Part shown: positions 1 to 64,000 of the stretch, in pieces
Layout of the letters: each line of letters begins with the position of its first letter
Numbering within the stretch: position 1 is the stretch's first letter
Origin: Cloacibacillus porcorum
GTDB lineage: Bacteria > Synergistota > Synergistia > Synergistales > Synergistaceae
Assembly: GCF_001701045.1 (NCBI RefSeq)
Contig: NZ_CP016757.1
Span: 248,001-312,000, forward strand
DNA: 64,000 nt
Direction of reading: 5' to 3'
Notes under the pieces: model-generated
Database searches by the model: none
What the model saw: the letters and a program-made list of their open reading frames with translations, nothing else
Told to the model about the DNA's origin: nothing
Position numbers and translations under genes: made by a program

Positions 1-3
1 TCC

Positions 4-3000
4 TTATTTCCCTTCTCTTTTTACAGTGTTGCTTACGCGTCCCTTGACCCTCTCTCTCGTTCCCTGGAAGAAGACGTAGAGGGCCGGAATGAAGAAGATA
101 CCTATTATTGTGGCGGCGTTCATTCCGAAGAACATCGTTGTGCCGACTGCCTTGCGGCTTGCCGCGCCGGCTCCAGAGGCGAAGAGCATTGGAAGGACGC
201 CGAGGACGCAGGTGAAGGCCGTCATGAGGACGGCTCGGAAACGTTCGCTCGCCGCGGTGGCCGCCGCCTGTATCAATGGCAGGCCGTGGTCCTCGCGCTG
301 TTCTTTGGCGAATTCAACGATGAGGATTGCGTTCTTCGCGGCAAGTCCGATGAGCAGGAGGATGCCGAGCTGCGCGTAGACGGAGATGGAGAGTCCCATT
401 ACCCATAGTCCACCCAAAGCTCCGAACATGGCGACCGGCAACGAGAGGATGACTGGTACTGGAACCGACCAGCTTTCATACTGCGCGACGAGGAAGAGAT
501 AGGCGAATATCAGTGCGATGGCAAGCACAATGATTATGTCGCCCTTCGAATTTTGTTCCTGATAGGTCATGCCGGACCAGTCATAAGAGTAGCCCTCGGG
601 CAGTATCTTTTTGCTTAGTTCGGCTACTTTTGCGATACCCTGCCCCGAAGAGAACCCTGGCTTCATGACTATCGTGATACCGGCGCTCGGATAGAGGTTG
701 TAGCGGTCTATTGCGCGCGGCGCGAGAGTTTTGCGGAGCGTCATAAGGCTTTGCAGCGGTACCTGCTCGCCGTTGGTATTCCGTACGAAGATCCCGCCGA
801 TCCTGTCCATGTTGTTTCTGTAGTTCCATTCCGACTGGACCATGACGCGGTTGACCTGTGTGCCGATGTTGATGTCGTTGATGTAAGCGGAGCCAAAGTA
901 GGTCTGCAGGGTGGAGAAGATGGTGCCAATCTGCACGTTCATCAGTTCCGCCTTTTCACGGTCGATGTCGAGATAAAGATGCGGAGTGTCCGCTGTGTAT
1001 GAGCTGAAGGCATAGAGGAACTCGGGGGTTTGGTTGAGTTCCACGAGCAGCGCTTTCATGACCTTGGCGAGATGTTCAGGGTTATTTTCCATGGTCGACT
1101 GGAGCCTCATGTCAAGCCCGGAGGCCATGCCCAGCCCCATGATCGCCGGAGGCGTGAATACGTTGGTGCTTGCCTGCGGGTATTTCGCCGCGATCTGCCT
1201 GACCTGCGCCACTATCGACGTAAGCTGCAGTTCTTTTGACTTGCGTTCGTTCCACGGGTTAAGGGGAAGGATTATGGAGGCGACGTTTTCGCCGTTGCCA
1301 CCCATGATATTGATGCCTTCGATGTTCATGACGTCCCGGACGCCCTTGATCTTGCCGATCTCGGTCGCCATCGGGCGCACGACGGCCTGTGTGCGTGGCA
1401 GTGTCGCTCCCTCTGGGAGCTGGACGGCGGCGAAGATGACGCCCTGGTCTTCATCGGGGATGAACGAGGTGGGTGTCGTCACGGAGACGAGCCAGCAGGC
1501 CCCTATTACCGCTCCGAGCAGGACGATCGTGACGATCATGCGTCGCGCGAGCCAGGTTGCTCCCCTGACGTATCCGCGCGTGGTCTTCGCGAGGGTAGTG
1601 TTGAACCACTTCAGCAACCCGCGTTCGGCGGGCTTGACCTCGCGCAGCATGTGAGCGCACATAGCCGGCGAAAGCGTGAGCGCGACGATGAGCGAAAATA
1701 CGACAGAGAAGGAGATGGTCACGGCAAACTGCTTGTATATCTGTCCCGTGATGCCGCCCATGAATCCTACCGGTACGAAGATGGCGAGGAATACGAGCGT
1801 CGTCGCCGTCATCGGTGCCGTGACGTCCTTCATCGCTAGGATGGTGGCGGCTTCAGGAGAGCATTTGTCCCTGTCCATGATGAACGTTACTCGTTCGACG
1901 ACGACGATGGCGTTGTCGACGACCGTTCCGATTACGAGCACCAGTCCGAACAGCGAAAGAATGTTGATGCTATATCCCATCGCCGCCAGCCCCGCGAAGG
2001 TCGCAAGCAGGGAGATCGGAATCGCCGCGACAGGAACTAACGTGACGCGCCAGTCCTGAAGAAATAGATAACAGACCAGCACGACGAGCAGGAATGTGAT
2101 AATAAGAGTGGTCAGTATCTCTTTGATCGTTGCCTTGACGTATGTCGTCGAGTCGTAGTTTATAAGAAGCTTCATGTCCTTCGGCATAGACTGCGAAAGC
2201 TGTTCCATCGTTTTTTTTGCGGCGGACATGACGTCAAGAGCATTTGAACCGGCTGCCTGCGAGAGCGATATCATTGCCGCGGGCGCGCCGTTGACGCTCG
2301 CGTGGGTGTTGTATGTCTCTGAGCCGAGCTCTATGCGCGCGATGTCACGTAGTTTGACGAGGCCGCCCTGTTCGGTGGTACGGACGATGATATTGTCAAA
2401 TTCTTTGATGCTGGAAAGGCGTCCCCGTGTCTGCAGCGAATAGACGATGGGGCTGTCGAGATCGCTGCCCGGCGTTGCGCCGATCGAACCTATCGAAGCC
2501 TGCTTGTTCTGGCTCTGGATTGCCGCCGCGACGTCACTGATCGACAGGCCAAGCGAGGCAACGCGCGCCGGGTCGAGCCAGATACGGATGCTGTACTTTG
2601 AACCGAAGACTTGAACGTCTCCCATGCCGGGAACGCGCTTCATCGTGTTTCTGATGTTGCCGTATGCGTAATTCATCAGTGCAAGCTCGTCATAGGTCCC
2701 GTTCGGAGACAGCAACGCCAGGAACCCGAGTGTATCGGAGAAGGACGTTTCCACGGTGATTCCCTCCGCCGTGACCTCCGAAGGTAGCTGCGGCGTAACC
2801 TGTGAGACACGGTTCTGTACGCGGACGAGCGCCATATCGGGGTCGGTGCCGGTGGCGAAGGTGATAGTGAGCTTATATTGCCCGTTATTGCTGGATGTCG
2901 AGTTCATGTATATCATGCCTTCGACGCCGTTGACCATCTCTTCAAGCGGAGCTCCGACTGTGTTTGCGAGGGTACTGGCGTCAGCGCCGCGGTAAGTCGT

Positions 3001-3141
3001 TGATACCTGTATCTGAGGCGGTGTGACGTTGGGGTACTGCGCGACCGGTAGCGAGAAAGCTGCGATTACGCCGGCAAGGGCCATCAGGATGCTGATGACC
3101 ATTGCGAAGCGCGGGCGGTCTATAAAAAATTTCGCGAACAT
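4..3141 (-). CDS. RND multidrug efflux permease (HAE1/AcrB family)
   Basis: Inner-membrane proton-driven drug exporter of the resistance-nodulation-division type, 1045 aa, the usual length for AcrB/MexB. It opens with the family signature [14 protein letters not shown] and has two blocks of membrane segments (about 340-560 and 870-1030) separated by two large periplasmic porter/docking loops. The TM4 relay reads [10 protein letters not shown]: Asp409 is present, but the position matching AcrB Asp408 is Asn410. The TM10 relay lysine is present in [16 protein letters not shown]. The start ATG lies 3 bp after the stop of the adaptor gene, so the two are co-transcribed behind the TetR gene. No outer-membrane factor is visible; it may lie beyond the left edge. 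Confidence 0.95.
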
Positions 3142-3144
3142 TGG

Positions 3145-4419
3145 CTAATTTTCCTCTTTCGCAGCGCCGCTGTCGCCCGAGGTCACGATTTCCGCTCCAG
3201 AGGTAGCGTCAAGCGCGCTGTTGGAATCGTAGACATTGGCCGACGCTGAGGTGTCTATTCTGACCTTGACGCCGGGGCGGATGTTCTGCAGTCCTGCGAC
3301 CACCACATTCTGTCCGTCTTTCAGTCCGCTCGTGACCTCTCGCAGCGAACCCATCTCACGTCCGAGTTTGACCCTGACGATATGAGCTGTGTTGTCGGCC
3401 TCCACCACGTACACGTAATCGCCCTCTTCATCCGCCATGACGGCCGTCTGAGGAATGACGTTGACGATATGGCTCTTGACCGGCTGAGTAAATACGCGCA
3501 CCATCTCTCCGGGGATGAGCATGCCGCCGTCGTTTGTGAAGCGCAGACGCATCATGACCGTTCCCGTCATCTGATCCACGGCGTTGTCCTCAAAGTCGCG
3601 CTGTCCGGGGACGTCGAGCTCGGTACCGTTGCTGAGTATCAGCTTTGTTTTATATACGGAGCCCTCTTTCTTAAAGAGTTCGAGCTGGTCGAGATAATCT
3701 CTGTCCGGCAGCGAATAGGAGACGCGCACGGGGTTCATCTGGACGATTGTGGCCAGCGCGCCGCTCGCGGGGGTCACATAGTTGCCCTTGGTAAGATTGG
3801 CGATGCCGATCTTACCGGTTATCGGGGAGGTTATACGCGTATAGCCGAGATTTATCTCCGCGAGGCGAAGGTTGGCCTTTGCCTGAGATACGGCCGCGCG
3901 TCCCTGCAGCACGTTGCTCTCAGCCGTATCGCGCTCCGCTGCCGAAACGGCGCGGGTCTCCGCCGCCTGAACGCGAGCGTAATACTTCTCTGCGGCGTCA
4001 AGGTTGGCGTTGGCCTGTTCCAACTCCGCCTTACGCAGCGCTACGGTGGCCTGGTACTGGGCGGGGTCTATCTGGAAGAGCAGCTGTCCCGCCTTCACGA
4101 TGGAACCCTCTTTGAAACATACCTTCGCTATCTCACCAGAAATCTGCGGTTTTACCTGAACGGACTGGATCGCTTCGACGCGGCCCACATACTCGGAGGG
4201 CTGCGTTGAGGCATCGGCCTTCTCTACCGGCTTTACGATGACGAGCGGTTCTGCAGACTGTGCCTGTGTTGCCTGCGGCTGTGCCGCCTTTCCGCCGTTC
4301 CATGCCTTATAGCCGTAAAAGGCCGCCGCGATCACTACAATGATGACCGCTATTTTGATCCAGCCTGATTTTTGTTTGCTGTTCAACTCAATATTCCTCT
4401 TTTCTTCTGAGTTTTGCAT
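3145..4419 (-). CDS. RND periplasmic adaptor subunit (membrane fusion protein)
   Basis: AcrA/MexA-type periplasmic adaptor that links the RND permease to an outer-membrane channel; 424 aa. One membrane anchor lies at about residues 22-42, followed by a low-complexity Q/A linker. The lipoyl half-motif is around VKPQISGEIAKV, then comes an alpha-helical hairpin rich in A, E and Q, then the second lipoyl half (YTRITSPITGKIG) and the beta-barrel. The C-terminal tail (about 395-424) is a hydrophilic S/D/E stretch. It lies between the TetR gene (85-bp gap) and the permease (3-bp gap) and is probably read from the TetR-controlled promoter. Confidence 0.94.
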   Translation of the reverse strand: MQNSEEKRNIELNSKQKSGWIKIAVIIVVIAAAFYGYKAWNGGKAAQPQATQAQSAEPLVIVKPVEKADASTQPSEYVGRVEAIQSVQVKPQISGEIAKVCFKEGSIVKAGQLLFQIDPAQYQATVALRKAELEQANANLDAAEKYYARVQAAETRAVSAAERDTAESNVLQGRAAVSQAKANLRLAEINLGYTRITSPITGKIGIANLTKGNYVTPASGALATIVQMNPVRVSYSLPDRDYLDQLELFKKEGSVYKTKLILSNGTELDVPGQRDFEDNAVDQMTGTVMMRLRFTNDGGMLIPGEMVRVFTQPVKSHIVNVIPQTAVMADEEGDYVYVVEADNTAHIVRVKLGREMGSLREVTSGLKDGQNVVVAGLQNIRPGVKVRIDTSASANVYDSNSALDATSGAEIVTSGDSGAAKEEN

Positions 4420-4504
4420 TTTCTATATGCACCTTCTCTTTCTTAAAAATCCTTTCGATTAGTGCCAACCTGAAAGACAGGGCTATATTATAGCGATTCT
4501 ATTA

Positions 4505-5116
4505 TTATTTTGCGCTTAATTCTTTCGTAAAGGCGTCGAATAATATATCGGTATATTGCGGAAATTCTTCCGGCAGCATACCCGAAAGCTGCATCACGCA
4601 GAGCCCGTGGAAGATGGAGCTGATTAACACCGCCACCGCCGTCGGCGAAATATTCTCCCGGAACCGGCCCTCCTCCTGACCCTTGGAGATGAACTTTTCC
4701 ACCATGAGCCTTTCACGCTCGATCGATTCCTTTATGATTTGCCGTACGCTTTGCTGGATATCTTCGGGCCACTCGTCCCTCTTCGTCATGATCTTGTGGA
4801 TTTTTTTATTGCGGTCGTCTTTCAACAGAAGGATCAGGGAATCCTTATAATATTTCCGCAGTTTTCCTACAGAATCGGGAGTGTTGAAGAGGTTTTTCAC
4901 CTTGTCTTCCCCATGTTTGCATATCTCTTTCATAAGCTGCAGCAACAGATCGTTCTTGTTTTTGAAATGCCAGTAAAGCGCACCCTTGGTCAGCCCTACG
5001 TTCGCCGCAATCTCAGTAAGGGAAGCGTTTGAGAAACTCTTTTCGCTGAAAATGTCGAGCGCAGACTCCAAAATCTTTGCCTTGGTCTCAAGCGCCGCCG
5101 CCTTTGTTCTTCGCAT
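4505..5116 (-). CDS. TetR/AcrR-family repressor of the efflux operon
   Basis: One-component repressor of 203 aa. The N-terminal helix-turn-helix is canonical for TetR (SLTEIAANVGLTKGALYWHF, about residues 34-53). The C-terminal ligand domain is all-helical and resembles AcrR/TtgR-type multidrug sensors. It is the first gene of its strand before the adaptor and permease, and its promoter carries a perfect inverted repeat between -35 and -10, so autoregulation and co-repression of the pump are likely. The start has a good ribosome site (GGAGGTG about 8 bases upstream). Confidence 0.93.
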   Translation of the reverse strand: MRRTKAAALETKAKILESALDIFSEKSFSNASLTEIAANVGLTKGALYWHFKNKNDLLLQLMKEICKHGEDKVKNLFNTPDSVGKLRKYYKDSLILLLKDDRNKKIHKIMTKRDEWPEDIQQSVRQIIKESIERERLMVEKFISKGQEEGRFRENISPTAVAVLISSIFHGLCVMQLSGMLPEEFPQYTDILFDAFTKELSAK

Positions 5117-5154
5117 CCTTTCACCTCCTGTTTATATGGATGACAAGCGAGAGA

Positions 5155-5184
5155 ATTATACATACCGACAGGGAGGTATGTCAA
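5155..5184 (-). promoter_or_regulatory. Promoter with TetR operator
   Basis: Read on the minus strand: TTGACA (5184-5179), 18-bp spacer, TATAAT (5160-5155), a full consensus sigma-70 promoter. A perfect 7-bp inverted repeat ACATACC/GGTATGT (5160-5181, 8-bp centre) fills the spacer and touches both elements, so a bound TetR dimer would block RNA polymerase. It lies about 40 bp upstream of the tetR-type start. Confidence 0.85.
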
Positions 5185-5267
5185 TAGCGAGAGCGTTAAT
5201 TTTAAATAGTGAAAAAATAACTTTAATAGAGACTGAAATGCATATATCTATTGTAATAATAAATATA

Positions 5268-5300
5268 AAACGGCCCGGATTGTTTCATGCCGGCCCGTTT
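5268..5300 (-). terminator. Rho-independent terminator of TRAP operon 1
   Basis: An 11-bp stem with one mismatch (AAACGGGCCGG/CCGGGCCGTTT as read on the minus strand) is followed by a T-rich run (TTTTATATTT). It lies 28 bp after the stop of the TRAP large permease gene. Confidence 0.7.
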
Positions 5301-5328
5301 GAAATGTTATCCTTACTGTTGTTTACCG

Positions 5329-6612
5329 TTATGCTCCGGAAGATACCACCATGTTCGGCAGCCATGTCGACAGCGCGGGAAAAGCTATAATCAATATCAG
5401 CACGATGGTCATCGCGGCGAGGAAGAAGAATATATAGCGGAAGGAGTCTTCGTAAGCAATATCCGCAACCTTGCAGGCCGTCATAAGGTCCACTCCAAGC
5501 GGCGGCGTGTTGGCGCCAATTGCCATATTCAGGCAGACCATCACGCCGAGGTGTATCGGATCAACACCTATCTGCGTCATGATCGGCATAAAAATGGGGA
5601 TCACGATGAGGATTATTGCCGTTGTCTCCATAAATGTGCCCAGCACCAGCAGCATGAGGTTGAAGAAGATCAGCACCATCCAGTAATTGTCTGAAACGCT
5701 GAGAATGGCAGCCGCTATCTTTTGCGGGATGTCCTGCGAGGTAAGTATCCAGCCGAAGAGGCTTGCTGCGGATATGATGAAGAGCACAACGGCGCTCGTC
5801 TTTGCAACCTCCAGGCATATCTCAAAAAATCGCCGCCATGACAGCTTATGGTAGACATATTTTGAAAGTATCAGCGCGTAGAAGGCGGCTACGCCGCCGG
5901 CTTCCGTCGCGGTGAATATCCCCTGCAGGATACCGACGATTATTATCGCCGGTGTGACCATTGGCAGGAAGGCGCCTTTAAAGGCCTCCCACTTTTCGCG
6001 CGCGTCCGCCTTTGGCAGGCGGGGATAATTTTCCTTGGAGGCGAAATAATATGATATCGCCATCAATGAGCCACCGGCCATGATACCGGGAATGAAACCG
6101 GCGATGAAGAGCTTTCCGATCGAAGTTCCCATCGTAACGCCGAGGATGACCATGACGATACTTGGGGGGATTATCGTGGCCAGTGCGCCGCCGCAGCCGA
6201 GCAGCGAAGCGCTGAAAGCGGGACGGTATTTCTGTTCCTTCATGGCCGGCAGCATTATCGAGCCGATCGCTGCGACGTCCGCCACGCCGGAGCCTGATAT
6301 TGCGCCGAAGAACATACAAGAGACGACCATTACCATCGCCATGCCGCCGCGGATGTGTCCGACCATACTGGAGGCGAAACGCATGATGCGTGGTGTGATA
6401 TCTCCCTCCGCCATCAGCGCGCCGGCGAGCAAAAAGAGCGGAATCGCAAGCAGTGTGAAGGAATCCGCCCCTACCACCATGCGCTGAGCGATTACCAACA
6501 CCGGCAGCGTTGATTCAAAAAGCAGATAAAGAGTCCCTGAAATAGCGATCGAATATGATATGGGCACGGCAATAAGGATGCCGATAATAAGTACCGAGAC
6601 GAGGATAAACAT
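5329..6612 (-). CDS. dctM: TRAP transporter large permease (DctM)
   Basis: Large membrane subunit (427 aa, about 12 hydrophobic segments) of a tripartite ATP-independent periplasmic transporter. It moves a carboxylate-type substrate using a sodium or proton gradient. Typical DctM blocks are present (GSGVADVAAIGSIMLPAM; GGALATIIPPSIVMVILG; MAIGANTPPLGVDLMTAC). It is the last gene of a dctP-dctQ-dctM operon, with only 3 bp separating it from dctQ, and is followed by a terminator. The substrate cannot be assigned. Confidence 0.95.
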   Translation of the reverse strand: MFILVSVLIIGILIAVPISYSIAISGTLYLLFESTLPVLVIAQRMVVGADSFTLLAIPLFLLAGALMAEGDITPRIMRFASSMVGHIRGGMAMVMVVSCMFFGAISGSGVADVAAIGSIMLPAMKEQKYRPAFSASLLGCGGALATIIPPSIVMVILGVTMGTSIGKLFIAGFIPGIMAGGSLMAISYYFASKENYPRLPKADAREKWEAFKGAFLPMVTPAIIIVGILQGIFTATEAGGVAAFYALILSKYVYHKLSWRRFFEICLEVAKTSAVVLFIISAASLFGWILTSQDIPQKIAAAILSVSDNYWMVLIFFNLMLLVLGTFMETTAIILIVIPIFMPIMTQIGVDPIHLGVMVCLNMAIGANTPPLGVDLMTACKVADIAYEDSFRYIFFFLAAMTIVLILIIAFPALSTWLPNMVVSSGA

Positions 6613-6615
6613 CTT

Positions 6616-7098
6616 TTACCCCTCCCTGCCGAAGAGCCGGACTATATTGCGCAGGACAACGATCATCATCAGCAAGCAGCCGATAGGAAAGGCCATGTAG
6701 AGTATCCCCGCGGGGATCTGCAGCGTCGTTGTCGTCATGCTCCAGGTCCTCTGTACAAGGCGCACACCGCCGATTATGCCGCAGGCGAGAAAGAGCAGTA
6801 TGGCAAGATTGCCCAGAAACAGGAGGATTTTTTTTATCATGGGAGACCCTACCCTATCCATAGCTACGTTGATCTCCATGTGCTCGCCGCCCACCAACGC
6901 CACTGCCGCGCCGATAAATGTCATCCACACCAGCAGTGTTTGGCAGACCTCCGCGCCCCAGGCGATCGACTGGTGGAAGATATAGCGCGAGACGACCTCC
7001 ACGAGCACCACTGTGAAGACGACGATCACCGACAATATAAGTAAAAGCTCAAGAGGGCGGTACGCCCTCTTGAGAAAATCATTATTCTTTTGAGACAT
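6616..7098 (-). CDS. dctQ: TRAP transporter small permease (DctQ)
   Basis: Small membrane subunit, about 160 aa with four hydrophobic helices, including the family block RYIFHQSIAWGAEVCQTLLV. The frame stays open to 7119, which would overlap the end of dctP. The ATG at 7098 (MSQKNND) is preferred because it directly follows the dctP stop and has a GGGAAATAGG ribosome-site-like stretch within the end of dctP. It partners the adjacent large permease. Confidence 0.9.
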   Translation of the reverse strand: MSQKNNDFLKRAYRPLELLLILSVIVVFTVVLVEVVSRYIFHQSIAWGAEVCQTLLVWMTFIGAAVALVGGEHMEINVAMDRVGSPMIKKILLFLGNLAILLFLACGIIGGVRLVQRTWSMTTTTLQIPAGILYMAFPIGCLLMMIVVLRNIVRLFGREG

Positions 7099-7102
7099 AG
7101 GC

Positions 7103-8083
7103 CTATTTCCCGTATTCACGCACCATATCCATCAGCTCTTTGCCGAAGGTGCTCTCGTAGCTTTTCCATACCGGCTGTACCGCCTTCTGGAAAGCTGGCT
7201 TATCGACATCGTTGATCTCCATGCCCTTTGCCTTGAGCTTGCCGAGGAACTCGTTCTCTTCCTTTATAGTCTCCTTGCGCTGTGCGACGCACCATTTCTG
7301 CGCGAGCTTCTTGACGGTTTCCTTATCCTTCGCGGACAGCTTGTTCCAGACGTCGCTGTTTACGCACAGCACCGCCGACCCCCAGATATGGCCCGATTTT
7401 GAAAGATATTTCTGTACTTCGTTGAAGGCGTTGGAGTAGATTATCGCGTAGGGGTTCTCCTGTCCATCCACGACCCCCTGCTGCAGCGCTGAATAGAGCT
7501 CTCCAAAGTTTATCGCCATCGGAGCGGCGCCGAGAAGCTTAAAGGTGTCGAGGCGCATCTTGTCTGGGGTGACGCGGATCTTGAGTCCCTTGAGGTCTTC
7601 AGGTTTCACGATGGGTTTTTTATTGTTCGTTATGTGTCGGAAGCCATTTTCCCACCAAGCAAGGCCAACGATTCCTTTCTGGCCTAGGAGATCGAATAGG
7701 TATTTACCGAGCTTGCCGTCGAATGCCTTATAGGCGGCCTCGTGTGTCGGCCAGGCGTATGGAAGAGCCTCGATGCCAAACTTCGGGTCGATCGACTGGA
7801 AAGATCCACCGCCTATAAGTCCGCCGTCTACCGTACCGAATGTGAGTCCCTCCACCATGTCCTTCTCATTGCCGAGCTGTCCGCTTGGGTAGAGCTGGAT
7901 AACGACACGTCCATCAGTCTCCTTCTTCACTTCGTTTGCAAACCCTGTAAGGTTCCTATGCCAGGAGTGATCGGTATTAAGGACATGACCGATCTTGATC
8001 GTAGTCGAAGCAAATCCTGATGAGGTAAACAGAGCCGTTGCCATTAGAGCGATAGATAATACCAGAGCCAATTTCTTTACCAT
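7103..8083 (-). CDS. dctP: TRAP transporter periplasmic substrate-binding protein (DctP)
   Basis: Extracytoplasmic solute receptor of 326 aa with a Sec signal peptide (about 1-25, ending near SSGFAST). The DctP core is complete: IKIGHVLNTDHSWHRN at the N-terminus, the KIRVTPDKMRLDTFKLLGA region carrying the substrate-contacting arginine, and VDGQENPYAIIYSNAF. It is first in the operon, behind a GGAGGAAC ribosome site and a consensus-like promoter. Confidence 0.95.
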   Translation of the reverse strand: MVKKLALVLSIALMATALFTSSGFASTTIKIGHVLNTDHSWHRNLTGFANEVKKETDGRVVIQLYPSGQLGNEKDMVEGLTFGTVDGGLIGGGSFQSIDPKFGIEALPYAWPTHEAAYKAFDGKLGKYLFDLLGQKGIVGLAWWENGFRHITNNKKPIVKPEDLKGLKIRVTPDKMRLDTFKLLGAAPMAINFGELYSALQQGVVDGQENPYAIIYSNAFNEVQKYLSKSGHIWGSAVLCVNSDVWNKLSAKDKETVKKLAQKWCVAQRKETIKEENEFLGKLKAKGMEINDVDKPAFQKAVQPVWKSYESTFGKELMDMVREYGK

Positions 8084-8124
8084 TTTTAAAAGTTCCTCCA
8101 GTACAAAAATAATTTATCTATGCA

Positions 8125-8152
8125 ATGATAGTACTATAGAAAAAAGTGTCAA
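8125..8152 (-). promoter_or_regulatory. Promoter of TRAP operon 1
   Basis: Minus strand: TTGACA (8152-8147), 16-bp spacer, TATCAT (8130-8125), about 40 bp upstream of dctP, in an AT-rich spacer (8084-8268) that holds no gene. Confidence 0.6.
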
Positions 8153-8268
8153 TAACCAATTAAATAAATTTTGTTCAGCTGCAAGAAATTTCATCGGTAA
8201 AAGATCGGATATATTTGAAAAAATAAGAAATAAAAATATCTTAAATAAAGAGTAGCAAAACTATACAA

Positions 8269-8610
8269 TCATTTTGCCACCACTGCGAAAAATATGAGCG
8301 GCACGCCACCGCAGTTTTTCAGTGCGTGGGACATTCCCTTTTTTGTTGTAAAGATATCTCCTGCGTGGGCGGGACATTCGCCGCCGTCATAAATGTAAAG
8401 ACCCTCTCCCGATACGACCGCGTAGACCTCTTCGTCGTCCTCATGGCGGTGCAGCCCGATGCTGGCACCAGGTGCGAGCTCGATTCGGGAGGCGAACGTC
8501 AGTGGACCACAGGAGGAAATAAGCGGAGAGGCGAATATCCTCGCCTCTCCGCTTCCTCCACGCAAATTCGCGGTTATTTCAGGTTTTTCATCCTGTCTTA
8601 TCAGAGCCAT
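8269..8610 (-). CDS. Cupin-domain protein
   Basis: Small single-domain cupin of 113 aa without a signal peptide. The metal-binding motif 1 is clear (GLHRHEDDEEVYAVVSGEG) and motif 2 follows (PAHAGDIFTTKKGMSHAL), supplying His and Glu/His ligands. Cupins of this size are isomerases, dioxygenases or small-molecule sensors; the exact role is unknown. It begins 1 bp after the stop of the acyltransferase/ligase gene, so the two are probably translated from one message. Confidence 0.85.
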   Translation of the reverse strand: MALIRQDEKPEITANLRGGSGEARIFASPLISSCGPLTFASRIELAPGASIGLHRHEDDEEVYAVVSGEGLYIYDGGECPAHAGDIFTTKKGMSHALKNCGGVPLIFFAVVAK

Positions 8611-8611
8611 G

Positions 8612-10753
8612 TTACTCCTCGGCGCTCATGCTCTTGAGCATTTCGTCGAGTTCGACATAGCTTGTCTTGCCGTTGCCGAGCAGGGGGATCGTCTCCATGT
8701 GGATTAGCTTCTTGGGTATCGCGATCTCCGCCATGCCGAGGTCGGAAAGTTTCTGACGCAGGTCGTCGCGCTTCATGTCGGTCATTGTCGTCACCGCCGT
8801 CAGCGTCTCGCGGTTCGCGCCGTGCATCATCGTGACGGCGTGCTGCTCCTCGGGCCATATCTCATAGATCGCCTCTTCGACGGCGGCGAGCGAGATCATC
8901 TCTCCGCCGATCTTAGCGAAGCGCTTTGCACGCCCGAGGATTGTCACGTACCCTTCGTCGTCGATGTGAACGATGTCGCCGGTGTCATACCAGCCATCCT
9001 TGGGCGGTTCCAGAACGCCGGGGTTTGAGATTCTCAAATAACCGAGCATGATATTGTCGCCCTTCAGCCAGAGGCGGCCTCCGTCATGTACTCCGTCGAC
9101 AGGTTCGAGGCGGTACTGCAGCCCTGCGACGATCGTCCCGACGGTGCCGGTCTTATGATGCGCGTAGTAATTGTTCGCGACGACCGGCGAGGCCTCTGTG
9201 ACGCCATAGCCCTCGGTGATCCTGACGTTGAAGCGCTCGAACCAGGTCTGCTGGGTCGAAGCTCTGAGCTTTTCCCCGCCCTGTACGAGAAGGCGCATCG
9301 TCGCGAAGTCATAGTTGTCGCTCGCGGCCTTCGCGTAGCCGGCGAGGAAGGTATCCGTGGCGAAGAGCAGCGTTATGCGCTCGTCGTAACAGATGGCGGC
9401 GATCGTCTTATAGTGCAGCGGCGACGGATAGAGATAGACGAAGAAGCCCAGCGATACGGGCATGAATACGCCGCAGAGCCCGAAGGAGTGGAAGATCGGC
9501 ATCGCGTTGAGGACGCGGTCCGAACGGTAGAAGTCGACGCGCGTGAACATCTGCGCGTGGTTTGTGTTGAGGTTTTTATAGCTGAGGACCACGCCCTTGG
9601 GCGCTCCCTCTGAGCCGGAGGTGAAGAGGACCACCGCCGGTTTTTCCTCCGCCTCGGGGCTTACGAGGTTTGATCGCAGGAAGAAGGTGCGCAGCGCGGC
9701 GGAGAGTTTTTTGCCGGTCGTGATCAGCTGTGCCGCGTCTTCGAGCCAGAATATGCGGATACCGGCCTCCTCTATCGCCTGTGAGAGCGCCTCTAATTTT
9801 CCGAGTTCGATAAACCTGCGCGACGAAACGACCGTCCTGATGCTGGCGGTACGGCAGCAGTTGACAAGTGAGCGGGGCCCGAGGGAGAAGTTCAGCATAG
9901 CCGGCACCTTGCCGATTTTTTGCAGCGCGTACATCGAAATGACGCCGCCGAGCGAGGTCGGCAGCAGTACGCCGATATTGTCGCCCTCAAGGTTCTGCCG
10001 GCGCAGCGCCTCCTCTATCAGGAGGATGCGCGTAATAAAGCCGTTGTAGGTGACGGGCTTGGCTCCGGCGTCGCTGAATATCCGCACGTTGCCGCCGAAT
10101 TCCCGGCGAGCGTCGAGCAGGATGTCCCAGAAGGGCTTCCGCTTCCGGCGTGCCGCGAGTGATGCCTCGTCCATGATGCGCTCCAGCGCCCGTCCGGCGG
10201 CGGCGTTACGCTTGGACCCCGTCAGTCCCTCGGGGATATTGAGATTCTGAACGGGAAAAACGGTTATCGTCACCTCGGAGAAGAAGCGTACCCCGCGTTT
10301 GTGCTGGATGCGTGAGAAGGGCGTACGCTCCGTTCCCTTGATATGTATCGGCAGGATCTTTGCCTTGGTGTGGTCGGCGATCATCGCGACCCCCTGTGAA
10401 ACCTTCATCGGGTTGCCGATGGTGGTGGGCTGCAGTTCGGGAAAGATGACGCAGCGTCCGCCGTTTTTCAACAGGTTAAGGAAATATTTGAGCGAGAGCG
10501 GAGCGTCCGCGTCCAGTATATGAGTGTCGGCTATCGGCAGAAATAGCCCCGCGAAGCGTTTTTTCGTCAAACGCCGCTCAATGGCGAACGGGACCTTCTC
10601 CGGCAAAAAAGCGGCAAGAATCAGCGGATCGATGAACGAAACGTAATTTGGCGCGATGAGAACGCCCTCACCAGCATTTTCCCAGTTCTCCCAGCCCTTT
10701 ACCTTTACCCGGAAGAAAAGGCGCAGTATAAGTTTTACAATGAGTCGACGCAA
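8612..10753 (-). CDS. Aas-like fusion: 1-acylglycerophosphate acyltransferase domain + acyl-AMP ligase
   Basis: Two-domain protein of about 713 aa. Residues 1-210 form a PlsC/LPLAT acyltransferase; the rest is an AMP-forming acyl ligase with the P-loop-like motif LFTSGSEGAPKGVVLS and the later GYGVTEASPVV and GWYDTGDIV motifs. This matches Aas, which re-acylates lysophospholipids with free fatty acids. The acyltransferase HX4D box reads NYVSFID, so the catalytic His is Tyr, and the FPEG box reads FPELQ. The domain may therefore be inactive or altered. The frame stays open to a TTG at 10795, but the TTG at 10753 has a strong GGAGGGG site 5 bases upstream and is preferred. Confidence 0.85.
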   Translation of the reverse strand: MRRLIVKLILRLFFRVKVKGWENWENAGEGVLIAPNYVSFIDPLILAAFLPEKVPFAIERRLTKKRFAGLFLPIADTHILDADAPLSLKYFLNLLKNGGRCVIFPELQPTTIGNPMKVSQGVAMIADHTKAKILPIHIKGTERTPFSRIQHKRGVRFFSEVTITVFPVQNLNIPEGLTGSKRNAAAGRALERIMDEASLAARRKRKPFWDILLDARREFGGNVRIFSDAGAKPVTYNGFITRILLIEEALRRQNLEGDNIGVLLPTSLGGVISMYALQKIGKVPAMLNFSLGPRSLVNCCRTASIRTVVSSRRFIELGKLEALSQAIEEAGIRIFWLEDAAQLITTGKKLSAALRTFFLRSNLVSPEAEEKPAVVLFTSGSEGAPKGVVLSYKNLNTNHAQMFTRVDFYRSDRVLNAMPIFHSFGLCGVFMPVSLGFFVYLYPSPLHYKTIAAICYDERITLLFATDTFLAGYAKAASDNYDFATMRLLVQGGEKLRASTQQTWFERFNVRITEGYGVTEASPVVANNYYAHHKTGTVGTIVAGLQYRLEPVDGVHDGGRLWLKGDNIMLGYLRISNPGVLEPPKDGWYDTGDIVHIDDEGYVTILGRAKRFAKIGGEMISLAAVEEAIYEIWPEEQHAVTMMHGANRETLTAVTTMTDMKRDDLRQKLSDLGMAEIAIPKKLIHMETIPLLGNGKTSYVELDEMLKSMSAEE

Positions 10754-10921
10754 AGAGACCCCTCCGATGGCTCCGCAAAAATAGTGGAAGCGCAAGTCTG
10801 GTATGATATACAGATTATATCATGATACGACTGGATTCCGTGGTTTTTATTTTACTTTATAAAGAATTAGGATACAATAAATATATCATAGATATATACA
10901 TAAATGAAAGAAAGGGTGGTA

Positions 10922-11566
10922 ATGATGGAGAAGAAAGATAAGGTTTTTCTTATCGGTGCCGGAGACCACGCAAAAGTAGTGCTCTCGACGCTCGAAGCCT
11001 GCGGCGTGGAGTGCGCGGGTATCTACGACGATAACCCGGAGCTGTGGGGAAGGACGCTCTGGTGTCTTCCCATCATAGGCCCGGTGTCGGAGATGCCCGA
11101 CACGCCGGATACGATGGCCGTCATCGCGATCGGCTCGAATGTGGTCCGCCGCAGGATACGCGAACGGTTCAGGGAGGCCTGCTGGCCGGTATTCGTTCAT
11201 CCGATGGGGATCGTCCACAGCTCGGTACGTCTGGGAGAGGGGACGGTTGTCTTCGCCGGATGTATCATCGAATCCGACGCAGTGATCGGCAAACAGAGCA
11301 TCATCAACTCCGGCTGCTTTATCGGCCATGACAGCAGGATCGGCGACTTCTGTCACATGGCGCCGAAGAGCGCCATTGCGGACAGCGTCACGCTGGGCAA
11401 CGGCGTATTCCTGGGGCTGGGTTCCATGGTGCGTCCCTACACGACGATACTTGACGACGTGACGGTCGGCATGGGCAGCTCCGTCGTAAAAAAGCTCGGG
11501 CCGGGCGGCACCTATGTCGGTACGCCGGCAAAAAGGATCATGACGCCGGTCATTGATAAAGATTGA
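10922..11566 (+). CDS. Sugar O-acyltransferase, NeuD/left-handed beta-helix family
   Basis: About 215 aa. The N-terminus is a Rossmann-like PglD/NeuD domain (VFLIGAGDHAKVVLSTLEACG). The C-terminus has hexapeptide repeats of a left-handed beta-helix trimer (GEGTVVFAGCIIESDAVIG, then GNGVFLGLGSMV). Family members acetylate amino or hydroxyl groups of nucleotide-linked sugars with acetyl-CoA. ATG codons occur at 10904, 10922 and 10925; AAAGGGTGG sits just before the latter two, so those are preferred. It stands alone between a divergent gene and a terminator, with no polysaccharide genes nearby. Confidence 0.88.
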   Translation: MMEKKDKVFLIGAGDHAKVVLSTLEACGVECAGIYDDNPELWGRTLWCLPIIGPVSEMPDTPDTMAVIAIGSNVVRRRIRERFREACWPVFVHPMGIVHSSVRLGEGTVVFAGCIIESDAVIGKQSIINSGCFIGHDSRIGDFCHMAPKSAIADSVTLGNGVFLGLGSMVRPYTTILDDVTVGMGSSVVKKLGPGGTYVGTPAKRIMTPVIDKD

Positions 11567-11623
11567 GGTTTATGTATATCTGAAATATTCGCCTCGCAGC
11601 GGGAATAGATTTGCATAAATGAT

Positions 11624-11670
11624 CGGCTGGGAGGCTGTGTCCTATCTTGGGTCGGCCTCCCAGCCGTTTT
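11624..11670 (+). terminator. Bidirectional terminator
   Basis: Perfect 12-bp stem (CGGCTGGGAGGC/GCCTCCCAGCCG) followed by TTTTG, between the convergent acyltransferase and XRE regulator genes. Confidence 0.85.
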
Positions 11671-11679
11671 GTGCGTATA

Positions 11680-12096
11680 TTAAATATTTTCTTTGCCGGA
11701 CCTGTCAAGTGACCGTCGGCACGCATCCAGCATGTCGGCGATTATCTCGCGGTCGGCGCCGGAGAACGCGGAGGCGCTGTCGATACTGTACCAGACCCTT
11801 CCCAGCATCGTCGTGATCTCCGGGACCGTCAGAGGACGCATCTTTTCATCGGATGCCGTACCGGAGGAGAGGCGCGCCGCATCTTCGGGGGCCGACAGAG
11901 CCTCCGCGTCAAGCCAATAGGCCAATCCCCGTCCCGAACGCTCCACGATCTGGATCAATATCCGATAGGACGGCTCCTTTTTGCCGCGCTCCAGCTCGCT
12001 ATAGTACGCGGGAGATATATCCAAAATCTCCGATACCTTAGCCTGCGACCTGTCTCCCCTATATTCCCGCAATAACACTGCAAATGATTTAGCCAT
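11680..12096 (-). CDS. XRE-family helix-turn-helix regulator
   Basis: 138 aa. The N-terminal Cro/C1 HTH is clear (LLREYRGDRSQAKVSEILDI, then SPAYYSELERGKKEPSY). The C-terminal half is an uncharacterised helical region. It is divergent from the second TRAP operon with a 135-bp shared spacer that contains a palindrome, so it probably controls that operon and itself. Confidence 0.85.
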   Translation of the reverse strand: MAKSFAVLLREYRGDRSQAKVSEILDISPAYYSELERGKKEPSYRILIQIVERSGRGLAYWLDAEALSAPEDAARLSSGTASDEKMRPLTVPEITTMLGRVWYSIDSASAFSGADREIIADMLDACRRSLDRSGKENI

Positions 12097-12145
12097 GTAA
12101 TAGACATTAAACAGTCATAACGAAAGAATCAATATAAATAAGCGT

Positions 12146-12193
12146 ACATATGATATGTTATAGCGTTGATTTATACGCGATAGCGGATATAAT
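12146..12193 (+). promoter_or_regulatory. Promoter of TRAP operon 2 and candidate XRE operator
   Basis: A plus-strand promoter TTGATT (12166-12171), 16-bp spacer, TATAAT (12188-12193) lies upstream of dctP. A perfect palindrome ACATATGATATGT (12146-12158, single-base centre) lies just upstream and between the divergent genes. Linking it to the XRE protein is inference. Confidence 0.55.
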
Positions 12194-12231
12194 ATTGGCA
12201 TATTCATATCACATTCTGCGGAGGGAAAATC

Positions 12232-13233
12232 ATGAAAAAATTATTGGCCAAAATCGCGGTCGTCTCGCTGACGCTGTCGCTGCTGGGGGCGCCGTCTTAT
12301 GCGGCGGCGAAGAGTATCGAGCTTAAATTAAGCCACGCAACGCCCAGGAGCAGCACCTGGCACCAGGGCGCAGAAAAATTTGCGAGCATAATAAAGGAAA
12401 AGACCTCGGCAAAATATGATATTAAGATATACCCAAGCGACGAGCTCTCCGGCGGAAATCAGGTGGCGGGAATAGAACTGCTGCAGACCGGTGTTACCGA
12501 TATCCATATGCAGGACGCCCTCGTCTGGTCCGCGATAGCGAAGAAGAGCATCCTGCCCTGTTTCCCCTGGCTGCTGCCAACCTATAAGGATGTCGACGCG
12601 GCGATGCGGGGCGAGGGCGGAAAGGCCATGAAAAAGGTCATCAACGAAGTGGGTGTCGTCTGTCTCGCGATCGGTGAGAACGGCTACCGTCAGGTGGTCA
12701 ATAACCGCAATCCCATCCAAAAGCCGGCCGACATGAAGGGGCTCAAGATTCGCGTGCCGGGAAGCAACGTGCATGTCAACCTGCTCAAATATATCGGGGC
12801 CGATCCCATAACGATGAACCAGTCGGAGGTTTATACCTCGCTGCAGCAGGGTACGATAGACGCCTGCGAAAATACGATCGACCTGCTGTTTACTCAGAAT
12901 ACGCTCGAGGTGGTCAAATTTATCTCGCTCTGGAATTATTCCTACGACCCGATCTATTTCTCCGTGAGCACGGAGCTTTGGGAGCGGCTCTCCGCGGAGG
13001 AAAAGAAGATATTCCAGGAGGCCGCCACGGAGGCGATGGCGTATCAGGTCAAGGTCACGCGAGAAAAGGACCTGCAGCTTCGTAAACGCCTTGGCGAGTA
13101 TAAGGTGAAGGTTGTAAGCGAACTCTCCCCCGAAGGGCTCCAGGCTTTCAAAAAGGCGGTAGCCCCGATATACAAGGACTACAAGAAGGAATTTGGCGAA
13201 GAGATATTCAAGCAGTTCGGCTATAAATTCTAG
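12232..13233 (+). CDS. dctP: TRAP transporter periplasmic substrate-binding protein (DctP), operon 2
   Basis: Solute receptor of 333 aa with a Sec signal peptide (about 1-26, cleavage near SYAAA). It has the family blocks ELKLSHATPRSSTWHQGAEK, MKGLKIRVPGSNVHVNLLKY and LQQGTIDACENTIDLLF. Sequence is clearly divergent from the first DctP, so the substrate differs. Good ribosome site GGAGGGAAA before the ATG. It is followed by dctQ and dctM. Confidence 0.95.
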   Translation: MKKLLAKIAVVSLTLSLLGAPSYAAAKSIELKLSHATPRSSTWHQGAEKFASIIKEKTSAKYDIKIYPSDELSGGNQVAGIELLQTGVTDIHMQDALVWSAIAKKSILPCFPWLLPTYKDVDAAMRGEGGKAMKKVINEVGVVCLAIGENGYRQVVNNRNPIQKPADMKGLKIRVPGSNVHVNLLKYIGADPITMNQSEVYTSLQQGTIDACENTIDLLFTQNTLEVVKFISLWNYSYDPIYFSVSTELWERLSAEEKKIFQEAATEAMAYQVKVTREKDLQLRKRLGEYKVKVVSELSPEGLQAFKKAVAPIYKDYKKEFGEEIFKQFGYKF

Positions 13234-13311
13234 TCCGTTCAAGTGGGGCGGCCTCTGCCTTACGGCTGAGCGCCGCCCTCTATTTATATGATATGGGGGC
13301 GATAGAAGCAT

Positions 13312-13809
13312 ATGAAAAAGATAGAATTCCTGTTAAGTAAATTTGAAGAGATAATCATGGTGGCCGGCGGCCTGCTGATGGTCTTTATGAACTTCGCAAA
13401 TGTGGTCTGCCGCTACCTTTTGCCGACCACGCCCTTTTCATATACGGAGGAGCTTGTGGTCCTGCTCTTCGTATGGGTGAGCATGTTTGGAATCTCGTAC
13501 GCTTATAGACGACGGGCGCATACGCTTCTTACGATCTTATCAGACAATATCCCGGGAAAGTTCCAGATAATAATCGTCGTTATCTCGATGTGCGCCTCGA
13601 TGCTTCTGATGTTTCTTATCGCGAAGACCGGCTACGGCATGGTGATGAATCAGCTCAAATACAATCAGATACTGCCGGGGATGAAGATACCGGTCGCCGT
13701 GATGGGATGGGCCGTCCCGCTGGGCGCGGCGGCGGCGTTGCTGAGCGCGGCCGCGTCGGGATGCGAAGAGATCCGGACGCTGATGGCGGGCGAAAGAGAG
13801 GAGATATGA
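13312..13809 (+). CDS. dctQ: TRAP transporter small permease (DctQ), operon 2
   Basis: 165 aa, four hydrophobic helices; the DctQ block VVCRYLLPTTPFSYTEELVV is present, followed by the second-half FVWVSMFGISYAYRRRAHT. It ends 4 bp before dctM. Confidence 0.93.
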   Translation: MKKIEFLLSKFEEIIMVAGGLLMVFMNFANVVCRYLLPTTPFSYTEELVVLLFVWVSMFGISYAYRRRAHTLLTILSDNIPGKFQIIIVVISMCASMLLMFLIAKTGYGMVMNQLKYNQILPGMKIPVAVMGWAVPLGAAAALLSAAASGCEEIRTLMAGEREEI

Positions 13810-13813
13810 CATA

Positions 13814-15100
13814 ATGACTGGCTTGATACTGATAGGTGTATTCTTTTCCCTTCTTATCCTGAGAGTGCCGGTGGCCGCCTCTATGGGGCTGGCGGCCTTT
13901 GCCGGCATCGTGCAGATGGGATATAAGATATCGGTCTTTCCCACAGTCTTCTATGCGGCGATCGCCAAGTACACGATGCTGGCGATTCCCTTTTTCATCC
14001 TCGCGGGGGTGATAATGGACCACGCAGGGATATCAAAGAGGCTGATCAATCTGGCAAATGCCTGCGTGGGGCATCGCCGGGGAGGCCTGGCGGTCGTCAC
14101 GGTGATCGTCGCCTGCTTCTTCGCGGCCATTTCCGGTTCGGGGCCGGCGACCGTCGCCGCCATCGGAGGCGTTCTTATTCCCGCGATGTCCAAGCAGGGA
14201 TATGATAAAAATTTCGCGACGGCGCTGGTCGCCTCCTCCGGTGGTATTGGCATGATAATCCCGCCGAGCATCCCCTTCATCATCTACGCAATGCTCGCCG
14301 AGGTCTCTGTTGGTACGATGTTCATGGCAGGTATCGTCCCGGGGCTGCTCTTCGGCCTATTCTTCGTCGCCGCGGCGCTGCTCTATCTGCGTAAGGACAA
14401 AAACCTCATCCTACAGGAAAAATGCAGCCTCCATACGCGCTGGCAGGCGTTTAGGAGCGCCGTCTGGGCGCTTTTGATGCCGGTGATAATCCTTGGCGGT
14501 ATCTACGGCGGCATCTTCACGCCGACCGAGGCCGCCGGCGTAGCGGTGGCCTACGGCCTCTTTGTGGGAGTCTGCGTCTACCGGGAGATAAAGGTAAAAG
14601 AGCTGTGGGCCGTCATGGTTGATTCCTTCGTCTCCTCGGCGATAATCATGTTCATCATGGGCTGCGCGGGAGCCTTTACGTGGATACTTACCACCTCCGG
14701 GGTGACGAAGGAGCTTACGGACCTTCTGCTCTCGCTGACCAGCGACCGGAACGTAATGCTCTTTATTATCACGGTCATCTTCGTTATCGCGGGCTGCTTT
14801 GTCGATTCAGCCTCCGGTTTTTATCTGCTGCTGCCAATACTGCTGCCGATCATTAAGGAGATGAACTATTCTCCGATCGCCTTCGGCGTCATCGCGACGG
14901 CGAACTTTGCCCTTGGTCAGGTGACGCCGCCCGTCGGCTCGAACCTTTTTGTCGCCTGCAATATCGCCGACGTCACGATGAAATCCCTCGTCGCCAAGGT
15001 GTGGCCCTTTCTCATCGCGGGTTTTGTCTGCCTGCTGCTGATCACCTACATGCCGTGGCTGATAACCTTCCTGCCGGCGCTGATGGGGATGAAGCTGTAG
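13814..15100 (+). CDS. dctM: TRAP transporter large permease (DctM), operon 2
   Basis: 428 aa, polytopic, with the typical blocks AISGSGPATVAAIGGVLIPA, GGIGMIIPPSIPFIIYA and NFALGQVTPPVGSNLFVAC. It is followed after 3 bp by an M24-fold gene, suggesting that the imported compound is processed by that enzyme. Confidence 0.95.
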   Translation: MTGLILIGVFFSLLILRVPVAASMGLAAFAGIVQMGYKISVFPTVFYAAIAKYTMLAIPFFILAGVIMDHAGISKRLINLANACVGHRRGGLAVVTVIVACFFAAISGSGPATVAAIGGVLIPAMSKQGYDKNFATALVASSGGIGMIIPPSIPFIIYAMLAEVSVGTMFMAGIVPGLLFGLFFVAAALLYLRKDKNLILQEKCSLHTRWQAFRSAVWALLMPVIILGGIYGGIFTPTEAAGVAVAYGLFVGVCVYREIKVKELWAVMVDSFVSSAIIMFIMGCAGAFTWILTTSGVTKELTDLLLSLTSDRNVMLFIITVIFVIAGCFVDSASGFYLLLPILLPIIKEMNYSPIAFGVIATANFALGQVTPPVGSNLFVACNIADVTMKSLVAKVWPFLIAGFVCLLLITYMPWLITFLPALMGMKL

Positions 15101-15103
15101 GCC

Positions 15104-16255
15104 ATGCATATAACAAAAGAGGAGATCCGGCAGCGGCAGGAATATCTGCGCTACACGATGGCGGAGATGGACGTGGACGCCCTCTGCGTCGGCGCCTCAG
15201 CGCAGATAGATACGAGGGGGATATTCCGTTATCTGATAAATTATTACCTTCCGGTCTTTGAGGAATACCTTGTGATCCCCCGCCGGGGGCCGGTCGTGCT
15301 CTTTACGCATGACGGCTGCGGGGCCGATTATGCGAAAGCCTTCGGTGTCGTTGACGAGGCGAGGCTCATACCAGAGGGCGAATATGCCGCGGCCCCCGCC
15401 GCCTGTGTGGTATCTTTCCTGAACGATATCGGCTGTAAAACCGCCGGTACCGCCTGGGGCAGGGGAATATCAGCGTCGTTCTGTCTCTCTTTCCAGAGTC
15501 GCCTTGGTAATATCAAAACAAAAGACTTCGCCGCCGTGCTTGACCGGATGAGGATGCTTAAGAGCCCGGCGGAGACAGCCCTCATCAAAGAGGCGGTAAA
15601 ATTAAATGAATCTGTCCTCGAGCGGTATCTTGGGAATATCGCAGCGGGCGGCAGCGAACTGGACGCGGTCAGCGACGCCTCTTACTATGCGCTGCAGAGC
15701 GGCGCGGAAGACCTTTACTGGATGACCTCATCCGCAAAAGTTCCTGCCCCCGGCTTCCTCGCCGCTTCGAGGGCGCGTCCCCGCCGCTGGCGGCCTGGGG
15801 ACTATCACTATGTCGTGCTTGAACATTCATGCCGCGGCGGCTATTTCAGCGAGATCACCCAGCTGGTCTCCTTCGGCAGGCCTAAAGACGAATACGTCGA
15901 AGCCTACAGAGCTGTAACGGCGGCGCAGAAGGCGGCAGCTGACGCTATAAGGCCCGGCGTTCCCGTCTCGTGGCTTGCCGATGCCGCGCAGAATGTACTG
16001 GTGGAATACGGCTATTGTCATAAAGAGGACGGCCCTTCACCCTGCATCGGCCACTCTCAGGGGTTGGACGCCTGGGAGCCGCCGCGGATCAGCGGCGACG
16101 AGAGGATAACGATCCGGCCGGGCATGCGCTTTAACATTCATCCCGCAGTTACCCTGCCTGACGGCGCGAAAATTACCTCCTGTCTCTCGTACCTGTCAAC
16201 GGAAAGCGAGGCGGAACTGCTGTCCGCCCTGCCCGGAGAGATTGTCGTTATCTAG
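15104..16255 (+). CDS. M24 (creatinase/aminopeptidase P fold) family protein
   Basis: 383 aa. It has an N-terminal creatinase-like domain (1-150) and a C-terminal pita-bread domain. The active-site histidine block is recognisable (IGHSQGLDAWEPPRI). Usual metal ligands are changed: the two aspartates of the first block are Glu (VLEHSCRGGYFSEITQ), the Glu of the GMxFxIEP block is His (GMRFNIHPAV), and the last Glu is missing (KITSCLSYL). That pattern resembles creatinase-like, non-metallopeptidase members rather than true prolidases. Tight coupling to dctM suggests it acts on the TRAP substrate. Confidence 0.82.
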   Translation: MHITKEEIRQRQEYLRYTMAEMDVDALCVGASAQIDTRGIFRYLINYYLPVFEEYLVIPRRGPVVLFTHDGCGADYAKAFGVVDEARLIPEGEYAAAPAACVVSFLNDIGCKTAGTAWGRGISASFCLSFQSRLGNIKTKDFAAVLDRMRMLKSPAETALIKEAVKLNESVLERYLGNIAAGGSELDAVSDASYYALQSGAEDLYWMTSSAKVPAPGFLAASRARPRRWRPGDYHYVVLEHSCRGGYFSEITQLVSFGRPKDEYVEAYRAVTAAQKAAADAIRPGVPVSWLADAAQNVLVEYGYCHKEDGPSPCIGHSQGLDAWEPPRISGDERITIRPGMRFNIHPAVTLPDGAKITSCLSYLSTESEAELLSALPGEIVVI

Positions 16256-16262
16256 CCTTCGC

Positions 16263-17603
16263 CTATTTTACCACCAGCGCCTCAGGGCTTTTTAGCCAGC
16301 GTATTATCCAGATAAGAAAGCCGGCTGATATCACACATCCGCCGATATCGCCGCAGGGGAAGGACATCCAGACTCCCAGCAGCCCAAAGATACGCGGCAG
16401 CATGATCAGCGGGATGAACATACAGAGCACATGGCGGCAGAAGGAGAGGGCGAGCGAGGCAAAGCCCTTGCCCAGCCCCTGGAGCGCTGAGTTGGTGACG
16501 ATCGTCACTCCCATAAAGGGAAGTCCGACATAGCCGACGCGCATCCCGGGGACGCCGATCGCAAGCAGCGCCGGATCGTTCGTAAAGAGGCGTGTCAATG
16601 GTTCCGCGAATATCTCCGCGAGCGTAAAGCTGATTATATAAAACCCGACCGCCATACCGAGGGCGCAGTAGATCGCCTTAGTGACGCGCTGCGGCATGCC
16701 GGCGCCGTAATTATAGCCGACGATCGGCTGCGAGGCCTCGCCGATGGCCATCGCTGGCAGAAAGAGCAGCGAATCGAGGCTGAGGAATATTCCCATCGCC
16801 GAGAGCCCGTCATCGCCGCCATACTTTATTATAAGCTGGTTCATCAGCGTCATATAGCAGACAAAAGAGAGCTCCATGAAAAATGGCGCGCTGCCGACGG
16901 CGCAGATTCTCTTAAAGACCTCCCAGCGCGGCAGCCCGATAAAGTGCGCGCGGATACGCAGCGGGGCCTCCCTGCGCCAGAAGAAGGAGAGTCCGAATAT
17001 CGCGGAGACGGCCTGCGCGAGCACGGTGCCGTAGGCGGCTCCCTCGACGCCCATATTGAGCGTGATGATGAAAAAGGCGTCGAAAAGGACGTTGCTCACC
17101 GCGCCGACTATCTGCGTGCACATGGCGTACTTTGGGTTTCCACTGGCGCGCACGAGGAAATTTGCGCCGAAGCCGAAGAGCGCGAAGGGCGCTCCGAGCA
17201 GGATGATCCGCAGATAGGGGCGCGCCATTTCTAGCACCTCTCCTGAGCCTCCTGCGAGGCGCAGCATTGTGTCTGTCGCGAAAAAGCTCGCGGCGATGGA
17301 GGCGGCGCCTACGATCGCCAGCAGGACAAACGTCGTTGTCAGCGCCTGTTCCGCGGGACGCCGTTTGTTCGCGCCGAAGAGGATCGAGACCCTGGAGGCG
17401 CCGCCGACACAGATGAGCAGCGTGAAGGCCATCAGCATCATCATCATCGGAAAACTCACCGTGATCGCGGCAAGCCCCACCGAACCGACGTAGCGCCCGA
17501 CAAAGATACGGTCAACTATATTATAAATAGCGCCGGCTATCATGCCGATGATGGCCGGCAGCGCAAAACTCAGTATAAGCCGCGGTATCGGCTCGCTGCC
17601 CAT
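16263..17603 (-). CDS. MATE-family efflux transporter
   Basis: 446 aa with twelve hydrophobic segments. It begins MGSEPIPRLILSFALPAIIG, the usual N-terminus of NorM/DinF-type multidrug and toxic compound extruders. It exports cationic drugs or metabolites in exchange for Na+ or H+. It converges with the M24 gene (7-bp gap) and is transcribed alone. Confidence 0.93.
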   Translation of the reverse strand: MGSEPIPRLILSFALPAIIGMIAGAIYNIVDRIFVGRYVGSVGLAAITVSFPMMMMLMAFTLLICVGGASRVSILFGANKRRPAEQALTTTFVLLAIVGAASIAASFFATDTMLRLAGGSGEVLEMARPYLRIILLGAPFALFGFGANFLVRASGNPKYAMCTQIVGAVSNVLFDAFFIITLNMGVEGAAYGTVLAQAVSAIFGLSFFWRREAPLRIRAHFIGLPRWEVFKRICAVGSAPFFMELSFVCYMTLMNQLIIKYGGDDGLSAMGIFLSLDSLLFLPAMAIGEASQPIVGYNYGAGMPQRVTKAIYCALGMAVGFYIISFTLAEIFAEPLTRLFTNDPALLAIGVPGMRVGYVGLPFMGVTIVTNSALQGLGKGFASLALSFCRHVLCMFIPLIMLPRIFGLLGVWMSFPCGDIGGCVISAGFLIWIIRWLKSPEALVVK

Positions 17604-17789
17604 GCGCCTGTGCTGTTCTTCTTTTAATGCTGACGAGTTAATGATAAAAACATCCCTTCATTGGTAATCACGCCATTATAACATAAAAAGATGGGCCGTT
17701 TTGCCGGTAACTGGGAGAAATGTTGGATTAGACGTAATATGATGGCAACGCCCGGGTGAAAATAAAACCATGAATTTTTGTGAAAAGGC

Positions 17790-17818
17790 TTGACTAAACA
17801 GTGATTTTTTTATATACT
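17790..17818 (+). promoter_or_regulatory. Promoter of tRNA-Leu
   Basis: TTGACT (17790-17795), 17-bp spacer, TATACT (17813-17818), about 14 bp before the tRNA 5' end. Confidence 0.75.
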
Positions 17819-17832
17819 TTCCCACGTTGAGC

Positions 17833-17917
17833 GCCGGGGTGGTGGAAATGGTAGACACGCACGTTTGAGGGGCGTGTGGGGCAACCCGTACGAGTTCAAT
17901 TCTCGTCTCCGGCACCA
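17833..17917 (+). tRNA. tRNA-Leu (anticodon GAG)
   Basis: 85 nt including an encoded CCA. The acceptor stem GCCGGGG pairs with CTCCGGC (one G-U). The D-arm is GTG/CAC; the anticodon stem CACGT/GCGTG encloses the loop TTGAGGG, giving GAG, which reads CUC/CUU. A long variable arm (about 14 nt), as expected for class II tRNA-Leu, is followed by the T-arm with GTTCAAT. The last ten bases recur in each downstream repeat. Confidence 0.95.
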
Positions 17918-18640
17918 TTCTTAAAGAAACCCTCATGAGGCTAGTCTATTGACTGGCCTCTTTTTTGTTACCCGGCGCAAATACAAAGCGACTCGCACAA
18001 AACGCATGGACGGCGTTTTGGCTCGCTGCTTTTCCGGCACCATTCTTAAAGAAACCCTCATGAGGCAGGTCATTTGACCGGCCTCTTTTTTATTACCTAA
18101 CGCAGATACTGGCCGACTCGCACAAAATCGAAGATTTTGGCTCTCTGGCCATCCGGCACCATTCTTAAAGAAACCCTCATGAGGCTAGTCTATTGACTGG
18201 CCTCTTTTTTGTTACCCGGCGCAAATACAAAGCGACTCGCACAAAACGCATGGACGGCGTTTTGGCTCGCTGCTTTTCCGGCACCATTCTTAAAGAAACC
18301 CTCATGAGGCAGGTCATTTGACCGGCCTCTTTTTTATTACCTAACGCAGATACTGGCCGACTCGCACAAAATCGAAGATTTTGGCTCTCTGGCCATCCGG
18401 CACCATTCTTAAAGAAACCCTCATGAGGCTAGTCAGTTGACTGGCCTCTTTTTTTATTACCCAGCGCAAATACAAAGCGACTCGCACAAAACGCATGGAC
18501 GGCGTTTTGGCTCGCTGCTTTTCCGGCACCATTCTTAAAGAAACCCTCATGAGGCTAGTCTATTGACTGGCCTCTTTTTATTACCTAACGCAGATACTGG
18601 CCGACTTGCACAAAACGCAGAAGCGGCATTTTCTTCCTTC
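17909..18640 (+). repeat. Six-copy tandem repeat array restarting from the tRNA 3' end
   Basis: Copies begin (CCGGCACCATTC) at 17909, 18034, 18153, 18278, 18397 and 18523. Spacings of 125, 119, 125, 119 and 126 bp reflect two alternating types, A and B, giving a 244-bp super-repeat; the last copy is a degenerate A/B hybrid. Each unit holds the tRNA 3' end, a 10-bp terminator hairpin (first one: stem 17937-17946/17951-17960 then T6), and a second imperfect hairpin. Hairpin arms differ between A and B but pairing is mostly kept (AAAACGC/GCGTTTT versus AAAATC/GATTTT). No protein is credible here. Confidence 0.9.
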
Positions 18641-18681
18641 CTTCCACATAAAAATACGCCTCAAATGTTTAGGCCGGGGGC

Positions 18682-18712
18682 TTGACTTTGAGTCCACTCT
18701 AAAAGATAGACT
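18682..18712 (+). promoter_or_regulatory. MerR-type promoter 1 (distal, alcohol dehydrogenase)
   Basis: TTGACT, 19-bp spacer, TAGACT; the spacer holds the dyad TTGAGT-CC-ACTCTAA. MerR-family activators act on exactly such overlong spacers. Between this and site 2 (18713-18813) there is only a GC hairpin and a 27-codon frame without a ribosome site. Confidence 0.75.
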
Positions 18713-18813
18713 TACCCTTGCAGCGGTTTCTTAATGAAACGGCGGGCTAATGCCCGCGGAGATATTTACGGGAGAAACGGTGTAAAAAATTCAAAAGTTT
18801 ATGTCTTTTCCCA

Positions 18814-18844
18814 TTGACCTGGAGTCAGCTCTAAGTGCTAGTCT
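18814..18844 (+). promoter_or_regulatory. MerR-type promoter 2 (proximal, alcohol dehydrogenase)
   Basis: TTGACC, 19-bp spacer, TAGTCT with the dyad GGAGTCAGCTCTAAG. It lies about 50 bp upstream of the dehydrogenase start and is in tandem with site 1. Confidence 0.8.
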
Positions 18845-18895
18845 ATAGTGTATAAGGTAAAAGAAATGATTTTTCGCAAAACGGAGGATATAAAG

Positions 18896-20065
<1,170 letters not shown>

Positions 20066-20093
20066 GAATATCGAAGGATCGGAGGCGTCAGAG

Positions 20094-20537
20094 ATGTCGG
20101 AAAAGATGATAAAGGAAGAGAACGGCGGTCTCGGCGGCGGCGCGGTATTTCCCAAAGGAGGGCCTCTGCCGGAGGTATTTGCGAAGAATTTTATCGGGCA
20201 GGCCTATCTGGAGATGCTGGTGCCCGGCGACAGCGAGTTCAACTGCCCTATCGGCAATGTGACGTTCGAGCCCGGATGCCGCAACAACTGGCACCGTCAC
20301 CCCGGCGGGCAGGTACTGCTGGTCACTGGCGGGCGCGGCTGGTACTGCGAATGGGGGAAAGAGGCGCGCGCGCTGCGCGCGGGGGACGTAGTGACCATCC
20401 CCGCGAATGTGAAGCACTGGCACGGCGCGGCGCGCGACAGCTGGTTTTCCCACCTTTCGGTCGAAACGAACTGTCAGGCTGGGCCCGCTGAGTGGCTTGA
20501 GCCGGTGGCGGAGGCAGAATATAACAGGCTGAAATAA
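20094..20537 (+). CDS. Cupin-domain protein (no signal peptide)
   Basis: 147 aa single cupin domain. Motif 1 is FEPGCRNNWHRHPGGQ and motif 2 ends [16 protein letters not shown], giving a typical 3-His/1-Glu-type metal pocket. It is the cytoplasmic paralogue of the exported cupins at 37.5 and 52 kb. It is the second gene behind the dehydrogenase, then a terminator. Related cupins travel with CMD-like and flavodoxin genes; the reaction is unknown. Confidence 0.88.
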   Translation: MSEKMIKEENGGLGGGAVFPKGGPLPEVFAKNFIGQAYLEMLVPGDSEFNCPIGNVTFEPGCRNNWHRHPGGQVLLVTGGRGWYCEWGKEARALRAGDVVTIPANVKHWHGAARDSWFSHLSVETNCQAGPAEWLEPVAEAEYNRLK

Positions 20538-20539
20538 GC

Positions 20540-20614
20540 GGTTCCCTCGGAACCATTTTTAGAATCCCCCGCCCTCCCGTGAGGCTCCTCTTTTTACTGG
20601 ATATGGGGGCGGGG
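20540..20614 (+). terminator. Two consecutive terminator hairpins
   Basis: GGTTCC-CTC-GGAACC followed by AT5 (20540-20560), then a longer CCCCGCCC/GGGCGGGG stem followed by TTTT. Confidence 0.75.
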
Positions 20615-20675
20615 TTTTACATACGCCAATCAAAACTGTCCAACACGCTTTCAAAAATTTTTATAAAAAAGCGGC

Positions 20676-20706
20676 TTGACTTAGAGCCGGCTCAAAGGGC
20701 TATTCT
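20676..20706 (+). promoter_or_regulatory. MerR-type promoter 3 (flavodoxin)
   Basis: TTGACT, 19-bp spacer, TATTCT; dyad TAGAGCCGGCTC. It lies about 55 bp upstream of the exported flavodoxin gene. Confidence 0.82.
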
Positions 20707-20761
20707 GTTCCCGCTTGGAAGAGAGTTTGTCTAATAATATAAAATTTCAGGAGGAAATATC

Positions 20762-21331
20762 ATGAAGACTGCATTTACAATGGCTTTGACGATGGCGGTG
20801 CTCTTTGGTTTTGTGGCTTACGGCGAGGCGGCCTCCGCGCTCGCAGGCAGAAAGCCTTTGATCGTCTGCTTCTCTTGGAGCGGCAACACACGCGAGGCGG
20901 CGAATCAGATACGCCAGCTGACTGGCGGCGATATCTTTGAGATCGAGACGGTGAACGCCTATCCGAAGGAGTACCGCGCGACGACGGAACAGGCGAAGCG
21001 GGAGCTGAACGACAACGCGCGCCCCGCGCTTAAGGTCTCGAAACTGCCAAACCTCGGCTCCTACGACACGGTCATCGTCGCCCATCCTAACTGGTGGGGA
21101 ACGATGCCGACTCCCGTGATGACGCTGCTTGAGGCGAACGACCTCTCCGGCAAGAGGGTCGCGGAGCTGGTGACGCACGAGGGAAGCGGCGTCGGCCGCA
21201 GCGGCGGCGACCTGAAACGGCTCTGCCCGAAGTCGGATATCCTCGACCCGACGGCGATCCGCGGCGGCAGTGTGAAAGACGCACAGCGTGATATCGAGAA
21301 CTGGCTCAGGGAGATCGGGATACTTAAATAG
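20762..21331 (+). CDS. Exported flavodoxin
   Basis: 189 aa. A Sec-type signal peptide (about 1-24, MKTAFTMALTMAVLFGF..., Ala-rich end) precedes a complete long-chain-like flavodoxin fold. The FMN phosphate loop is CFSWSGNTREAA and the isoalloxazine loop is HPNWWGTMPTPV. An electron carrier placed outside the cytoplasmic membrane is unusual. Paralogous to the exported flavodoxin at 36.9 kb. Ribosome site AGGAGG precedes the ATG. The next gene on the strand is an aldo/keto reductase with its own possible promoter (TTGACA at 21355-21360). Confidence 0.92.
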   Translation: MKTAFTMALTMAVLFGFVAYGEAASALAGRKPLIVCFSWSGNTREAANQIRQLTGGDIFEIETVNAYPKEYRATTEQAKRELNDNARPALKVSKLPNLGSYDTVIVAHPNWWGTMPTPVMTLLEANDLSGKRVAELVTHEGSGVGRSGGDLKRLCPKSDILDPTAIRGGSVKDAQRDIENWLREIGILK

Positions 21332-21420
21332 GCCGCGCAGCCGGAGCGCCGCGGTTGACAATACGGCGCCCGGCGGTGGTACTATATAATGGACATTTTT
21401 ATGGAAGGAACGGATAAAAG

Positions 21421-22548
21421 ATGAAAAAACTGGGCTTTGGATTCATGCGCCTTCCGCTGACCGATAAGGACGACGTTAGGAGCATCGACAAAGAGCTGCT
21501 GAAGAAGATGGTGGATGTCTTCCTCGAGAGGGGCTTCACCTATTTCGACACCGCCTATATGTACCACGACTATACGAGCGAGGCGGCGCTGCGTGAGGTG
21601 CTTGTGGAGCGCCATCCGCGCGAAGCCTTCACGGTGGCGACGAAGATGCCGCTGATGGCCCTCGAGAAGGAGGAGGACCAGGAGCGGATATTCGGCGAAC
21701 AGCTTGAAAAGTGCGGCGTGGACTATTTCGACTACTATCTTCTGCACAATATCAACGTCCAGAATTACGATAAGGTGAAGCGGTTCGACAGCTTCGACTT
21801 TATAAAGGAAAAGAAGGAGCAGGGGCTGATAAAGCATATCGGCTTCTCTTACCACGACGACGCCGAGCTGCTGGAGCGCGTGCTCACGGAGCATCCCGAG
21901 ACGGAATTCGTCCAGCTTCAGCTTAACTATCTCGATTGGGACAACGAGAGCATCCAGTCGCGTAAATGTTATGAGACTGCCCGCAGGCACGGAAAGCCCG
22001 TCGTCGTGATGGAGCCCGTAAAGGGCGGCGCGCTCGCGGAGATACCGGAGAATGTGGAGGCGATCTTTAAGGGCTGCGCCCCCGAGATGTCCGCCGCCTC
22101 CTGGGCGGTGCGCTTCGCGGCGGGGCTGGAGGGCGTCATGGTGGTGCTTAGCGGCATGTCCGATATGGCGCAGCTTCTCGACAATGTCGGCTATATGGAG
22201 GACTTCAAGCCGCTCTCGCGCGAGGAAGAGGCGATACTTGACGGTGCGAAGAGGGCCATCGCCGAATCCAAGGCGATACCGTGCACCGCCTGCCGTTACT
22301 GTGTCGAGGGCTGTCCGATGGACATCCCGATACCGGAATACTTCGCGCTCTACAATGCCGAGAAACAGTCGAAGGCGGGGATATTCTCCACACAGGGCGT
22401 CTATTACGCGAATATCACCAAGACGCGCCGCAAGGCCTCCGAGTGCGTATCGTGCGGACAGTGTGAACAGGCCTGCCCTCAGCATATAAAGATAATCGAC
22501 GGCCTCAAAGAGGTGGCCGGTATATTCGAAAAAGAGGCCGCCGAATAG
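21421..22548 (+). CDS. Aldo/keto reductase with C-terminal 2[4Fe-4S] ferredoxin domain
   Basis: 375 aa, cytoplasmic. Residues 1-270 form the AKR barrel with the full catalytic set: Asp and Tyr in [10 protein letters not shown], Lys in VATKMP, His in YYLLHNIN. The C-terminus adds two cluster motifs, [12 protein letters not shown] and [12 protein letters not shown]. Such fusions couple carbonyl reduction to ferredoxin-type electrons. Its start is preceded by GAAGGAACGG. A GNAT remnant follows in the same frame right after the stop. Confidence 0.93.
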
Positions 22549-22554
22549 CGGCCC

Positions 22555-22791
22555 TTTTTCCTTATCGGCTACGGTATCGACGAGGCGCACCGGGGTAAGG
22601 GCTACGCCACGGAGGCCGTTAGGGGCGTTATAAAGTGGGCCTCGGAACAGGACGGCGTGCGCTGTGTGACCGCGCAGACCGACGAAGATAACGACGCTTC
22701 GCGTAAGGTGCTGCTTAGCAGCGGTTTTGTGCGGAGCGGCCGCGGAGACGAAGGGCCGCTCTATAAGATAGTTTTTGTAAGTTCACGGTGA
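22555..22791 (+). pseudogene. 3' remnant of a GNAT acetyltransferase
   Basis: An open stretch of 78 codons encodes the acetyl-CoA-binding half of a RimJ/RimL-type acetyltransferase (GYGIDEAHRGKGYATEAVRG, then DNDASRKVLLSSGF). It lacks the N-terminal half and any start. It begins directly after the TAG of the aldo/keto reductase and in the same frame, so a deletion probably joined the two. Confidence 0.75.
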
Positions 22792-22808
22792 CGGCGCAGA
22801 AAAATAAA

Positions 22809-22846
22809 ACCGCCTCCGCGAAAGGCTGTCCTTCCACGGAGGCGGT
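22809..22846 (-). terminator. Terminator of the tautomerase gene
   Basis: 10-bp stem ACCGCCTCCG/CGGAGGCGGT; on the minus strand it is followed by TTTTATTTT. Confidence 0.8.
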
Positions 22847-22875
22847 GCGGTCGTTTAGCTTCCGGCGAAGAGGGC

Positions 22876-23088
22876 TTAAACCTCCGCCTCGATGAAGATC
22901 GTCTTTTTATCGATCTTTTTCTTAAAATTCTCGTCCCAGTCCTCTTTTGCGACGTCCTCCACCGATACGGAGATCACCTTTCTGTCGACGCCGAGCGCCT
23001 CCTCCAGAGCATCCTGGAGCTTCTTCGCGAGGGCCATCTTCTTCTCGTCGTCCCTTCCGGGATACATCATCACTGCGATATGCGGCAT
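22876..23088 (-). CDS. 4-oxalocrotonate tautomerase-family protein
   Basis: 70 aa, the size of a tautomerase subunit. The ATG at 23088 is chosen because AGGAGG lies upstream and the protein then starts Met-Pro (MPHIAVMMYPGRDDEKK), exposing the catalytic Pro1 of this superfamily. A charged helix (MALAKKLQDALEEALG) follows, then the VSVEDVAKEDW strand. Substrate unknown. It sits alone between a terminator and a MerR gene. Confidence 0.85.
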   Translation of the reverse strand: MPHIAVMMYPGRDDEKKMALAKKLQDALEEALGVDRKVISVSVEDVAKEDWDENFKKKIDKKTIFIEAEV

Positions 23089-23229
23089 ATGAAAAAACCT
23101 CCTCAGATTTATTCCGGTACCCTGTGTCACAATACTACATCCCACTGTTCGAATACTCAATCATGAAATATTTTCGGCGGTCTTTGAAGCGGCCCCGCAT
23201 CCGTCATCCGGCGGCGCGTCTTGCCTCCG

Positions 23230-23313
23230 CTATATGCAGAACAGGTTCCAGAGCAGGACTCCGGCGAGAACGGCGGCGGCCATCAGCAGGGCCGCCGTTA
23301 GGGGCGCTCTCAT
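23230..23313 (-). CDS. Possible 27-aa single-helix membrane peptide
   Basis: ATG at 23313 begins a frame of 27 codons that is almost wholly hydrophobic (MRAPLTAALLMAAAVLAG...), predicting one membrane helix. It starts 10 bp after the MerR stop on the same strand, which would allow coupled translation, but no ribosome site is evident. Hypothetical. Confidence 0.25.
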   Translation of the reverse strand: MRAPLTAALLMAAAVLAGVLLWNLFCI

Positions 23314-23323
23314 TACGGAGCTT

Positions 23324-23716
23324 TCAGGCGGCGATCCATGACGTGGTTTCCGTGGGAAGCGGCTGTCTCTCCGCCATGTCTTCGTAAAGATCGGCCTTTG
23401 ACTGGAGCATCTTCATCTGCCGCACGACGGCGGCGAGCTCCGACCGCAGGCGGTCCATCTGCTCCATGATGATGTCGCGGCGCACCTTGGCGTCGCTTCT
23501 CTCCTCCGCTCCCAGGTAACTGCGTATCTGCGCGAGAGAGAAGCCCATCTTTCTGAGATCCTGTATGGTTTCAATACTGCTGACATCCGCCTCAGAGAAG
23601 AGCCGCCGGTTTTGTTCGTCTCTGTTAAGATGCGGGAAGAGTCCCTCTTTATCATAAAATCTGAGGGTATAACTTGAAATTCCGGTGATTTCAGCGACCT
23701 GCTTCACAGTGTACAT
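23324..23716 (-). CDS. MerR-family regulator
   Basis: 130 aa. The winged HTH is canonical (MYTVKQVAEITGISSYTLRF), followed by the RxFSEADVSSIETIQDLRKM wing/helix and a coiled-coil dimerisation helix (about 75-115). It has no large effector domain. The start has GGAGGGAAC upstream. It could control the nearby aldo/keto reductase or the scattered 19-bp-spacer promoters; the sequence does not decide. Confidence 0.92.
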   Translation of the reverse strand: MYTVKQVAEITGISSYTLRFYDKEGLFPHLNRDEQNRRLFSEADVSSIETIQDLRKMGFSLAQIRSYLGAEERSDAKVRRDIIMEQMDRLRSELAAVVRQMKMLQSKADLYEDMAERQPLPTETTSWIAA

Positions 23717-23969
23717 CCTGTTCCCTCCATATCATACCGTCTTATTTATAATTTGTTTTGAGCGGCGTTTTCTTAATGCGGGGCCTTGCGGCTCCCTGAT
23801 GACGATACTTTACCCCGCCGACCTTACGTGGGTATGACGGGAGGCAGACGTAATATTTCCTTGTTTTACGAAACCTTGCGCTTTTGTCAGATTGCGTCGT
23901 TGGATTATTGACGCCGCGCGTATTACAATACTGTTGAATAGGCGTATAAAATGACCGGAGGTATTATAG

Positions 23970-24731
23970 ATGGAGGCTGAACAGGCGAGAATATTGATAG
24001 TCGACGACGACCGGGAGCTGCGCGAGCTGATCGCGGAGACGCTCAGCGAATACGGCTACTATTCGCAGGCGGCGAAGAACGGCGCCGAACTCTTCGCCGC
24101 GTTGGAAAGAGAACCCTTCGACCTCGTCCTGCTTGACATCATGATGCCGGGCGAAGACGGCCTCTCCCTCTGCCGCCGCCTGCGGGCCCCGGGAACGCCG
24201 CACTGCGCCGTTCCGATAATCTTCCTGACGGCGCTGAAAGATATCACCGACAAGGTCGTCGGCCTCGAGATCGGCGGCGACGATTATCTCTGCAAACCCT
24301 TCCACGCGCGCGAGCTCATCGCGAGGATACGCGCGCTGCTGCGCCGCTCGTCGCTCTCCGGAGAGGCGCGCGGGATAGAAAACGGTGGAACGGAGGGCGC
24401 GGATTCCGCGCTTCTCTTCGGCGGCTGGAAGCTCAACGTTATGGCAAGGCACCTTATAGACGAAGAGGGCGTCGTCGTACCGCTTTCAGCGGCCGAGTTC
24501 CGCCTGCTGATGCTGCTGCTCAGCCACCCGCAGCAGGTCGTCACGCGCGATATGATAATGGACTATCTCGCGGAACGCAGCCTCAACATCTACGACCGGA
24601 GCATCGACGCGCAGGTGAGCCGTCTGCGTGCGAAGCTCAGGGACAAGGGGGCCAACCCGGGACTGATCCGCACGATGCGCGGCGACGGATATATGCTCGC
24701 CTCGCCCGTCAGAAGGGGGAGCCTGCAGTGA
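23970..24731 (+). CDS. OmpR-family response regulator
   Basis: 253 aa. The receiver domain (about 8-125) has the acidic pocket (LIVDDDRELRE), phospho-acceptor Asp in LVLLDIMMPGEDG, and the Thr and Lys of FLTALKD and CKPFHARELIARI. The C-terminal winged-helix DNA-binding domain is complete (LSAAEFRLLMLLLSHPQQVV; DAQVSRLRAKLRD). It overlaps the next gene by 4 bp, forming a two-component pair. Confidence 0.95.
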   Translation: MEAEQARILIVDDDRELRELIAETLSEYGYYSQAAKNGAELFAALEREPFDLVLLDIMMPGEDGLSLCRRLRAPGTPHCAVPIIFLTALKDITDKVVGLEIGGDDYLCKPFHARELIARIRALLRRSSLSGEARGIENGGTEGADSALLFGGWKLNVMARHLIDEEGVVVPLSAAEFRLLMLLLSHPQQVVTRDMIMDYLAERSLNIYDRSIDAQVSRLRAKLRDKGANPGLIRTMRGDGYMLASPVRRGSLQ

Positions 24732-26140
24732 AATCCTTTTGCAGGCTGATAAGGCCTGACTCCCTCTTCGGCCTCATCCTGCTGATACTCGTGCTCGGCG
24801 CCGCCGCGAACCAGTTCATAAACTTTTACGCCGTCTGCTCCATCCAGCACTCCTATGCGGGAGAGGTGCTCGGCATCGGCCAGGATTACGTATCTTCGGT
24901 TTATCAGGCGCTGAATACGATGGACGGGACGCAGCGCGGGGAATATCTCAAAAAGCTGGCGGCCTCGCGCGATACGCTGCGCAAGCCATTCCGCTTCCGT
25001 ATGGCGGCCGCGCCGGATTGGCAGAGCGAAGATTATTACAAGTCCGTTAATATGAAGAGGGCCATCTCCGAAGCTGTTGAGGCGGCGGGCGCGGCGCCCC
25101 CCGACGTCCGGGCGCGGATGCTCTGGCCCGAATCGCCGGAGGCCGCTCTGCCCGAATACGACGGATATATATTCCCGATGCTCCAGGTTATGATAAGGAT
25201 GGACGACGGCGGCTGGCTGGAGCTGACGCAGCCGCTCTCCATCACCGACAACCGCCTGATATGGCGGCAGAGGATATTCGTCCTTCTTGAATCGTTGATA
25301 TTCTCCCTCATCGTCATCATACTTATCCGCTGCGCGACGAGGCCGATAGAGCGTCTCGCGCAGGAGGCCGAGCGCTTCGGACGCAACCCGGAGGCGGCCC
25401 GCCCGCTCGACGAATGCGGCAGCCGGGAGATACGCGAGGCGGCGCAGTCCTTCAACCGGATGCGCGCGCGTATCTGTGACAACCTCAGCGAGAGGAACGG
25501 TATGCTTGAGGCGATGGGGCATGACCTGCGCACGCCGCTCGCGCGTATCCAGCTGCGGCTGGGTAAGATCGAGCCGCGGGAGCTGCGGGAAAAATTTGCC
25601 GCCAACATCGAGGAGATCCGTTCGATAATCGAACAGGGGCTTGAACTGGCGCGGAGCCTGCATACCTCGGAGCGGGCCGTGCCGATGGATATCGTCGCCT
25701 TCGTCGAGAGCGTCGCCGACGATATGGAGAGGGGCGAGGGGGAGATCCGGCTCGGCTCTCTGCCGGAAGATGATACGCCGCCGCTAGTCTGCGCGCGCCC
25801 CACCTGCCTCAAACGCAGCATAGAGAACCTTCTTACAAACGCCGTTAAATACGCCGGCGGCGCGGTCATCTCGGTGGCGAGTGACAGGGAAAACGTCTCC
25901 ATCAGGATCGAGGACGAAGGCCCCGGCATCCCGGAGGAGCTGCTGGAAAAGGTCTTTGAACCCTATTACCGCCTTGAGAGATCGCGCAACCGCGAATCGG
26001 GCGGCACGGGGCTCGGCCTCTCGATCGCCCGCAACATGGTGCTGCTCAACGACGGCTCGCTCGTCCTGAAGAACCGCCCGCGCGGCGGCCTCTGCGCGGT
26101 TATCACGCTGCCCGTGATGAAAACGAAGCGACGGGCGTAA
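24728..26140 (+). CDS. Sensor histidine kinase
   Basis: 470 aa membrane kinase: TM1 about 12-33, a periplasmic sensor region of about 150 aa, TM2 about 183-203, a HAMP segment, the H-box GHDLRTPLARIQ, and a HATPase domain with N (SIENLLTNAVKYAG), G1 (DEGPGIPEELLEKVFEPYYR) and G2 (GGTGLGLSIA) boxes. The architecture resembles EnvZ/OmpR-type pairs. GTG start overlaps the regulator gene. Signal unknown. Confidence 0.95.
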   Translation: MKSFCRLIRPDSLFGLILLILVLGAAANQFINFYAVCSIQHSYAGEVLGIGQDYVSSVYQALNTMDGTQRGEYLKKLAASRDTLRKPFRFRMAAAPDWQSEDYYKSVNMKRAISEAVEAAGAAPPDVRARMLWPESPEAALPEYDGYIFPMLQVMIRMDDGGWLELTQPLSITDNRLIWRQRIFVLLESLIFSLIVIILIRCATRPIERLAQEAERFGRNPEAARPLDECGSREIREAAQSFNRMRARICDNLSERNGMLEAMGHDLRTPLARIQLRLGKIEPRELREKFAANIEEIRSIIEQGLELARSLHTSERAVPMDIVAFVESVADDMERGEGEIRLGSLPEDDTPPLVCARPTCLKRSIENLLTNAVKYAGGAVISVASDRENVSIRIEDEGPGIPEELLEKVFEPYYRLERSRNRESGGTGLGLSIARNMVLLNDGSLVLKNRPRGGLCAVITLPVMKTKRRA

Positions 26141-26154
26141 GAGACGGTAAAAAA

Positions 26155-26183
26155 AGCGCCGGCCTATGTAAGAGGCCGGCGCT
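26155..26183 (+). terminator. Bidirectional terminator
   Basis: 10-bp perfect stem AGCGCCGGCC/GGCCGGCGCT between the kinase gene and the convergent nitroreductase pseudogene, with an A-run upstream for the minus direction. Confidence 0.8.
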
Positions 26184-26200
26184 CATAACGTCTGTGTAAC

Positions 26201-26716
26201 CTACCACTTTTCGCGGTGTATCTTCTTCTCGTCCCACTTATCGATGACATGCGGCTCCCTTTGCGGGTAGCCGACCGGCAGCACGTTGAGGGGGACCGCC
26301 TGCTCCGGCAGCTCCAATATCCGCGCGACGCCCGCGGCGCGGTCTTTCATCGGATAGACGCCGGTCCATACCGCCCCCAGACCCAGCGAACGCGCCGCGA
26401 GCAGAATATTTTCCGTCGCCGCGGAGGCGTCCTGCACCCAGAAATCCTGCTCGTCTCCCGCGAAGGCCCTCGTCATATCCCCGCAGACGGCGATCGCGAG
26501 GGGCGCCTCTTTTATCATCCCGCCGTAGGGCAACACCTCCGAAAGGGCCTTGAGCCTCTCCGCCTCCGTCACGACGACGAAGGCCCACGGCTGTTTATTT
26601 CCGGCGGAGGGCGCGGACATCGCCGCCTTTAAAAGCGCTTTGACCTTCTCCTCTTAGACGGGGCGTTTTTCGTAGGCGCGGACGCTTGCCCTGGTGTATA
26701 TCTCGTCGATAGCCAT
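26201..26716 (-). pseudogene. Nitroreductase-family gene with an in-frame TAA
   Basis: From ATG 26716 the frame encodes MAIDEIYTRASVRAYEKRPV, then TAA at 26656-26654, then EEKVKALLKAAMSAPSAGNK and the rest of a 170-aa nitroreductase (FMN-dependent NAD(P)H oxidoreductase). Flank matches on both sides of the stop are good, so a single nonsense change is the simplest reading. Internal starting at MSAPSAGNKQPW would lose the arginine motif that contacts FMN. Confidence 0.82.
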
Positions 26717-26849
26717 TATCATCACACTCCCTCTTACCTATGCCGCGCCGCTGCGAGGCGGTGTCGGGCAGAATATGGAACGGCCCGCGCCGCGGCCGTG
26801 AGGCGGCGCGCGGTGCGTTTCCTTATACTATTTTAATCCCCGGGAGGCT

Positions 26850-28052
26850 TTAGATGTAATCTGAAATATATGGTTTTTTATGAATGACGGCGTTGTCCAG
26901 AAATTTTATCGTCTCCCGGTCGGCCTCGATCCTCTCCAGCTCGGCGAGTTCGGAGGCCCGCTTATACCCCAGCAGCAACGTCGTAAGCGTTCCGATGGAC
27001 ATTGAGGCGTGACGGCGGCTGATGGCATTAGTGATCCCGCACTTGCCGCCGAAGATGTCGAGGGTGAGGCTCTGGTCGTTCCATTCCAGGAAGGAGTCGG
27101 ATATCCTGAGGGTGACGTCGCCCTCCGCCTCACCGCGGAAACGGTATTTTTCGAGAAACATCTTCGTGTCGACTATGCGTCCCATGATATAGGGACGGAT
27201 CGTCTCCTTTATCTCGCTGTCGTCGAAGCTGAAGGCGATCGGTTCGCTGAAATAATTGTAGCCGCGTACCTCGCTCACCATCGACTCATGCGCGCCGATA
27301 TACTTCCACAGCCCCTTGCGCGATTCCATATCGAGATAGATCATCTCTTTTATATACATTACGTCGTCCTTGATGAGATAGACCATATATCCGCGGGGCA
27401 GGTCGTCCTCGCGGTAATAGATGGCGACGGTGGTGTCGTCCTCATCCCATTTCCAGTATTCGTCCCAGGCGAGATTGTTGCGGAAGAGGCAGCCGTGCGT
27501 CTGCTTCGCGAACTGCGTGTGCAGGTCCATGAAATCGGAGTCCTCCCAGGAGACGCGCCGCACATAGCCGGGAACCTCGATATTTTTCGGCAGCTGCACG
27601 TCGCGGATGGTAAATGACATCTTATCGGAGATGATCTCCCAGCCCTTTTTCCGGTAGAGGGGAATGGAATAGGGGTAGAGCAGGGAGAGGGACTGCCCGT
27701 TGTCGCGCATCTCGCGGAGCCCCTTTTTCATCAGCTGCGACATCAGCCCCATGCCGGAGTATTCGGGATAGGTGGAGACGCTTGTGATGAAGGCGATCGG
27801 ATAGACGACGGAGTGGATGTTCATATCCAGCGGATAGACGGCGAACTGAGAGACGAGCTCGCCCTCGTCGAAGCAGCCCCAGACGTTGGCGCGTTCCAGG
27901 ACGGGGAACTTGGACTGCTTGATGTCCTCGTCCTCCCAGCCGCTCTCCAGCAGTGTCTTTTCCGTGACCTGGAAGGCGTACCGCAGCAGGCCGTTATATT
28001 GGTCGAGATCCTGCGCCGTTAATTTTTTAATGTCGATATTATCGCTACTCAT
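26850..28052 (-). CDS. Eis-like GNAT N-acetyltransferase
   Basis: 400 aa. The Eis family has two GNAT modules and a sterol-carrier-like C-terminal domain. The acetyl-CoA loop is seen at VSTYPEYSGMGLMSQLMKKG and the first domain continues with YPYSIPLYRKKGWEI. The protein ends HKKPYISDYI, in line with the family use of the C-terminal carboxylate in catalysis. Family members acetylate amines including aminoglycosides. It is 4 bp downstream of the YitT-type gene and so co-transcribed from a 19-bp-spacer promoter. Confidence 0.88.
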   Translation of the reverse strand: MSSDNIDIKKLTAQDLDQYNGLLRYAFQVTEKTLLESGWEDEDIKQSKFPVLERANVWGCFDEGELVSQFAVYPLDMNIHSVVYPIAFITSVSTYPEYSGMGLMSQLMKKGLREMRDNGQSLSLLYPYSIPLYRKKGWEIISDKMSFTIRDVQLPKNIEVPGYVRRVSWEDSDFMDLHTQFAKQTHGCLFRNNLAWDEYWKWDEDDTTVAIYYREDDLPRGYMVYLIKDDVMYIKEMIYLDMESRKGLWKYIGAHESMVSEVRGYNYFSEPIAFSFDDSEIKETIRPYIMGRIVDTKMFLEKYRFRGEAEGDVTLRISDSFLEWNDQSLTLDIFGGKCGITNAISRRHASMSIGTLTTLLLGYKRASELAELERIEADRETIKFLDNAVIHKKPYISDYI

Positions 28053-28056
28053 CTTA

Positions 28057-28725
28057 TCATTCCTCTTCTGAGATCGTCTCTTCGCCTCTGACGGAAAAAA
28101 TCTTTGCCTCCTGAATGAACCCGATCAGCAGAGACGAGACGGTGACCGTTATCAGCGAAAAGGCGATGCGGCTGAACGGGATGTAGCTCAGCGACAAAGC
28201 CAATACAGTGACGTCCGTCAGGAGATAGGCCCGCGCGATCTTCCATTTGGTGATACGGGATATCGTCAGCGCCAGCGCGTCGTCGCCGCCGCCCGAGCCG
28301 CCCTGCCGAACGATCAGGCCGACCCCCAACCCGACAAAGATACCGCCGCAGACCGCGGCGAGCAGCGGCGTGCCGGTCATATCGGGCAGCAGACGCGGGA
28401 ACTGTTCCCACAGCCGGAAGAAACTCGCGAGGCTCAGCGTCGCCACCGCCGACAGCCGGATAAAGGTGCCGCCGAGGTACCTGAAGGCCAGCGAATAACA
28501 GGCGATATCCAGCAGCGGAGTGGTAATCGAGGGTGAGATGCCCAGCCAGTGGTTTGCCAGCAGGATCATACCGAGAACGCCGCCCTCCGTAATAACGCCC
28601 AGCTGATGTATATTATAAACTCCGAACGAACTGATCGCCGTTCCGATCATAATTATAACTATTTTTCGGAGAGAAAGCCCCTCCATATTTTTCCGTATTG
28701 AATCGAGAAAGAATTTTTTTACCAT
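28057..28725 (-). CDS. YitT-family membrane protein
   Basis: 222 aa, five to six membrane helices (GTAISSFGVYNIHQLGVITE; GGIFVGLGVGLIVRQGGSGG). The GGSGGGDDALA block is characteristic of the YitT/DUF161 family. Function is not established. It is the first gene of a two-gene operon with the acetyltransferase and is divergent from a MerR/GyrI-type regulator. Confidence 0.85.
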   Translation of the reverse strand: MVKKFFLDSIRKNMEGLSLRKIVIIMIGTAISSFGVYNIHQLGVITEGGVLGMILLANHWLGISPSITTPLLDIACYSLAFRYLGGTFIRLSAVATLSLASFFRLWEQFPRLLPDMTGTPLLAAVCGGIFVGLGVGLIVRQGGSGGGDDALALTISRITKWKIARAYLLTDVTVLALSLSYIPFSRIAFSLITVTVSSLLIGFIQEAKIFSVRGEETISEEE

Positions 28726-28749
28726 TTTGATACGCTTCCCTTCGCGTAC

Positions 28750-28780
28750 AATATAAACTCTGGCATAATACTAAGGTCAA
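28750..28780 (-). promoter_or_regulatory. MerR-type promoter of the yitT-acetyltransferase operon
   Basis: Minus strand: TTGACC (28780-28775), 19-bp spacer, TATATT (28755-28750). The spacer lacks the AGAGT/ACTCT dyad of the other sites. The divergent MerR gene at 28819 is the obvious candidate activator. Confidence 0.6.
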
Positions 28781-28818
28781 GAGAAAATTTTTCGTGCGGT
28801 TTATGAGGAGGCGCGGCG

Positions 28819-29622
28819 GTGAGAAATTACTACAAAATAAGCGAAATATCCAAACTTTACGGCATCGGCGCCGATTCCCTCCGGTACTACGAACGGCTGG
28901 GAATCCTGCGCCCGCGCCGGGAGGCCAACGGCTACCGCCTTTACAGCCTGAAGGAGATGTACAAGCTGAACATAATCCGCGACCTGCGGCGGCTTGACTT
29001 CTCTATGGCCCAGATAAAGGAGTACCTGGCCGATCAGAGCGTCGGCAACACCCTGGAGCTGCTGCGCCGTGAACGGCGGCTGCTCGGCGAACGGTTGCGG
29101 GAGCTGCGGGCGCGCGAGGAGCTCATCAGCGAAAGGATCGCCGTCCTTGACAACGCGCGAAAGATCAGGACGGGAGTCTTTACGGTCAAAAATATGCCGG
29201 AGAGATTTTGCGTGCAGCTCTGCGAACATATCGCGCGCGACGAGGAGATGGATTTCGCCGTCAAAAAACTTCACCGGCGGCACGAAGAGAAGATACGGGA
29301 TTTCGGTAATCAGGTGATCGGCGCTTTCCCCTCGATGGAAAACATGCGGCGCGGCCGCTCCAACGTCTACGACGCCGTCTTTTTTATCCTGGAGAGCGAG
29401 ACGCCCGACTATGACTTTATCCTGCCGGCGGGCGAGTACCTCTCATACTTCTACGGCGGCGGCTATGAACAGAACGCGGAGCGTATGGCTGAGGTGCTGG
29501 CCTACGCCGAGAACAACGGTCTGCGTCTGCTCGGCGAGCCGTTTGAGATGTACGAGATAGACAACCGCGACACGATGAGGGAAGAGGAATTTCTCACGGA
29601 GATACAGGTGAGGGTGGAATAG
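28819..29622 (+). CDS. MerR-family regulator with GyrI-like effector domain (BmrR/BltR type)
   Basis: 267 aa. The N-terminal HTH is typical (YKISEISKLYGIGADSLRYY), then a coiled coil (about 75-120), then a roughly 140-aa GyrI-like small-molecule domain (ESETPDYDFILPAGEYLSYF; LLGEPFEMYEIDNRDTMREE). Such proteins sense lipophilic or cationic drugs and activate efflux or modification genes. GTG start with GAGGAGG 8 bases upstream. Its target is probably the divergent yitT-acetyltransferase operon. Confidence 0.92.
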   Translation: MRNYYKISEISKLYGIGADSLRYYERLGILRPRREANGYRLYSLKEMYKLNIIRDLRRLDFSMAQIKEYLADQSVGNTLELLRRERRLLGERLRELRAREELISERIAVLDNARKIRTGVFTVKNMPERFCVQLCEHIARDEEMDFAVKKLHRRHEEKIRDFGNQVIGAFPSMENMRRGRSNVYDAVFFILESETPDYDFILPAGEYLSYFYGGGYEQNAERMAEVLAYAENNGLRLLGEPFEMYEIDNRDTMREEEFLTEIQVRVE

Positions 29623-29750
29623 GTGCGAAAAATCAGGTTTTTGTGAAATACCCCGCGCGCATCGGCTCCGCGGAAGATAAAATATGCGGGGGCCGATACG
29701 GCGGCGAGGTACAGTTTGAAGGGGATTTTGAAAGGTGTGCGAGGCGCCGC

Positions 29751-30977
29751 CTATTTGCCGAAAACCTTTACGGCCTGCGCCATCCGCGCTGATGGTTTCA
29801 CGCCGAAATTGCAGTTTTTGTCGCAGCGTCCGCATTTGATACAGGCAGAGGCGTGTATCTTCAGGTCGTTGTAATGTTTTCTCGCCAGATCGTCTCCCGC
29901 GAGCGCCAGATCCATATATTTGCTTACGATGCCGATGTCGATGCCGGCAGCGCAGGGTTGACAGTGGTTGCAGTAGATACAGTGCCCGTGAGCAGCGCCG
30001 CCGCTGCTCATGCCGCCAAGGACGGCGTAATCGCGCCGATCGAAGGGCTGCGTAAAGTGCGCGAGAGATTCTTTCAATTCATCGACGCTGCTCGCGCCTA
30101 CGAGGCAGCTCTGGACGGCGGGACGGTCCAGAGCATATTGCAGGCACTGGTAGACGCTGAGCGGGCGTTCCAGCTGCGATAGGCGGCGGTCGATGAGCGA
30201 ACCGCCGGCGAATACCTTCATGACGTGGATGCCGATACCTCTCTTCGCGCAGTCGCGGTAAAAATCCATGCGTTCTTTTGAGACCGCGAGTTTGCCGTTT
30301 TCTTCGGAGAAATCATAGATGGGGTTTACGCTCGTCATAAAGCAGTCCACGTCACCGGTGTCGACAAAGGCTTGGCAAATAGAGAGCGTGTGCGAGCAGA
30401 AGCCGAGATTTTTGAGCGCGCCCTGACGCTTCAAATCTTTCATATAACGCCAGATGCCGGAGCTCATGATGTTTTTGAAATCATCCATGCTGTCGACATA
30501 ATGCACCAGCCCGAAGTCCATATAATCGGTGGCGAATATCTTCAGCTGGCGGTCGAACTCGCGTTTGATACGGTTCAGGTCACGGCAGGTCTCCACCCGC
30601 CCGCCGGGGAAATCCGCGCCGATATGCGCCTGAAGCCGGAAATCTTTGCGGTCGGGCTTTACAACGTCTGCGATGGAAGCGAATGGCGAGTCGTCCGTCA
30701 TTATCAGGTCGATGAGATTGACGCCGTTCTCATGTCCGTAACGGACCATCCTTCTTATCTCTTGGGGGCTTGAGCGGTGCAGATTGCTGCCGCCGATGCC
30801 GATAGCGCTTACCGCACCGCTGACGCGGCGCATACGGCGGTACTCCATCTTATTCGCCGTTGTGCGCCCCTCGGCAGCGACAGCGTCGTTCCCGTTGAGG
30901 CTGGCGTTCAGCGCAGCGCCTCCCGCCAGGCCGCCGGCCGCGATCGCCAGCCCTTTGACAAAATCTCTTCTGTTCAT
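29751..30977 (-). CDS. Tat-exported aldo/keto reductase-like protein with ferredoxin domain
   Basis: 408 aa. A twin-arginine signal (MNRRDFVKGLAIAAGGLAGG) opens the protein. The AKR barrel is recognisable, but the catalytic set is eroded: the Asp/Tyr block reads NLIDLIMTDDSPFAS, the Lys position is His (QAHIG), and the His block remains (GLVHYVDS). The C-terminus carries CIYCNHCQPC and CIKCGRCDKNC iron-sulfur motifs. It may act as an electron-transfer or binding protein rather than a classical AKR. It lies downstream of tatC on the same strand (179-bp gap). Confidence 0.88.
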   Translation of the reverse strand: MNRRDFVKGLAIAAGGLAGGAALNASLNGNDAVAAEGRTTANKMEYRRMRRVSGAVSAIGIGGSNLHRSSPQEIRRMVRYGHENGVNLIDLIMTDDSPFASIADVVKPDRKDFRLQAHIGADFPGGRVETCRDLNRIKREFDRQLKIFATDYMDFGLVHYVDSMDDFKNIMSSGIWRYMKDLKRQGALKNLGFCSHTLSICQAFVDTGDVDCFMTSVNPIYDFSEENGKLAVSKERMDFYRDCAKRGIGIHVMKVFAGGSLIDRRLSQLERPLSVYQCLQYALDRPAVQSCLVGASSVDELKESLAHFTQPFDRRDYAVLGGMSSGGAAHGHCIYCNHCQPCAAGIDIGIVSKYMDLALAGDDLARKHYNDLKIHASACIKCGRCDKNCNFGVKPSARMAQAVKVFGK

Positions 30978-31156
30978 ATTATTATTACCTCACTTTTATC
31001 TGAAATAACGAAGTAGCGGCGATTTACGCGCAGAACACACATTTAGCAGCCGGGCCGCCGTTCAGAGCCTGATCCCGCCGCGTGCGGCGGCCACGTCAAG
31101 ACATCCACAATTGCCGTGGTGACGAACGTTCTGTGGTTTTCTCCTTTATTTTTAAC

Positions 31157-31930
31157 CTAACCGAAAGGACGCTCTCTTAGCGCTTCGTCGGCTATCAGGA
31201 CGGAAACCGTCGCCGCCGTTTTGCGCTCCATCCGCTCGGCTAACGCCAGACCAAGCTCGAAAAGCAGCCAGGTCGGCACGGCGAGCATCAGCTGGCTGAT
31301 TATGTCGGGCGGCGTGAGGACGGCGGCGGCGATGAGGATGGCCGTCATAACATAGGGGCGTTTTTTACGCAGGCTTTCGCTGGAGACGACGCCGAAGCGT
31401 ACCGCCAGCAGGACGATGATCGGAGACTGGAACATCAAACCGAAGGCGAGCGTCAGCCAGCCCGCCAGATTTAAAAAGTTTGCCAGCCCGATATTGGGCT
31501 GTAGCTCCGCGGTGGCGAAGCCGCCGGAGAAATTCATCATAAGCGGCAGTATAAGGCCTGCGCTGAAGGCCGCGCCGCAGAAGAAGAGCAGTGACGATGA
31601 CAGGATACAGCAGCCCAGCGTTTTGCGCTCTTTCTTATAAAGCGCCGGCAGCAGGAAGCGCCATAACTGTAAGACGTTCCACGGATAGGCAGTCAGCAGC
31701 GCGAGGATCAGCGCCAGCCGCAGCCGTACCCATAGCACCTCCATCGGCGCGAAATAGTGCAGCGTGCCCGCCGAGGCGGGAAAGCTCCACCGCACCAGCG
31801 CGTTGATGACGTGGGAGGAGGCCAGGTATCCGAGCGGATAAATGGCCGCCGTCACAATCACACAGCGCAGCAGGGCGCCGCGCAGCGCCTCAAGATGGGA
31901 GATCAAGCTCTCTTCTGGATCGTTCGTCAT
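31157..31930 (-). CDS. tatC: Twin-arginine translocase subunit TatC
   Basis: 257 aa, six membrane helices. The N-terminal cytoplasmic signature is ISHLEALRGALLRC, and the family FxPMExxW-like block is YFAPMEVLWVRLRLALILAL. TatC recognises RR signal peptides of folded, cofactor-bearing proteins. It overlaps tatA by 4 bp. Three RR-signal redox proteins lie on the same strand within 4 kb. Confidence 0.94.
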   Translation of the reverse strand: MTNDPEESLISHLEALRGALLRCVIVTAAIYPLGYLASSHVINALVRWSFPASAGTLHYFAPMEVLWVRLRLALILALLTAYPWNVLQLWRFLLPALYKKERKTLGCCILSSSLLFFCGAAFSAGLILPLMMNFSGGFATAELQPNIGLANFLNLAGWLTLAFGLMFQSPIIVLLAVRFGVVSSESLRKKRPYVMTAILIAAAVLTPPDIISQLMLAVPTWLLFELGLALAERMERKTAATVSVLIADEALRERPFG

Positions 31931-32139
31931 TCCTTTTCCGTCTTTTTATCTTCGTCTTCCGCGGCTCTCTCCGCCGCTTCCATAAATTCGCGGCTCTCGA
32001 TGTTCAGCTCTTCCTTCGCCTTTTTGAACTCGTAAGAGGCGCGTCCCATCGACCGCGCCAATTCGGGGATGCGCTTAGCGCCGAAGACGATGAGGATGAA
32101 TAGGGCGATCAAAATTATTTCCGTAAATCCAAGTGACAT
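31927..32139 (-). CDS. tatA: Twin-arginine translocase subunit TatA/E
   Basis: 70 aa: one membrane helix (IILIALFILIVFGAKRIPEL), the hinge FGxKRIPELARSMG and an amphipathic helix with a charged tail. No TatB-like gene is present, so this is a minimal TatA-TatC arrangement. Start has AGGAGGTAAT-type ribosome site. Confidence 0.94.
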   Translation of the reverse strand: MSLGFTEIILIALFILIVFGAKRIPELARSMGRASYEFKKAKEELNIESREFMEAAERAAEDEDKKTEKE

Positions 32140-32219
32140 TTTTATTACCTCCCGTTATTCTTTTCGTGTTTTTTTTGCTGTAGTAAAACCATGAAGGTTC
32201 GTGGCGGCGTACTTTTTAA

Positions 32220-33137
32220 TTACCAGGGGAATCTGTCGGGATTGTTGCGTGGGTTGTTGCGTTCGTCTCGGTTCAGCGCGTTTACGCTTTGCATATCTTC
32301 CGGTGTCAGCTCAAAGTCGAAAATATTGATATTCTCCGCCATGTGCTCTTTTTTGCTGGAACGGGGGATAGCCACGAGGCCGCGCTGTATCTCCCAGCGT
32401 AAAATTATCTGCGCCGGAGACTTGCCGTACTTCTTTGCCAACGAGCCCAGCGTCTCGTCGTCTAGCGCTTTTGCCTGACGCAACGGGCTCCAGCACTCCG
32501 CTGTTATCCCTATGGCTTTGGAATACTCCGCGAGACCGAAATTCGCGAAGTAAGGATTGATTTCGAGCTGATTGACGATAGGCTTAACGCGCGCGTAGCT
32601 CATAAGGTTCTGGATGTGGTGTGGATTGAAGTTGCTGAGGCCGAGATATTTTATCTTCCCGGCGCCGACATACTCCTCAAGAATACGCCACGTCTCCTGA
32701 ATTTTATCCACCACCGGCCAGTGGATGAGGAAAAGATCGATATAGTCGTAGCCGAGAAGTTCGATGCTCTTTTCTATTGCCCCACGCTGAACTCCGTTTC
32801 TCATATCCGCCGGGCCGATCTTTGTGGTGATAAAGACTTCTTTTCGGTTGATGCCACTGTCTTTGATTCCCTGGAAGACCTCTCTCTCCGTACCATAATC
32901 GCGGGCGGTGTCAAATAATCTGTATCCTAGCTCCACAGCCTCGCTGACGCATTTAGAGGTCGAAGCTCCGAGCGCCATTGTGCCGAATCCAATTTGTGGC
33001 AGCTTCACCTGTTCGTTTGTAGAGGAATACTTTCCCCTCGTTACCGATTCACTTAAAACCGCTGCTTCAGCGCTCTTTGTAAGAAACAGGCCTCCTCCGG
33101 TTATCATCGAGTTTATCAAAAAATCGCGTCTGTTCAT
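32220..33137 (-). CDS. Tat-exported aldo/keto reductase
   Basis: About 305 aa. The signal contains RR (MNRRDFLINSMITGGGLFLT, ending SAEA). The mature AKR barrel keeps the catalytic set: Asp/Tyr in LFDTARDYGTE, Lys in ITTKIG, His in FLIHWPVV. It resembles the diketogluconate reductase (AKR5) group, which uses NADPH; how a nicotinamide cofactor would be supplied outside the membrane is unclear. The ATG at 33137 is preferred to upstream ATGs because it starts the RR signal and follows GGGGGC. Tat substrate assignment is inference from the motif. Confidence 0.87.
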   Translation of the reverse strand: MNRRDFLINSMITGGGLFLTKSAEAAVLSESVTRGKYSSTNEQVKLPQIGFGTMALGASTSKCVSEAVELGYRLFDTARDYGTEREVFQGIKDSGINRKEVFITTKIGPADMRNGVQRGAIEKSIELLGYDYIDLFLIHWPVVDKIQETWRILEEYVGAGKIKYLGLSNFNPHHIQNLMSYARVKPIVNQLEINPYFANFGLAEYSKAIGITAECWSPLRQAKALDDETLGSLAKKYGKSPAQIILRWEIQRGLVAIPRSSKKEHMAENINIFDFELTPEDMQSVNALNRDERNNPRNNPDRFPW

Positions 33138-33275
33138 CTTCTTTGCCCCCATGTCATGTTGTATTTGATGCATAATGGAATCATAATCCGTGTCCCTTAC
33201 ATGGTTATGACATGACGATGACGAAATCCGCCGGTTCCTTGCGATCCTGTCAGGTTTTTGCGCCGGAGTCTCCCC

Positions 33276-33935
33276 CTAAATGGCCTTGCCGAGCCGGTAG
33301 GCCGCTTCGGTATATTTCGTGTTGTTCACCGCGCCCTCCGGCCAGACTCCGGGGACGATGATCTGCCCTGCGTCCTCCCAGCCGAGGTATTTCAGCAGCA
33401 CGTCGTAGTGGGAGATTATCGGCGCCGCCTCGGAGGCTGCGGTGTTGGCGTAGGTCATCATCAGCACCGCCCTTTTGCGTACGTGGATCTTTCCGTTGAT
33501 CGCGTAGAAACGGTCGATCACAGTTTTAAGCTGCGCCGATATCCCGAAGTAATACATCGGCGTCGCGAAGGCGACTACGTCGGCGGGAATGATATGTTCG
33601 CGCACGAACGAGAAGTCGTCCTGAAATACACAGGGGCCGTCCATTCCGCAGTGGTTACATGCGGAGCATGGATGTACCTCCTTGAAGGCGGCGTCAAAAC
33701 GCGAGATTTCATGTCCCGCCTCTCTCGCGCCTCTGATAAACTGCGAGGCGAGTGTGTTGGAGTTGCCCTCTTTGCGCGGACTGCCGGTGAGTACAAGAAT
33801 TTTCATTTTTTTATTGATCACTTTCCTTTCAGTGTTTGCCGACGGCGCGGCGGATAGCAGCGGTGCGCCAAGAAGCGTACCGCCAGCTGCCGCTGCGGCG
33901 GCTAAAGTAGTCTTAATAAAATCCCTGCGGTTCAT
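33276..33935 (-). CDS. Tat-exported NADPH-dependent FMN reductase / iron-sulfur flavoprotein family
   Basis: About 219 aa. Twin-arginine signal (MNRRDFIKTTLAAAAAAGGT...) then a flavodoxin-like domain (MKILVLTGSPRKEGNSNTLA), a cysteine cluster (HPCSACNHCGMDGPCVF) and the FMN loop (VAFATPMYYFGISAQLKT). The ATG at 33935 is chosen over 33941 since AAAGGAG is 8 bases away. The frame runs further upstream to 34079 without a recognisable domain. It belongs to the same-strand Tat/redox group. Confidence 0.86.
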   Translation of the reverse strand: MNRRDFIKTTLAAAAAAGGTLLGAPLLSAAPSANTERKVINKKMKILVLTGSPRKEGNSNTLASQFIRGAREAGHEISRFDAAFKEVHPCSACNHCGMDGPCVFQDDFSFVREHIIPADVVAFATPMYYFGISAQLKTVIDRFYAINGKIHVRKRAVLMMTYANTAASEAAPIISHYDVLLKYLGWEDAGQIIVPGVWPEGAVNNTKYTEAAYRLGKAI

Positions 33936-34095
33936 ATTCATATCTCCTTTCAATGTTTTGGAGGTAAATCCTGTCGTTTTTATTTTTTTATCCAAAGTCA
34001 GACACTTGGCGATGGTATCGCCGGTGCGCAGATAGGTGTAATTGGGCGTCATCGAAGATGAACTGCTTGAATTTATCATAGCCTCTGTTATTCCC

Positions 34096-35247
34096 CTATA
34101 CGAAGGCGCCTGCGACGATCCACAGCGGGGCGATGACGAACGAGGCGGCGAGAAACAGCTTGAGCGCCCTCGGCGCCGCCGCTCCGCAGGTGCAGTCCCC
34201 CTGTGCGAATCTTATCAGCGTGCCGGTGGGGCAGAGAAAACGGCAGTACGGCCTCGGTGTGACGAGCGAGAGCGCAAAAAATACCGCCGCCAGAGCGAGC
34301 ACCAACGGGGCGGCTCGCCGGAAGAGGAAGGCGGAGAAGAGTTCGTAATCCATCAGCCCGAAGCCCACGCCGAGCCACATCAGCATCATCATCGCCAGCC
34401 ACACCGCCTCGCGGAGATATTCGAGCCATTTCACCGCGGAGGCGGGGATATTTATCTTCGGAACGGGAAGCCTGTTCAGAAGCTCCTGTAACGAACCAAG
34501 CGGGCACATCCACGAACAATAGTGCCCCTTTTTTCCTAAGAAGGGCATGATGAAGGCAGCGAAGATAAGCGGAAGCGCCAGCGCGGCGCTCCACGTTTTC
34601 ACTCCGTTGGCGGCTATGTTGGTCAGCAGCGAGAGTGAAAGAAAGCTCCCGCTCCAGAAGCCGAGGACGGCGGTATTGGCCAGCAGCTGGATGAACCGGT
34701 ATTTGGCCGATTTGATAAAAAACGGCAGAAGCAGCCCGCAGAGAGCCGTCGCGAATGCCGCCAGCGTGCGCGGTCCCGGAAGGCCGCTCTCGCGCGCCGC
34801 CACCGTTCCCCGCGCGTATTCCATGCCTCGGCGAAAATTCTCTATCACGGCGCGGGAGGAGATTGTCGCGCCGCTTACCGCCGCGACCTCTTTTTTCAGC
34901 GCCTCGTCGGCGGTCAGACCGTTCCAGGCTGGAAGGATGTCTCTTGCTACCTGCGTGAAAAATGGCGGCGTCTCGTAATTATCCAGCGCCTCGACGCGGA
35001 CGACGTGTCCCTCCCTCATGTATATATGGAGCGGGACATTGCCGCCGAAGCCCAGGACATCCTTTGCCAGCTCCTCGGTGGAAATTAGACGCGAGCCGTC
35101 CGCTGCCGTCCACTCCGTCTGTGTCTCTCCGCTGTTCCTCCCGCCCAGGGTCATTCCCAGCAAACGTCCGTCCCTGTTGAGCGCGATCGCCGCCGTCAGC
35201 AGCAGTATGATCACGAAAAAGACGACATGGTGAAATTTTATATTCAT
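34096..35247 (-). CDS. Membrane FMN-binding / 4Fe-4S protein (NosR/NapH-like)
   Basis: About 383 aa. N-terminal helix, then a periplasmic FMN-binding domain with the covalent-flavin motif VSGATISSRAV (flavin attached by ApbE to Thr), then about five membrane helices with two CxxxCP motifs (CSWMCPLGS, CRFLCPTGT). NosR, NapH and related proteins pass electrons from the quinone or cytoplasmic side to periplasmic redox partners. The ATG at 35247 with GGAGGAGAT upstream is preferred; the frame extends into the promoter. It is the first gene of the Tat/redox group. Confidence 0.9.
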   Translation of the reverse strand: MNIKFHHVVFFVIILLLTAAIALNRDGRLLGMTLGGRNSGETQTEWTAADGSRLISTEELAKDVLGFGGNVPLHIYMREGHVVRVEALDNYETPPFFTQVARDILPAWNGLTADEALKKEVAAVSGATISSRAVIENFRRGMEYARGTVAARESGLPGPRTLAAFATALCGLLLPFFIKSAKYRFIQLLANTAVLGFWSGSFLSLSLLTNIAANGVKTWSAALALPLIFAAFIMPFLGKKGHYCSWMCPLGSLQELLNRLPVPKINIPASAVKWLEYLREAVWLAMMMLMWLGVGFGLMDYELFSAFLFRRAAPLVLALAAVFFALSLVTPRPYCRFLCPTGTLIRFAQGDCTCGAAAPRALKLFLAASFVIAPLWIVAGAFV

Positions 35248-35281
35248 GGCATATCTCCTCCTAAACTCTACCTTCGCCAAG

Positions 35282-35312
35282 ATTATAAATGTTGGAGTTA
35301 ACTCCAACGCAA
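35282..35312 (-). promoter_or_regulatory. MerR-type promoter 4 (divergent, NosR-like gene)
   Basis: Minus strand: TTGCGT (35312-35307), 19-bp spacer, TATAAT (35287-35282). The spacer region holds a perfect 18-bp palindrome GTTGGAGTTAACTCCAAC (35291-35308), the best dyad in the window. Confidence 0.82.
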
Positions 35313-35348
35313 GCGGTCATAGCCGGTGAAATTTCTTAAAATTTTCGC

Positions 35349-35379
35349 TTGACTTAGAGTTGGCTCCAGCAATTAAGCT
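35349..35379 (+). promoter_or_regulatory. MerR-type promoter 5 (CMD-like gene)
   Basis: TTGACT, 19-bp spacer, TAAGCT; dyad TTAGAGTTGGCTCCA. Back to back with site 4, so one regulator could drive both directions. Confidence 0.78.
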
Positions 35380-35430
35380 TTGCGCGCGACAAAGAAAAAA
35401 GAGAACGGGAAATAAGAAAGGATGATTGTA

Positions 35431-36312
35431 ATGCTGCAGTTGAAATATTTTATGATATCGATAGCGGTAATTGTCTTTGCTCTAATGGTGACGCTGGTGT
35501 TGGAAAAGACCTGCTTTGCGGCGGAGGAGATCGTTCCAGAGTGGGCGCTGAAGGCGCAGATGCGGGAGCGGCGTGACTCCGGACGGACGAAGTTTGAGGA
35601 GCTTTTCAAAGGAAATGACGGGGCGTACTACGGCGGCGAGGAGCTGGCCGGCATCATGGAGGGCTTCTTATACGGAGACGTCTTTCGCCGCGGGCTGCTG
35701 ACGGACAAACAGCGTGAGCTCATAACGCTCGCCGTGCTCACAACAAACCAGAACAGCGAGGATATCAAAGCGCATGTGAAGGCGGCGCTTAACATCGGCG
35801 TCACACCGGAAGAGATCAAAGAGGCGGTCTATCAGTGCGCGCCCTACATCGGGTTTACCAAGGCGCTTGAGGGGGCATACGCGATGAACGAGGCCTTCCG
35901 CGAGAAAAATGTCAAACTGCCGCTCGCGAGCCAAGCGACGGTGACGGAAAAGGATCGCTACGCCAAGGGTTTTACAACGCAGAAATCGATCTTCCCCGCG
36001 GGGCTCGACGTCATGTACCAGTCCTCGCCGGCAAACAGAAAGCACGTCGCCGAGTACCTCGCCTCCTTCTGCTTCGGAGACTTCTATACGCGCGGCGCTC
36101 TCGATGTGAAGATGCGCGAGATACTGACACTCTGCATCCTCTCGGCGCAGGGCGGCTGCGAAAGCCAGGTCAAGAGCCACGTGCAGGCCAATCTTAACGT
36201 CGGTAACGGTGAGGATCTGATGATCGAGGCGATCACCCAGTGCCTGCCGTTTATTGGCTTCCCGCGCACGCTCAACGCTCTGGCCTGCGTCGCGGAGGTC
36301 GTAAAAAAATAA
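35431..36312 (+). CDS. Exported double-domain carboxymuconolactone decarboxylase-like protein
   Basis: About 293 aa with an N-terminal signal or anchor (about 1-30, ending CFAAEE). Two CMD/AhpD-fold repeats follow: RELITLAVLTTNQNSEDIKA and REILTLCILSAQGGCESQVK, each ending in a YIGF/FIGF helix. No AhpD-type CxxC is present, so thiol peroxidase-reductase activity is not supported. The ATG at 35431 is preferred to 35422 because AGAAAGG would overlap the latter. It precedes a MerR gene by 22 bp, forming a MerR-CMD-flavodoxin-cupin cluster. Confidence 0.88.
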   Translation: MLQLKYFMISIAVIVFALMVTLVLEKTCFAAEEIVPEWALKAQMRERRDSGRTKFEELFKGNDGAYYGGEELAGIMEGFLYGDVFRRGLLTDKQRELITLAVLTTNQNSEDIKAHVKAALNIGVTPEEIKEAVYQCAPYIGFTKALEGAYAMNEAFREKNVKLPLASQATVTEKDRYAKGFTTQKSIFPAGLDVMYQSSPANRKHVAEYLASFCFGDFYTRGALDVKMREILTLCILSAQGGCESQVKSHVQANLNVGNGEDLMIEAITQCLPFIGFPRTLNALACVAEVVKK

Positions 36313-36334
36313 AACTTAGCGCCGCGTTGCGGAG

Positions 36335-36703
36335 GTGAAAAAAATATACATTACCGAAGTAAGCAAGAAAACAGGGCTCTCCGTAGAGACCCTCCGCTAC
36401 TACGAACGGGTCGGGCTGATACCGAAGGTCGCGCGCACAAGCGCGGGGCTGCGCAGCTACGGAGATGCGGACATTTGCTGGATAGAGTTCATAAAATGTA
36501 TGAGGGACGCAGGCGTTCCCATAGAGATTCTTGTGGAATATGTCGCCCTCTGTCAGCAGGGAGAGCCGACCAGGCGGGAAAGGGCGCGGCTGCTGGCCGA
36601 ACAGATGCGGCTGCTTGACGAGAGGATCGCCGAACTGCAGCGAACACGCGAAAAACTGCATACGAAAATATCATCGCGCTGCGGCGATGTGGCAGCAGTA
36701 TGA
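36335..36703 (+). CDS. MerR-family regulator (AdhR/YraB-like)
   Basis: 122 aa. HTH and wing are close to the aldehyde-stress MerR subgroup (VSKKTGLSVETLRYYERVGL; GLRSYGDADICWIEFIKCM), with cysteines at 48 and 55; that subgroup is known for cysteine-based aldehyde sensing. It ends in a coiled coil. The GTG start overlaps its own GGAGG, an unusual arrangement; initiation slightly downstream at a rare codon cannot be excluded. Its position directly behind a MerR-type promoter makes it the best candidate for the regulator of the AGAGT/ACTCT sites. Confidence 0.9.
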   Translation: MKKIYITEVSKKTGLSVETLRYYERVGLIPKVARTSAGLRSYGDADICWIEFIKCMRDAGVPIEILVEYVALCQQGEPTRRERARLLAEQMRLLDERIAELQRTREKLHTKISSRCGDVAAV

Positions 36704-36733
36704 TAATAGTTTTCGCTGCCGCTAACCGCTCCT

Positions 36734-36820
36734 ATGGCGGGAGTCACGGTGCTGATTAGCGGTGGTGGCACGCTGGGAGCCGGCGTTGGTGCCTGGCTCG
36801 CGAAGAGCTGCGTGAGATAA
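36734..36820 (+). other. Orphan 28-codon frame, possible gene remnant
   Basis: Between the MerR and flavodoxin genes a short frame reads MAGVTVLISGGGTLGAGVG then AWLAKSCVR. It has a glycine-rich, nucleotide-binding look but no ribosome site. It may be the tail of a lost gene; no family assigned. Confidence 0.25.
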
Positions 36821-36886
36821 ACAGGCGATCCGCTCGCTAAAAAACAGGAAAAACAAAGATAAAACATATATCGGAGGTAAAAATTT

Positions 36887-37456
36887 GTGGAGGCAAAAAT
36901 ATTAATGATCGCGGTCATATGCGCGGTTGCCGTGGTTTTCACCGCGCTGGGAGAGAGAGCCGAGGCCGCCGCCGCAGCAGAACCGGGGAAGATACTGATC
37001 GTCTGCTACTCTTATAGCGGCAATACGCGCGCCGTGGCGGAACAGATACAAAAGGCCACCGGCGGGGAACTTTTCGAGATCAAGCCGGCAAAGGCCTATC
37101 CGGCGGATTATAATGCCTGCGTCGAACAGGCGAAAAAAGAATGCGCCGACGGATTCAAACCGCAGCTCGCGGGAGCGCTGCCAGACCTCTCCAAATACGA
37201 CGTGGTATTTGTTGGTACGCCGAACTGGTGGGGCACGATGGCTCCCCCCGTTCTCAGCTTCCTTTCCGTTGGAAATCTTGCCGGCAAGACCGTCATTCCA
37301 TTCGTGACGCATGGCGGCGGCGGAGTCCAGCGCTGCGAGGCCGACATCCGAAAGGCGGCTCCGAAATCCACATTTGAGAAAACTGGCGTCTTTTCAGGAC
37401 ATGGAGGATCCACCGTGACAGGTTGGATCAATGAAGTAGTAACGACAAAAAAGTGA
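36887..37456 (+). CDS. Exported flavodoxin, second copy
   Basis: 189 aa. GTG start with GGAGGTAAA upstream. Signal peptide about 1-28 (ending ERAEAAAA), then the flavodoxin fold with FMN loop CYSYSGNTRAVAEQ and NWWGTMAPPV. Same length and architecture as the copy at 20.8 kb, so a duplicated exported electron carrier. The cupin gene follows after 10 bp. Confidence 0.92.
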   Translation: MEAKILMIAVICAVAVVFTALGERAEAAAAAEPGKILIVCYSYSGNTRAVAEQIQKATGGELFEIKPAKAYPADYNACVEQAKKECADGFKPQLAGALPDLSKYDVVFVGTPNWWGTMAPPVLSFLSVGNLAGKTVIPFVTHGGGGVQRCEADIRKAAPKSTFEKTGVFSGHGGSTVTGWINEVVTTKK

Positions 37457-37466
37457 GGTTATCCAG

Positions 37467-37961
37467 ATGATAAAAATAACATTGTTCGCACTCCTGCTCT
37501 CTCTCTTCTCCGTTCTCCACAATGGCGCGGCATGGGCCGAAAGCAGGGATGTCCCGAAGATCAGCCCATTTCCCGTGGGCGAAGAAAACACCGGCTACGC
37601 GCAGTATTTCAGCGGCAGATCGTGGCTTGCGCCGCTGACGCGGGATAAGCGGCTCAACGTCCCGGTATTCAATGTCACCTTCGAACCAGGCTGCCGCAAC
37701 AACTGGCATAAACATACTGGCGGGCAGATGCTTATCGCCGTCGGCGGCTCCGGCTACTACCAGGAGCGCGGCAAATCGGCACGCCGCCTCGTCCCCGGTG
37801 ACGTTGTTGAAATAGCGCCGGATGTTGAACACTGGCACGGAGCCGCGCCCGACAGTTGGTTTTCGCACTTGGCCGTTGAATGCAACCCGGGTAGCAACAA
37901 AAACACCTGGCTTGAAGCGGTGAACGACGCCGACTACAAAACCGCGACGGCGGAGAAGTAA
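37467..37961 (+). CDS. Exported cupin-domain protein
   Basis: 164 aa. Signal peptide about 1-25 (ending GAAWAES), then one cupin domain: TFEPGCRNNWHKHTGGQ and VEHWHGAAPDSWFSHLAVE, with the His/Glu metal ligands kept. Close paralogue of the cytoplasmic cupin at 20.1 kb. Last gene of the CMD-MerR-flavodoxin-cupin cluster, followed by a strong terminator. Confidence 0.9.
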   Translation: MIKITLFALLLSLFSVLHNGAAWAESRDVPKISPFPVGEENTGYAQYFSGRSWLAPLTRDKRLNVPVFNVTFEPGCRNNWHKHTGGQMLIAVGGSGYYQERGKSARRLVPGDVVEIAPDVEHWHGAAPDSWFSHLAVECNPGSNKNTWLEAVNDADYKTATAEK

Positions 37962-37998
37962 TTATAAATAGCCGGAAAATAAATACCGCACGACTTAA

Positions 37999-38046
37999 TG
38001 AAGCGCGTGATGCGAGAGTGGACATCTCCCCGCATCGCGCGCTTCA
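37999..38046 (+). terminator. Terminator hairpin
   Basis: Long imperfect stem TGAAGCGCG(T)GATGCG/CGCATC(G)CGCGCTTCA after the cupin gene; no long T-run follows. Confidence 0.6.
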
Positions 38047-38131
38047 TCTATGATGTCCCCGTGCATATGCTATATACGTGTGGAGCAAGGCAGCCGCATC
38101 AAGCAATGTCCCTTGAAATCGCGAAAGTTAC

Positions 38132-38162
38132 TTGACTTAGAGTCCACTCCAGGGTCTAACAT
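38132..38162 (+). promoter_or_regulatory. MerR-type promoter 6 (DUF362 gene A)
   Basis: TTGACT, 19-bp spacer, TAACAT; dyad TAGAGTCCACTCCA. The gene starts about 33 bp downstream of the -10. Confidence 0.8.
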
Positions 38163-38194
38163 AAAGCTATATTTTATGAAAGGGGTCTCACTCT

Positions 38195-39163
38195 ATGCAC
38201 GGCAAGTTAAGGAAATTCCTCTGTTTCGCGCTGATGCTGCTGCTCATATCATTAAGCGGCGCGGCGCTGGCGGCTCCCGCTCAGGGGGCGAATGAAGCGA
38301 ATGTCTCTATTGTTTATTTTACGAAGGATATCAGCCCCGCCGGTCTGCTGAAGATTTACGACAAGATCAATCAGGATATCACCGGCAAGGTGGCGATCAA
38401 GCTCCATACCGGCGAACCGAAGGGTCCGAACCTGCTGCCGCTGCCTATGATCAAGGCGCTGCAAGGGCATATCCCCAACAGCAATCTTGTGGAGACCAAC
38501 GTCTATTATTCAAGCCCGCGTGAGACGACGGCGGGGCACCGCAAGACGATCAGGACAAATGGCTTCGACTTCTGCAAGGTGGATATCATGGACGAGTTCG
38601 GCACGACGATGCTGCCCGTCAAGGGTGGCCGGCACTTCAAAGAGATGTCGATGGGCAAGGGCATCCTTGATTATGATTCGATGGTCGTTTACACGCACTT
38701 CAAAGGCCACACGATGGGCGGCTACGGCGGCTCGCTGAAGAATATCGGCATCGGCTGCGCCGACGGCAAGATCGGCAAAGCGATGATCCACTCTAAAAAC
38801 GGTCAGCAGTGGGGACGCACGCAGGACGAATTTCAGGAGTGTATGACGGAATCGGCGAAGGCGGTCATCGACCACTTCGGCAAACGTATCACCTTCGTCA
38901 ACGTGATGAAGAATATGTCCGTAGACTGTGACTGCGCGGGCGCGAGCGCCGCCGCGCCGGTCGCGAAGGATGTCGGCATCCTTGGCTCCACGGATTTGCT
39001 CGCTATAGACCAGGCGACGATCGACCTTGTCTATAAACTTCCCGAGGCGGAGCGGAAGGATCTGCGCGAACGCATCGAATCGCGTCACGGCCTGCGCCAG
39101 CTCACCTATATGGAAGAGCTCAAGATGGGAAATAAAAATTACAAACTGGTCTCGCTCGACTGA
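38195..39163 (+). CDS. Exported DUF362-domain protein A
   Basis: 322 aa. Signal peptide about 1-29 (ending GAALAAPAQ). The DUF362 core is evident (VYYSSPRETTAGHRKTIRTN; VVYTHFKGHTMGGYGGSLKN; MSVDCDCAG). DUF362 is linked to metal or iron-sulfur binding; the histidines and the CDC motif are potential ligands. The usual C-terminal ferredoxin is absent. Paralogue of the protein at 40.5 kb. Confidence 0.88.
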   Translation: MHGKLRKFLCFALMLLLISLSGAALAAPAQGANEANVSIVYFTKDISPAGLLKIYDKINQDITGKVAIKLHTGEPKGPNLLPLPMIKALQGHIPNSNLVETNVYYSSPRETTAGHRKTIRTNGFDFCKVDIMDEFGTTMLPVKGGRHFKEMSMGKGILDYDSMVVYTHFKGHTMGGYGGSLKNIGIGCADGKIGKAMIHSKNGQQWGRTQDEFQECMTESAKAVIDHFGKRITFVNVMKNMSVDCDCAGASAAAPVAKDVGILGSTDLLAIDQATIDLVYKLPEAERKDLRERIESRHGLRQLTYMEELKMGNKNYKLVSLD

Positions 39164-39170
39164 CGTTTCC

Positions 39171-39205
39171 TGCGCCGCCTCCGCGTTTGACGCGGAGGCG
39201 GCGCA
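39171..39205 (+). terminator. Strong terminator after DUF362 gene A
   Basis: Perfect 15-bp stem TGCGCCGCCTCCGCG/CGCGGAGGCGGCGCA with a TTTGA loop. Confidence 0.8.
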
Positions 39206-39350
39206 TTGCCGTGTCCGCACAAGAAACCGTTTCCTGCTGCGGTCAGAATTTGTCGCGTTGCGGCCGGTTGTGTCAGCTTAGTCCCGCGCAGATGCTGTAT
39301 GGGAAAATGTCCGCGAAACACTTTTCGTAAGGGAAGAAGGAAAAGATAAA

Positions 39351-40316
39351 ATGTTCGATAAAACTCTGCGAATGCTCGGCGCTGTCGTGGCGGTTATACT
39401 TTTCTGCACTGCGTCAGACGCGGCCGGGGCCGGCCGGCATGAGCTCGCCCTCTCTGTAAACAGGGTCCCGGTCAGGTATATCTCCAACGTCGTCTACGCG
39501 CAGAAGCCGATGCGCGGCTACGCCAATGTCGCCCTGCGTATGGATATCCTCCAGCCCGAATCGCGGGAACCCCTGCCGGCGGTCGTTTTCGTCACCGGCG
39601 GCGGTTTGGTCAGCGCCAATAAGGACAGTTTTCTTCAGCAGTGCCTCGACCTTGCCGAAGCCGGCTATGTGGTGGCCTCCATTGAATACCGTGTCGCGCC
39701 GGCGGTGGTGTTTCCGTCGCCGCTTGAGGATGTGAAATCCGCCATCCGCTTTCTTCGCGCCAAGGCCGATATTTACGGCATCAACCCGGATAAGATCGCG
39801 GTGTTCGGCGAGTCGGCGGGGGGATACCTCGCGGCGATTACTGGCACGACCAACGGCAGGAAAGAGTTCGATGTGGGCGGGTACCTGGAACAAAGCTCCC
39901 GCGTAGTGGCGGTGGTGGATTTCTATGGTCTCTCCGACCTGACTCTGATAGGGGAGGGATTCCCCGATGACGTTGTTAGGCGGCACGAAAGCCCCGCTTC
40001 CACCGAAGCGCTTTGGGTCAACGGCTCCACTCCTTTTTACCGTGGCGGGGCGATTTCGGACCACCCTGAGAAGGCGGCTGCCGCCAGCCCCATAACCTAT
40101 ATCGACGCCGCGGCGCCGCCTTTTCTCATTATGCACGGCGACCGCGATATTCTGGTATACCCGCGCCAATCCGAACGCCTGCACGCCGCGCTGCGGTAAA
40201 AGGGGATCGAATCCACCTATTATGTGGTAAAGGGCGCGGGACACGCGGGCACGTATTGGCTCCAGCCGAAAATCATAACTATCGTCATCGACTTCCTAAA
40301 CCGGCAGATGAAATAA
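39351..40316 (+). pseudogene. Exported alpha/beta hydrolase with a late in-frame TAA
   Basis: The frame codes for a signal peptide (about 1-25) and an esterase/lipase-like alpha/beta hydrolase with the nucleophile elbow FGESAGGYLA and an oxyanion HGG-equivalent TGGGLV. TAA at 40197-40199 interrupts it after LHAALR. The same frame continues for 38 codons with KGIESTYYVVKGAGHAGTYW, which contains the expected catalytic His, ending at 40316. The 282-aa product would lack that His. A GAA-to-TAA change explains it. Confidence 0.82.
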
Positions 40317-40389
40317 TTATTGGTGATTTTTGTCGGACGGCCTTTATACACGAAAGAACTCCCGTTTCGCAAAACCTTTTCCCCTGAGT

Positions 40390-40420
40390 TTGACTTAGAG
40401 TCGGCTCTAAGGTTTATATT
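40390..40420 (+). promoter_or_regulatory. MerR-type promoter 7 (DUF362 gene B)
   Basis: TTGACT, 19-bp spacer, TATATT; dyad CTTAGAGTCGGCTCTAAG, nearly perfect. About 70 bp upstream of the gene. Confidence 0.85.
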
Positions 40421-40489
40421 TTCCCCGGTACGGTCCGCGAACGAATCTGGCGGAGGACTTTTTTAAGACGTAGGCGGCATCTGTGAAAT

Positions 40490-41455
40490 ATGCCGGAAGG
40501 GGGAAATGAAAAATTGAGAAAAATTTTTAGCGGCGTCACGGCGGTTGCGCTGGCGTTTGTAGTCTTTGTCTGCGCGATGGCGGAGGCGGCTCCGCCGAAG
40601 GTTTATATGACGAAGGATATCAGCGCCGCGGGCCTGATCTCCGTCTATAACGCTCTGGAGAGCAGGGCCGAGGGCAAAAATGTGGCGGTCAAGATCAGCA
40701 CGGGAGAGCGCGGCGGACACAACTTTCTTGATCCAAACCTCATCAAGGGGCTTGTGCAGTCGGTGAAGGGGACGATCGTCGAATGCAACACCGCCTATAA
40801 CGGCGCGCGCGCCGGTACGGACTCGCACATGGAGGTGGCGCGCGAGCACGGCTTCACCGCCATCGCGAAGGTGGATATCCAGGACGCCGAGGGTTCGATC
40901 GGACTGCCGGTGAAGAACGGCAAGTATTTCAAGGAAAACCTCGTCGGCTCGCACTTCAAAAATTATGACTATTATGTGGTCATATCACATTTTAAGGGTC
41001 ACGCGATGGCCGGTTTCGGCGGTGCGGTCAAGAATATCTCTATCGGCATCGCTTCGGCAAAGGGCAAGGCGCGCATCCACAGCGGCGGCAAGAGCGACAC
41101 GAATCCTTGGGGCGGCGATCAGACCGCCTTTCTCGAATCGATGGCGGAGGCCGGCAAGTCCGTCGTCGACAGCCTCGGCGGCAGGATACTCTATATCAGC
41201 GTGATGAACAGGCTTTCCGTAGACTGCGACTGCGACAGCAGTCCGGCGGAGCCAGACATGCACGACATCGGGATACTGGCCTCGCTCGACCCGGTGGCGC
41301 TTGACAAAGCCTGCGTCGATCTTGTCTACTCCGCGCCGGACGGTAAATCGCTCATTGAGCGCATGGAATCGCGCAGCGGCGCGCACACTTTAGAGCACGG
41401 CGAGAAGATCGGCCTTGGCAGCCAAAGGTACGAACTCGTCAAGATAGATAAATAG
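40490..41455 (+). CDS. Exported DUF362-domain protein B
   Basis: 321 aa. N-terminal hydrophobic signal (core LAFVVFVCAMAEAAPPK), then the DUF362 core paralogous to protein A (YYVVISHFKGHAMAGFGGA; LSVDCDCDSSPAEPD). The CDC motif is conserved between the two. The ATG at 40490 has a weak ribosome site; a TTG at 40514 is an alternative. Function unknown; shared regulation with flavodoxins suggests a redox or metal role. Confidence 0.87.
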   Translation: MPEGGNEKLRKIFSGVTAVALAFVVFVCAMAEAAPPKVYMTKDISAAGLISVYNALESRAEGKNVAVKISTGERGGHNFLDPNLIKGLVQSVKGTIVECNTAYNGARAGTDSHMEVAREHGFTAIAKVDIQDAEGSIGLPVKNGKYFKENLVGSHFKNYDYYVVISHFKGHAMAGFGGAVKNISIGIASAKGKARIHSGGKSDTNPWGGDQTAFLESMAEAGKSVVDSLGGRILYISVMNRLSVDCDCDSSPAEPDMHDIGILASLDPVALDKACVDLVYSAPDGKSLIERMESRSGAHTLEHGEKIGLGSQRYELVKIDK

Positions 41456-41655
41456 CGGAAAAGGGAGACCGGGATATAAAAAGTTTCCCGTTTAGCGTAT
41501 TCTTAATGGTTTGCGGTTTTTTCGTATCTTTTGCGCAGACATGCCGCCCCTCGTGCGGTAAGATAAAGCGGAACTGCAGCATCGATCGGTAATATAACCT
41601 AGGGTAGGCGGCTCTTTCACGGACCGCCTGCTCCTTCATATTGGGAGGGAGTATC

Positions 41656-42276
41656 ATGAAAGTTTTAATGATCAACGGCAGCCCCAACGAACATGGCTGC
41701 ACCTATACGGCGCTTTGCGAGGTAGGCGGCGTCCTCGCGAAGCACGGCATCGAGACGGAGATGTTTTATATCGGCAAGAAACCCGTCGCGGGCTGCATCG
41801 CCTGCATGAAGTGCCAGACTGCGGGAAAGTGCGTCTTTGACGATGAGGTGAACAAGATGTCGGCGCGTCTCGACGAATTCGCGGCGATCGTCGTCGGTTC
41901 TCCCGTCTATTACGCAGCGCCAGCGGGGCAGCTCTGCGCCTTCCTGGACCGTCTCTTTTTCAGCAGCGACGGACGGATGGCGGGCAAGCTCGCCGCCTCG
42001 GTGGTCTCCTGCAGGCGCGGCGGGGCCTCGGCGGCCTTTGACCGGCTGAATAAGTATTTTACGATCAGCAATATGAATGTCGTCGGCTCGCAGTATTGGA
42101 ACCAGGTGCACGGCTTCACCCCCGAGGATGTGCGGCGGGACGGGGAAGGTTTGCAGACGATGCGCGCGCTCGGCGAAAATATGGCCTGGCTTCTCAAGTC
42201 GATCGAGGCGGGGCGCAAAGCGGGCGTCGCCGCGCCGGTTTACGAGGAGCGAATCGCGACGAATTTTATCCGTTAA
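41656..42276 (+). CDS. NADPH-dependent FMN reductase / iron-sulfur flavoprotein family
   Basis: 206 aa, cytoplasmic. Flavodoxin-like fold: MKVLMINGSPNEHGCTYTAL, cysteine cluster GCIACMKCQTAGKCVF, and flavin loop VVGSPVYYAAPAGQL. The ATG at 41656 has GGGAGGGAG upstream. Such proteins reduce quinones, azo compounds or chromate, or act in electron transfer. It stands alone, ending before a GC-rich hairpin (about 42305-42333). Confidence 0.88.
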   Translation: MKVLMINGSPNEHGCTYTALCEVGGVLAKHGIETEMFYIGKKPVAGCIACMKCQTAGKCVFDDEVNKMSARLDEFAAIVVGSPVYYAAPAGQLCAFLDRLFFSSDGRMAGKLAASVVSCRRGGASAAFDRLNKYFTISNMNVVGSQYWNQVHGFTPEDVRRDGEGLQTMRALGENMAWLLKSIEAGRKAGVAAPVYEERIATNFIR

Positions 42277-42374
42277 GGTTATATAAAGACGGGCTAACAA
42301 ATGGGGGCGGCCGCAGCTGGGCCGTCCCTTCGTCATGCGTATCGAAAAAATTTTTGAAAATATCTGCAAAACAC

Positions 42375-42405
42375 TTGACCTAGAGCCAGCTCTAAGTGAT
42401 ATGCT
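42375..42405 (+). promoter_or_regulatory. MerR-type promoter 8 (lar/nickel operon)
   Basis: TTGACC, 19-bp spacer, TATGCT; dyad TAGAGCCAGCTCTA. It is the only evident promoter before the nickel transporter and lar genes. Confidence 0.8.
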
Positions 42406-42690
42406 ATACCATGTGGAAACGCGGGACTGGTATTTGAAAAAATTCCGCCGCGCAAGATATGGGCAGCAAAATCTCCCGCGCCTCACGAAGAGGCCGTACA
42501 AGCCGCAGAAGCGGTTTTCCGGAGCCGCCGGCTGTTTTGCCGGCGGAGCGCGCGCCGCAGGGCGCGGCCTTTCTGTTACACGCTGTATCCAGCGAATTGA
42601 TTTTGAATGATTGCCACGAAGGCGGTCTCTCTCCAAGGATGGGATTGCCCTTCGGGGCTTGATTTTTTACAAATATCGGAGGAATGTACT
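42406..42690 (+). promoter_or_regulatory. Long structured leader of the lar operon
   Basis: About 280 nt of untranslated leader between the MerR-type -10 and the first gene. It contains a CCGCCGGC/GCCGGCGG hairpin at about 42524-42546 directly followed by a GCGCGCC/GGGCGCG-type hairpin and a T-rich stretch, which could attenuate transcription. GGGACTGG and GGGCAG stretches occur near its 5' end, but I cannot match a known metal riboswitch. Confidence 0.4.
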
Positions 42691-43713
42691 ATGCACATGT
42701 CAGACGCTTTGTTATCGCCGTCCGTCGCCTTCGCGATGTGCGCGGCGAGCGGCGCGGCGATCGCCTGGTCGGTCGCCAAGATCAAAAAAGAGGAGCTCTC
42801 GGAAAAAAAGCTCCCGATAATGGCCGTCGCGGGAGCCTTCGTCTTCGCGGCGCAGATGATAAACTTCACGATTCCCGCCACCGGCTCCAGCGGCCACATC
42901 GGCGGGGGGATACTGCTCGCGGCGCTGCTCGGCGGCGCTCCGGCGCTGCTTTCGATCTCCGCGGTGCTTGTCATCCAGTGCCTCTTTTTTGCCGACGGCG
43001 GACTGCTCGCGCTCGGCAGCAATATCTTTAATATGGGTGTAATTCCCTGCCTTTTCGTCTATCCGCTGCTTTTCAAGCCGCTGATGAAGAGGGGCGTTTC
43101 CTCAGGGCGGCTCACGCTCGCCTCGGTGGCGTCGGTCGTTGTTGCCCTGCAGCTGGGAGCCTTCGCGGTCGTTCTGGAGACGCTCACCTCCGGCATCACG
43201 GCGCTGCCCTTCTCCTCCTTTGTGCTTCTTATGCAGCCGATACACCTCGCCATCGGCCTTGTGGAGGGTCTGGTCACCGGCGCGGTGCTCTCCTTTGTCT
43301 GGAAGATGCGCCCTGAGATACTTGAAAGCGCGGAGAGCGGCGCGGACATCCCCGCCGGAGTCTCAATGAAAAAAGTGCTCGCGGCGCTCGCGGCGCTGAC
43401 GCTGGTCACCGGCGCGGTGCTGTCGGGCTTCGCCTCGTCGTATCCCGACGGGCTTGAATGGTCGGTGATGGGAGTGACCGGCTCCGACGAGCTTGAGGCC
43501 TCCGGCCCCGCCTTTGAGAGCGCGGCGGGGATACAGGAAAAGACCGCCTTTATGCCGGATTACGATTACGCCGCGCCGTCAGAGACGGCGCCGATCTCCG
43601 GCACCGCGGCGGCGGGCATCATCGGCTCGCTGATGACCTTCGCGGCTGCGGCGCTCATCGGCACGGCGATCTCGAAGTCGAAAAAACACAAAGACGCGGC
43701 GGCGAAGGCGTAG
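42691..43713 (+). CDS. larMN: Nickel ECF-type transporter substrate component, CbiM-NikN fusion (LarMN-like)
   Basis: 340 aa. It starts with the mandatory CbiM/NikM N-terminus MHMSDALLSP, in which Met, His and the free N-terminus bind the metal. Further membrane helices have GHIGGGILLAALLGG. Residues about 225-340 add the NikN-like PDGLEW domain (SSYPDGLEWSVMG) and a last helix. ATG at 42691 follows GGAGGAATGTACT. Nickel rather than cobalt is inferred because larE, larB and larC follow in the same operon. Confidence 0.9.
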   Translation: MHMSDALLSPSVAFAMCAASGAAIAWSVAKIKKEELSEKKLPIMAVAGAFVFAAQMINFTIPATGSSGHIGGGILLAALLGGAPALLSISAVLVIQCLFFADGGLLALGSNIFNMGVIPCLFVYPLLFKPLMKRGVSSGRLTLASVASVVVALQLGAFAVVLETLTSGITALPFSSFVLLMQPIHLAIGLVEGLVTGAVLSFVWKMRPEILESAESGADIPAGVSMKKVLAALAALTLVTGAVLSGFASSYPDGLEWSVMGVTGSDELEASGPAFESAAGIQEKTAFMPDYDYAAPSETAPISGTAAAGIIGSLMTFAAAALIGTAISKSKKHKDAAAKA

Positions 43714-43744
43714 CCGATAACCGCGCGAAGGGAGACGAAGGCGG

Positions 43745-44557
43745 ATGACGGACCTGCGCGGCAGCGTCTATGAGATATACTCGCTTGAGCAGCTTGCCGG
43801 CGGCGGCTCCGTCATCCACGCCCTTGACCCGCGGGCGAAGATCCTGGGGACCCTATTCTATATCGCCGCCGTCGTCTCCTTCGGTCGGGGCGAACTCTCG
43901 GCCCTCGCGCCCTTCGTCCTCTATCCCGCCGTGGCCCTTGCGCTCGCCGGCATTCCCGGTAGCATGATCTTTAAGAGAAGCCTTGTGGCGCTGCCATTCT
44001 GCCTTTTCGCGGGGCTCTCTTCGGCTTTTTTTGACCGTTCGGTGCTCTTTACCGTCGGCGGTCTCCACGTTACGGCCGGTTGGATGGCCCTCTTTACGAT
44101 CGTCTTCCGCACGCTGCTCTGCGTCTCCGCCGTGCTGATCCTCGTCGCCGTCACCCCTTTCCGCGAACTGACGGAAGGGCTGCGCCGCCTGCGGCTGCCC
44201 GCCGTTTTTATCTCGCTCTTTGAGATGACCTACCGCTATCTTGGCACGCTGGCCGGCGAGGCGCTGTCGATGTACACCGCCTATTCGCTGCGCGGCGGCG
44301 GCAAAAAAGGGGTGGCGATGCGGGACATGGGCAGCTTCGCGGGGCAGCTGCTGCTGCGCAGCTTCGACCGCGCCGAGCGCGTCTACCAGGCGATGAAGTG
44401 CCGCGGCTACCAAAGCGCGCCGCCCTCCGCCATACGGAAGCGCCGCCTCGCGCCGGGCGACCTTGTCTTTATCCTCCTCCTCTGCGGCTCGTCGCTGCTG
44501 TTCCGTCTTATAAATATTCCTCAGCTAATCGGGAGGCTCTTTGAATGCTTGATATAG
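43745..44557 (+). CDS. larQ: ECF transporter transmembrane component (CbiQ/NikQ, LarQ-like)
   Basis: 270 aa, about five or six membrane helices; HALDPRAKILGTLFYI at the N-terminus and the coupling motifs ALSMYTAYSLRGGGKK and YQAMKCRGYQ near the C-terminus, which contact the ATPase. It overlaps the ATPase gene by 13 bp. Confidence 0.92.
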   Translation: MTDLRGSVYEIYSLEQLAGGGSVIHALDPRAKILGTLFYIAAVVSFGRGELSALAPFVLYPAVALALAGIPGSMIFKRSLVALPFCLFAGLSSAFFDRSVLFTVGGLHVTAGWMALFTIVFRTLLCVSAVLILVAVTPFRELTEGLRRLRLPAVFISLFEMTYRYLGTLAGEALSMYTAYSLRGGGKKGVAMRDMGSFAGQLLLRSFDRAERVYQAMKCRGYQSAPPSAIRKRRLAPGDLVFILLLCGSSLLFRLINIPQLIGRLFECLI

Positions 44558-45297
44558 AAAATCTGTCGGTCGCCTATCCGGACGGCACGACGGCCGTGGA
44601 TAGGGTCGGCTTCAGTCTGGCGCGTGGGGAGAGCGCGGCGCTCATCGGCGCGAACGGCGCGGGAAAGACCTCGCTCATCATGGCGCTGGTCGGCGTCCTG
44701 CCCTCGACGGGCGTCGTCCGGGCCTGCGGTACGGAGTTGACCAAGAAGAGCCTCGCGGAGATACGCTCAAAGGTCGGCGTCCTCTTCCAGAACCCCGACG
44801 ACCAGCTCTTTATGGCCTCGATCTACGACGATATCGCCTTCGGCCCGCGCAATATGGGGCTCTCCGAGGAGGAGGTGGCGCGGCGCGTGGACCAAAGCCT
44901 CGCCCTGCTGCATATCGAACATCTGCGCGGCAAGACGGCGCTCAAGGTCTCCGGCGGCGAAAAGCGCATGGCGGCGCTCGCGACGGTGCTCGCGATGGAG
45001 CCCGCGGTGATGCTCTTTGACGAGCCGACCGCCTTCCTTGACCCGCGGGCGCGGCGCAACCTGATAAACGTGCTTAAGGCCCTGCCTCACACCAAACTTA
45101 TCGCCACGCACGACCTGACCTTCGCCGAAGAGGTCTGCGAACGCTCGATACTGCTCAAAGGCGGCAGACTCTTCGCCGACGGCCCCTCGCGCGAACTGTT
45201 CTATAACGGGCCGCTCATGGATGAATGCGGCGTCGAAGCCATCTCCGCGGGGCCGCAGCCCTGCCCGTCAGGAAACGGCAAAAGGAGCGTTTCATAA
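44545..45297 (+). CDS. larO: ECF transporter ATPase component (CbiO/NikO, LarO-like)
   Basis: 250 aa ABC ATPase: Walker A GANGAGKTSLI, Q-loop FQNPDDQLF, signature LKVSGGEKRMAALA, Walker B VMLFDEPTA, H-loop IATHD. It powers nickel uptake with LarMN and LarQ. Its TAA overlaps the ATG of larE. Confidence 0.94.
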   Translation: MLDIENLSVAYPDGTTAVDRVGFSLARGESAALIGANGAGKTSLIMALVGVLPSTGVVRACGTELTKKSLAEIRSKVGVLFQNPDDQLFMASIYDDIAFGPRNMGLSEEEVARRVDQSLALLHIEHLRGKTALKVSGGEKRMAALATVLAMEPAVMLFDEPTAFLDPRARRNLINVLKALPHTKLIATHDLTFAEEVCERSILLKGGRLFADGPSRELFYNGPLMDECGVEAISAGPQPCPSGNGKRSVS

Positions 45298-46043
45298 TGG
45301 AACTCAGCGATTTCTTCCGCGAAAACCCACGCGCCGCCCTGGCCTTCTCCGGAGGCACGGACTCCGCTTATCTTCTTTACGAGGCGCTGCAATGCGGTGC
45401 GGAGGTGCGTCCCTACTACGTCAAGACGCCCTTCCAGCCGCGTTTTGAACTAGACGACGCGCTGCGCCTTACGAAAGAGCTGGGCACGGAGCTGACCGTC
45501 ATCGAATACGACATCCTGGACGACGGGCTCGTCGCCGCGAATCCCGCCGACCGCTGCTACCACTGCAAGAAAAAACTCTTCGGCCTGCTGCTGCGCGAGC
45601 GGGCGGCGAACGACGGCCTCTCCCTCATCATCGACGGCACCAACGCCTCCGACGACGCGGGTGACCGTCCGGGAATGCGCGCGCTAGGCGAACTCTGCGT
45701 CCGCTCGCCGCTGCGCGAGTGCGGCCTTACGAAGGCGGAGATACGCGCGCGCTCGAAGGAGGCGGGGCTATTCACCTGGAACAAACCGGCCTACGCCTGC
45801 CTCGCGACGCGCGTCCCCACGGGACGGCCCATCGAAAGAGAGCTGCTGCAGCGTGTGGAGGGGGCGGAGAGCGAACTGTTCGCCCTCGGCTTCACAGACT
45901 TCCGCGTGCGCCTCTTTCACGAGGCGGCGCGTATCCAGCTCCCCGCCGCTCAGATGGCGGCGGCGCTGGAAAGGCGCGGGGATATTCTCGCGAGGCTGAA
46001 AAAGTATTTTGATACCATTCTTCTTGATATGGAGACGAGATAA
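45297..46043 (+). CDS. larE: ATP-dependent sacrificial sulfur transferase LarE
   Basis: 248 aa. PP-loop ATP pyrophosphatase motif ALAFSGGTDSAYLLYEAL; further family blocks RCYHCKKKLF and KPAYACLATRVPTGRPI, the latter with the cysteine expected to give up its sulfur. LarE converts the adenylylated pyridinium carboxylate to its thiocarboxylate during nickel-pincer nucleotide synthesis. ATG at 45297 with AAAGGAG upstream, overlapping the transporter stop. Confidence 0.94.
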   Translation: MELSDFFRENPRAALAFSGGTDSAYLLYEALQCGAEVRPYYVKTPFQPRFELDDALRLTKELGTELTVIEYDILDDGLVAANPADRCYHCKKKLFGLLLRERAANDGLSLIIDGTNASDDAGDRPGMRALGELCVRSPLRECGLTKAEIRARSKEAGLFTWNKPAYACLATRVPTGRPIERELLQRVEGAESELFALGFTDFRVRLFHEAARIQLPAAQMAAALERRGDILARLKKYFDTILLDMETR

Positions 46044-46045
46044 AA

Positions 46046-46801
46046 ATGGAGAAAAAAGAGCTCAGAGAATTGCTTGAAAGGCTCTCCTCCGGCGCGGCGA
46101 GCGTCGACGAGGTGATGATGAAACTTAAGGGCGGCCCCTTCCGCGATCTTGGTTTCGCGAAGCTCGACAGCCACCGCGCGCTGCGTCAGGGTGTGGCGGA
46201 GGTAATCTACGGCGCGGGAAAGACGCCGCGGCAGATCGCCGACATCGCCGCCGCGATGCTTGAAGAGGGACAGCGGACCGTGCTCATCACGCGGATGAGC
46301 GCCGAGGCCGCCGCCGTCGTCGAAAAAGCGGTGCCGCTCGCCTATCACGAAATGGGGCGCGTCGGCATCGCGGGCGAGATGCCGGAGCCGGACGGACGCG
46401 GCAAAATAGTGATCGCCACCGGCGGCACCAGCGACATGCCCGTCGCCGAAGAGGCGGCGCTCACGGCGGAGGCGCTCGGGAACGAGGTGACGCGCCTCTA
46501 CGACGTCGGCGTCGCGGGGCTGCACCGCCTGCTCTCACACACCGACGACGTGATGACGGCCTCCGCCATCGTCGCGATCGCGGGTATGGAGGGGGCGCTC
46601 GCCTCCGTCATCGGCGGCCTCGCCGACTGTCCCGTCATCGCCGTACCGACGAGTATCGGCTACGGGGCCTCATTCGGCGGCCTCTCGGCGCTGCTCTCGA
46701 TGCTCAATTCCTGCGCCAGCGGCGTCAGCGTCGTCAACATAGACAACGGTTTCGGAGCGGCCTATCTTGCCAGCATGATAAACCACATAGGAGTGAAATA
46801 A
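46046..46801 (+). CDS. larB: Nickel-pincer cofactor synthesis protein LarB (NaAD carboxylase/hydrolase)
   Basis: 251 aa, PurE-like C-terminal fold (VIATGGTSDMPVAEEAALTA; AIAGMEGALASVIGGL; PTSIGYGASFGGLSALLSML). LarB carboxylates nicotinic acid adenine dinucleotide at C5 and releases AMP, the first step of the pathway. It starts 2 bp after larE. Confidence 0.94.
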   Translation: MEKKELRELLERLSSGAASVDEVMMKLKGGPFRDLGFAKLDSHRALRQGVAEVIYGAGKTPRQIADIAAAMLEEGQRTVLITRMSAEAAAVVEKAVPLAYHEMGRVGIAGEMPEPDGRGKIVIATGGTSDMPVAEEAALTAEALGNEVTRLYDVGVAGLHRLLSHTDDVMTASAIVAIAGMEGALASVIGGLADCPVIAVPTSIGYGASFGGLSALLSMLNSCASGVSVVNIDNGFGAAYLASMINHIGVK

Positions 46802-46802
46802 A

Positions 46803-47678
46803 ATGAAGACCTTATACCTTGACTGCAGCATGGGAGCCGCGGGCGACATGCTGACGGCGGCGCTGCTGGAGCTCCATCCGGACCCCGCCGCCTTCCTTGA
46901 GAAGATGAACGGGCTCGCGCTTCCGGGCGTGGCGGTAACCGCCGCCCCCTGCGTCAAATGCGGCATCACGGGAACGCACGTCTCCGTCGCCGTAAACGGC
47001 GAAGAGGAGGAGAGCGTGGAGGCGGGGACGCCTCATGGCCATGAACACCGCCATTGCCACGAAGAGGCGCATGGGCACGAACATACCCACAGCCATCCCC
47101 ACCCGCACGAACACGGGCACGGACATGGGCACGGAGAGGCGCATCACAGTCACGAGGGCCACAGCCACGCCGGGATGCGCGAAATAGAGCACATCCTCTC
47201 GCACCTCGACCTGCCGGAAAAGGTACGCGCCGACGCGCTCGCCGTCTACGCGCTGATCGCGGAGGCGGAGGCGAAGGTACACGGCAGGCCGGTCTCCGAG
47301 GTCCATTTCCATGAGGTGGGGGCGATGGACGCCGCCGCCGACATCACCGGCGTCTGCCTGCTGCTGCACGAACTCGCGCCGGAGCGGATAATCGCCTCTC
47401 CCGTCCACGTCGGAAGCGGACACGTCCACTGCGCGCACGGCGTGCTTCCCGTCCCCGCGCCAGCGGCGGCGGAGATACTGCGCGGCGTCCCCATCTACGG
47501 CGGCGCGGTGCGCGGCGAGCTCTGCACCCCCACGGGGGCGGCGCTGCTCAAATATTTTGCCGATGACTTCGCGCCGCTGCCGGTGATAAAGGTCTCGAAA
47601 ATCGGCTACGGCATGGGCAAAAAAGACTTCGCCTGGGCAAACTGCGTGCGGGCGATGATCGGAGAGGCGGAAATATAA
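46803..47678 (+). CDS. larC: Nickel-insertion protein LarC, N-terminal part only
   Basis: 291 aa. It begins with the LarC signature LYLDCSMGAAGDMLTAALLE, has a very His-rich metal loop (about 79-118, many HxH and GHGHG units), and continues through VHFHEVGAMDAAADITGVC to the end of the first domain (IGYGMGKKDF). Full LarC proteins run to about 400 aa with a second, CTP-binding cyclometallase domain. Here a stop follows MIGEAEI and then a terminator; no frame contains that domain. It overlaps nothing and ends the operon. Either the second half is encoded elsewhere or the gene is truncated. Confidence 0.9.
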   Translation: MKTLYLDCSMGAAGDMLTAALLELHPDPAAFLEKMNGLALPGVAVTAAPCVKCGITGTHVSVAVNGEEEESVEAGTPHGHEHRHCHEEAHGHEHTHSHPHPHEHGHGHGHGEAHHSHEGHSHAGMREIEHILSHLDLPEKVRADALAVYALIAEAEAKVHGRPVSEVHFHEVGAMDAAADITGVCLLLHELAPERIIASPVHVGSGHVHCAHGVLPVPAPAAAEILRGVPIYGGAVRGELCTPTGAALLKYFADDFAPLPVIKVSKIGYGMGKKDFAWANCVRAMIGEAEI

Positions 47679-47734
47679 CAAAAAAATTCGCTCCGCGTCT
47701 CTCATTCCACGGAGGCGGAGCGGTGGTTTAATAA

Positions 47735-47778
47735 AAAGAGAGACCGGCGGGGCTGTACGCTTCCGCCGGTCTCTCTTT
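47735..47778. terminator. Bidirectional terminator
   Basis: Perfect 16-bp stem AAAGAGAGACCGGCGG/CCGCCGGTCTCTCTTT between the convergent larC and permease genes; another GC hairpin lies just upstream (47689-47722). Confidence 0.88.
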
Positions 47779-47796
47779 ATGAGGTGAGTTCCCAAT

Positions 47797-48687
47797 CTAT
47801 ACCAAAAAGTCGGTGACAAGGCCGGTGAGGGCCGCGAATACCATTATAAAAAGCAGATACAGGAGGAAATTTCTCATGCCGAGCACGATCTTGAGCGCGC
47901 CGAGGTTCGTCACCTTCGTAGCGGGGCCGGTTATCATGAAGGCCGCCGCCGCGCCGAGCCCCATGCCGCTCTGCATCCATTCCGCCAGCAGCGGGATGGT
48001 GCCGCCGCCGCAGGCGTAAAGCGGGACGCCCGCCGTCGCCGCCACAAGGACGCCGAAGCCGCTGTCGCCGCCGAAGAGCCACGCGACTGCGGTCGGAGGG
48101 ACGAGGCGCATAAACAGCGCCGCGAGAAAAATACCCGCGAGGAAATAGGGGCCGGTGGCCTTGATATTCCGCAGGATATTTTTCAAAAGGCGCATTGCCA
48201 TATGGGGGTCTGTATCACGGTTCTCCGCCTCCTGGAGGCCGGAGAAGCTGAAAAAATTCCCGCCGCGGGACAGATATCTCACACAGAGCCCCGCCGCCGC
48301 GCCGCAGAGGAAGGCGGAGAGCGTCCTGACGGCGAGCGCCCCTTTACCGAGCGCCGCGCTGTAGATCATCAGCTGCGGGTTGAGCAGGATAGAGCTCATC
48401 ATGAAGGCCGCGAGCCAGTCGTCCTTCAGCCCCTTCTCCGATAGCGAGGCGGCGATCGGTATGGTCCCGTACATGCAGAGCGGCGAGACGATGCCGAGAA
48501 TGCTTGCCGGTATCACGCCGAAGGCTCCGAAACGCGCGCCCTGCATCGCGCCGAGCAGCCCGTGTATCCGCTCTTTCGCGAAGACCGAAATCAGCGAACC
48601 GAGAAGAATGCCGAACGCCCAGAAGGGGGCGATCTCCTTAAAGAGCGTTGCAAAATAATAACTGAAATAGATAATTTCCTGCTTCAT
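47797..48687 (-). CDS. YraQ/ArsP-type (DUF318) permease
   Basis: 296 aa, about eight membrane helices. Family blocks include SPLCMYGTIPIAASL, the SSILLNPQLMIY repeat and VPLYACGGGTIPLLAEWM, each with a cysteine. Members export methylated arsenicals or are putative thiol-reactive compound or metal permeases; the substrate here is unknown. It is a single gene driven by a MerR-type promoter. Confidence 0.87.
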   Translation of the reverse strand: MKQEIIYFSYYFATLFKEIAPFWAFGILLGSLISVFAKERIHGLLGAMQGARFGAFGVIPASILGIVSPLCMYGTIPIAASLSEKGLKDDWLAAFMMSSILLNPQLMIYSAALGKGALAVRTLSAFLCGAAAGLCVRYLSRGGNFFSFSGLQEAENRDTDPHMAMRLLKNILRNIKATGPYFLAGIFLAALFMRLVPPTAVAWLFGGDSGFGVLVAATAGVPLYACGGGTIPLLAEWMQSGMGLGAAAAFMITGPATKVTNLGALKIVLGMRNFLLYLLFIMVFAALTGLVTDFLV

Positions 48688-48734
48688 GCCCCTGTCCGTC
48701 CCCTCTGCCTCGCACGGATTCCCGTTCTGCGGCC

Positions 48735-48765
48735 ATGTTACACGTTAGAGTCTTCTCTAAGTCAA
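48735..48765 (-). promoter_or_regulatory. MerR-type promoter 9 (permease)
   Basis: Minus strand: TTGACT (48765-48760), 19-bp spacer, TAACAT (48740-48735); dyad TTAGAGAAGACTCTAA. About 48 bp upstream of the permease start. Confidence 0.82.
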
Positions 48766-48830
48766 ACGGCGGCTGCCTGCGCGCGGGGTAAACGTATCAA
48801 GAATGGAGATAGACAAGAAATTACGGTTTA

Positions 48831-49089
48831 TTTAGCTTTTGACTTTGCCCTTAAAGGCGCCCTCTCAGAGGGAGCTGGCTCGGCGATGTTTTTCGCCGAG
48901 ACTGAGGGAGAGTTGCCCTTATGTTCTCCCGCGCCATACAGAGCAACACTCCTTCCGTCAGCCGCCAAAAACAGGCGGCCGACACCTCTGATGTAACTAC
49001 CAGCCGAATCGCACAAATCAGAAGAACTCTGATTTGGCTCCCTGGCCGCCTCAGAGAGGGAGGCTGTAAGGGCAAAGTCAAAAGCTAAA
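48831..49089. repeat. Palindrome-rich dispersed element with 23-bp perfect terminal inverted repeats
   Basis: 259 bp bounded by TTTAGCTTTTGACTTTGCCC (48831 onward, 23 bp in total) and its exact inverse (49067-49089). Inside are the GGCGCCCTCTCAGAGGGAGCT hairpin region, CTCGGCGA/TTCGCCGAG, GCCGCC/GGCGGC and a hairpin (49003-49047) shared with the tRNA-Leu repeat array. No protein coding. It resembles a MITE or REP-type element. A second copy is the target of the IS3 insertion at 53.4-56.5 kb. Confidence 0.8.
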
Positions 49090-49330
49090 CTGTTATTTCT
49101 CTTCCGGCCAGATTTGCCTTCCCTTGGTCTTTCATCGATGCGCTTGCCCTGTTCCTGCGCGGTTGTTGAGGCGGTCGTCGGCCCTGGCCGGACAGAAGGG
49201 CATGATCTCTATTTTTTTCTTGGCTTTGCCTCTATTATTCCATGTAGCTTAAGAGGCCGTGAGCGGCGGAGAGGCGTCTTTACGCTCTGTTCTTATGGGA
49301 CAGACGCCGCTCCGTCCTGCCGCGGCCTTC
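49090..49330. other. Gene-free spacer
   Basis: 241 bp between the dispersed repeat and the end of the MerR gene. It holds an imperfect GGCGTCT/AGACGCC hairpin (about 49268-49304) that may terminate the MerR operon on the minus strand; otherwise nothing recognisable. Confidence 0.5.
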
Positions 49331-49750
49331 TCAGACGGCGCGGTCTTCCTCCGCGCCCTCCGGCTGGCGCCAGCGTTTAACGGTACTCTCCGTCTCCGGC
49401 AGCAGCAGGCTGTCATAATGTTCGAGCTGGTAATCGGCCTGTTTGAGACAGCTGCAGAGACGGTCGATCTTCGTCATGAGGCTGCGGCGCGTCTCCAGCA
49501 GGATGACCTTACGCTCCTGCCTGGTGCCGCTGCCGAGCATCGCCAGCTTCACGTAATTCAGGATCGCCTCAAGCGGCATGCCGATCTCCTTAAACTGCTG
49601 GATGAAATTTATCCATTCGATCGTCTCGCCGCCGTAGGCGCGCAGTCCGCTCTCCGTTCTAGGTACCGGCGGTATGAGCCCTATGCGCTCGTAATACCTG
49701 AGGGTGTCCGCCGAAAGCCCGGTTCTCTCCGCCGCTTCGCTGATTGTCAT
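49331..49750 (-). CDS. MerR-family regulator (AdhR-like)
   Basis: 139 aa; HTH ISEAAERTGLSADTLRYYER and wing GLRAYGGETIEWINFIQQF closely parallel the MerR at 36.3 kb, followed by the IPLEAILNYVKL-type helix and coiled coil. It lacks the WIEFIKC cysteine of that paralogue (Gln here) but has one Cys in the coiled coil (CSCLKQ has two). It follows a second, shorter MerR-like gene after 33 bp. Candidate co-regulator of the 19-bp-spacer promoters. Confidence 0.9.
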   Translation of the reverse strand: MTISEAAERTGLSADTLRYYERIGLIPPVPRTESGLRAYGGETIEWINFIQQFKEIGMPLEAILNYVKLAMLGSGTRQERKVILLETRRSLMTKIDRLCSCLKQADYQLEHYDSLLLPETESTVKRWRQPEGAEEDRAV

Positions 49751-49783
49751 TTTTCTCCTCTCCTTTTGACCGTTTCGCGCGCG

Positions 49784-50137
49784 CTATCTTTGCGCGCCCT
49801 CTTTTTTAATCTCTCTTATCAAATAATCCAGGGAATCCAGCGCCCGCTGTCTGGCGTGAATATCCTCCAGCAGGCGGCAGCGCTGCCGTTTCAAAATCCT
49901 GACGCGTTCGCCGCAGTTTCCCTCCTCGTCGAGAAGCACAGGGTTTTGTTCCAGTGTCGTTGTTTCGAGCCCCGCGTTGAGCAGGGAGTGGATCATGCCG
50001 AGACGCCGCAGTTCGCCCTCTCCGTAATCGGGGCTGCCGTCCTCATCTTTCCCGCAATTCAGCAGTCCGCCCCGCTCGTAGGCCTGCAGCCTTTCCTTAT
50101 CTATATGAAAGGAGCGGCAAACTTCGTCGATAGTCAT
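49784..50137 (-). CDS. Divergent short MerR-like protein
   Basis: 117 aa. The N-terminal HTH is recognisable but degenerate (MTIDEVCRSFHIDKERLQAY, then ERGGLL), and the wing arginines are mostly replaced (SPDYGEGELRRLGMIHSL). The C-terminal coiled coil is intact. It may not bind MerR-type operators alone; it could form heterodimers with the adjacent full MerR. Same operon as the 49.3-kb regulator. Confidence 0.75.
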   Translation of the reverse strand: MTIDEVCRSFHIDKERLQAYERGGLLNCGKDEDGSPDYGEGELRRLGMIHSLLNAGLETTTLEQNPVLLDEEGNCGERVRILKRQRCRLLEDIHARQRALDSLDYLIREIKKEGAQR

Positions 50138-50151
50138 CCAAACCCTTCTTT

Positions 50152-50237
50152 GACGATAAAAAATAGTGTAAACGCCGCGGCTTGGAAAAATTTCCTGTCC
50201 TTCCCGGCTGCGTTTACACTATAAATTTTTATCGCGT
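50152..50237. terminator. Long inverted repeat with T-runs on both strands
   Basis: Arms ATAGTGTAAACGC (50163-50175) and GCGTTTACACTAT (50210-50222) are exact inverses and extend outward imperfectly (GATAAAAA/TTTTTATC). T-runs flank both sides. It would end LysR transcription. On the minus strand a TTAGAC-18-TATAGT promoter overlaps the right arm, so a MerR-operon transcript would begin within the hairpin and meet the terminator at once (possible attenuator). Confidence 0.6.
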
Positions 50238-50320
50238 GTATGTCTAATGCTTATGTTTTATGGCTTAATCATGCCTGAAAGGCATTTAAAATGGCGTCTG
50301 CATATGGCCGCAGAGGCAGA

Positions 50321-51208
50321 TCAGGCGAGAGTCTTTTTGATGTGTTCGATAAACTTGGCCGCCGCGAGGCTGAATGGCTGCCCGCGTTTCCAGGCCAGCA
50401 CGGAGGTTGCCCGCAGCTCGGGAAAGAGCGGCAGGCAGACGAGCCTGCTCCGGTCAAGATAGGGGCGTCCGCCCTCGATAGTGACGGAGCGGCCGATGCC
50501 CTTTTCCACCATTATCGAGGCGTTGGTGCTCATGCTGCTTGTCACGACGATATTTCTCCTGTCGAACGAGGGGCCGAACCAGTTGAAAAGTTCGCTCTGC
50601 ACGTTTCCCCTCATCGGAAAGATGAGCGGGGCGTCCAAAAGATCTTCGCGGCGCACATATTCTTGTGACGCGAGAGGGTCGTCGGGCCGCATGATTACCG
50701 CCCACCGCTCCTTTACCTTCAGGCGGACGAACTCATACTTTTCAATATCTATCGGCTCCAGCAGCAGGCCGATATCCGTAAGCCCCCTGTCCATGCGCTC
50801 CTTTGTGAGGTCGGCGCTCGCGGTGAGGAGCTCATAGCGCATCAGAGGATACCTGATTTTTGCCGATTTTATCAGCTCCGCCAGTGTCTGTACCGACGCC
50901 AGTTCGCCCGCGCCGATGGTTACGGTGCCGTCGACGAGCTCGTCCTGTTCGAGAAGCTCCCTCTCCGTCTTGTCGATGAGATCGACAATCTCTTCCGCGC
51001 GGCGGCGCAGCAGCATCCCCTCGTTTGTCAGCACGATCCTGCGCGTGCCGCGGTGGAAGAGCCTGACGCCGACCTCCTCCTCAAACTGGGCCAGCTGGCG
51101 TGAGAGCGTAGGCTGTGTGATATGCAGCATCTCCGCCGCCTTTGTGATACTTTCCTCCCTGACTACGGTCAGGAAATACCGCAGAACTCTGACCTCCACC
51201 ATCCGCAC
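50321..51208 (-). CDS. LysR-family transcriptional regulator
   Basis: 295 aa. N-terminal winged HTH is standard (LRYFLTVVREESITKAAEML; ITQPTLSRQLAQFEEEVGVR) and the C-terminal periplasmic-binding-type effector domain spans about 90-290. LysR proteins of this kind often sit beside flavodoxin/cupin/AKR clusters. It is divergent from the exported cyclophilin-like gene with a 240-bp spacer containing a MerR-type promoter. Confidence 0.93.
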   Translation of the reverse strand: MRMVEVRVLRYFLTVVREESITKAAEMLHITQPTLSRQLAQFEEEVGVRLFHRGTRRIVLTNEGMLLRRRAEEIVDLIDKTERELLEQDELVDGTVTIGAGELASVQTLAELIKSAKIRYPLMRYELLTASADLTKERMDRGLTDIGLLLEPIDIEKYEFVRLKVKERWAVIMRPDDPLASQEYVRREDLLDAPLIFPMRGNVQSELFNWFGPSFDRRNIVVTSSMSTNASIMVEKGIGRSVTIEGGRPYLDRSRLVCLPLFPELRATSVLAWKRGQPFSLAAAKFIEHIKKTLA

Positions 51209-51347
51209 CCCCGTATCTATTTCGTTCTATTGCCCTGTTCTAAGCTGTTTATGTATTATAACAAAGAGCCCGATTCTCTCTTTAGCTTTTGCGGCAGGGA
51301 AAAGCGGGGATTGCGCGACTTCGCCGTGGGAAGTTTTGCACGCACGC

Positions 51348-51378
51348 TTGACTTGGAGTTCACTTCAACATGTATCCT
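51348..51378 (+). promoter_or_regulatory. MerR-type promoter 10 (cyclophilin-like gene)
   Basis: TTGACT, 19-bp spacer, TATCCT; dyad TTGGAGTTCACTTCAA. Confidence 0.78.
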
Positions 51379-51451
51379 GATCTGCAATGACGTCGTCGGT
51401 TCTACTCTTGGCCCGACATCCAGAAAACTATTGAAGGAGATGTGGAATATA

Positions 51452-51871
51452 GTGAAAAAATTACTTGCGCTTCTCTGTGCCGCAGCGTTTCTGGCTGCCA
51501 CACCGGGAGCGGAGGCCTCTCCACGGCGGATAAGGTTGATCTTCGCGGGAAGAGAGGCTATCGTCGAACTTTATGACAATGCGGCGGCGGCCAGCCTTGT
51601 TAAGATGTTGCCGCTGACGCTTGATTTTGAGGATTACGGAGGTAAGGAGAGGATTGCCTACCCGCCTGAAAAGCTGTCTGCCGAAGGGATGCCGGACAGT
51701 TACGCGCCAAAGGCGGGCGAGATGACGGTCTATGCGCCGTGGGGCAACATCGCGATATTTTACAAAGACCACCACAGCTCCGGCGGCCTTGTGCCGGTAG
51801 GGCGATTTGTATCCGGGGCGGAGGCGATCACGGTGATGGGAGAGGGGGTGCGCGTCGAAGAGATACGATGA
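51452..51871 (+). CDS. Exported cyclophilin-like fold protein
   Basis: About 139 aa. Signal peptide (VKKLLALLCAAAFLAATPGA, then EA) followed by a cyclophilin_like domain (IRLIFAGREAIVELYDN; YAPKAGEMTVYAPWGNIAIF). These small proteins lack proven isomerase activity and recur with flavodoxins and cupins. GAAGGAG lies 12 bases before the GTG at 51452; an ATG at 51440 would touch that site directly, so the GTG is slightly preferred. Confidence 0.8.
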   Translation: MKKLLALLCAAAFLAATPGAEASPRRIRLIFAGREAIVELYDNAAAASLVKMLPLTLDFEDYGGKERIAYPPEKLSAEGMPDSYAPKAGEMTVYAPWGNIAIFYKDHHSSGGLVPVGRFVSGAEAITVMGEGVRVEEIR

Positions 51872-52042
51872 GCATAGCTTCACGATAAAATTGAGTTGGA
51901 CCGCTGATGTTTACGGGCTGCCGGCTCTAAAATGATTTCAATATCTTGTTGGACTATCAGCCTGTGGCACACTCAAATACCTATCCTTCCGGCATTGGTT
52001 TCAATAATGGCTGGGCAAGTATTTCAATCAGGAGGCAATATA

Positions 52043-52558
52043 ATGAAGAATGCAAAAATGCAAAAATTTTTTATGATCGCTGCGGTGGCGGTTCTATTTC
52101 TCTCCTTCTCCATAGAGGGCGCGTCTGCGGCGGAAAATGCGGCGAAGCAGAATATCATTCGTGTAGGCGCATATCCGTCGGCGGAGGGCGGCGCGGAGAT
52201 ATTTACCGGCAGGGTACGTATAGACAATCTCTTTCCTGCCCAGTCTCCTGCGAAGTTTTCCGGAGCCTACGTAACTTTTGAGCCCGGAGCGCGTTCAAAC
52301 TGGCACACCCACACGGTTGGGCAAACGCTTGTCGTCACCTCCGGTATCGGGCTGACACAGGAATGGGGCGGTCCGATCGTTGAGGTACATCCGGGCGACG
52401 TTATACAGTGTCCCGTGGGAGTAAAACACTGGCACGGCGCGGCACCTAAAACCTCAATGACGCATCTGTCGGTTTGCGAAGAACGGGACGGAAAGGTCGT
52501 CAATTGGATGGAGAAGGTCACCGACGAGCAGTACCGGCAATATAAAGGCAAAAATTAA
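52043..52558 (+). CDS. Exported cupin-domain protein, third paralogue
   Basis: 171 aa. Signal peptide about 1-29 (core [20 protein letters not shown]), then a cupin domain with [16 protein letters not shown] and [21 protein letters not shown] at 52043 has AGGAGG upstream. It follows the cyclophilin-like gene by 171 bp and may share promoter 10. A terminator follows. Confidence 0.9.
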
Positions 52559-52585
52559 GAGCTGCCGCTGATTGATGTGAAATGT

Positions 52586-52621
52586 GCCCCTCTCCGCGGT
52601 CTGCGCAGAGAGGGGCTTTAT
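52586..52621 (+). terminator. Terminator after cupin gene
   Basis: Perfect 9-bp stem GCCCCTCTC/GAGAGGGGC followed by TTTATT. Confidence 0.82.
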
Positions 52622-52859
52622 TGCAGTCTGAGCTGCGTTAAATCTTATCATTTTATTTGCGTCTACTTTCGTGTCGCGTATTTTGTGTCTTCGCTGAGGT
52701 CCCTCAGCCGCTTGATCTTATATGCTGCGGGTTGTTTTCGCCGGATAAGGGCTTTTTATATATATAGACCTGCGTTAAATGTAGCTGATGTTTATTGATT
52801 ATAGACCATGCCGGCGGGCGGCACGCTGAAAGTTTCTTATGAAAATTTTAGAAAATAAC

Positions 52860-52890
52860 TTGACTTACAGCTGACTCTAATATGTAGTCT
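52860..52890 (+). promoter_or_regulatory. MerR-type promoter 11 (orphan)
   Basis: TTGACT, 19-bp spacer, TAGTCT; dyad TTACAGCTGACTCTAA. No recognisable gene follows before the insertion sequences. Confidence 0.72.
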
Positions 52891-53389
52891 CTTTTCACGG
52901 CGATGAAAAGAGCCGTGCGGCAGAAATTTCAGACGGGAAAAACGGCCCGCGAAAAAATACGCGCTCAAAGAGAGGGGGTGGCGGCGAAGTAGGGATATCT
53001 GAACATTAGCGGTCAGATGATGACGCACAAATTCCTCCCAGGGAACCGTCTTGGCGAAATGCTTCCGCTTCGGCCCGCCGTTTTTCCAAAGAGAACGGGT
53101 AACTAACATGAAGTAACCTTCTGACTGCGCGAAGGGAAGCATTTCCAAGAGACGGTATATCATTGAGAAGCAGCAAAGAATGAAAAGAGACAGTAACAAG
53201 GGGATCATAACGGCCATTTCTGCGAGTTTCCACGAAGGGGGCAATTAGGTCCCGCCCAACGCGTCCTTTATGAAAAGCGCGCGGAGGCGGGCCCATAGAG
53301 CGGCGCGTATAAACGCCGATTTCTTACGAGTGGGAAAAGAGATAAATAGTGATTTATCTTTTGGTTTTGCCCTTAAAGGCGCCCTCTGT
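52891..53389. other. Gene-poor stretch behind an orphan promoter
   Basis: About 500 bp. The plus strand has only a basic 29-codon frame (52903-52992, MKRAVRQKFQTGK...) at the very start of the predicted transcript. The minus strand has a frame (52837-53244) with one hydrophobic N-terminal helix, no known family, that would run through promoter 11. I support neither as a gene. From 53341 to 53389 lies the left part of the dispersed repeat interrupted by the IS3 element. Confidence 0.5.
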
Positions 53390-53496
53390 TGAACAGAGTC
53401 CCGCAAACCGGACAACGCTATAAAAGCTCCCAAGGGTATCAAAAATTTATTCAATAAAGAGACTTCGATATTGCATCGGAGCCTTTTTCATTTATC

Positions 53497-54973
53497 GGGC
53501 GTGTGAAAAAAACTCTGTAAATATGGACCTTCTGTGAGAAATCCAATACAACTAGGGCTAATAACGATCCCTGTATAACAAAATTATCAACCTATTAAGT
53601 GGCCAGTGTCAATACAAACACTGGCCGCTTTTTATTATTCTTAGCCTATTCAGGCATCCGTCCTTCATACATTACAGCTAGTTCACCAAGGATACTGCGC
53701 CAGTTCCTAACTGGCATACTCCATTTCTTGGTTGCTTCAAAAGTAGCAAGATATAAGGCTTTCAGAAGGGCGCCTGCGCTGGGGAATACGCTTCTTTGGC
53801 TGTTGAGCCTGCGATAGGTGGAATTAAGGCTTTCTATCGCGTTTGTCGTGTAAATGACCTTTCTTACCTGGCAAGAAAATTTAAATATCGGAGAGATCGT
53901 ATCCCAGTTGCGCTCCCACCCCTTCACTGCATTTGCATATTTTAATCCCCACTTCTCAGCAACATGCTCCCTCGCTTCCAGCGCATGGGACTCGTCGGGA
54001 GCTTGATATATTGTTTTTAGGTCTGCGGCAAATTCTTTGCGGTCTTTTTCAACCACATATTTCATAGTGCTCCTGACCTGATGTATAAGGCAGCGCTGGT
54101 ATTCAGTCTGCGGGAACGCACTTTCTACTGCTTCGCGCATTCCGCTAAGGCCGTCTGCACAGAGAATGAAGATATCCTTTACACCACGGTTCTTCAGGGA
54201 ATTCAGGACTGTCAGCCAGTATTTGGCGCTTTCATTTTCTCCCACCTGCAGACAAAGCACTTCTTTTATACCGTTGCTGTTGATTCCAAGTATTACATAG
54301 GCTGCGAGCTTCTTTACAGCGTTATCTTCCCTGACAGAATAATGAATCGCATCTATAAAAACAATGGGATAGACTTCGGAGAGTGCCCTGTTCTGCCATT
54401 CTTCGATCTGCGGCATTATCTTGTCAGTCACATCCGATATGAAGCCTTCTGAAACGTCGAACCCGTAAATATCCTGTATCGTTGCCGATATCTGACGGGT
54501 AGTCATTCCTTTAGCGTACATAGATATTATTTTCTGGTCTATCTCGGAAATATCTTTTTGTCGCTTTCTTACTATCTTAGGATCGAAGCTGGATTCCCTG
54601 TCCTGAGGAACGTCTATGCAAAACTCTCCAAAACTTGAGTTTACATGCTTTTGTTTGTATCCGTTGCGGTAGTCGCTGCCTTCTGAACGCTGAGATTTCT
54701 TATAACCGAGATGTTCGTCCATCTCAGTCTCCATCATCTCTTTAATCGTACCCCCCAGAAGATCTTTCAGCGCATCCTGGATATCCTTTGCAGATTTGAT
54801 ATCGTATTCCTGAAGTAGGTATCTGATGATATCTCTTTTCCCGTCTGTCATCTGAACTTTGTGAGTAATCTTCTTATCTTTTGCCATTTTAAAGGCCTCC
54901 TGTAAGTAATTTTAATTTATCACAGAAGGCCTTTTTGGGCGATTTCTTTATTTACAGAGTTTGTTTCATAGGC
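53497..54973 (-). mobile_element. IS256-family insertion sequence nested in the IS3 element
   Basis: About 1.48 kb with ends GCGTGTGAAAAAAACTCTGT (left, from 53499) and GCCTATGAAACAAACTCTGT (right, read inward), a roughly 25-bp inverted repeat with few mismatches. Flanks TCATTTATC (53488-53496) and TCATTTTATC (54974-54983) look like an imperfect target duplication. It cuts the 3' end of IS3 orfB; the displaced orfB tail lies at 53447-53488. Confidence 0.8.
53646..54887 (-). CDS. IS256-family (mutator-type) transposase
   Basis: 413 aa, full length. N-terminal region with LLGGTIKEMMETEMDEHLGY; the DDE domain has VFIDAIHYSVREDNAVKK, LCADGLSGMREAVESAFPQT and the later Glu region (TTNAIESLNSTYRRLN). 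It appears intact and may be active. Ribosome site AGGAGG precedes the ATG. Confidence 0.95.
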   Translation of the reverse strand: MAKDKKITHKVQMTDGKRDIIRYLLQEYDIKSAKDIQDALKDLLGGTIKEMMETEMDEHLGYKKSQRSEGSDYRNGYKQKHVNSSFGEFCIDVPQDRESSFDPKIVRKRQKDISEIDQKIISMYAKGMTTRQISATIQDIYGFDVSEGFISDVTDKIMPQIEEWQNRALSEVYPIVFIDAIHYSVREDNAVKKLAAYVILGINSNGIKEVLCLQVGENESAKYWLTVLNSLKNRGVKDIFILCADGLSGMREAVESAFPQTEYQRCLIHQVRSTMKYVVEKDRKEFAADLKTIYQAPDESHALEAREHVAEKWGLKYANAVKGWERNWDTISPIFKFSCQVRKVIYTTNAIESLNSTYRRLNSQRSVFPSAGALLKALYLATFEATKKWSMPVRNWRSILGELAVMYEGRMPE

Positions 54974-55804
54974 TCATTTTATCTGTATCCTGTCGTTATT
55001 ATAATACCTTATATATTCGTCTATGGCATCTTTAGCCTCCTCATAGTTCTCCCATTTTACTCTGTTGACGAGCTCTGATTTAATGTGACTAAAGAAGTTT
55101 TCTGCACATGCATTATCCAAACAATTTCCTTTCCTTGACATCGAGACCTTGAGTCCGTATCTTTGTGTCAGGTTGAAATATGCATGGCTTGTATATTGAA
55201 ACCCCTGGTCGCTGTGGAGGATTGGTCCATCAGCGACCACCTTATTATTATTTTCAAATGCTTTCTTCAATGTATCGGTTACTAACTTAATATTATTATT
55301 ACGGCTGATTTGATATCCCTGTATGGAATTATCAAAGAGATCTTTTATCATGGAGAGGAATATATTACCCTTTTTTGTTCGTATATATGTGATATCAGTA
55401 ACCAGTTTCTGGTTTGGTCTGTCGGAACGAAATTCTCTGTTCAGGATATTCTCATAGCTGTGGATATTTCCTGACATCACTTTAAACTTTTTCTTTTTTC
55501 TTATTTCCGCTTGAAGTCCCGCTTTTTTCATAACACGCCTTACCCTCTTATTGTTTACATGAATGCCAATGAAGTTGTTGAGCCACAGAGTCATTCGCCT
55601 GTACCCATAAGTGTTTTTGTTGATATCCTGTCCCGTTCTTATTGCTTCTATGAGAGGACCGTCTTTATCTTCCATTCCACGCCGCTTTAGCCAACTGTAG
55701 TATGCAGAGCGTGATACGGACAAAAATCTACACATTCCACAGACAGAATGTTTTGTTGAAAATTCAAAAATGATTCTGTATTTAATATTTCTTTCTATCA
55801 CCAC
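54974..55804 (-). CDS. IS3-family transposase orfB, 3'-truncated by IS256
   Basis: 276 aa: DDE integrase with HTH_21-like start, SDRPNQKLVTDITYIRTKKG, LHSDQGFQYTS and GNCLDNACAENFFSHIKSEL. It ends prematurely after DRIQIK, where IS256 entered. The native tail (KKAPMQYRSLFIE) is found on the far side of IS256 at 53447-53488. Normally translated as an OrfAB fusion by -1 frameshift; this copy is probably dead. Confidence 0.88.
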   Translation of the reverse strand: MVIERNIKYRIIFEFSTKHSVCGMCRFLSVSRSAYYSWLKRRGMEDKDGPLIEAIRTGQDINKNTYGYRRMTLWLNNFIGIHVNNKRVRRVMKKAGLQAEIRKKKKFKVMSGNIHSYENILNREFRSDRPNQKLVTDITYIRTKKGNIFLSMIKDLFDNSIQGYQISRNNNIKLVTDTLKKAFENNNKVVADGPILHSDQGFQYTSHAYFNLTQRYGLKVSMSRKGNCLDNACAENFFSHIKSELVNRVKWENYEEAKDAIDEYIRYYNNDRIQIK

Positions 55805-56241
55805 CTTTGCAGCTCTAAGGCTTTTTTTAATACGTCGACCTGCATTTCCAGCTCTTTAATCTTTTCTATGCTATTTGTAACTTCCAATTTCTTATCTGGA
55901 CAGTCTTGTTTTGAACTAGAAATATCCCCTTGTTCGATAAATTCCTTACACCATCGTCTTAAAAGAGAGGGACTTGAAATGTTAAAAGATGAGGTAACAT
56001 CTACCATAGTACGTCCCTCTTCTAAATGAGCCGAAACAGCTTCAAGTTTTACAGCCTTGCTGTAGGTTCTTTTTTTCCTTGTATCATCCAGTAAGTCCTT
56101 CTGTCCGCTCTTATATAAAGATATCCATGTTTTAACAGAATCAGGACTAACACCAAGTTCTTCAGCAATCCGCCTTCGTGGAATTCCCTGTTTGTGCATC
56201 TCAATTGCTCTTATTCTTTCTTCCGTTTTACGTTTACGCAT
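55798..56241 (-). CDS. IS3-family orfA (helix-turn-helix protein)
   Basis: 147 aa. Helix-turn-helix regions RRRIAEELGVSPDSVKTWIS and a second HTH (VDVTSSFNISSPSLLRRWCK), ending in a leucine-zipper-like coil (IEKIKELEMQVDVLKKALEL). The run of seven A before GCC near its end is the likely -1 frameshift site into orfB. Confidence 0.9.
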   Translation of the reverse strand: MRKRKTEERIRAIEMHKQGIPRRRIAEELGVSPDSVKTWISLYKSGQKDLLDDTRKKRTYSKAVKLEAVSAHLEEGRTMVDVTSSFNISSPSLLRRWCKEFIEQGDISSSKQDCPDKKLEVTNSIEKIKELEMQVDVLKKALELQRW

Positions 56242-56323
56242 AGAAGAGCCCCCTTTATATGTATTTAGTTTTATTATAATCCAAGGGCTTTATTTGGCTG
56301 TCCGATTTTCGGGATGCTGTTCA

Positions 56324-56512
56324 TGTGAGGGAGCTGGCTCGGCGATGTTTTTCGCCGAGACTGAGGGAGTGTTGCTCTGTTTGGCGCGGAAACCGCGCCG
56401 AACAGAGCCCGCGGCAAAAGCCGCGGGAGAACCGAAGGTCAACTCTCCCTCACCCCGCTTCGCGGGGAGCTCCCTCAGAGAGGGCGCCAAAATCTTTACT
56501 AAACCGCTATTT
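56324..56512. repeat. Right part of the dispersed palindromic element split by IS3
   Basis: Joined to 53341-53389 after removing the IS and one TGT copy, this restores an element like that at 48831-49089 (GCCCTTAAAGGCGCCCTCTG then TGAGGGAGCTGGCTCGGCGA). It contains four GC hairpins (CTCGGCGA/TTCGCCGAG; CTCTGTTTGGCGCGG/CCGCGCCGAACAGAG; CCCGCGGC/GCCGCGGG; CCCCGC/GCGGGG) and ends in an inverted copy of the left edge (GGCGCCAAAATC ... CGCTATTTATC). Confidence 0.75.
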
Positions 56513-56651
56513 ATCTTCTCTCTCCATGAACGGCACGTTTGCGCCGGCGTACTGCCCCGCCGTCTTGCTGGCGCGGCCCCTTTCATGTACAATTTTAGGC
56601 CGTCTGTTCGGGGCGTGACGCTCTGTGATTTTCCATGAGAGGTGACGAGCT

Positions 56652-57266
56652 TTGGAATTTTTTCTTCAGGGGCTGACGATGGGGCTTGCCTATGTCGCGC
56701 CGATCGGCCTGCAGAATCTTTTTGTGATAAATACCGCGCTGACGCGGGAAAAGGGGCGTGTGTTCCTCACGGCGCTTATCGTGATTTTCTTTGACGTGAC
56801 GCTGGCGCTCGCCTGTTTCTACGGCATCGGCGCGGTGATGGAGCGCTCGCCGCTGCTTGAGAGGCTGGTGCTGCTTGCCGGCAGCCTCATCGTCATGTAT
56901 ATAGGCGTCGGGCTCATGAGGGCGAAGGATTCGCTGAAGAAAACGGACGTCGATATGCCGCTGTGGCGTGTCGCCAGCACCGCCTGCGTCGTGACCTGGT
57001 TCAACCCGCAGGCGCTCATCGACGGCACGATGATGCTGGGGGCCTTCAAAGCCTCTCTTTCACCGGCGGGGGCCAACTCCTTTGTATTTGGTGTCGCCGC
57101 CGCCTCGGCGCTCTGGTTTTTCGGCCTCTCCGCCGCGCTCTCGCTCTTCAGCGCCAAGTTCACCGACAGGACCCTGCGGGTGATAAACCTGGTATGCGGC
57201 GCGGTGGTCTTTTTCTACGGCGCGAAGCTCCTCCGGAATTTTATCGGCCTCGTCTTTGGCCTTTAG
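56652..57266 (+). CDS. LysE/ArgO-family amino-acid exporter
   Basis: 204 aa, five to six membrane helices. N-terminus LEFFLQGLTMGLAYVAPIGL then QNLFVINTAL matches ArgO/LysE; the mid-block TWFNPQALIDGTMMLG is also typical. It exports basic amino acids in exchange for protons. TTG start with GAGGTGACGAG upstream. Converges with crcB, the ends overlapping by 4 bp. Confidence 0.9.
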   Translation: MEFFLQGLTMGLAYVAPIGLQNLFVINTALTREKGRVFLTALIVIFFDVTLALACFYGIGAVMERSPLLERLVLLAGSLIVMYIGVGLMRAKDSLKKTDVDMPLWRVASTACVVTWFNPQALIDGTMMLGAFKASLSPAGANSFVFGVAAASALWFFGLSAALSLFSAKFTDRTLRVINLVCGAVVFFYGAKLLRNFIGLVFGL

Positions 57267-57634
57267 AGGCAGAGCGCCGCGAGCGCGCGCCCCGCGAAGA
57301 CGGAGAGAAGGCAGCAGACGACGCTGAGTATGCTGTAGAGCACGGCATGAGCCACCTTTCCCTGAGAGATGAGGGCGAAGGTCTCAAGCGAGAAGGTCGA
57401 AAAGGTGGTAAAACCGCCGCAGAAGCCCGTCTGCAGCATCAATATCACCGAGTGCCGCGAGAGCCCGTGTCTCTCCGAGACGAGGCTCAGCACGCCGATG
57501 AGAAACGAACCGAAGATATTTATCGCCGGAGTCGCCGCCGGAATGACGCTCCCGGCCGTTACCGCCATTCCGAGAAGATAGCGCAGCGATGCGCCGAGAA
57601 AGCCGCCCAGCCCGACAAATATAACGCCATCCAT
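57263..57634 (-). CDS. crcB: Fluoride ion channel CrcB/Fluc
   Basis: 123 aa, four membrane helices: GLGGFLGASLRYLLG, TPAINIFGSFLIGVLSL and GFCGGFTTFSTFSLET, the latter with the pore phenylalanines. A dimer forms the fluoride export pore. ATG at 57634 with GGGGAG upstream. A fluoride riboswitch lies immediately before it. Confidence 0.95.
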   Translation of the reverse strand: MDGVIFVGLGGFLGASLRYLLGMAVTAGSVIPAATPAINIFGSFLIGVLSLVSERHGLSRHSVILMLQTGFCGGFTTFSTFSLETFALISQGKVAHAVLYSILSVVCCLLSVFAGRALAALCL

Positions 57635-57678
57635 AAAGATTCTCCCCTCGTGCTCCGCGTATACAGGCAAAATAATAG

Positions 57679-57746
57679 ACTCCTGCCGTTTGGACAGGAG
57701 TCATTACCGCAGCAGCGAAATTCGGGCGAACTCCATCGCCCTTTTT
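57679..57746 (-). promoter_or_regulatory. Fluoride riboswitch (crcB motif) with terminator
   Basis: Minus strand: GGGCGATGGAGTTCGCCC (57742-57725) is the conserved fluoride-aptamer hairpin, followed by the pseudoknot region and ATGACTCCTG. A terminator stem GACTCCTG/CAGGAGTC (57703-57679) with a T-rich tail follows, so fluoride binding would free transcription of crcB. A TATAAT (57767-57762) lies just upstream. Confidence 0.9.
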
Positions 57747-58073
57747 ATTTTACGTCATTGATTATACACTATGGCTGAGTACGAAACTATTAGGAAGTCT
57801 GCACACCTGGCGCGAAATGTGAAAGGTAAAATTCAAAGTTTCGGAAATTATCGGGGCGGCGGCAGGAGGCACACTGTGTTTTTTAAATTAAGGTACTTGA
57901 ACAGAACATGCTTTCATGCTATCTTTTGCAGAATATCGATTCGGATATACTTAGGCTCTGGCAACATGGAGAGTAAATGTTCCCGAGTCTTTTTATTGTG
58001 TATTTGACTTGAGAAGAGGAGACTTTGCCGATATGACTCCTGGTTATCCGTTTTACGCTGCTGTCGGGCTGAT
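57747..58073. other. Spacer with promoters for crcB and the GGDEF-EAL gene
   Basis: 327 bp without a supported gene. It has TATAAT on the minus strand for crcB and, on the plus strand, TTGAAC (57897-57902), 17-bp spacer, TATCTT (57920-57925) that could serve the downstream GGDEF-EAL gene; the leader would be about 145 nt. Confidence 0.45.
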
Positions 58074-60236
58074 ATGAACGCCGTGAATTTTAATATGTTC
58101 GCACTGCTTAACGAGCTCTCTGAGCTGGTTTATATCTCTGATGTAAATACATACGAGATGATTTTTATCAATGAGTCGGCAAAGACACTTTTCGGAGTCG
58201 GCTCTGACGTCAGCGGACGCAAGTGCTATGAGGTGCTGCAGGGCAGGAGCTCTCCGTGCGGTTTCTGCACAAATTCCAAGCTTTGCCACGATAAATTCTA
58301 TACATGGGAGATATTTAACCGGAAGCTTTCGCGTCATTATCTTCTGAAGGACAAGCTGATTTCCTGGAATGGGCGCGAGGCGCGTCTGGAGATCGCCATT
58401 GACATAACGGAAAAGGAAAATCAGAAGGATACGCTGAAGAACGCGCTTGACGCCGAGGTCGCGGTGCTGAACTGTGTCAAGGTCCTTACGGAGGCGGAAA
58501 GCCACGGTGATGCCGTCAGCAAGGTGCTTGAAAATGTCGGCCTCTTTCTGGCGGCGGAGAGGACCTATATCTTTGAGATCAGGGACAAGTTCATTGACAA
58601 TACCTATGAGTGGTGCGCCCCCGGCGTCTCCCCGCAGATAGACAATCTCCAGGGGCTGCCGATAAGTTTGATATCATTCTGGAGAGAGAGTTTCGACGCC
58701 GGACAGTGTTTAGTAATAACGGACATCGAAGAGCTGCGCGAGACCCGCCGGGACGAATATGAGATACTGCGCGCGCAGAATATCAGGAGCCTTATCGCGG
58801 CTCCGCTGGCGGCCGACGGCCGCCTTGTCGGCTATCTCGGCGTGGATAATCCCCCGGCGGCGCGCATCCTGCATATTTCGCCGCTGCTCATCACCCTCGC
58901 CAACTTTATCACCGGCACCATGCAGCGCCGCCTCTATCAGCGGCGCCTGGAGGAGCTCAGTTATAACGACATGCTGACGGGGCTCTATAACAGGAACGCC
59001 TTCATCCGCGATGTGGAAAGCCTCTCTAAAAATGGCTTCAAATCGCTGGGGATAGTCTATGTCGACGTCAACGGCCTTAAAAAATGCAACGATGAGTACG
59101 GACACGCGGCGGGAGACTTGGCGCTGGTCAAGACGGCGAAGACTGTGGAATCCGTCTTTCGTGAAAAGGGAAACAGCACATACCGCATAGGCGGAGACGA
59201 GTTTGTCGTGCTCTCGCCAAATTTGAGCGAGGAATATTTCAGCAGCCTGGTAGCCAAACTCAAAGCGAAGATCGGCCGGGACGAGGACGGCATGCGGAGT
59301 TTTTCGATGGGATGGCGCTGGGCCTCCGGGGGCTGCGACATACAAAGCCTGCTGACCGAGGCCGACGAGCAGATGTATCTCGACAAGAAACAATTTTACC
59401 GCAGCAAAGCGGCCACAAAGCGCTACCGCGCCTGCAGCGACGAGGTTATCGGCCTCGGAGATCCCGAGGCTCTGCGGTGCCAGCTTGACGACGGCCGCTT
59501 TCTCGTATATTTCCAGCCGAAGGTATCGGTGGCGGATCATAAGCCGATAGGGGCGGAGGCGCTGACGCGCTATCTCTCTTCGGAGGGAGCGCTGATAGCT
59601 CCGGACCAGTTTATCTCTCTGCTGGAGAACAACAGGCTGATATGGATGCTGGACTTTTGGGTATTCGGCTTCGTATGCCGCAAGATCCGCCAATGGCTGG
59701 ATTTGGGGAAAAAGGTGCTGCCGATTTCCGTCAATTTCTCCCGCGCAACGATCTCGGAGACCGATTTTGTCGAGCGGCTTGAGGAGGCGTGGCGGCAGTG
59801 GAAGGTGCCGAAGGAGCTTCTCGAGATAGAGGTCACCGAAACGGTGGAGCTAGACGATGAAAAGAATTTTCTCGATATAGTTAAGAGGGTGAAAGAGGCT
59901 GGTTTTCGGATCTCGATAGACGATTTCGGGGCGCGTTATGCGAACCTTTCGCTCTTTGCCGCCTCCTGTTTCGACGTGCTGAAGATCGACCGCTGCCTGG
60001 TGCGTGACCTGCCTGACAACCCCACGGCCTTTGCCGTGCTGAAGGCCATCTCGGATATCTGCAGGAAGATGAATATACGCGTGATCGCCGAGGGAGTTGA
60101 GAATGAACGGCAGCTTAACGCACTGCTTGAGATCGGCTGCGACGGGCTGCAGGGATTCCATTTCAGCCGCCCGATACCGCTTGAGGAGTATCAGGCAAAG
60201 TATCTCAACGCGCAGGAAGGGCGCGGCACGGCGTAG
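58074..60236 (+). CDS. PAS-GAF-GGDEF-EAL cyclic-di-GMP turnover protein
   Basis: 720 aa, soluble. Order: PAS-like domain (1-115; with cysteines in SSPCGFCTNSKLC), GAF-like domain (about 130-285), GGDEF (about 295-450; TYRIGGDEFVVL intact) and EAL (about 465-715). EAL residues are intact: EALTR, SVNFSR, IEVTETV, DDFGARYANL, DVLKIDR, IAEGVEN and QGFHFSRP. Both synthesis and hydrolysis of c-di-GMP are possible. The N-terminal cysteines suggest redox or ligand sensing. Confidence 0.94.
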   Translation: MNAVNFNMFALLNELSELVYISDVNTYEMIFINESAKTLFGVGSDVSGRKCYEVLQGRSSPCGFCTNSKLCHDKFYTWEIFNRKLSRHYLLKDKLISWNGREARLEIAIDITEKENQKDTLKNALDAEVAVLNCVKVLTEAESHGDAVSKVLENVGLFLAAERTYIFEIRDKFIDNTYEWCAPGVSPQIDNLQGLPISLISFWRESFDAGQCLVITDIEELRETRRDEYEILRAQNIRSLIAAPLAADGRLVGYLGVDNPPAARILHISPLLITLANFITGTMQRRLYQRRLEELSYNDMLTGLYNRNAFIRDVESLSKNGFKSLGIVYVDVNGLKKCNDEYGHAAGDLALVKTAKTVESVFREKGNSTYRIGGDEFVVLSPNLSEEYFSSLVAKLKAKIGRDEDGMRSFSMGWRWASGGCDIQSLLTEADEQMYLDKKQFYRSKAATKRYRACSDEVIGLGDPEALRCQLDDGRFLVYFQPKVSVADHKPIGAEALTRYLSSEGALIAPDQFISLLENNRLIWMLDFWVFGFVCRKIRQWLDLGKKVLPISVNFSRATISETDFVERLEEAWRQWKVPKELLEIEVTETVELDDEKNFLDIVKRVKEAGFRISIDDFGARYANLSLFAASCFDVLKIDRCLVRDLPDNPTAFAVLKAISDICRKMNIRVIAEGVENERQLNALLEIGCDGLQGFHFSRPIPLEEYQAKYLNAQEGRGTA

Positions 60237-60274
60237 CACCTCATCCGCCGTCAGCGGACAATAAAAGGCTTAAG

Positions 60275-60301
60275 CGGCTCCGGTTATGCCGGAGCCGTTT
60301 T
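60275..60301. terminator. Bidirectional terminator
   Basis: Perfect 9-bp stem CGGCTCCGG/CCGGAGCCG followed by TTTT; it overlaps the stop codon of the convergent yoaK-type gene. Confidence 0.82.
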
Positions 60302-60985
60302 GTCTCTTTTCTTAAGGAACATGATGAGCGCTCCGAAGAGCAGCATGGAGGCCGGAAAGAGCACCGCGCTGTCGTCGTATTTGTAGGTGAGCCGTGAGCC
60401 GATGAAAACGGAGAGGGTGAAGACGAGCACCGTGATGAGATATTCAAAGCTGCGTGAGATTTTTTCCGTGTCGCAGTCCTCCCGGTAATTCGTCATGTAT
60501 TCGATCGCGCCGCGCATGTTCGTCATCGAGAGCGTCGAAGAAAAGGGCACCCCGTTCATCGTGCGGAAGGCGTCGAACTGCATCGCGCAGGCGAAAGAGA
60601 CCATCGCGTTCGCGACGTTGTCGCTGTAGTGCGGCATGAAGGAGATCAATATCAGCACCAGCGCCTCAAGGGCGACCACGATCTGCCGCCATCCGAGGTG
60701 TTTCAGTCCTCCGTAACGGATACGGATCTTCTCCGTTATATAGGTGCCCAGCAGAAAGGCCGTCACCGGCACGATATAGCTGATAGAGGCGGCCAGCCTG
60801 CCGCGCGCCATGTTCACGCCAAGCAGGATCAGGTTGCCGGTCTGCGTATTGGCGAAGACATTGCCGCGCCCGATATAGGTGTATCCGTCAAGAAAACCGC
60901 CCGCCGCCGCGAGGATGACCGCGAGCAGGAATGATTCCGAGGGATCGGTGAAGTCCATTAGCTTTATCTTCGGCAGTTTTATCAT
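60284..60985 (-). CDS. YoaK-family (DUF1275) membrane protein
   Basis: 233 aa, six membrane helices. FLDGYTYIGRGNVFANTQTG then NLILLG is the DUF1275 signature. Function unknown, transporter-like. It is a single gene. Confidence 0.88.
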   Translation of the reverse strand: MIKLPKIKLMDFTDPSESFLLAVILAAAGGFLDGYTYIGRGNVFANTQTGNLILLGVNMARGRLAASISYIVPVTAFLLGTYITEKIRIRYGGLKHLGWRQIVVALEALVLILISFMPHYSDNVANAMVSFACAMQFDAFRTMNGVPFSSTLSMTNMRGAIEYMTNYREDCDTEKISRSFEYLITVLVFTLSVFIGSRLTYKYDDSAVLFPASMLLFGALIMFLKKRDKTAPA

Positions 60986-61200
60986 GTTAGCCCCCCTGTA
61001 CAGCGATGCGGCCGCGCATCATCTGATTTATACCCTGAACCGCCGGCCGCCGCATCAATGAAGATACAGATAAACGGCTCAGTAAGAGGCCGGAGACGCC
61101 GCGCGTTTTTTGTTATGCGGGAGGCGAAAATCGACCTGTTCACGGGAGCTTTTTGTTATGCTATCCTTCTCTTGCCGCCAAGGCGGCGGGGAGGATATGT

Positions 61201-61806
61201 ATGATGCTGTCAGAGATGATCGCCGCCGCGCTCGCGGGGGATATGCCGGTAGAGGAGGCCCTCTTTGAGAACGAGGAGGTTGCGGAGCTTGATCTTTCGG
61301 CGCTCCGTTTTGACTCCGTGCGCTTTGTTAAGTGCCGCTTTATCCGCTGCGAATTTAACGCGGCGCGCTTCAACTCCGTCTCGTTTGAAAACTCGGATAT
61401 TTCGAACTGCCGCTTCCGGGACAGTTTCTGGCGTAAGTCTTCTTTTCGCGATTCAAAGGCCGTGGGGAGCGTTTTCACGCGCGCCCTCTTTAAGGAAGTC
61501 TCGATCACGGGATCTAATTTTCGGTATGCGAACTTCGGCGAGACGCTCTGGGACGGCTGCAAGGTCGAAGCCTCTTCTTTGAGGGAGGCGGTTCTCTCCG
61601 ACGTCAAGTTCCGGCGCGCGCGGTTCCGTGGGACGGACCTCACGGCGGCCGAGTTTTTCAAAAGCCCTCTCAAGGGGATAGACCTCTCGGACTGCATTAT
61701 CGACGGCATTTCCCTCTCCGATACCCTCTACGAGCTGCGCGGCGCGAAGGTGACGGCGGCGCAGGCGGTGGAGCTCGCGAAGCTCCTCGGCCTGACCGTA
61801 GTCTGA
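61201..61806 (+). CDS. Pentapeptide-repeat protein
   Basis: About 201 aa. Repeated A(D/N)LxF-type units from about residue 30 to 175 (SVRFVKCRFIRCEFNAARF; FNSVSFENSDISNCRFRD; FRRARFRGTDLTAAEF) predict a right-handed quadrilateral helix. Some such proteins (Qnr, MfpA) protect gyrase; that cannot be claimed here. ATG at 61201 with GGGGAGGAT upstream; the frame runs back to 61153. Confidence 0.88.
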   Translation: MMLSEMIAAALAGDMPVEEALFENEEVAELDLSALRFDSVRFVKCRFIRCEFNAARFNSVSFENSDISNCRFRDSFWRKSSFRDSKAVGSVFTRALFKEVSITGSNFRYANFGETLWDGCKVEASSLREAVLSDVKFRRARFRGTDLTAAEFFKSPLKGIDLSDCIIDGISLSDTLYELRGAKVTAAQAVELAKLLGLTVV

Positions 61807-61876
61807 CAGGCGGCTTACGCGGCAGAGAGGCGGGAGGCGGCGGGGATCTCCTTCTGGAGGCCCCGCCGCCGGTCGG

Positions 61877-62434
61877 TTATTTTATCGAGGCTCCCAGTAC
61901 TTCGGCCTCTTCGAGCGCGGGGTGTCCCGCGATGTCGCCGGGGGCCATAACGCCGCCGGCCAGTATCATGCCGAGATCTTTCCAGCCCAGATGTCCGAGC
62001 AGGCTCGCGTAGAAGTCCTTTACCGGCGCGAAGTTCGGCTCGCTGTCTCCCCCCGCCGCCATCAGCATGACGCATCCCTTATGATGCAGCCTGTAATCCG
62101 GGTCTAGTTCGGCCACCGCGAAGCTGCGGTCGATCGCCGTTTTGAGCTGCGCCGTGAAGCTCCAGAAGTACATCGGCGAGGCCAGCACCACGATATCGGC
62201 CTCCATGAAGGCTGGATATATCTCATCCATACCGTCGCGCTGCACGCAGGGGTGTTTGGGGTCTTTGCCTCCCGCGCAGCAGCCAAGGCAGGGTTTGATA
62301 TCCATCTTTTGCAGGTCGAAGTGTCTGACCTCGTGTCCCGCCGCCTCCGCGCCCTTTATGAAGCGCGCGGCTAGCGCCGCCGTATTCCCGTTAGCCCGCG
62401 GGCTTCCGTTGAGAACGATTATTTTTTTGCCCAT
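61877..62434 (-). CDS. NADPH-dependent FMN reductase / iron-sulfur flavoprotein family
   Basis: 185 aa, cytoplasmic. KKIIVLNGSPRANGNTAALA phosphate loop, cysteine cluster KPCLGCCAGGKDPKHPC and flavin loop LASPMYFWSFTAQLKTAIDR. Paralogous to the proteins at 33.3 and 41.7 kb, without signal peptide. It follows the SDR remnant and FAH gene on the same strand. Confidence 0.9.
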   Translation of the reverse strand: MGKKIIVLNGSPRANGNTAALAARFIKGAEAAGHEVRHFDLQKMDIKPCLGCCAGGKDPKHPCVQRDGMDEIYPAFMEADIVVLASPMYFWSFTAQLKTAIDRSFAVAELDPDYRLHHKGCVMLMAAGGDSEPNFAPVKDFYASLLGHLGWKDLGMILAGGVMAPGDIAGHPALEEAEVLGASIK

Positions 62435-62470
62435 TGTTATTCATCCTCCTCTTATTTATCTATCATATTA

Positions 62471-62574
62471 TTATATCGCCCGCGCCAGGCCGCCGTCGAT
62501 GAGAATTGCCCGACCGCCGGTGAAGGTATTTGCCGCAGGACGGAGGAGGGCCGCCGCACTATCCCGGGGCGTGT
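62471..62574 (-). pseudogene. 3' remnant of a short-chain dehydrogenase
   Basis: The last 30 or so codons before TAA at 62471 read AANTFTGGRAILIDGGLARAI, the conserved C-terminus of SDR enzymes (TGQxLxVDGG). The rest of the gene is missing; the upstream FAH gene ends at 62575. Confidence 0.7.
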
Positions 62575-63480
62575 TTATCTTTTGAGTTTCAGGTCGATCA
62601 CGGGGTTCACGAGCGGCTCGAAGGAGAAGCCGCCGGGGCCGCTGATGCGGCACTCCGCGCGGTCGCCCTCCTGGATATGCACCGCGCGCGGCGTACCGGT
62701 CGAGAGGATGTCGCCCGGCAGCCAGCCCTGCATGTGCGATATGAGCGCCACAAGTTTCGAGGGAGGGAAGGTCATGTTGGCCACGGTGTTTTTTGCGTGG
62801 ATCTCGCCGTTATGGACGGTTGCCACCTCGAGAGCGAGGACGTCGGGCACCTCGTCGGGTGTCACCAGCTGCGGGCCGAAGCTGAAAAAGCTGTCGAATC
62901 CCTTGACGATGGTGAGATAGCGCGGATTGAGACGCAGTATCGACTCCTCCGTCATATCAAGGACCGTCGTGTAGCCGACGATGTATTCCTGCCAGTCCTT
63001 TTCTTCGATGAACTTGCATTTTTTGCCGATGATGATGCCGAGCTCCGCCTCCGCCGTCGTCTTTTGCGCCTCGGGCAGCGCCGGGATACAGATGTCGTCT
63101 CCCGGCCCGACGATGCAGGAGGCCGGCTTGTAGAAACTTCCGGGGAAGACGGCGGGGGTCTTTTCACCGAGGTCTCCCGCGTGATCTTTGTAGTTGAGGC
63201 CGATGCCGAAGATACGCGGCGGGTTGCGGTACAGCGGGCCGTATACGACCTCCGCGAATGGGATGGCCTCTTTTTGGGCAAGTCTTTTGGCCTCTTCCCG
63301 ACCTCCGCCGTTGTACCATTTCGTAAGTTGGGGTATCTGTTCCTTTTCGATGAGCGCGAAGATCTCCGTCTCCGGCGCGAACCCCGCGGCTTCTTTCAGC
63401 GCCGCCACGGGCAGGATGCCGCTCTTTGTCACGATCCCCGCCTTTTCTTTGCCGTCTTTTCTGTATGTTACAAATCTCAT
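62575..63480 (-). CDS. Fumarylacetoacetate hydrolase-family protein
   Basis: 301 aa. C-terminal FAH domain (about 75-300) with the metal-ligand acids in EAELGIIIGKKCKFI, GYTTVLDMTEESI and the end block ILSTGTPRAVHIQEGDRAEC. Members cleave or isomerise 2-oxo-3-ene diacids (for example 2-hydroxyhepta-2,4-diene-1,7-dioate) or decarboxylate oxaloacetate. Substrate unresolved. It is followed by the SDR remnant. Confidence 0.92.
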   Translation of the reverse strand: MRFVTYRKDGKEKAGIVTKSGILPVAALKEAAGFAPETEIFALIEKEQIPQLTKWYNGGGREEAKRLAQKEAIPFAEVVYGPLYRNPPRIFGIGLNYKDHAGDLGEKTPAVFPGSFYKPASCIVGPGDDICIPALPEAQKTTAEAELGIIIGKKCKFIEEKDWQEYIVGYTTVLDMTEESILRLNPRYLTIVKGFDSFFSFGPQLVTPDEVPDVLALEVATVHNGEIHAKNTVANMTFPPSKLVALISHMQGWLPGDILSTGTPRAVHIQEGDRAECRISGPGGFSFEPLVNPVIDLKLKR

Positions 63481-63726
63481 TGATATTTTCCTCCCGTCTC
63501 TATTTTTATCTGCTGTTTTTTGAGCGTTTTTCGATTCTTTTGCCGCTTTTGGCGGCGTTGTCTTTTCCTGACGATTATGTTAGCAACATCTCCCTCTGCG
63601 GTAAAGAAGGGACTCTTCGCGCCGGTGACGGCGTGGCTGTCCGCGCGGCGGCAAAGCGAAAGCGGACGGAAAAATTTTCCGCCCGCTTCCTATATATGTG
63701 AAAGAGGAGGTGCCTCCTCTGAAAAG
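63481..63726. other. Spacer with terminator hairpins
   Basis: 246 bp with no supported gene. A GCGGACGGAAAA/TTTTCCGCCCGC stem (about 63662-63686) and a perfect AGAGGAGG/CCTCCTCT stem (63703-63720) can terminate the azlD-side transcript on the minus strand. Confidence 0.6.
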
Positions 63727-64000
63727 CTAAGGTACGAATTTGTCGAGGATGAATACTACGGCGCAGGATAGTATTGAGACCTGTAGCAGGCTGCCGCCGA
63801 ACCAGGAGAGCCCCACCGCCGCGATAAGCGCCGCTACGGCGGTCAGCGGACTGCCGGTGGCGTCGATTATCGCCGGAAAGGTCATCACGGCGAGCGTCAC
63901 GTAGGGGACGTAATAGAGAAAGGCGCGTACCCTTTTATTTTTTATCTCACCGCGGATGACGGTGAGCGGAAGCACGCGGATGAGGTAGGTTACCGCCGCC
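63727..64000 (-). CDS. azlD: AzlD-family branched-chain amino-acid exporter subunit (5' end beyond window)
   Basis: C-terminal about 90 codons of a small membrane protein. VTYLIRVLPLTVIRGEIKNK and YYVPYVTLAVMTFPAI are typical AzlD blocks; three helices are visible. AzlC/AzlD pairs export branched-chain amino acids or analogues. The gene continues past position 64000, where azlC would be expected. Confidence 0.85.
   Translation of the reverse strand, partial: AAVTYLIRVLPLTVIRGEIKNKRVRAFLYYVPYVTLAVMTFPAIIDATGSPLTAVAALIAAVGLSWFGGSLLQVSILSCAVVFILDKFVP

Follow-up and report, generated by a model that had tools for sequence, protein, structure and literature searches.

A dispersed hairpin family with gene-end duplications as a likely origin of the repeat array behind tRNA-Leu(GAG) in Cloacibacillus porcorum

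Introduction

Why does the 3' end of a tRNA gene recur again and again directly behind the gene itself? In a 64,000-nt stretch of the genome of the gut bacterium Cloacibacillus porcorum (the window; contig NZ_CP016757.1, positions 248,001 to 312,000), tRNA-Leu(GAG) is followed by tandem units that each restart with its last bases. Repeats of tRNA ends at E. coli tyrT have, to our knowledge, been known for decades, with no agreement on their origin. The original prediction for the locus studied here held that the array could yield a small-RNA ladder or present the enzymes of tRNA 3'-end processing with decoy substrates. We propose that the array was likely generated by a dispersed family of hairpins that duplicates gene ends in an unusual way. 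If so, the array preserves, much as fossils do, past insertions of a hairpin element not described before, one that leaves single-copy tRNA, ribosomal and metabolic genes unharmed because it copies their ends. Such an element would explain in concrete and testable terms how tRNA-end repeat arrays arise, and one would then have to ask which enzyme produces ~75-bp duplications.

Results

The tRNA-Leu(GAG) gene, identified by ARAGORN with its CCA encoded, occupies positions 17833-17917 of the forward strand, which carries all array features given here, and is preceded at 17790-17818 by a promoter-like site, TTGACT-17-TATACT (a consensus match, one such site being expected by chance). Six units start with the tRNA 3' end TCCGGCACCATT, at 17908, 18033, 18152, 18277, 18396 and 18522, giving a spacing of 125, 119, 125, 119 and 126; the first overlaps the tRNA, as the array is counted from the last ten bases of the gene. 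On either strand of the 64-kb window, no occurrence of CGGCACCATT, the core of TCCGGCACCATT, was found outside the unit starts. Every unit combines the tRNA end with a terminator and a second hairpin, here named H, of type A or B: A1 (17908-18032) and B1 (18033-18151) are followed by their identical copies A2 (18152-18276) and B2 (18277-18395), and then by A3 (18396-18521) and B3 (18522-18640). TRF describes this as a period of 244 x 2.9 (97% matches, score 1330) and also as a period of 125 x 5.8, and the first and second 244-bp super-repeats are 100% identical. The six restarts at the tRNA end and the alternation of two types within a 244-bp super-repeat, both foreseen by the original prediction, are thus confirmed by ARAGORN, TRF and the positions of TCCGGCACCATT.

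A hairpin followed by a T run, as had been predicted for each unit, is present in all six (-15.7 to -18.7 kcal/mol): that of the tRNA lies within A1 at 17937-17960, and the others at 18062-18085, 18181-18204, 18306-18329, 18425-18448 and 18551-18574. A terminator scan returned 8 sites against 1.8 expected from shuffling. The second hairpin folds better than shuffled versions (z -2.9 to -4.6), and the claim that every unit carries it holds up to the last, B3, where it has decayed and the array fades out at about 18640. The five copies of H lie at 17983-18034 (type A, 69.1 bits under model R1, described below), 18108-18153 (type B, 64.5 bits), 18227-18278 (type A), 18352-18397 (type B) and 18472-18523 (type A), the last three likewise matched by R1. 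No internal promoters were found in the array, the sole promoter-like site being that before the tRNA.

BLAST searches with the array gave short matches elsewhere in the genome of the window (G000), at the second hairpin. A covariance model, R1, built from an alignment of 24 versions of H, matches 50 times in G000, 46 times in the complete genome of a congener (G001) and 33 times in G004, and finds matches in 33 of 183 genomes of the class. The 24-version alignment contains compensatory changes at 11 of 12 pairs, with 95.1% of cells paired (slid-partner control, ≤49%) and a covariation score of 0.544 versus 0.199 when shuffled. When 87 distinct copies are aligned, both partners vary in 13 of 14 pairs and 94.9% are paired (slid controls, ≤48%); a G-C/A-T pair inside the conserved loop is among those that covary. 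These compensatory changes bear out the earlier statement that the arms vary while pairing is kept. H measures about 45-58 bp, has a strongly conserved internal loop and follows the consensus ACYARSC GAYTCRCAC (variable stem) GGYTCKCTG SYYRT. Pairing is broken by A-C in 48 cases and by G-T in 4, mainly at one column pair, which is only a hint that the complement, the strand opposite the tRNA, may be the strand on which H folds, A-C being a wobble there. Neither the array nor a supported H was found in the viral contigs searched. A pattern search for the end of H followed by CCGGCACCATT in all genomes, from which records near the window were possibly left out, gave 26 single matches in unrelated phyla, and the four re-tested with R1 were all negative. 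As part of the model developed below, H is probably a mobile miniature element, REP-like in build, belonging to the order Synergistales.

Many dispersed copies are simple, of the form C^TGATGnACAAAC-H-GGCCR (the caret marks the junction): they start with C^TGATGnACAAAC, end in GGCCR or GCTTA and have no long duplication. Some of those in G000 interrupt 5S pseudogenes by clean insertion at CTACTC^TCCCACGG. At locus L155 (2458-2510, 2691-2742) an intact 5S gene stands beside H-interrupted 5S pseudogenes, and pseudogenes with H at the same position recur at several loci of G000 (L155, L173, L175, L177 and L179), with two H in tandem at L175; G021 has one H at this 5S position. A copy of the simple type, with CTGATGTAACT on its left, also lies elsewhere in the window at 48999-49050 (+). 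This copy is embedded in a compound repeat of greater length that is found at many places in the genome and has inverted arms, CTCCCTC/GAGGGAG, on its flanks.

At six unrelated loci a second copy of the upstream gene end starts at the last base of H, directly 3' of it: tRNA-Leu, tRNA-Arg(CCG) and, identified when every H copy retrieved was scanned, rplS, an aminotransferase gene, the junction of an ABC ATPase gene with the next gene, and a T-box leader (protein genes are named from a reading of their translations). At tRNA-Leu the restart is seen in 4 genomes of 3 genera. At tRNA-Arg(CCG), in both G000 and G001, an intact tRNA is followed by H and then by a second tRNA 3' half starting with TCCGGAGG. 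At the ABC junction the end of the ATPase gene is retained in the upstream copy, and the next gene has its start in the downstream one. In the other tRNA stretches of G000 that were examined, H with a restart was found only at tRNA-Arg(CCG). Where a tRNA cluster contains the same tRNA twice, the repeated tails proved to belong to whole genes, not restarts, and behind tRNA-Leu(CAA) a tail match of 8 nt is not accompanied by H.

The upstream copy usually starts about 73-82 bp before H: 74 at rplS, the T-box leader and the ABC junction, 82 at tRNA-Arg, and 75-76 (G000) or 76 (G021) at tRNA-Leu; the aminotransferase gene, at 144, falls outside this common distance. In simulations with uniform distances, such clustering arises by chance with a probability of 0.0002-0.005, the test being post hoc. 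The duplication begins with T, preceded by C at tRNA-Leu, tRNA-Arg, rplS, the T-box leader and 5S, and by T at two loci. It can be aligned at full length at tRNA-Leu of G021 (76 nt) and at tRNA-Arg (p 0.001 and 0.0005). At the T-box, rplS, ABC and aminotransferase loci only its first 29-101 nt are alignable and the H-proximal stretch lacks significant similarity, so that a full 74-bp duplication is at most putative there. The full and partial copies of tRNA-Arg(CCG) change together (L131 and L153; T-arm GGAG/CTCC in G000, GGGG/CCCC in G001), a sign of gene conversion. At the aminotransferase locus (L163, G000:C1:537075-537126, minus strand) the 101-nt end copies are identical mid-way and differ synonymously at both ends; a 10-nt stretch before H there, CCGTTCCTGC, is complementary to the H loop.

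Three of the gene-end sites lack the insert in relatives. The T-box site is occupied in G001 and empty in G000, the aminotransferase gene of G001 has no insert, and at the ABC locus the 30-bp junction occurs once in G014 and G020 and twice, on both sides of H, in G000 and G001. Copies can also be lost or altered, since the T-box site of G020 and rplS of G001 have a stretch, Y, followed by H without a downstream copy. At this rplS locus (L232) H is now a perfect palindrome, GACTCACAC...GTGTGAGTC, and looks as if it had been corrected by hairpin template switching.

Comparison with related genomes, proposed with the original prediction, places the tRNA-Leu array beyond this strain: arrays behind the same tRNA consist of five units in G001 (in the order A, B, A, A, truncated), two units and a remnant in G010, and two units in G021, where the second H is nearly deleted. 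The remaining family members inspected have the terminator only or a different flank. Units are more alike within one genome than between genomes, which favours exchange between them. In G000 as in G001, the H subtype of A units differs from that of B units, and from this we infer that the A/B arrangement arose from two insertions and subsequent amplification.

Discussion

Our proposal is that H can move and creates a ~75-bp duplication on insertion, and that the tRNA-Leu array represents one A and one B insertion amplified by unequal exchange; we give this model a probability of roughly 0.6. It builds on the dispersal and covariation of H, the restart directly 3' of it at six loci, the empty sites and the near-constant distance, all of which are observed. 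H would move as a folded single strand, through an enzyme of the HUH type or another, and insert at a pyrimidine^T site, where the duplicated stretch would begin and from which it would run for about 74-82 bp up to H. Two kinds of copy would result: clean simple insertions, and a gene-end mode that leaves the ~75-bp duplication, with H between the intact gene and a second copy of its end. The duplication would return its end to the gene that was hit, and insertions into single-copy genes would be tolerated because the gene end is rebuilt. At tRNA-Leu(GAG) two subtypes, A and B, would have inserted at TC^TCCGG, and unequal exchange between the direct repeats would then have produced A-B-A-B-A-B. 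Rather than a processing signal, the tRNA 3' end in each unit would be a side effect of insertion. The duplication itself may be the product of a staggered cut or have formed by another route, its H-proximal part being alignable at the tRNA loci only.

The array could also be a functional one, resembling that of the rtT RNA, in which leaky terminators permit read-through that is cut at the CCA-like restarts into small RNAs, or in which the restarts are decoys for tRNA 3'-end enzymes. The conservation of terminator and hairpin in every unit would fit such a role, and the terminator hairpins, kept in all units, count to that extent against the mobile model. The same tRNA bears arrays in four genomes, the plan is shared with E. 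coli tyrV, where a small RNA is annotated, and full tRNA-Arg and its partial copy have changed in step in each species. However, the hairpin and restart also occur at protein genes and at a T-box leader, which offer no tRNA 3' end to mimic, and H is dispersed, so the decoy reading is not supported; nor does the predicted small-RNA ladder gain support. The array is moreover absent from most family members inspected, there is no rtT match, and the excess of A-C over G-T exceptions, although mainly from one column pair, fits a fold on the strand opposite the tRNA. We judge a functional array decidedly unlikely, and neither idea is needed to account for the repeats: on present evidence the array is real and common to relatives, and is not a tRNA-specific decoy device.

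Passive tandem duplication, in which H inserts cleanly downstream of a gene and then provokes replication slippage that duplicates the stretch from the gene end to H, we regard as improbable, if a shade less so. Hairpins are known slippage points, tRNA-Leu does show the stretch and H repeated together in tandem, and rplS of G001, with gene, Y and H and no downstream copy, fits this reading. Against it stand the nearly equal distance at five loci, the lack of a second H after the second gene end at tRNA-Arg, T-box, ABC and aminotransferase, and the near absence of microhomology between the end of H and the start of the duplication; moreover, a clean insertion into the ABC junction would have separated the downstream gene from its start site. 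Far less probable still is serial site-specific integration, with each unit a tiny cassette that brings a copy of the gene end along and that a recombinase inserts in trans. The restored gene ends recall tRNA-targeting integrative elements, and the aminotransferase copies, alike mid-way and synonymously different at both ends, could be read in this manner, but units of ~119-126 bp contain no gene, the sites are unrelated in sequence save for pyrimidine^T, and in each species the duplicated ends have the sequence that the host itself has.

Returning to insertion of H with gene-end duplication, a search for a mobilising enzyme found none, and against the model likewise stand the distance of 144 at the aminotransferase gene, the partly alignable duplications at the four non-tRNA loci and the lack of a long duplication at simple copies. 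A RAYT as the mover was rejected, since PF01797 (Y1_Tnp) is absent from four genomes that carry H, namely G001 (complete, 46 H), G004, G020 and G021. H as a derivative of a resident IS200 was likewise rejected, as the single Y1_Tnp copy of G000 is of the IS200 type and its end hairpins are unrelated. A search for Y2_Tnp (IS91-like) transposases gave no match, but its controls were silent as well. By inspection, H has no RYYYAAC/GTTRRRY boxes and is not an integron attC site.

In build, H resembles REP/BIME sequences, which are, like H, short, high-copy, dispersed imperfect palindromes with a conserved mismatched region. We know of no gene-end duplications of ~75 bp for REPs, and a survey of REPs does not mention Synergistetes. 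The E. coli REP needs its bulge, and TnpAREP cleaves it at C^T, on either the 5' or the 3' side of the hairpin (PMC8266576). Junctions of H read C^T at five of the sites described above and T^T at two. REPs have a GTAG (or CGTC) tetranucleotide at the 5' foot, whereas the foot of H is ACYARSC after TGATGnACAA or varied sequence, and a REPtron has a cognate RAYT, whereas the complete G001 has none. H may therefore resemble a TnpAREP-cleaved REP at most by analogy and, with neither GTAG nor RAYT, is not a member of that class. Miniature elements of the IS200/IS605 group share with H an end hairpin and the lack of terminal inverted repeats, but unlike H they have ends in common with a resident IS. 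As with tRNA-targeting integrative elements, H loci have a gene end duplicated around an insert that leaves the gene intact; those elements, however, carry an integrase, which units of 119-126 bp do not, and H loci extend to rplS, the ABC junction and a T-box leader.

The resemblance to E. coli tyrT was rightly predicted as far as the plan is concerned. At tyrT/tyrV, tandem units likewise restart at the tRNA 3' end (in K-12 the repeat is 178 bp x 3.1 and contains three restarts with the final 19 nt of tRNA-Tyr), each directly after a hairpin-rich stretch, as in the tRNA-Leu array; the tRNA is a different one and the sequence unrelated. The tyrT stretch is low-copy and not seen dispersed, in contrast to H: it occurs at 1-10 places per genome (median 3), which is roughly what the array alone accounts for, and varies among strains. 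A broader claim, that a new mini mobile hairpin makes a near-constant target duplication of ~74-82 bp that rebuilds gene 3' ends, through an enzyme unrecognised so far, and that tRNA-end arrays, perhaps including E. coli tyrT, are its products, is one that we advance tentatively and think rather doubtful. Model R1 has no match at the E. coli tyrT locus, and the rtT RNA family (RF00391) has none in the window at the gathering score. A fluoride riboswitch (RF01734) is present in the window at 57688-57749 on the minus strand, with 39.2 bits.

Follow-up and report, generated by a model that had tools for sequence, protein, structure and literature searches.

Cyanobacterial SDRs (very small mobile repeated elements) are reportedly repeats of tens of nucleotides which form hairpins and insert cleanly into other repeats and into RNA-related loci. 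Rickettsia palindromic elements are small hairpins inside other genes; in proteins, they are inserted in frame. Integron attC sites are imperfect single-stranded hairpins with an unpaired centre and a variable end. IS110-type recombination uses a CT core. In E. coli, the tyrT tail repeats (rtT RNA) lie in tandem behind the tRNA gene, and each contains a copy of the tRNA 3' end. RAYTs are predicted in PMC3116915 to move REPINs. PMC7812874 lists 5S expansion segments in Clostridiales, Halanaerobiales, Thermoanaerobacterales, Alteromonadales and Halobacterales; 'Synerg' is absent from that text.

In our reading, T1 and T2, the hairpins described here, belong to a new family of non-autonomous mobile elements of very small size. 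T1 resembles the SDRs in forming a hairpin and in being tens of nucleotides long, multicopy and cleanly inserted according to empty sites, other repeats and RNA-related loci included; T1 and T2 differ from them in their greater length (53-61 nt), the fixed internal loop with free stems, the conserved 5' tail, the C^T target and the phylum. Rickettsia palindromic elements are longer than T1 and T2. Similarities to the REP/REPIN-RAYT system, as presented in PMC3116915 and PMC3733652, include small imperfect, non-autonomous and clustered hairpins; unlike that system, T1 is not tied to a Y1 transposase, and it is a single hairpin flush with the 3' end and preceded by a 5' tail. T1 shares with attC an imperfect hairpin that has an unpaired centre and a variable end; in contrast to attC, it lacks GTTRRRY/RYYYAAC ends (consensus compared by eye) and no cassette genes were seen. 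T1 and T2 are filed as very small non-autonomous mobile repeats which are SDR-like and REPIN-like, but which did not pass the RAYT and tag tests. A literature search with subscription journals mostly outside its coverage found no description of T1/T2 or of Synergistetes palindromic repeats. T1 and T2 would be counted with the smallest mobile DNAs for which exact empty and filled sites exist, and they explain odd hairpins that several Synergistota genomes have in repeats and in rrn operons.

The window (the whole stretch of 64,000 nucleotides analysed) contains a 60 nt T1 on the plus strand at 48989-49048. It scores 73.9 bits (E 3.2e-20) with the covariance model R1 and is among the 24 copies used to build that model. 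It consists of the tail TGATGTAACTAC, stem1 (CAGCC/GGCCG), GAATCGCAC, stem2 (AAATCAGA/TCTGATTT), GGCTCCCT and stem1'. The first-pass annotation had described a hairpin motif at 49003-49047, and a pattern search finds it there on the plus strand, with GCCGAATCGCACAAA at 49003-49017 and TTTGGCTCCCTGGCC at 49033-49047. This motif is the hairpin part of T1; the full unit exceeds it by a 5' tail of about 12-14 nt (TGATGRACAAACTA). In general form, T1 is the tail TGATGRACAAAC, a 5 bp stem1, GAnTC[G/A]CAC, stem2, a loop, stem2', GG[C/T]TCnCT and stem1'. Its length is mostly 54 or 60-61 nt, and the last base pair of the hairpin is flush with the 3' end of the element.

Single halves of the motif, with three mismatches allowed, occur in the window at or near chance frequency: the first half is found 11 times with 9.6 expected (38 of 100 shuffles reach 11) and the second 12 times with 7.2 expected (5 of 100 reach 12). 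The gapped pattern of inner halves, TCGCACAAAN{3,33}TTTGGCT, has six window matches vs 0.00 in 100 shuffles. R1 finds six window copies (48989-49049, 17973-18033, 18098-18152, 18217-18277, 18342-18396 and 18462-18522; E 3e-20 to 9e-18) plus one decayed copy; these scores are partly due to construction, because window copies helped to build the model. R1 was built from the 24 rows of alignment A1, one of which is a mixed sequence, and its E-values are rough. Searched with Rfam at gathering score, the whole window has a sole match away from the hairpin, a fluoride riboswitch (57688-57749, minus strand). At 48780-49110 with E up to 5, Rfam gives one weak match outside the hairpin (SNORA57, 14.9 bits vs a cut-off of 40; 48873-48978, minus strand).

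The other window copies are found in an array behind tRNA-Leu (GAG), which ARAGORN places at 17833-17917 on the plus strand. The tRNA's own 3' tail, TCCGGCACCA, and the terminator lie at 17908-17972 (plus strand). All T1 copies in the array were found by R1 on the plus strand. A-type copies (stem1 AAAGC/GCTTT) are located at 17973-18032, 18217-18276 and 18462-18521, and B-type copies (stem1 TGGCC/GGCCA) at 18098-18151 and 18342-18395. Further copies of TCCGGCACCA start at 18033, 18152, 18277, 18396 and 18522, and all of them immediately follow a T1. The array unit is TCCGGCACCA, terminator and T1, with the last base of T1 abutting the next TCCGGCACCA without a gap. The array ends in a decayed T1 (18586-18643, 14.2 bits, E 0.055). 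The motif had been claimed for every B-type repeat; it is intact in two of three, with GCCGACTCGCACAAA at 18112-18126 and 18356-18370 and TTTGGCTCTCTGGCC at 18136-18150 and 18380-18394, while the third is the decayed copy. The example cited for it at 18111-18150 does carry the motif, starting at 18112. A-type repeats have the same hairpin and differ from B in the outer stem. The tails in this array have diverged.

A congener (genome G001) has an array arranged alike, though built with stems of its own; the following tail begins at CGGCACCA in two units. In contrast to E. coli tyrT, each tRNA-Leu repeat also holds a dispersed mobile hairpin, which the next tRNA tail follows immediately. The array is not a simple insertion into the tRNA because its left flank is terminator sequence. 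Instead, the 3' end of T1 may have been joined to C^TCC of the tRNA acceptor arm, after which tail, terminator and element would have been duplicated in tandem; the rival account is a plain tandem duplication with its breakpoint at the same acceptor-arm C^TCC. The array suggests a route to tRNA tail duplication.

The pairing of the stems is kept while their sequence varies, as the first-pass annotation had proposed. In statistics that ignore kinship, as do those for the 66 hairpins and the n positions below, 95.6% of cells in the 24 rows of A1 are paired. Stems change on both sides in 70 cells vs 24.6 in shuffles (none of 500 reaches 70) and on one side in two cells; sliding the partners by 1-3 columns reduces pairing to 20-49%. 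Little support comes from two of the five measures, namely the number of pairs that show a change on both sides (11 vs 8.7, reached by 18 of 500 shuffles) and the number of further pair types (15 vs 17.7). The stem1 pair 14-60 is unpaired in 8 of 24 rows. The n positions of the internal loop can pair in 26 of 74 cases vs 12.1 in shuffles, with six copies that contain an extra C left out.

Among 66 distinct hairpins, surveyed with a script which demanded at least three pairs in each stem, stem2 has 26 distinct arms. Its pairs are 397 Watson-Crick vs 5 G.T (5/402), and the loop-edge pair is GC in 47, AT in 17, GT in one and AC in one. Stem1 has 33 mismatches in 330 cells; its variants include TAAGC/GCTTA, CAGCC/GGCCG, TAGCC/GGCCA and AAAGC/GCTTT. 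T1 stems vary freely in sequence around a constant internal loop, GAnTC[G/A]CAC / GG[C/T]TCnCT. That so few stem2 pairs are G.T is more easily explained by a DNA hairpin or a mutational mechanism than by RNA. Paired changes could partly result from template switching inside hairpins, not from selection; switching alone is argued against because the internal loop is kept, and switching would be expected to erase it.

T2 is a sister hairpin of 53 nt (AAGT-TC-3bp-TAC-stem2-T-3bp-TC-ACTT) which has another internal loop and shares its tail with T1; the two types range in length from about 53 to 61 nt. T2 examples are found at L008, L014, L015, L033, L119 and L123-L125. At least five T2 hairpins are counted by a strict pattern which known examples escaped.

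The motif is confined neither to the array nor to the dispersed element, and its stem changes are largely compensatory. R1, the structural model built as had been suggested, has matches at E<=0.001 in 36 of the 185 Synergistota genomes scanned; these all belong to families f1 and f6, and the best E is 1e-9 or lower in 22 of them. Copies per genome are lower bounds, with 29 candidate stretches scored in each; a relative, genome G043, has at least 32 R1 matches. The gapped pattern has 24 matches in the window's genome (G000, 3.585 Mb) and 27 in G001, and its reverse has none in either. Of the class, 179 genomes were searched with a strict T1 pattern; 9 match it, and none of the 179 matches the reversed control. 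Matches to a loose pattern over the family appear mostly chance-like by eye outside G000, G001, G042, G043 and genus g5, and were excluded from counts. One strict T1 pattern, used to look for phages, has no match in viral contigs. The tail-alone pattern matches 24 times vs 0 reversed in G043, 12 vs 1 in G000 and 3 vs 0 in G001.

The window T1 lies within a mosaic dispersed element, read from the sequence at 48831-49089, whose terminal inverted repeats (TTTAGCTTTTGACTTTGCCCTTA ... TAAGGGCAAAGTCAAAAGCTAAA) are exact over 23 nt. This host contains several hairpin modules which differ between copies; other copies are found with or without T1. In the window, T1 interrupts this host at CACCTC^CCTCAGAG. 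L126, another host copy in the same genome, has no insertion there and shows no differences to the window over 60 bases to the left and 22 to the right. L066 and L012 are likewise empty, with six differences each over those 82 bases. By eye, L013 and L066 carry T1 in reverse orientation at a mirrored GCTC^CCTC-like site of the same host.

A second host is a 132-nt miniature element (CTGATTATATGC...TAATCAGCGG), exemplified by L218 and L214 in G043 and L207 in G001; its end pattern has 81 matches in G043 (1.6 Mb). On the opposite strand, it is predicted to form a single long hairpin with spaced mismatches. Across G043 and G001, L207, L211, L217, L218 and L220 are empty at all three sites. In G043, L214 is exactly L218 plus a 53 nt T2 at ATACGCC^TCCGCC, and L224 is exactly L216 plus a 60 nt T1 at CACATC^TAATC, with a single possible split. 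A near pair is found in G001, where L209 has, compared with L217, a 54 nt T1 at CACATC^TAATCA and four other differences. L223, L204 and L221 have T1 at two sites. At site 1, the join shifts by one base between hairpin types.

In the exact filled and empty pairs, the element is inserted cleanly between two pyrimidines, mostly C^T, and the target is not duplicated. A one-base duplication is readable at some sites (L214 vs L218), not at L224 or the window copy. In 32 insertion contexts, which are partly non-independent since some T1 lie beside T1 or T2 and one resembles a deletion product, the base before the element is C in 23, T in 7, G in 1 and A in 1; the base after it is T in 28 and C in 4. 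Many different sequences have received T1 in this clean way, at pyrimidine^pyrimidine, chiefly C^T, and with no duplicated target; in principle, an empty site could also reflect a precise loss. Features of a classical MITE (DDE) are lacking: there is no target duplication in the exact pairs, and the ends are a tail and a hairpin foot instead of terminal inverted repeats. IS110-type CT-core recombination was rejected as the right junction lacks CT in most copies. A longer parent element was also rejected; shared pieces reach at most 179 nt among the matches listed (20 stretches around copies, f6 and g5 genomes).

T1 is also found in rrn operons. In G000, five operons have a good 5S (94-102 bits), each followed by one or two degenerate 5S copies (L007, L009, L011, L021/L022 and L024) which score 39-48 bits or give no match; these extra copies look like pseudogenes. 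T1 splits six degenerate copies across the five operons at CCTACTC^TCCCACGG (element strand), a site which we take to be in the loop E region and which is unbroken in the first 5S of operons. One split copy has two tandem T1, giving seven T1 in total in 5S copies, and a further degenerate copy, L024 at 39.1 bits, is free of T1. In G001, five 5S are found, and nothing beyond them matches 5S at E<=0.001. Hairpin inserts in 5S genes and pseudogenes are shared with the expansion segments of PMC7812874; unlike those, T1 interrupts only degenerate extra 5S copies.

The first-pass annotation had suggested a shared mobile or RNA-processing module. The mobile part of this suggestion is supported by the exact empty and filled pairs, the nesting described below and the spread over genomes; the RNA-processing part is not supported. 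If the hairpin were an RNA element, functional in processing or as an intervening sequence and conserved in tRNA-Leu and 5S transcripts, this would agree with the strong covariation, with its location in the tail of the tRNA array in two species and with its presence inside 5S-like copies of rrn operons. We consider this very improbable: the hairpin has the same sense as the tRNA in the array but lies antisense in the 5S copies, G.U-type pairs are very few, the Rfam searches described above gave no match on the hairpin, the extra 5S copies are pseudogene-like and G001 has none at the above threshold, and many T1 copies lie in dispersed repeats.

T1 itself serves as a target. T2 is inserted in T1 at the loop site GCGAN^TC[G/A]CAC in G000 (L008, L014, L015) and G001 (L033), and T1 within the T1 loop in G043 (L095). 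This bears on the possibility that the hairpin is now immobile and only a passenger: a few larger miniature elements would each have received it once and spread by their own transposases, and gene conversion would have shuffled hairpin types between copies. Many copies are indeed located in few hosts (the window mosaic element, the 132-nt element with its 81 end-pattern matches in G043, and other hosts in G147 and G010), and the A+B units of the tRNA array are plain duplications; larger miniature elements may have carried many T1 copies. We nevertheless consider such an origin unlikely, as copies of the 132-nt host differ in whether T1 or T2 occupies one site (ATACGCC^TCCGCC), T2 lies inside the T1 loop in two species, and clean pyrimidine junctions recur in unrelated targets (5S, the 132-nt host sites, two mosaic-host sites and T1).

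We consider it rather likely that T1 is a very small mobile element of the non-autonomous kind, made up mainly of its hairpin, with free stems and a kept loop, and that a mover acts in trans on its folded single strand. Fold predictions place all three insertion sites of the 132-nt host on or next to unpaired bases, and the site within T1 falls in the T1 loop. For 5S, a minimum-energy fold, which is not the accepted structure, puts the site at the edge of an unpaired stretch. Insertion solely at unpaired positions is not general, as the window host site is inside a predicted 8-bp stem. The 5' tail and 3'-flush hairpin, the C^T target, the lack of duplication and the unpaired positions in several hosts (the window host being the exception) suggest single-stranded DNA handled in trans; T1 was probably moved in this form, folded. 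A trans-supplied enzyme would recognise the folded single strand through the internal loop and tail, and cut out or copy it; the target T would then receive the 3' hairpin end, and the target C the 5' tail end. In a search for the enzyme, the fixed internal loop between free stems offers a concrete binding target. A bolder version, which we consider rather unlikely, is a distinct class of mobile DNA in which single-stranded hairpins of 53-61 nt with a free 5' tail insert at C^T, often at unpaired or mismatched positions of folded hairpins (their own loop, 5S), by a new type of enzyme.

No mobiliser was found; among 185 genomes, neither Y1 transposases nor reverse transcriptases track T1. If the hairpins were REP/REPIN-like and moved by a RAYT or another Y1 transposase of the IS200/IS605 type, this would explain the small imperfect hairpins, the arrays, both orientations, the absence of target duplication and the unpaired tail at the hairpin foot. 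We consider this account distinctly improbable. Y1 transposases are found in 13 of the 36 genomes with T1 and in 54 of the 149 without (Fisher p=1.0), and Y1_Tnp, a search which would miss a very divergent Y1 enzyme, has no match in G001 (27 pattern matches) or in T1-rich G043; RAYT/IS200 was therefore rejected as a general mobiliser. The sole Y1 gene of G000 looks like an ordinary IS200, with no TCGCAC...GGCT hairpin in its 3,357-nt locus. By eye, there is no constant GTAG or CGTC tag at the foot of T1, which varies (ACTAAGC, ACCAGCC, ACAAAGC); ACTACCAG copies have GTAG on the other strand only, and other copies have none. Reverse transcriptase was likewise rejected: there is a weak excess (13/36 with T1 vs 32/149 without, Fisher p=0.08) and no match in G043.

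Some hairpins depart from the general form. Two T1 hairpins in G043 (L093, L094) are without the usual tail; their stem1 is preceded by GCATA, and their loop halves lie further apart. Several copies among L158-L168, mostly in f6 genomes, have a short stem2 (~3 bp) closed by a TC-N5-TC loop.
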